This document shows, piece by piece, positions 1 through 8,541 of a stretch of 8,541 bases of DNA. Origin of the DNA: a bacterium. GTDB taxonomy: Bacteria; Lindowbacteria; 2-12-FULL-62-27. The stretch is taken from assembly GCA_016202645.1 (NCBI GenBank), contig JACQOF010000005.1, forward strand, positions 1 to 8,541. Direction: 5' to 3'. The notes beneath the pieces were generated by a model. The model was not told where the DNA came from. It made no database searches and saw nothing but the letters and a program-made list of their open reading frames with translations. Both the position numbers and the translations under genes were made by a program. Position 1 is the first letter of the stretch, and each line of letters begins with the position of its first letter.

Positions 1-412
1 CCTCCGGCTGGCCGATTTCACTTACGACGACAAATATAAAAAACGCGCCGATGTCGTGATCCGTTCGTCAGCCGGTATGGTATCGAGGTCGCCGTTTGCA
101 TTTGCCCAGATACTCGTCGCCCTCGATTACGCGCTCGATCGGTCCAAGGAAATCGCCATTGCCGGAAAACTCGGCGACGCGCGGACCCGGAAGATCGTCG
201 GCGCCCTGAGATCAAAGTTCCTGCCCAACAAAGTCGTCGCCGTTTCGGATGCACGGCCGCCCGCCGCCGCTCTTGTCTTGCTCGCCGGCAAGACTCCGAC
301 CCGCAGCGCGCCAACGGCCTATGTCTGTGAAGAGGGCGTATGCCAATTGCCGCCGACGGACGCCGCGACGGTTCTCGGGCAGGCGGAGACATTTGCGCCG
401 ATCAAAAAATAA
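1..412 (+). CDS. DUF255 / YyaL-like protein, C-terminal fragment (5' truncated)
   Basis: This is the 3' end of a gene that begins before the window. The open frame has codons starting at base 2 and ends with TAA at 410-412, leaving about 136 residues. The visible part resembles the C-terminus of the DUF255 family (bacterial YyaL, animal spermatogenesis-associated protein 20). The features are a conserved 'SSAGMVSRSPFAFAQ' stretch, a segment of the type 'KEIAIAG' followed by 'LPNKVVAVSD', and a final 'TAYVCEEGVCQLPPTD' with the paired cysteines common near the end of this family. Full-length members carry an N-terminal thioredoxin-like fold and a central six-hairpin glycosidase-like region, both outside this window. 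Their biochemical role is unsettled, so none is assigned. A GTG at 56 is in frame but internal, because the same frame stays open and family-like upstream of it. The gene is separated from the next by 169 bp holding a large palindrome, so it probably ends its own transcript. Confidence 0.8.
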   Translation, partial: LRLADFTYDDKYKKRADVVIRSSAGMVSRSPFAFAQILVALDYALDRSKEIAIAGKLGDARTRKIVGALRSKFLPNKVVAVSDARPPAAALVLLAGKTPTRSAPTAYVCEEGVCQLPPTDAATVLGQAETFAPIKK

Positions 413-468
413 ATGTAAGGCCCATTACAGACGGACGGGTGTCTGGCATGATTGAGTGGGAGAAGACA

Positions 469-552
469 AAGGCTCAATATTCAATATTCAACACTCAATT
501 TTCAAGTTTGAAAACTTGAATATTGAATATTGAGTGTTGAATATTGAGCCTT
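469..552. repeat. 84-bp near-perfect AT-rich palindrome made of TTGAATA-type heptamers
   Basis: Bases 469-552 form one inverted repeat centred between 510 and 511. I count 37 Watson-Crick pairs out of 42, with mismatches at 485/536, 487/534, 492/529, 494/527 and 500/521. The outer 16 bp (469-484 against 537-552) are perfect. The inner 9 bp (501-509 against 512-520) are also perfect. Each arm is a tandem of heptamers: TTGAATA, TTGAATA, TTGAGTG, TTGAATA, TTGAG from 516 on the right, and the complementary TATTCAA/CACTCAA units on the left, in phase about the centre. It fills the gap after the DUF255 gene and ends 15 bp before the ribosome binding site of the next gene. It may act as a transcription terminator or mRNA stabiliser, or may simply be a mobile or expanding repeat. 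There is no U-tract typical of a Rho-independent terminator, so function is inference. Confidence 0.85.
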
Positions 553-567
553 AAAGAAAACGATTTA

Positions 568-575
568 GAGGAGGT
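568..575 (+). promoter_or_regulatory. Strong ribosome binding site
   Basis: GAGGAGGT sits 6 nt before the ATG at 582 and is close to a full Shine-Dalgarno complement. It fixes the start of the His-rich exported protein. Confidence 0.85.
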
Positions 576-581
576 CCAACC

Positions 582-1208
582 ATGTTTTACGGAAGAGGTG
601 TGACGGCTATTTTGATGGCGTTCGCCCTCATGCTGTTTGGCGGGCGTATCGCCCTGGCGGGAGAACACCCCACGGAGCATCCGACCGAGCATCCATCAGG
701 CGGCAAAAAGGCGGAGCATCCGGAGCATCCGGCCAAGACGGGCAAGGCGGAAAAATCCGTCGGGCTCACCAAGGAGGATATGGCGGAGGCGATTTCGGGA
801 TATGTGGCCAAAGACGCCGACCTCAAAGGCGGATATTTTCTGGTGTTCGACAAGGATGCGGGCAAGCCGCTGGCGCTGAAGCTGGAGAAGGTTCACAAGG
901 ACCGGCTGTCGAGAGTGGCCAAAGACGTGTATTTTGCCTGCGCCGATTTCCGGACGCATGACGGCAAGAAAGTCTATGATCTGGACGTGTTCATGCACGG
1001 CTCGAACAAGAAGCACCTGAAGGTCACGGAAGTTTCCGTTCACAAGGAGGACGGGGACGCGCGATATGGCTGGGTCGAGAAGGATGGCGTGTGGTCGAAG
1101 AGTCCGATCAAGGGAAAGAAGGCGCCGGAGAAGAAGGAGTGGAAGGGAAGCGATCACGAGGGAGAACATTCTGGCGAACATCCTCAGGAGCATCCAAAGG
1201 GCAAGTAG
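582..1208 (+). CDS. Exported Glu-His-Pro-repeat protein of unknown function
   Basis: A 208-residue protein. Residues 1-26 are a clear Sec signal peptide with a hydrophobic core and an ALA|G-type cleavage site after residue 26, so the mature protein is periplasmic or secreted. The mature N-terminus carries the tripeptide Glu-His-Pro at 28-30, 32-34, 36-38, 45-47 and 48-50. The C-terminus repeats the pattern (EHS at 195-197, EHP at 199-201 and 203-205), so His/Glu-rich tails flank a central region. That central part (about 60-175) is polar and Lys-rich, contains a 'VYFACADF' segment with the protein's single cysteine and a 'YDLDVFMHG' segment, and looks like one small folded domain. Similar short exported proteins occur as uncharacterised genes in environmental bacteria, but I cannot name a family with confidence. 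The His-rich tails suggest binding of divalent metal, which is inference. The start is fixed by the strong ribosome binding site at 568-575. The stop is 9 nt before the next start, which suggests cotranscription with the transglutaminase-like gene. Confidence 0.85.
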   Translation: MFYGRGVTAILMAFALMLFGGRIALAGEHPTEHPTEHPSGGKKAEHPEHPAKTGKAEKSVGLTKEDMAEAISGYVAKDADLKGGYFLVFDKDAGKPLALKLEKVHKDRLSRVAKDVYFACADFRTHDGKKVYDLDVFMHGSNKKHLKVTEVSVHKEDGDARYGWVEKDGVWSKSPIKGKKAPEKKEWKGSDHEGEHSGEHPQEHPKGK

Positions 1209-1217
1209 GCCGGGATT

Positions 1218-2285
1218 GTGAGCATGTCCAAGCGGATCCTGACCGTCGGCGGACTCTTGATGATGTCCGCGGCTCTCTGGCTGTCCGCGGACCGGTCCAC
1301 GACCGGGGAACCGCCGCGACGGGAGGTTCGATTCCTCTACCGGCTGATCCTGCCGGACGCGCCGCCCACGGCGCGCCGCGTCCTCGCATGGATTCCGATG
1401 CCATTCACCGACACCCACCAAACGCTGAACGGATTTGATGTCAGGGGAACGGCGGCCTACACCGTCGAGGAAGAACCCGAATACGGCAACCGCTTTCTGG
1501 TCTTCGATCTTTCGTCCCTTCTCCTCCCGTCGGGGAGTGAGGACTCCATTTCGATCGAGATCGACTATCGGGTGAGCCGTCGGGGGTACAGGGTTCTCTC
1601 CGCGGCGGGCGCGGAATCGGTGAAGATGGCGTCCGGCGGCCGGAATTCAGACATCCATGTCAATTCCGGCACTGGGACATCCCTGTCCGGCGGCCGCATG
1701 GGAAATTTTCTCCGGGCGTCGGCGTTGATTCCCATCGACGGCCGGATTGCCGCCGAGGCAAGAAGCGTCGCCGGCGAATTTGACAATCCCCTCCGGCAGG
1801 CGCGGGCGCTGTACGACCATGTCGTCGAAAGCGTGCTGTACGACAAGAGCGGCGAGGGCTGGGGAAAAGGCGACGCCGTCTACGCGTGCGATTTCCGGAA
1901 AGGCAACTGCACCGATTTCCACTCGCTGTTCATCGGTGAGTCGCGGTCGCTCGGGATTCCCGCCCGGTTCGTGATGGGAGTTCCTCTGCCGGCCGGCCGG
2001 AAGACCGGCGCGATTCCCGGCTACCACTGCTGGGCCGAATTTTTTGTGGATCCGTACGGCTGGGTGCCGATCGACGCCTCGGAAGCGCAGAAGGACCGTT
2101 CCCGCCAGGAGGAGTTGTTCGGCGGCCTGGACGCCAACCGGATCGGCTTCACCGTCGGCCGGGACATTCAACTCCCCGGCGCCGCCGCGGGGCCGCTCAA
2201 CTACGTCATCTACCCGCACGTCGAAATCGACGGCCAAGTCTATTCGAACGTCCGCGCCGAATTCGAGTTTTCGGACGCAAATTAA
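1218..2285 (+). CDS. Exported transglutaminase-like (COG1305-type) protein
   Basis: A 355-residue protein from GTG 1218. An ATG at 1224, two codons in, is an equally plausible start, and neither has a good Shine-Dalgarno. The N-terminus (about residues 5-25) is a hydrophobic, Ala-ending segment that looks like a signal peptide, so it is probably periplasmic. Residues about 35-165 form a beta-rich region of the kind that precedes the catalytic domain in this superfamily. The transglutaminase-like core follows with the complete triad: Cys231 in 'GNCTDFHSLF', His270 in 'GYHCWAEFF', and Asp286 in 'YGWVPIDAS'. Bacterial members of this fold are often proteases or amidases rather than cross-linking enzymes, so the reaction cannot be stated. 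It starts 9 nt after the stop of the Glu-His-Pro protein, so the two are probably expressed together. It is separated from the permease gene by 102 bp including a small hairpin. Confidence 0.9.
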   Translation: MSMSKRILTVGGLLMMSAALWLSADRSTTGEPPRREVRFLYRLILPDAPPTARRVLAWIPMPFTDTHQTLNGFDVRGTAAYTVEEEPEYGNRFLVFDLSSLLLPSGSEDSISIEIDYRVSRRGYRVLSAAGAESVKMASGGRNSDIHVNSGTGTSLSGGRMGNFLRASALIPIDGRIAAEARSVAGEFDNPLRQARALYDHVVESVLYDKSGEGWGKGDAVYACDFRKGNCTDFHSLFIGESRSLGIPARFVMGVPLPAGRKTGAIPGYHCWAEFFVDPYGWVPIDASEAQKDRSRQEELFGGLDANRIGFTVGRDIQLPGAAAGPLNYVIYPHVEIDGQVYSNVRAEFEFSDAN

Positions 2286-2300
2286 TCTTTTCGATTTCGT

Positions 2301-2318
2301 AATGCCGCTTACGGCATT
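2301..2318 (+). other. Small perfect hairpin between two genes
   Basis: A 7-bp perfect stem AATGCCG/CGGCATT (2301-2307 and 2312-2318) with a CTTA loop lies 15 bp after the transglutaminase-like stop. It is not followed by a run of T, so it is not a standard intrinsic terminator. It could be a weak terminator, a processing site or a protein-binding palindrome. The rest of 2286-2387 shows no promoter I can defend. Confidence 0.4.
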
Positions 2319-2372
2319 GGAATTCAATTTGCGGTATCCTCCGAGCAAGATGACAGATGACAACATGGGTTC

Positions 2373-2379
2373 GAGGAGG
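2373..2379 (+). promoter_or_regulatory. Ribosome binding site of the permease gene
   Basis: GAGGAGG lies 8 nt before ATG 2388. This favours that start over the in-frame ATG at 2397. Confidence 0.8.
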
Positions 2380-2387
2380 CGCGCCGC

Positions 2388-4247
2388 ATGGTTCTGATGG
2401 TTGTGATTGTTCTGACGGTTCTCTTTCTTTCGTACGCCAACGGCGCGAACGACAATTTCAAGGGTGTCGCGACGCTGTACGGCAGTCGACAGCTTTCGTA
2501 CAAGCCGGCGATTGGACTCGCGGCCGCGACGACATTCGCCGGCTCGCTCTGCGCGCTGTTTTTGTCCCAGGGATTGATCCGGGCATTTTCCGGCAAGGGT
2601 CTTGTGCCGGATGCGGTTGTGGCAAATCCGGCATTCATGATTTCCGTGGGTCTCGGCGCGGCGCTGACCGTTTTTGCCGCCGCCCGGATGGGAATGCCGA
2701 TCTCGACCACACACGCTCTCGTCGGCGGGCTGGCCGGCGCCGGGGTTGTCCTTTCGCCGTCAGGCGTGAAAATAGCGCCGCTGGCCGGAGTTTTTCTTGT
2801 GCCGCTCCTGGTCAGCCCGATCATCGCCTCCGTGCTTTGCGCCGCCGCCTATCCCGTTCTTTCTTTTCTGAGAAAGAAGGCCGGCCTCACGGAATCGACC
2901 TGCGTGTGCGTCGGTGAGAAAGCGTTGCCTGTCCAAATTTCGCCGTCCGGTGAAATGACGGCCGCGCTGAATGGAATGACCATCACCGTTGACGATGCAT
3001 CCGTTTGCCGAAGGCAATACGTCGGGGATGTGCTGGGACTTTCGGTCGTTCGACTGGCCGCCGCCGTCCATTTGTTCCTCGGCGGCGCGGTGTCGTTTGC
3101 GCGCGGATTAAATGACACGCCCAAAATTTGCGCCCTCCTTCTGGTCGCAACGGCTGTCTCTCCCGGATACGGTTTTTTTGCCGTCGCGCTCGCGATGGCT
3201 CTCGGCGGCATCCTTGGCGCCCGGCGGATCGCCCACACCATGAGCGACCGCATCACAGATATGAATCTCGGCCAAGGAATGACGGCGGCCGCGACGACGG
3301 CGGCGATGGTCATTCTAGCCTCCCGGTGGGGAATGCCGGTATCGACGACGCACGTTTCGTGTGGCTCGCTCTTTGGTCTTGGCGCGGTGACCCGCAAGGC
3401 CCGCTGGGGCATGATCCGAACCATCGTTGGCGCGTGGATCTCGACGCTTCCCGTCGCCGCCGCGCTCGCGGCCGGCGCCGCGCTCATCCTGACGGCCGCT
3501 CCGCCGGCGCTCGCCGCCGAAAATGTTGCTCCAAGAATCGTCGATGCTTCGGCGTGGACGCTTCTTCTTCAAAAATACGTTTCGCAAAACGGCCTTGTCG
3601 CTTATTCCTCATGGAAGAAGAACGATACGGACGTTCAAAAACTCGAAGCCTATTTGCAGGCGATGTCCCGCGTGCAGGCGGAAACTTTATCCCGGCCGGA
3701 CGCCATCGCCCATTACCTGAATCTGTACAACGCCTCGATGGTCAAGCTGGTGCTGGATCATCATCCGGTTTCGAGCGTGAAAAAGATCGGGGGCTTTGGC
3801 GGCCCATGGAAAATGAAGTTCATTCAAGCGGAAGATCGGCTCATATCCCTGGACGACATCGAGCACGGAACCCTTCGGAAAAAATACAAAGAACCGCGCA
3901 TCCATTTCGCGCTGGTGTGCGCGTCGACCAGTTGCCCGCCGATTCGGGCGGAAGCCTACGAGGGGGACCGGATCGACACCCAGCTTGCGGATCAGGAGCG
4001 GACCTTTATGACCGACCCCGGCAGAAATCTCTGGCGGGTGGAAATGTCCGGTGTTTTTTCAAAAGAGGAGCGGCTTGCACTGGGGCTGTCCTCCATATTT
4101 AAGTGGTTCGGCGAGGATTTCGGAGGCGAAGCGGGCGTGGTTCGGCGCGTCAGGCCATTTCTGGATCCCGCCGCCCGGGCGCTTCTGGATCAATCCCGAT
4201 ACGACGTGGATTATCTTGACTACGATTGGTCATTAAACGGGAAATAG
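2388..4247 (+). CDS. PiT-family phosphate (arsenate) permease fused to a C-terminal DUF547 domain
   Basis: A 619-residue fusion. Residues 1 to about 370 are a PiT-type inorganic phosphate permease. It shows the duplicated signatures of the family: 'NGANDNFKG' at 18-26 and its partner 'GLND' at 240-243, and 'GMPISTTH' at 102-109 and its partner 'GMPVSTTH' at 315-322, set among many hydrophobic helices. The loop between the two halves (about 163-215) holds Cys172, Cys174 and Cys207. PiT carriers move phosphate with a cation, and E. coli Pit also takes up arsenate. Residues about 385-610 match DUF547, including 'LYNASMVKLVLDHHP' and the conserved 'CASTSCPP' (Cys511, Cys516). DUF547 has no settled function. 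The junction 'PPALAAE' (372-378) follows the last hydrophobic helix and looks like a signal-peptidase I site, so DUF547 probably lies outside the membrane and might be released; this is inference. The frame is continuous with no sign of a frameshift. The stop is 10 nt before the radical SAM gene, so they are probably one operon. Confidence 0.9.
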   Translation: MVLMVVIVLTVLFLSYANGANDNFKGVATLYGSRQLSYKPAIGLAAATTFAGSLCALFLSQGLIRAFSGKGLVPDAVVANPAFMISVGLGAALTVFAAARMGMPISTTHALVGGLAGAGVVLSPSGVKIAPLAGVFLVPLLVSPIIASVLCAAAYPVLSFLRKKAGLTESTCVCVGEKALPVQISPSGEMTAALNGMTITVDDASVCRRQYVGDVLGLSVVRLAAAVHLFLGGAVSFARGLNDTPKICALLLVATAVSPGYGFFAVALAMALGGILGARRIAHTMSDRITDMNLGQGMTAAATTAAMVILASRWGMPVSTTHVSCGSLFGLGAVTRKARWGMIRTIVGAWISTLPVAAALAAGAALILTAAPPALAAENVAPRIVDASAWTLLLQKYVSQNGLVAYSSWKKNDTDVQKLEAYLQAMSRVQAETLSRPDAIAHYLNLYNASMVKLVLDHHPVSSVKKIGGFGGPWKMKFIQAEDRLISLDDIEHGTLRKKYKEPRIHFALVCASTSCPPIRAEAYEGDRIDTQLADQERTFMTDPGRNLWRVEMSGVFSKEERLALGLSSIFKWFGEDFGGEAGVVRRVRPFLDPAARALLDQSRYDVDYLDYDWSLNGK

Positions 4248-4252
4248 GAGGA
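4245..4252 (+). promoter_or_regulatory. Ribosome binding site overlapping the upstream stop codon
   Basis: TAGGAGGA contains the stop codon of the permease-DUF547 gene (4245-4247) and serves as the Shine-Dalgarno for ATG 4258, 5 nt downstream. This arrangement supports translational coupling of the two genes. Confidence 0.75.
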
Positions 4253-4257
4253 TCAAC

Positions 4258-6840
4258 ATGGACGAAAAAACTGTTTTTCACGCTTTGCCATACATTGAGG
4301 AAAAAGCCGACGGCACGGTATTTCTGCTTGCGCCCTCCGTTCCGAACTGGATCGCCACGGACGATCGCGGCGCGAAGATCCTCTCGTTCGTGGACGGCCG
4401 CCGCACCATCGGCCGGATTGCCGATCGCTACTCTCGGGAACTGAATGTGGACCGGACGCGCGGATGGCTCCACGTCGATACATTTCTCAAAGACGCGTTT
4501 CGCCATCAATTCGTCTCCCCGAGTCCCGCCGCAGAGCAGGACTACAAAGGCCGCGCCGCATATCTTCAGCCAACGGCGCTTCGCGAACTCTGGATTCACA
4601 CGAACAATTCCTGCAACCTGGCGTGTTCGCACTGCCTCGTACGCTCGGGCCCGAACGGCGACGCCGGGCCTGAAACGCAAAAGATCCTGAAATGGATCGA
4701 CGAAGGCCTGGCGCTTGGCGTCGAGCGGTTCTTTTTCACCGGCGGCGAGCCGATGGCGCGAAAAGATTTCTGGGTTTTGGTCGAATACGTCACAGCCAGG
4801 GCTGAACTTGCCGTATTGACCAACGGAACGCTCATTTCAGGCGAACGGCTGGAACGTCTCTGCCAGTGCGATCCGAATCTGCTGAAACTCCAGATCAGCC
4901 TCGACGGTTCGACCCCGGAAATCAACGATTCCATCCGGGGCGCGGGCAGTTTCCGCCGGGCGGTGGAGGGAATCCGAAATGCCGTGTCGGCCGGGTTCCT
5001 TCCGACTCTGACAACGGTTGTCACACGCCAAAACGTGGGGGACTTGCCCGGCATCGTTCGGCTCGCGGCCGGCTTGCGCCTTCAGGCCGTTCACTTCATG
5101 TGGATGCACCTCAAAGGCCGGGCGGCGGAAAACAATCAGATGGCGGCCGGCATTCCGGAAATGATTGAAGCGGTGGAAGAAGCCCGCCGAACCGCCGCCG
5201 AACTTGGCATCTACGTGGACAACATCGAGGCCGCAAAAACGCGGCTCGGCGGGCCCGCCGGACTCAAAACGGATCTTTCCAACGCCGGTTGGGAAAGTCT
5301 CTGCATCTATTCGGACGGAGGAGTCTATCCGTCCGCCGCCACGGTCCAGGTGGCCGGCCTTCGGCTGGGCGACGCGAATCGATCCTCGCTGAAAGAAATT
5401 TGGCTGACATCCCCCGTCGCTCGAAAAATGCGAGAGGCGAGCGTCGAAAACATGGATCAATGCACAGGCTGTCGGTACAAGTTCCTCTGCGGCGGAGGCG
5501 ATATCGAGCACCGATATTTTTTTGGTAAAAAAATCGTGAGTGCCCATGCCGTCATGCCCGCGGAAGCGGGCATCCAGTCTGGTTCGTCCGGGGAGGCTTT
5601 GGATTCCCGCTTTCGCGGGAATGACGGGCATGATGCGGTACCCCGGTGGAAGGACGTCTTCCATGGCGATGATCCCTACTGCGATCTCTACCAGAGTCTC
5701 ATCGGAACGGCGATGCGCGAGATGGCGGAGCGCGGTGATCCACGGAACGGCCGCAAAACCGGGTTTGACGCGCCCGTGGTTTTTGCAGGCATGGGCGATG
5801 TGCGAACGCATGATTTTGGCTTGAATGGTTCAACCTCGAACCCCCTTGTGGCGCTCAAACATTCCAATTGCGTGCTGGCGTTTGATCTCGACACGTATCG
5901 TCGGCCCGTTCGGGAGTTTTACGGCGAAGCCGCCGAAAAACCGCAGGCCGATCTTTGCTGTCCGATCAAATACAACTCTGAATTTCTCGATCACATCCCG
6001 AAGGAGGCCATTGAAGTCTTTTACGGATGCGGAGGGCCCATGCAGGAGGCGGACATCCGCGAGGGCCAGACGATCGTGGATCTCGGCTCCGGCGGAGGCA
6101 TCGACTGTTTCATCGCCGCCAAGCGGGTCGGCCCGACCGGCCATGTGATCGGCGTCGACATGACGGACCGGATGCTGAATCTGGCCGGACAGAATCGCGT
6201 GAAGGTGGCCAAAAATCTCGGCTACGACAACGTCGAATTCCGGAAGGGGTTTCTCGAATCGGTCCCGGTCGACGACAAATCCGCCGATCTGGTGACCTCA
6301 AACTGCGTCGTCAATCTGTCTCCGGACAAGCGCCGCGTCTTCCGCGAAATTTGGCGAATCCTCAAGGACACCGGTACGGTTCTGATCTCCGACATCGTGA
6401 CCGAGCACGAACTGCCGCTGCATCTCGCGGTCAACAGCCGGCTGGTGGGCGAGTGCATCGGCCAGGCCCTGACCGAGGAACAGTTTCTCGCCTACCTTGA
6501 ACAGGCCGGATTCTACGGCATCACGATCACCAAGAAGTTTTTCTGGAAGGACGTCGAGGGCCATCCCGTCTATTCCATCACCGTCCGCGGGCAGAAATTC
6601 GAAAAGACGAATGGGTGCGTTTTTATCGGCCAGAAGGCGGTCTATCACGGTCCCTTCAAATCCGCGACGGACGAGGAGGGGCATCTTTTCCCCAGAAACG
6701 AACCGGTTGAAATCTGCACCGACACCGCCGCCAAACTTTCCGCGCCGCCCTACAACGCCTTTTTCACGGTCGCGTCGCCGAGCGGCAAGGTCGAGAGCGC
6801 CTGTTGCCCGGCGCCGGCCGACGGTAAATCCTGTTGCTGA
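4258..6840 (+). CDS. PqqD-like / radical SAM-SPASM / ArsM-like methyltransferase fusion
   Basis: An 860-residue multidomain enzyme. Residues about 15-90 resemble a PqqD-type winged-helix domain. The radical SAM core (about 110-330) has the [4Fe-4S]-binding C119-x3-C123-x2-C126 and 'GGEP' at 162-165. A SPASM region follows with Cys349, Cys402, Cys405, Cys411 and Cys475, typical ligands for auxiliary clusters. From about 545 the protein matches arsenite S-adenosylmethyltransferase: 'VREFYG' leading to 'LCCP' (Cys567/568), 'YGCGGP' (Cys591), the SAM-binding 'VDLGSGGGIDC' (607-617), 'SNCVVNLSPDK' (Cys683) and 'ECIGQAL' (Cys733). These line up with the four ArsM cysteines (44, 72, 174 and 224 in the Cyanidioschyzon enzyme), and the last two have the same spacing of 50. 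The C-terminus ends in two Cys-Cys pairs (849-850, 859-860). The likely role is methylation of arsenite, or a similar metalloid, coupled to a radical step; the radical substrate is unknown. Residues about 428-461 come from an inserted palindromic repeat. The start is set by the ribosome binding site at 4245-4252. Confidence 0.9.
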   Translation: MDEKTVFHALPYIEEKADGTVFLLAPSVPNWIATDDRGAKILSFVDGRRTIGRIADRYSRELNVDRTRGWLHVDTFLKDAFRHQFVSPSPAAEQDYKGRAAYLQPTALRELWIHTNNSCNLACSHCLVRSGPNGDAGPETQKILKWIDEGLALGVERFFFTGGEPMARKDFWVLVEYVTARAELAVLTNGTLISGERLERLCQCDPNLLKLQISLDGSTPEINDSIRGAGSFRRAVEGIRNAVSAGFLPTLTTVVTRQNVGDLPGIVRLAAGLRLQAVHFMWMHLKGRAAENNQMAAGIPEMIEAVEEARRTAAELGIYVDNIEAAKTRLGGPAGLKTDLSNAGWESLCIYSDGGVYPSAATVQVAGLRLGDANRSSLKEIWLTSPVARKMREASVENMDQCTGCRYKFLCGGGDIEHRYFFGKKIVSAHAVMPAEAGIQSGSSGEALDSRFRGNDGHDAVPRWKDVFHGDDPYCDLYQSLIGTAMREMAERGDPRNGRKTGFDAPVVFAGMGDVRTHDFGLNGSTSNPLVALKHSNCVLAFDLDTYRRPVREFYGEAAEKPQADLCCPIKYNSEFLDHIPKEAIEVFYGCGGPMQEADIREGQTIVDLGSGGGIDCFIAAKRVGPTGHVIGVDMTDRMLNLAGQNRVKVAKNLGYDNVEFRKGFLESVPVDDKSADLVTSNCVVNLSPDKRRVFREIWRILKDTGTVLISDIVTEHELPLHLAVNSRLVGECIGQALTEEQFLAYLEQAGFYGITITKKFFWKDVEGHPVYSITVRGQKFEKTNGCVFIGQKAVYHGPFKSATDEEGHLFPRNEPVEICTDTAAKLSAPPYNAFFTVASPSGKVESACCPAPADGKSCC
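5546..5631. repeat. Palindromic dispersed-type repeat inserted in frame in the SPASM coding region
   Basis: About 86 bp with near-matching inverted ends (ATGCCGTCATGCCCGC at the left, and the complement of ATGCCCGTCATTCCCGC at the right). It contains two perfect 8-bp hairpins: 5554-5561/5566-5573 with a GGAA loop, and 5603-5610/5615-5622 with a TTTC loop. Read on the + strand it encodes 'VMPAEAGIQ' and 'DSRFRGNDG'. Read on the - strand it encodes the near-identical 'VIPAKAGIQ' and 'DARFRGHDG', as expected from the symmetry. Such peptides are a known translation artefact of abundant intergenic palindromic repeats in many Gram-negative genomes. Here the repeat sits inside a gene, between SPASM Cys411 and Cys475, and keeps the frame open. 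Exact borders and any target-site duplication cannot be set from one copy. Confidence 0.85.
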
Positions 6841-6851
6841 ACGGAGTGGCT

Positions 6852-7565
6852 GTGACTTCTGAAAAACGAACCGGCTGGTTGCGCATGTTGTTCGTTCTGT
6901 CGGCCGTCGTGATTGCGCTCATCGTGGGCCGACATTGGCTCGATCGCGCGGCGCTCGCGGCTGTTCTATCCCACGTGCAGTCTCTCGGAAATTGGGGGGT
7001 TGCGATTCTCTCCGTCCTCTACGTTTTTGCCTGTATTCTCTTTTTACCGGGATCGATCCTGACTCTGGCGGCCGGATTTCTCTTCGGCCTTGTCAAAGGA
7101 TACGCGGCGGTGGCAGTGGGCAGTGTCCTTGGCGCCTCGGCCGCGTTCTGGATCGGCCGGACGGCCGGCCGCGATTGGGTGAGACGCAAGGTGGAGGGTA
7201 GCGCGAAATTTGCGGCGATCGATCGCGCGGTGGCGCGGAGTGGATTCAAGATTGTGCTCCTGACGCGTCTTTCGCCGGCGTTTCCGTTCAATCTCCTGAA
7301 TTTCGCATACGGCGTTACCGGTGTGACGTTCCGCGACTATTTCTGGGCGTCGGCGCTGGGCATGGCGCCGGGATCGGTCATGTACGTCTACATCGGATCG
7401 GCGATGAAAAATCTCGCCGATGTTTTCAGCGGCTCGACCGCGCCGACGGCGCTCCAGAACGGGATGTACGCTTTGGGCCTCGCCGCGACCATTGCCGTAA
7501 CGGTTGTGGTGACCAAAATCGCCAGGCGGGCCTTGAACGAGGCCGCCGGATTGACGGCAAACTAA
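6852..7565 (+). CDS. TVP38/TMEM64 (VTT/DedA-like) membrane protein
   Basis: A 237-residue integral membrane protein from GTG 6852. I chose this start because GGAG at 6843-6846 is 5 nt upstream; in-frame TTG 6834 and GTG 6846 are alternatives, and TTG 6834 would overlap the previous gene. Hydrophobic segments occur at about 10-27, 50-80, 84-103, 160-185 and 210-228. The VTT signatures are present: 'FLPGSILTLAAGFLFG' at 64-79, a Gly-rich helix ending 'FWIGRTAGR' (99-107), and 'TRLSPAFPFNLLNFAYG' from 138. Members of the VTT/DedA superfamily are membrane proteins linked to lipid scrambling or transport and membrane homeostasis; the substrate of this clade is not established. It lies 11 nt after the radical SAM-ArsM fusion and 2 nt before the oxidoreductase. 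Such proteins often sit next to, or fused with, mercuric-reductase-like enzymes (family knowledge, from memory), so a joint redox or membrane role is likely but unproven. Confidence 0.9.
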   Translation: MTSEKRTGWLRMLFVLSAVVIALIVGRHWLDRAALAAVLSHVQSLGNWGVAILSVLYVFACILFLPGSILTLAAGFLFGLVKGYAAVAVGSVLGASAAFWIGRTAGRDWVRRKVEGSAKFAAIDRAVARSGFKIVLLTRLSPAFPFNLLNFAYGVTGVTFRDYFWASALGMAPGSVMYVYIGSAMKNLADVFSGSTAPTALQNGMYALGLAATIAVTVVVTKIARRALNEAAGLTAN

Positions 7566-7567
7566 AT

Positions 7568-8541
7568 ATGGAGACCATCGAACTTCGTCCGGACGACGAA
7601 CACAATCGCGCGCATCTGAAAAACACCCATCCGTCGGATTGGGTCAATCCGACTCCCGCCGCGAAATACCATCTCGTCGTCATCGGCGCCGGCACGGCCG
7701 GGCTTGTGACGGCGGCCGGCGCGGCCGGGCTTGGCGCGAAAGTGGCGCTCGTGGAAAAACATCTCATGGGCGGCGACTGCCTCAACTATGGATGCGTTCC
7801 GTCCAAGGCTCTCATTCGGGCCGCGCGCGCCGCGGCGGATGCCCGGAGCGCCGGCGCGTTCGGCGTTCGCACGGGCGACGTGACTGTCGATTTTCCGGCC
7901 GTCATGGAACGCATGCGTCGCCTGCGCGCTCACATCGGCCCGAACGACTCGGCCGCGCGTTTCAAGAAACTCGGCGTGGACGTTTTTCTCGGCGCCGGAA
8001 AGTTCACCGGCCCTGACACGGTTCAGGTGGGCGATCAAACGCTTCGTTTTAAGAAAGCTGTGATCGCTACCGGCGCTCGCGCGTCGGCGCCGCCCATCCC
8101 GGGATTGAATGAGGTTCCCTACCTGACAAATGAAACGCTTTTCTCGCTGACCGAACTACCAAAACGATTCGGCGTCATCGGCGCCGGACCGATCGGCTGT
8201 GAGATGGCCCAGAGTTTCGCGCGGTTCGGCTCAGATGTGTATCTCGTGGAAGCCCTGCACGGCATCCTGCCCCGCGAAGATCGTGACGCGGCCGGCATCG
8301 TGCAGGCAAGACTGACCCGTGATGGCGTGAAACTGCTTTGTTGCGGCAAAGCCTTGAAGGTCTCAAAGGCGCCGGGCGGGATCCGGATGCAAGTGGAGTC
8401 TCACGGAAACCCCTATGACGCGGTGGTGGATCAACTCCTTGTTGCCGTTGGCCGCGCGCCCAATGTTGAAGGCATGGGTCTCGAAACGGTTGGTGTTGAA
8501 TTTGACAAAAAGGGAGTCAAAGTCAACGACCGGCTCCAAAC
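7568..8541 (+). CDS. Mercuric-reductase-like FAD/NAD(P) disulfide oxidoreductase, N-terminal part (3' truncated)
   Basis: The reading frame is open from ATG 7568 to the window edge (324 full codons) with no stop. It begins 2 nt after the upstream stop, without a clear Shine-Dalgarno, which suggests translational coupling. After a short leader containing 'HPSDWVNP', residues 36-63 form the FAD-binding beta-alpha-beta unit with 'VIGAGTAGL' (38-46). The redox-active disulfide lies in 'GGDCLNYGCVPSK' (Cys71 and Cys76), followed by the FAD-proximal 'IATGA' and the NAD(P)-binding 'GVIGAGPIGCE' (202-212). 'VGRAPN' (294-299) is the usual C-terminal FAD contact region. This is class I pyridine nucleotide-disulfide oxidoreductase architecture, closest in style to proteins annotated as mercuric reductase or dihydrolipoamide dehydrogenase. 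There is no N-terminal HMA domain, and the C-terminus, where true MerA carries a Cys pair, is outside the window. Activity on mercury therefore should not be assumed. In this operon it may reduce a thiol, disulfide or metalloid substrate. Confidence 0.9.
   Translation, partial: METIELRPDDEHNRAHLKNTHPSDWVNPTPAAKYHLVVIGAGTAGLVTAAGAAGLGAKVALVEKHLMGGDCLNYGCVPSKALIRAARAAADARSAGAFGVRTGDVTVDFPAVMERMRRLRAHIGPNDSAARFKKLGVDVFLGAGKFTGPDTVQVGDQTLRFKKAVIATGARASAPPIPGLNEVPYLTNETLFSLTELPKRFGVIGAGPIGCEMAQSFARFGSDVYLVEALHGILPREDRDAAGIVQARLTRDGVKLLCCGKALKVSKAPGGIRMQVESHGNPYDAVVDQLLVAVGRAPNVEGMGLETVGVEFDKKGVKVNDRLQ

Follow-up and report, generated by a model that had tools for sequence, protein, structure and literature searches.

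The locus raises the question of what is made by a protein that carries a radical SAM enzyme in its N-terminal half and an arsenite methyltransferase of the ArsM type in its C-terminal half. ArsM methylates As(III) and, acting alone, is a known detoxification enzyme. Two radical SAM enzymes are associated with further arsenic chemistry: ArsS adenosylates arsenic en route to arsenosugars, as reported in PMC12159101 with reference to Cheng et al. 2021, and ArsL transfers a 3-amino-3-carboxypropyl group to arsenic in arsinothricin synthesis (PMC8552651). In the literature that we covered, only ArsS and ArsL are described as radical SAM enzymes making C–As bonds. A search of the open literature, with most subscription papers outside it, returned no description of the fusion architecture.

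One reading frame encodes both enzymes

The window (the whole 8,541-nucleotide stretch analysed here) contains an open reading frame of 860 codons, which begins with ATG and has no internal stop codons (Table 1). The preliminary description, made from the letters, had read it as a single-chain fusion, and the intact frame, an 89% identical orthologue and twelve more fusions elsewhere bear this out. Domain searches, which that description had proposed, returned Radical_SAM, SPASM and methyltransferase domains from Pfam and the arsenite methyltransferase family PRK11873 from NCBIfam, and the CxxxCxxC motif that it had noted is formed by C119, C123 and C126. The AlphaFold model of the fusion (pLDDT 87.6, pTM 0.86) supports the whole domain layout.

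Table 1. Features of the window, with positions, strand and supporting evidence
Feature	Position	Strand	Evidence
Pit-type transporter fused to DUF547	2388..4247	+	PF01384, PF04784; ends 10 bp before fusion
Single-chain PqqD/RRE-radical SAM-SPASM-ArsM fusion, 860 aa	4258..6840	+	Intact frame, Pfam/NCBIfam, predicted structure, orthologue (L029)
PqqD/RRE-like N-terminal domain, aa 1-90	4258..4527	+	PF05402, E 0.0027; alignment to CteB (5wgg)
Radical SAM core, aa 106-300	4573..5157	+	PF04055, E 3e-23
CX3CX2C motif C119, C123, C126 (CNLACSHC)	4612..4635	+	Invariant in 12/12 fusions
Degenerate SPASM domain, aa 343-476	5284..5685	+	PF13186, E 3e-8 and 3e-9
REP-like palindromic repeat inside SPASM domain, read in frame	5526..5636	+	Genome copies; model disorder
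Linker C538	5869..5871	+	Invariant in twelve aligned fusions
ArsM-type arsenite methyltransferase half (aa 546-860), including its C-terminal domain and CC...CC tail	5893..6837	+	PRK11873, PDB 4fr0/6cx6, tree
C591, aligned with CmArsM Cys72 (YGCG)	6028..6030	+	Alignment; conserved
C683, aligned with CmArsM Cys174 (SNCV)	6304..6306	+	Alignment; conserved
C733, aligned with CmArsM Cys224 (GEC)	6454..6456	+	Alignment; conserved
VTT-domain membrane protein	6834..7565	+	PF09335; start overlaps fusion stop
FAD-containing oxidoreductase (PRK06370 type), truncated by contig end	7568..8541	+	NCBIfam

Model residues 10-493 align to the RRE-radical SAM-SPASM enzyme CteB (Z 32), and the N-terminal half shares domain order and predicted fold with CteB and other peptide maturases of this build, but the identity is 18%, the AuxI ligands are absent and no precursor peptide was found beside the gene. 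The PqqD-like domain proposed at the N-terminus scores 18.4 bits with PF05402, below the Pfam cut-off of 23.4, yet the CteB alignment starts at residue 10 of the model and thus spans this region of the predicted fold. The expected SPASM cysteines were found in part: C402, C405, C411 and C475 are of the AuxII type and are the only ones kept, S359 and D415 occupy usual cysteine positions (D415 within CX2CX5CX3C), and the canonical first motif is missing, leaving the full auxiliary-cluster set incomplete. The absence of AuxI ligands was judged against the motif of the anaerobic sulfatase-maturating enzyme. Cysteines of the AuxII type are also lost in 4 of the 12 aligned fusions (L089, L091, L096 and L097).

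Model residues 563-845 align to ArsM (PDB 4fr0/6cx6) with a Z-score of 29 and 35% identity. This half has a class I methyltransferase fold with the SAM-binding Gly motif noted earlier, ArsM structures being the closest and also the best sequence matches among solved structures (E 4e-36 to 2e-30). The ArsM-type cysteines lie exactly at the residues that the preliminary description had named, 567/568, 591, 683 and 733, with C567/C568 as the fourth conserved cysteine (Cys44 of CmArsM). The fusion shares fold, arsenic-binding cysteines, C-terminal domain and CC tail with ArsM, the closest known forms being CmArsM (4fr0) and the ArsS-linked subgroup. Unlike ArsM itself, this half sits behind a radical SAM half and scores below the curated NCBIfam cut-offs, with 231 bits (E 1e-68) against 263 for PRK11873 and 157 bits against 400 for AsSugarArsM; these cut-offs apply to whole proteins and were set on stand-alone ones. 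We file the region as an ArsM-type half and do not assign it to either of these models.

The linker (5650-5890) carries C538 in an HSNC-like motif that none of the inspected stand-alone ArsM proteins showed. A second linker cysteine is found in 10 of the 12 fusions and is missing from both Lindowbacteria. The linker cysteines are a possible hand-over site for arsenic.

In the window copy, a REP-like repeat (GTCATKCCCGCG..CGCGGGAATGAC) interrupts the SPASM domain; it has about 40 other genomic copies, 76-86% identical, and the orthologue lacks it. Apart from the C-terminal tail, the repeat (residues 426-461, pLDDT <50) is the only long low-confidence stretch of the model. An inverted-repeat scan of 5450-5750 with default seeds found nothing; the repeat is nonetheless plain from its genome copies. 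It is a natural example of a repeat that has become protein sequence within a conserved gene.

The fusion recurs in at least six phyla

The orthologue (L029:6001-8505) comes from Candidatus Lindowbacteria bacterium RIFCSPLOWO2_12_FULL_62_27, where the contig that carries it is 508 kb long. When 386 diverse genomes were scanned with the radical SAM half as query, ten further full-length fusions of 828-1029 residues were found in eight families outside that of the window, and phylum scans added two, giving 14 fusions in nine GTDB-style families. Since the four phylum lists are disjoint, lack the window genome and omit four more fusion-bearing families, at least six phyla are represented. Two genes wrongly joined during assembly or annotation might be suspected, for the window is an entire 8.5-kb contig of a draft genome and has a repeat inside the gene. 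The thirteen independent fused copies, one of them on the 508-kb contig, rule out such an artefact, whose probability we regard as negligible, and the repeat lies within the SPASM domain, not at the domain junction.

The preliminary description had proposed collecting proteins of the same architecture and examining both active sites, including the four ArsM cysteines. In the twelve aligned fusions, the CX3CX2C motif, C591, C683, C733 and C538 are invariant, and C567/C568 is kept in ten, the losses being in L096 and L097. These two (L096:9318-12368 and L097:12-3101) form a divergent subgroup that lacks the first ArsM cysteine and the SPASM cysteines and is extended at the C-terminus by a domain akin to the metal-binding protein MbdU. 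Between the window fusion and its orthologue, dN/dS was 0.05-0.08 for the radical SAM, SPASM and ArsM parts, which indicates purifying selection on both halves; the PqqD-like part gave 0.15 and the linker 0.20. Few parts of the protein are as poorly conserved as the RRE-like domain, whose identity to the window copy is 15-43% in fusions from outside the Lindowbacteria.

This pattern bears on a reading in which the ArsM half serves only detoxification, making volatile or exported methylarsenicals, and the role of the radical SAM half is redox, accessory or unrelated. The eroding auxiliary-cluster cysteines and the known role of ArsM acting alone would fit it. However, the invariant CX3CX2C motif (12/12), the strong purifying selection on the radical SAM half, the non-canonical type of the ArsM half and the lack of partner genes at canonical ArsM loci (see below) make it improbable.

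The halves have different phylogenetic affinities

One branch of the ArsM tree (support 93/73) has all twelve fused halves on the same side, and another (support 100/99) separates them, along with the ArsM proteins of ArsS clusters, from canonical ArsM. By this tree the fused half groups with ArsS-linked ArsM, as its sister, and not with canonical ArsM. The methyltransferase half does not fall outside the ArsM clade, in line with its preliminary assignment.

The radical SAM half is not an ArsS derivative; this origin is ruled out by its score with the ArsS profile TIGR04167 (48 bits, cut-off 300) and by a quick radical SAM tree, in which ArsS forms one separate, distant clade (branch support 100). 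Against a profile of their own, the fused radical SAM halves score 398-497 bits, the next stand-alone proteins at most 192 and ArsS proteins at most 68. In the same tree the fused halves form a single branch with weak support (39), inside which L072 and L081 may fall, and closest to them are short unfused proteins with kinship to the Rv1681 family (NF049973), which makes theirs a SPASM/Rv1681-like lineage distant from ArsS. These closest unfused relatives differ from the fusion in having neither the RRE nor the ArsM part, and those tested score below the NF049973 cut-off. In genomes that lack ArsS, several adjoin ArsM, TIGR04282 or DUF547, which links this radical SAM lineage to arsenic independently of the fusion.

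Some stand-alone radical SAM proteins, each about 290-310 residues long, are encoded beside ArsM where ArsS is absent from the genome (L163:7019-7879, L170:6519-7445 and L171:2021-2947) and are possibly an unfused alternative to ArsS. An association between short stand-alone radical SAM proteins and TIGR04283 is based on a set picked by eye and serves as a lead only. In two ArsM-like genes, L030 (G032:C268) and L031 (G032:C262), the matched frame crosses a TGA codon, so that the products are possibly selenoproteins; the gene of L030 adjoins a radical SAM gene and TIGR04282.

The operon resembles arsenosugar clusters

The operon in the window comprises the Pit-DUF547, fusion, VTT and FAD oxidoreductase genes, with gaps of 10, -7 and 2 bases. 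The window Pit is 48% identical to that of an ArsS cluster (L033), VTT homologues occur in both ArsS and fusion clusters, and the FAD oxidoreductase of the orthologous locus is 56% identical to that of ArsS cluster L035. One ArsS cluster (G050) reads ArsM-ArsS-DUF547-VTT-FAD oxidoreductase, another (G054) has the AhpD-like TIGR04169, ArsS, a Pit 48% identical to that of the window, and ArsM, and the fusion locus of G390 has all six partners (Pit, TIGR04282, TIGR04283, DUF547, FAD oxidoreductase and VTT) around the fusion. Both TIGR04282 and TIGR04283 are named in NCBIfam as glycosyltransferases of arsenosugar biosynthesis. When at least one gene of a partner set (Pit, DUF547, VTT, FAD oxidoreductase, TIGR04282, TIGR04283 or AhpD) was required, partners were found at 9 of 14 fusion loci and 16 of 20 ArsS loci, but at none of the 8 loci with canonical ArsM. 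The other five fusions have no clear partner gene nearby, and TIGR04283 is located elsewhere in their genomes. In gene content, the window operon matches ArsM/ArsS arsenosugar clusters.

The fusion and ArsS belong to the same radical SAM superfamily and share partner genes and an ArsM subgroup; they differ in that the fusion is of another radical SAM lineage, has RRE and SPASM domains and is covalently joined to ArsM. ArsL and ArsM of arsinothricin synthesis likewise pair a radical SAM enzyme with an ArsM on a single arsenical, but they are encoded by separate genes in an arsQML context and use a non-canonical 3-amino-3-carboxypropyl chemistry (PMC8552651).

Pit and DUF547, one frame in the window (2388-4247), are separate genes in other clusters and so represent a second gene fusion in the operon; the orthologous locus has DUF547 only, without Pit. 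At 582-1208, the window also encodes a protein with many E-H-P repeats and a putative signal peptide. This possible metal binder is conserved in the Lindowbacteria relative and was not seen in the other clusters.

The neighbourhood also bears on a peptide route, in which the RRE-radical SAM-SPASM half would make an arsenic RiPP by modifying a ribosomal peptide that serves as carrier or binder of the arsenical. The preliminary description had offered a peptide or thiol carrier as its second option, and the predicted fold, like that of the sactipeptide maturase CteB (Z 32), is consistent with the peptide route. This route was not borne out: five within-family pairs were compared, and none showed a credible conserved small ORF next to the fusion gene, although a precursor may be encoded elsewhere in the genome. 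Small-ORF matches between the window and its orthologue were at least 3.5 kb upstream, and those between L093 and L185 were low-complexity stretches and one end of an adjacent gene. With the RRE-like domain poorly conserved (15-43%) and the SPASM cysteines often lost, we consider this route very improbable.

The fusion and ArsS occur in different genomes

ArsS was found above the cut-off in 65 of the 386 genomes (67 with a looser limit) and in none of the 12 fusion genomes of this set, an absence that is not striking in itself. TIGR04283 was more informative: among ArsS-free genomes, 11 of the 12 that have the fusion carry it, against 32 of the 307 that lack the fusion (Fisher p 8.5e-10), and the genomes with TIGR04283 comprise 11 with the fusion, 50 with ArsS, 32 with neither and 0 with both (p 9e-5), counts over genomes that share ancestry, and so are not phylogenetically independent, and that differ in completeness. 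In this set the distributions of ArsS and the fusion do not overlap. In one phylum the fusion is present in family f194 and ArsS in members of its sister family f92, and in another the fusion is present in f176 and ArsS in members of the sister family f53. A related genome (G002) has no fusion, no TIGR04283 and no ArsS.

A model for organoarsenical synthesis by one protein

The preliminary description had suggested that a methylated arsenical passes to a radical step that makes an As–C bond. This part of its proposal has gained indirect support from several sides: the affinity of the ArsM half to ArsS-linked ArsM, the operon partners, the absence of ArsS and the presence of TIGR04283. With an intact ArsM site, an intact radical SAM site and the place that ArsS holds in its clusters, methylation followed by radical alkylation is the most economical explanation. 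We therefore lean towards a bifunctional enzyme of organoarsenical synthesis that would replace separate ArsM and ArsS, methylating As(III) and then using radical chemistry to form a further C–As bond, in all likelihood through adenosylation. A role in an arsenic pathway is well supported; the methylation and radical activities, the radical product and the channelling between the halves we infer.

In this model, the ArsM half would bind As(III) via C591, C683 and C733 and methylate it with SAM, probably to mono- or dimethylarsenite by analogy with ArsM. A [4Fe-4S] cluster on C119, C123 and C126 would cleave a second SAM, and the radical SAM half would join a group derived from SAM to the methylarsenical in its trivalent form. 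The likeliest group is 5'-deoxyadenosyl, which would give dimethylarsinoyl-adenosine, the precursor of oxo-arsenosugars. The TIGR04282/TIGR04283 glycosyltransferases, DUF547, VTT and the FAD oxidoreductase may act in downstream steps or transport.

Since the N-terminal half is distinct from ArsS (48 bits with TIGR04167, distant in the tree), the chemistry need not be adenosylation. The enzyme could hold the same pathway position and add a 3-amino-3-carboxypropyl group, as ArsL does, or act on an existing arsenosugar or arsenolipid. The lineage is neither ArsS nor, by its best NCBIfam matches, an assigned arsenic enzyme, and ArsL demonstrates that radical SAM enzymes make other C–As bonds (PMC8552651). 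On the other hand, the partner genes of the fusion match ArsS arsenosugar clusters, and TIGR04283 in fusion genomes mirrors its presence in ArsS genomes; we regard other chemistry as unlikely, though worth keeping in mind. The RRE-SPASM build of the N-terminal half, which is that of peptide-modifying enzymes, counts against the adenosylation model as well.

As the radical SAM half fails ArsS membership, we file the fusion as a variant organoarsenic-synthesis enzyme and not as ArsS. It may well be, and we are evenly divided on this, a third radical SAM lineage independently recruited for C–As bonds beside ArsS and ArsL, joined in one chain with the methyltransferase and converting inorganic arsenite and SAM to an adenosylated or similarly alkylated methylarsenical. 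If so, the producers of arsenosugar-type organoarsenicals would extend to poorly studied, mostly uncultivated bacteria of at least six phyla. The fusion would then offer a one-protein system for studying the delivery of a methylated arsenical to a radical active site, and would be a marker of arsenosugar potential in genomes without ArsS.
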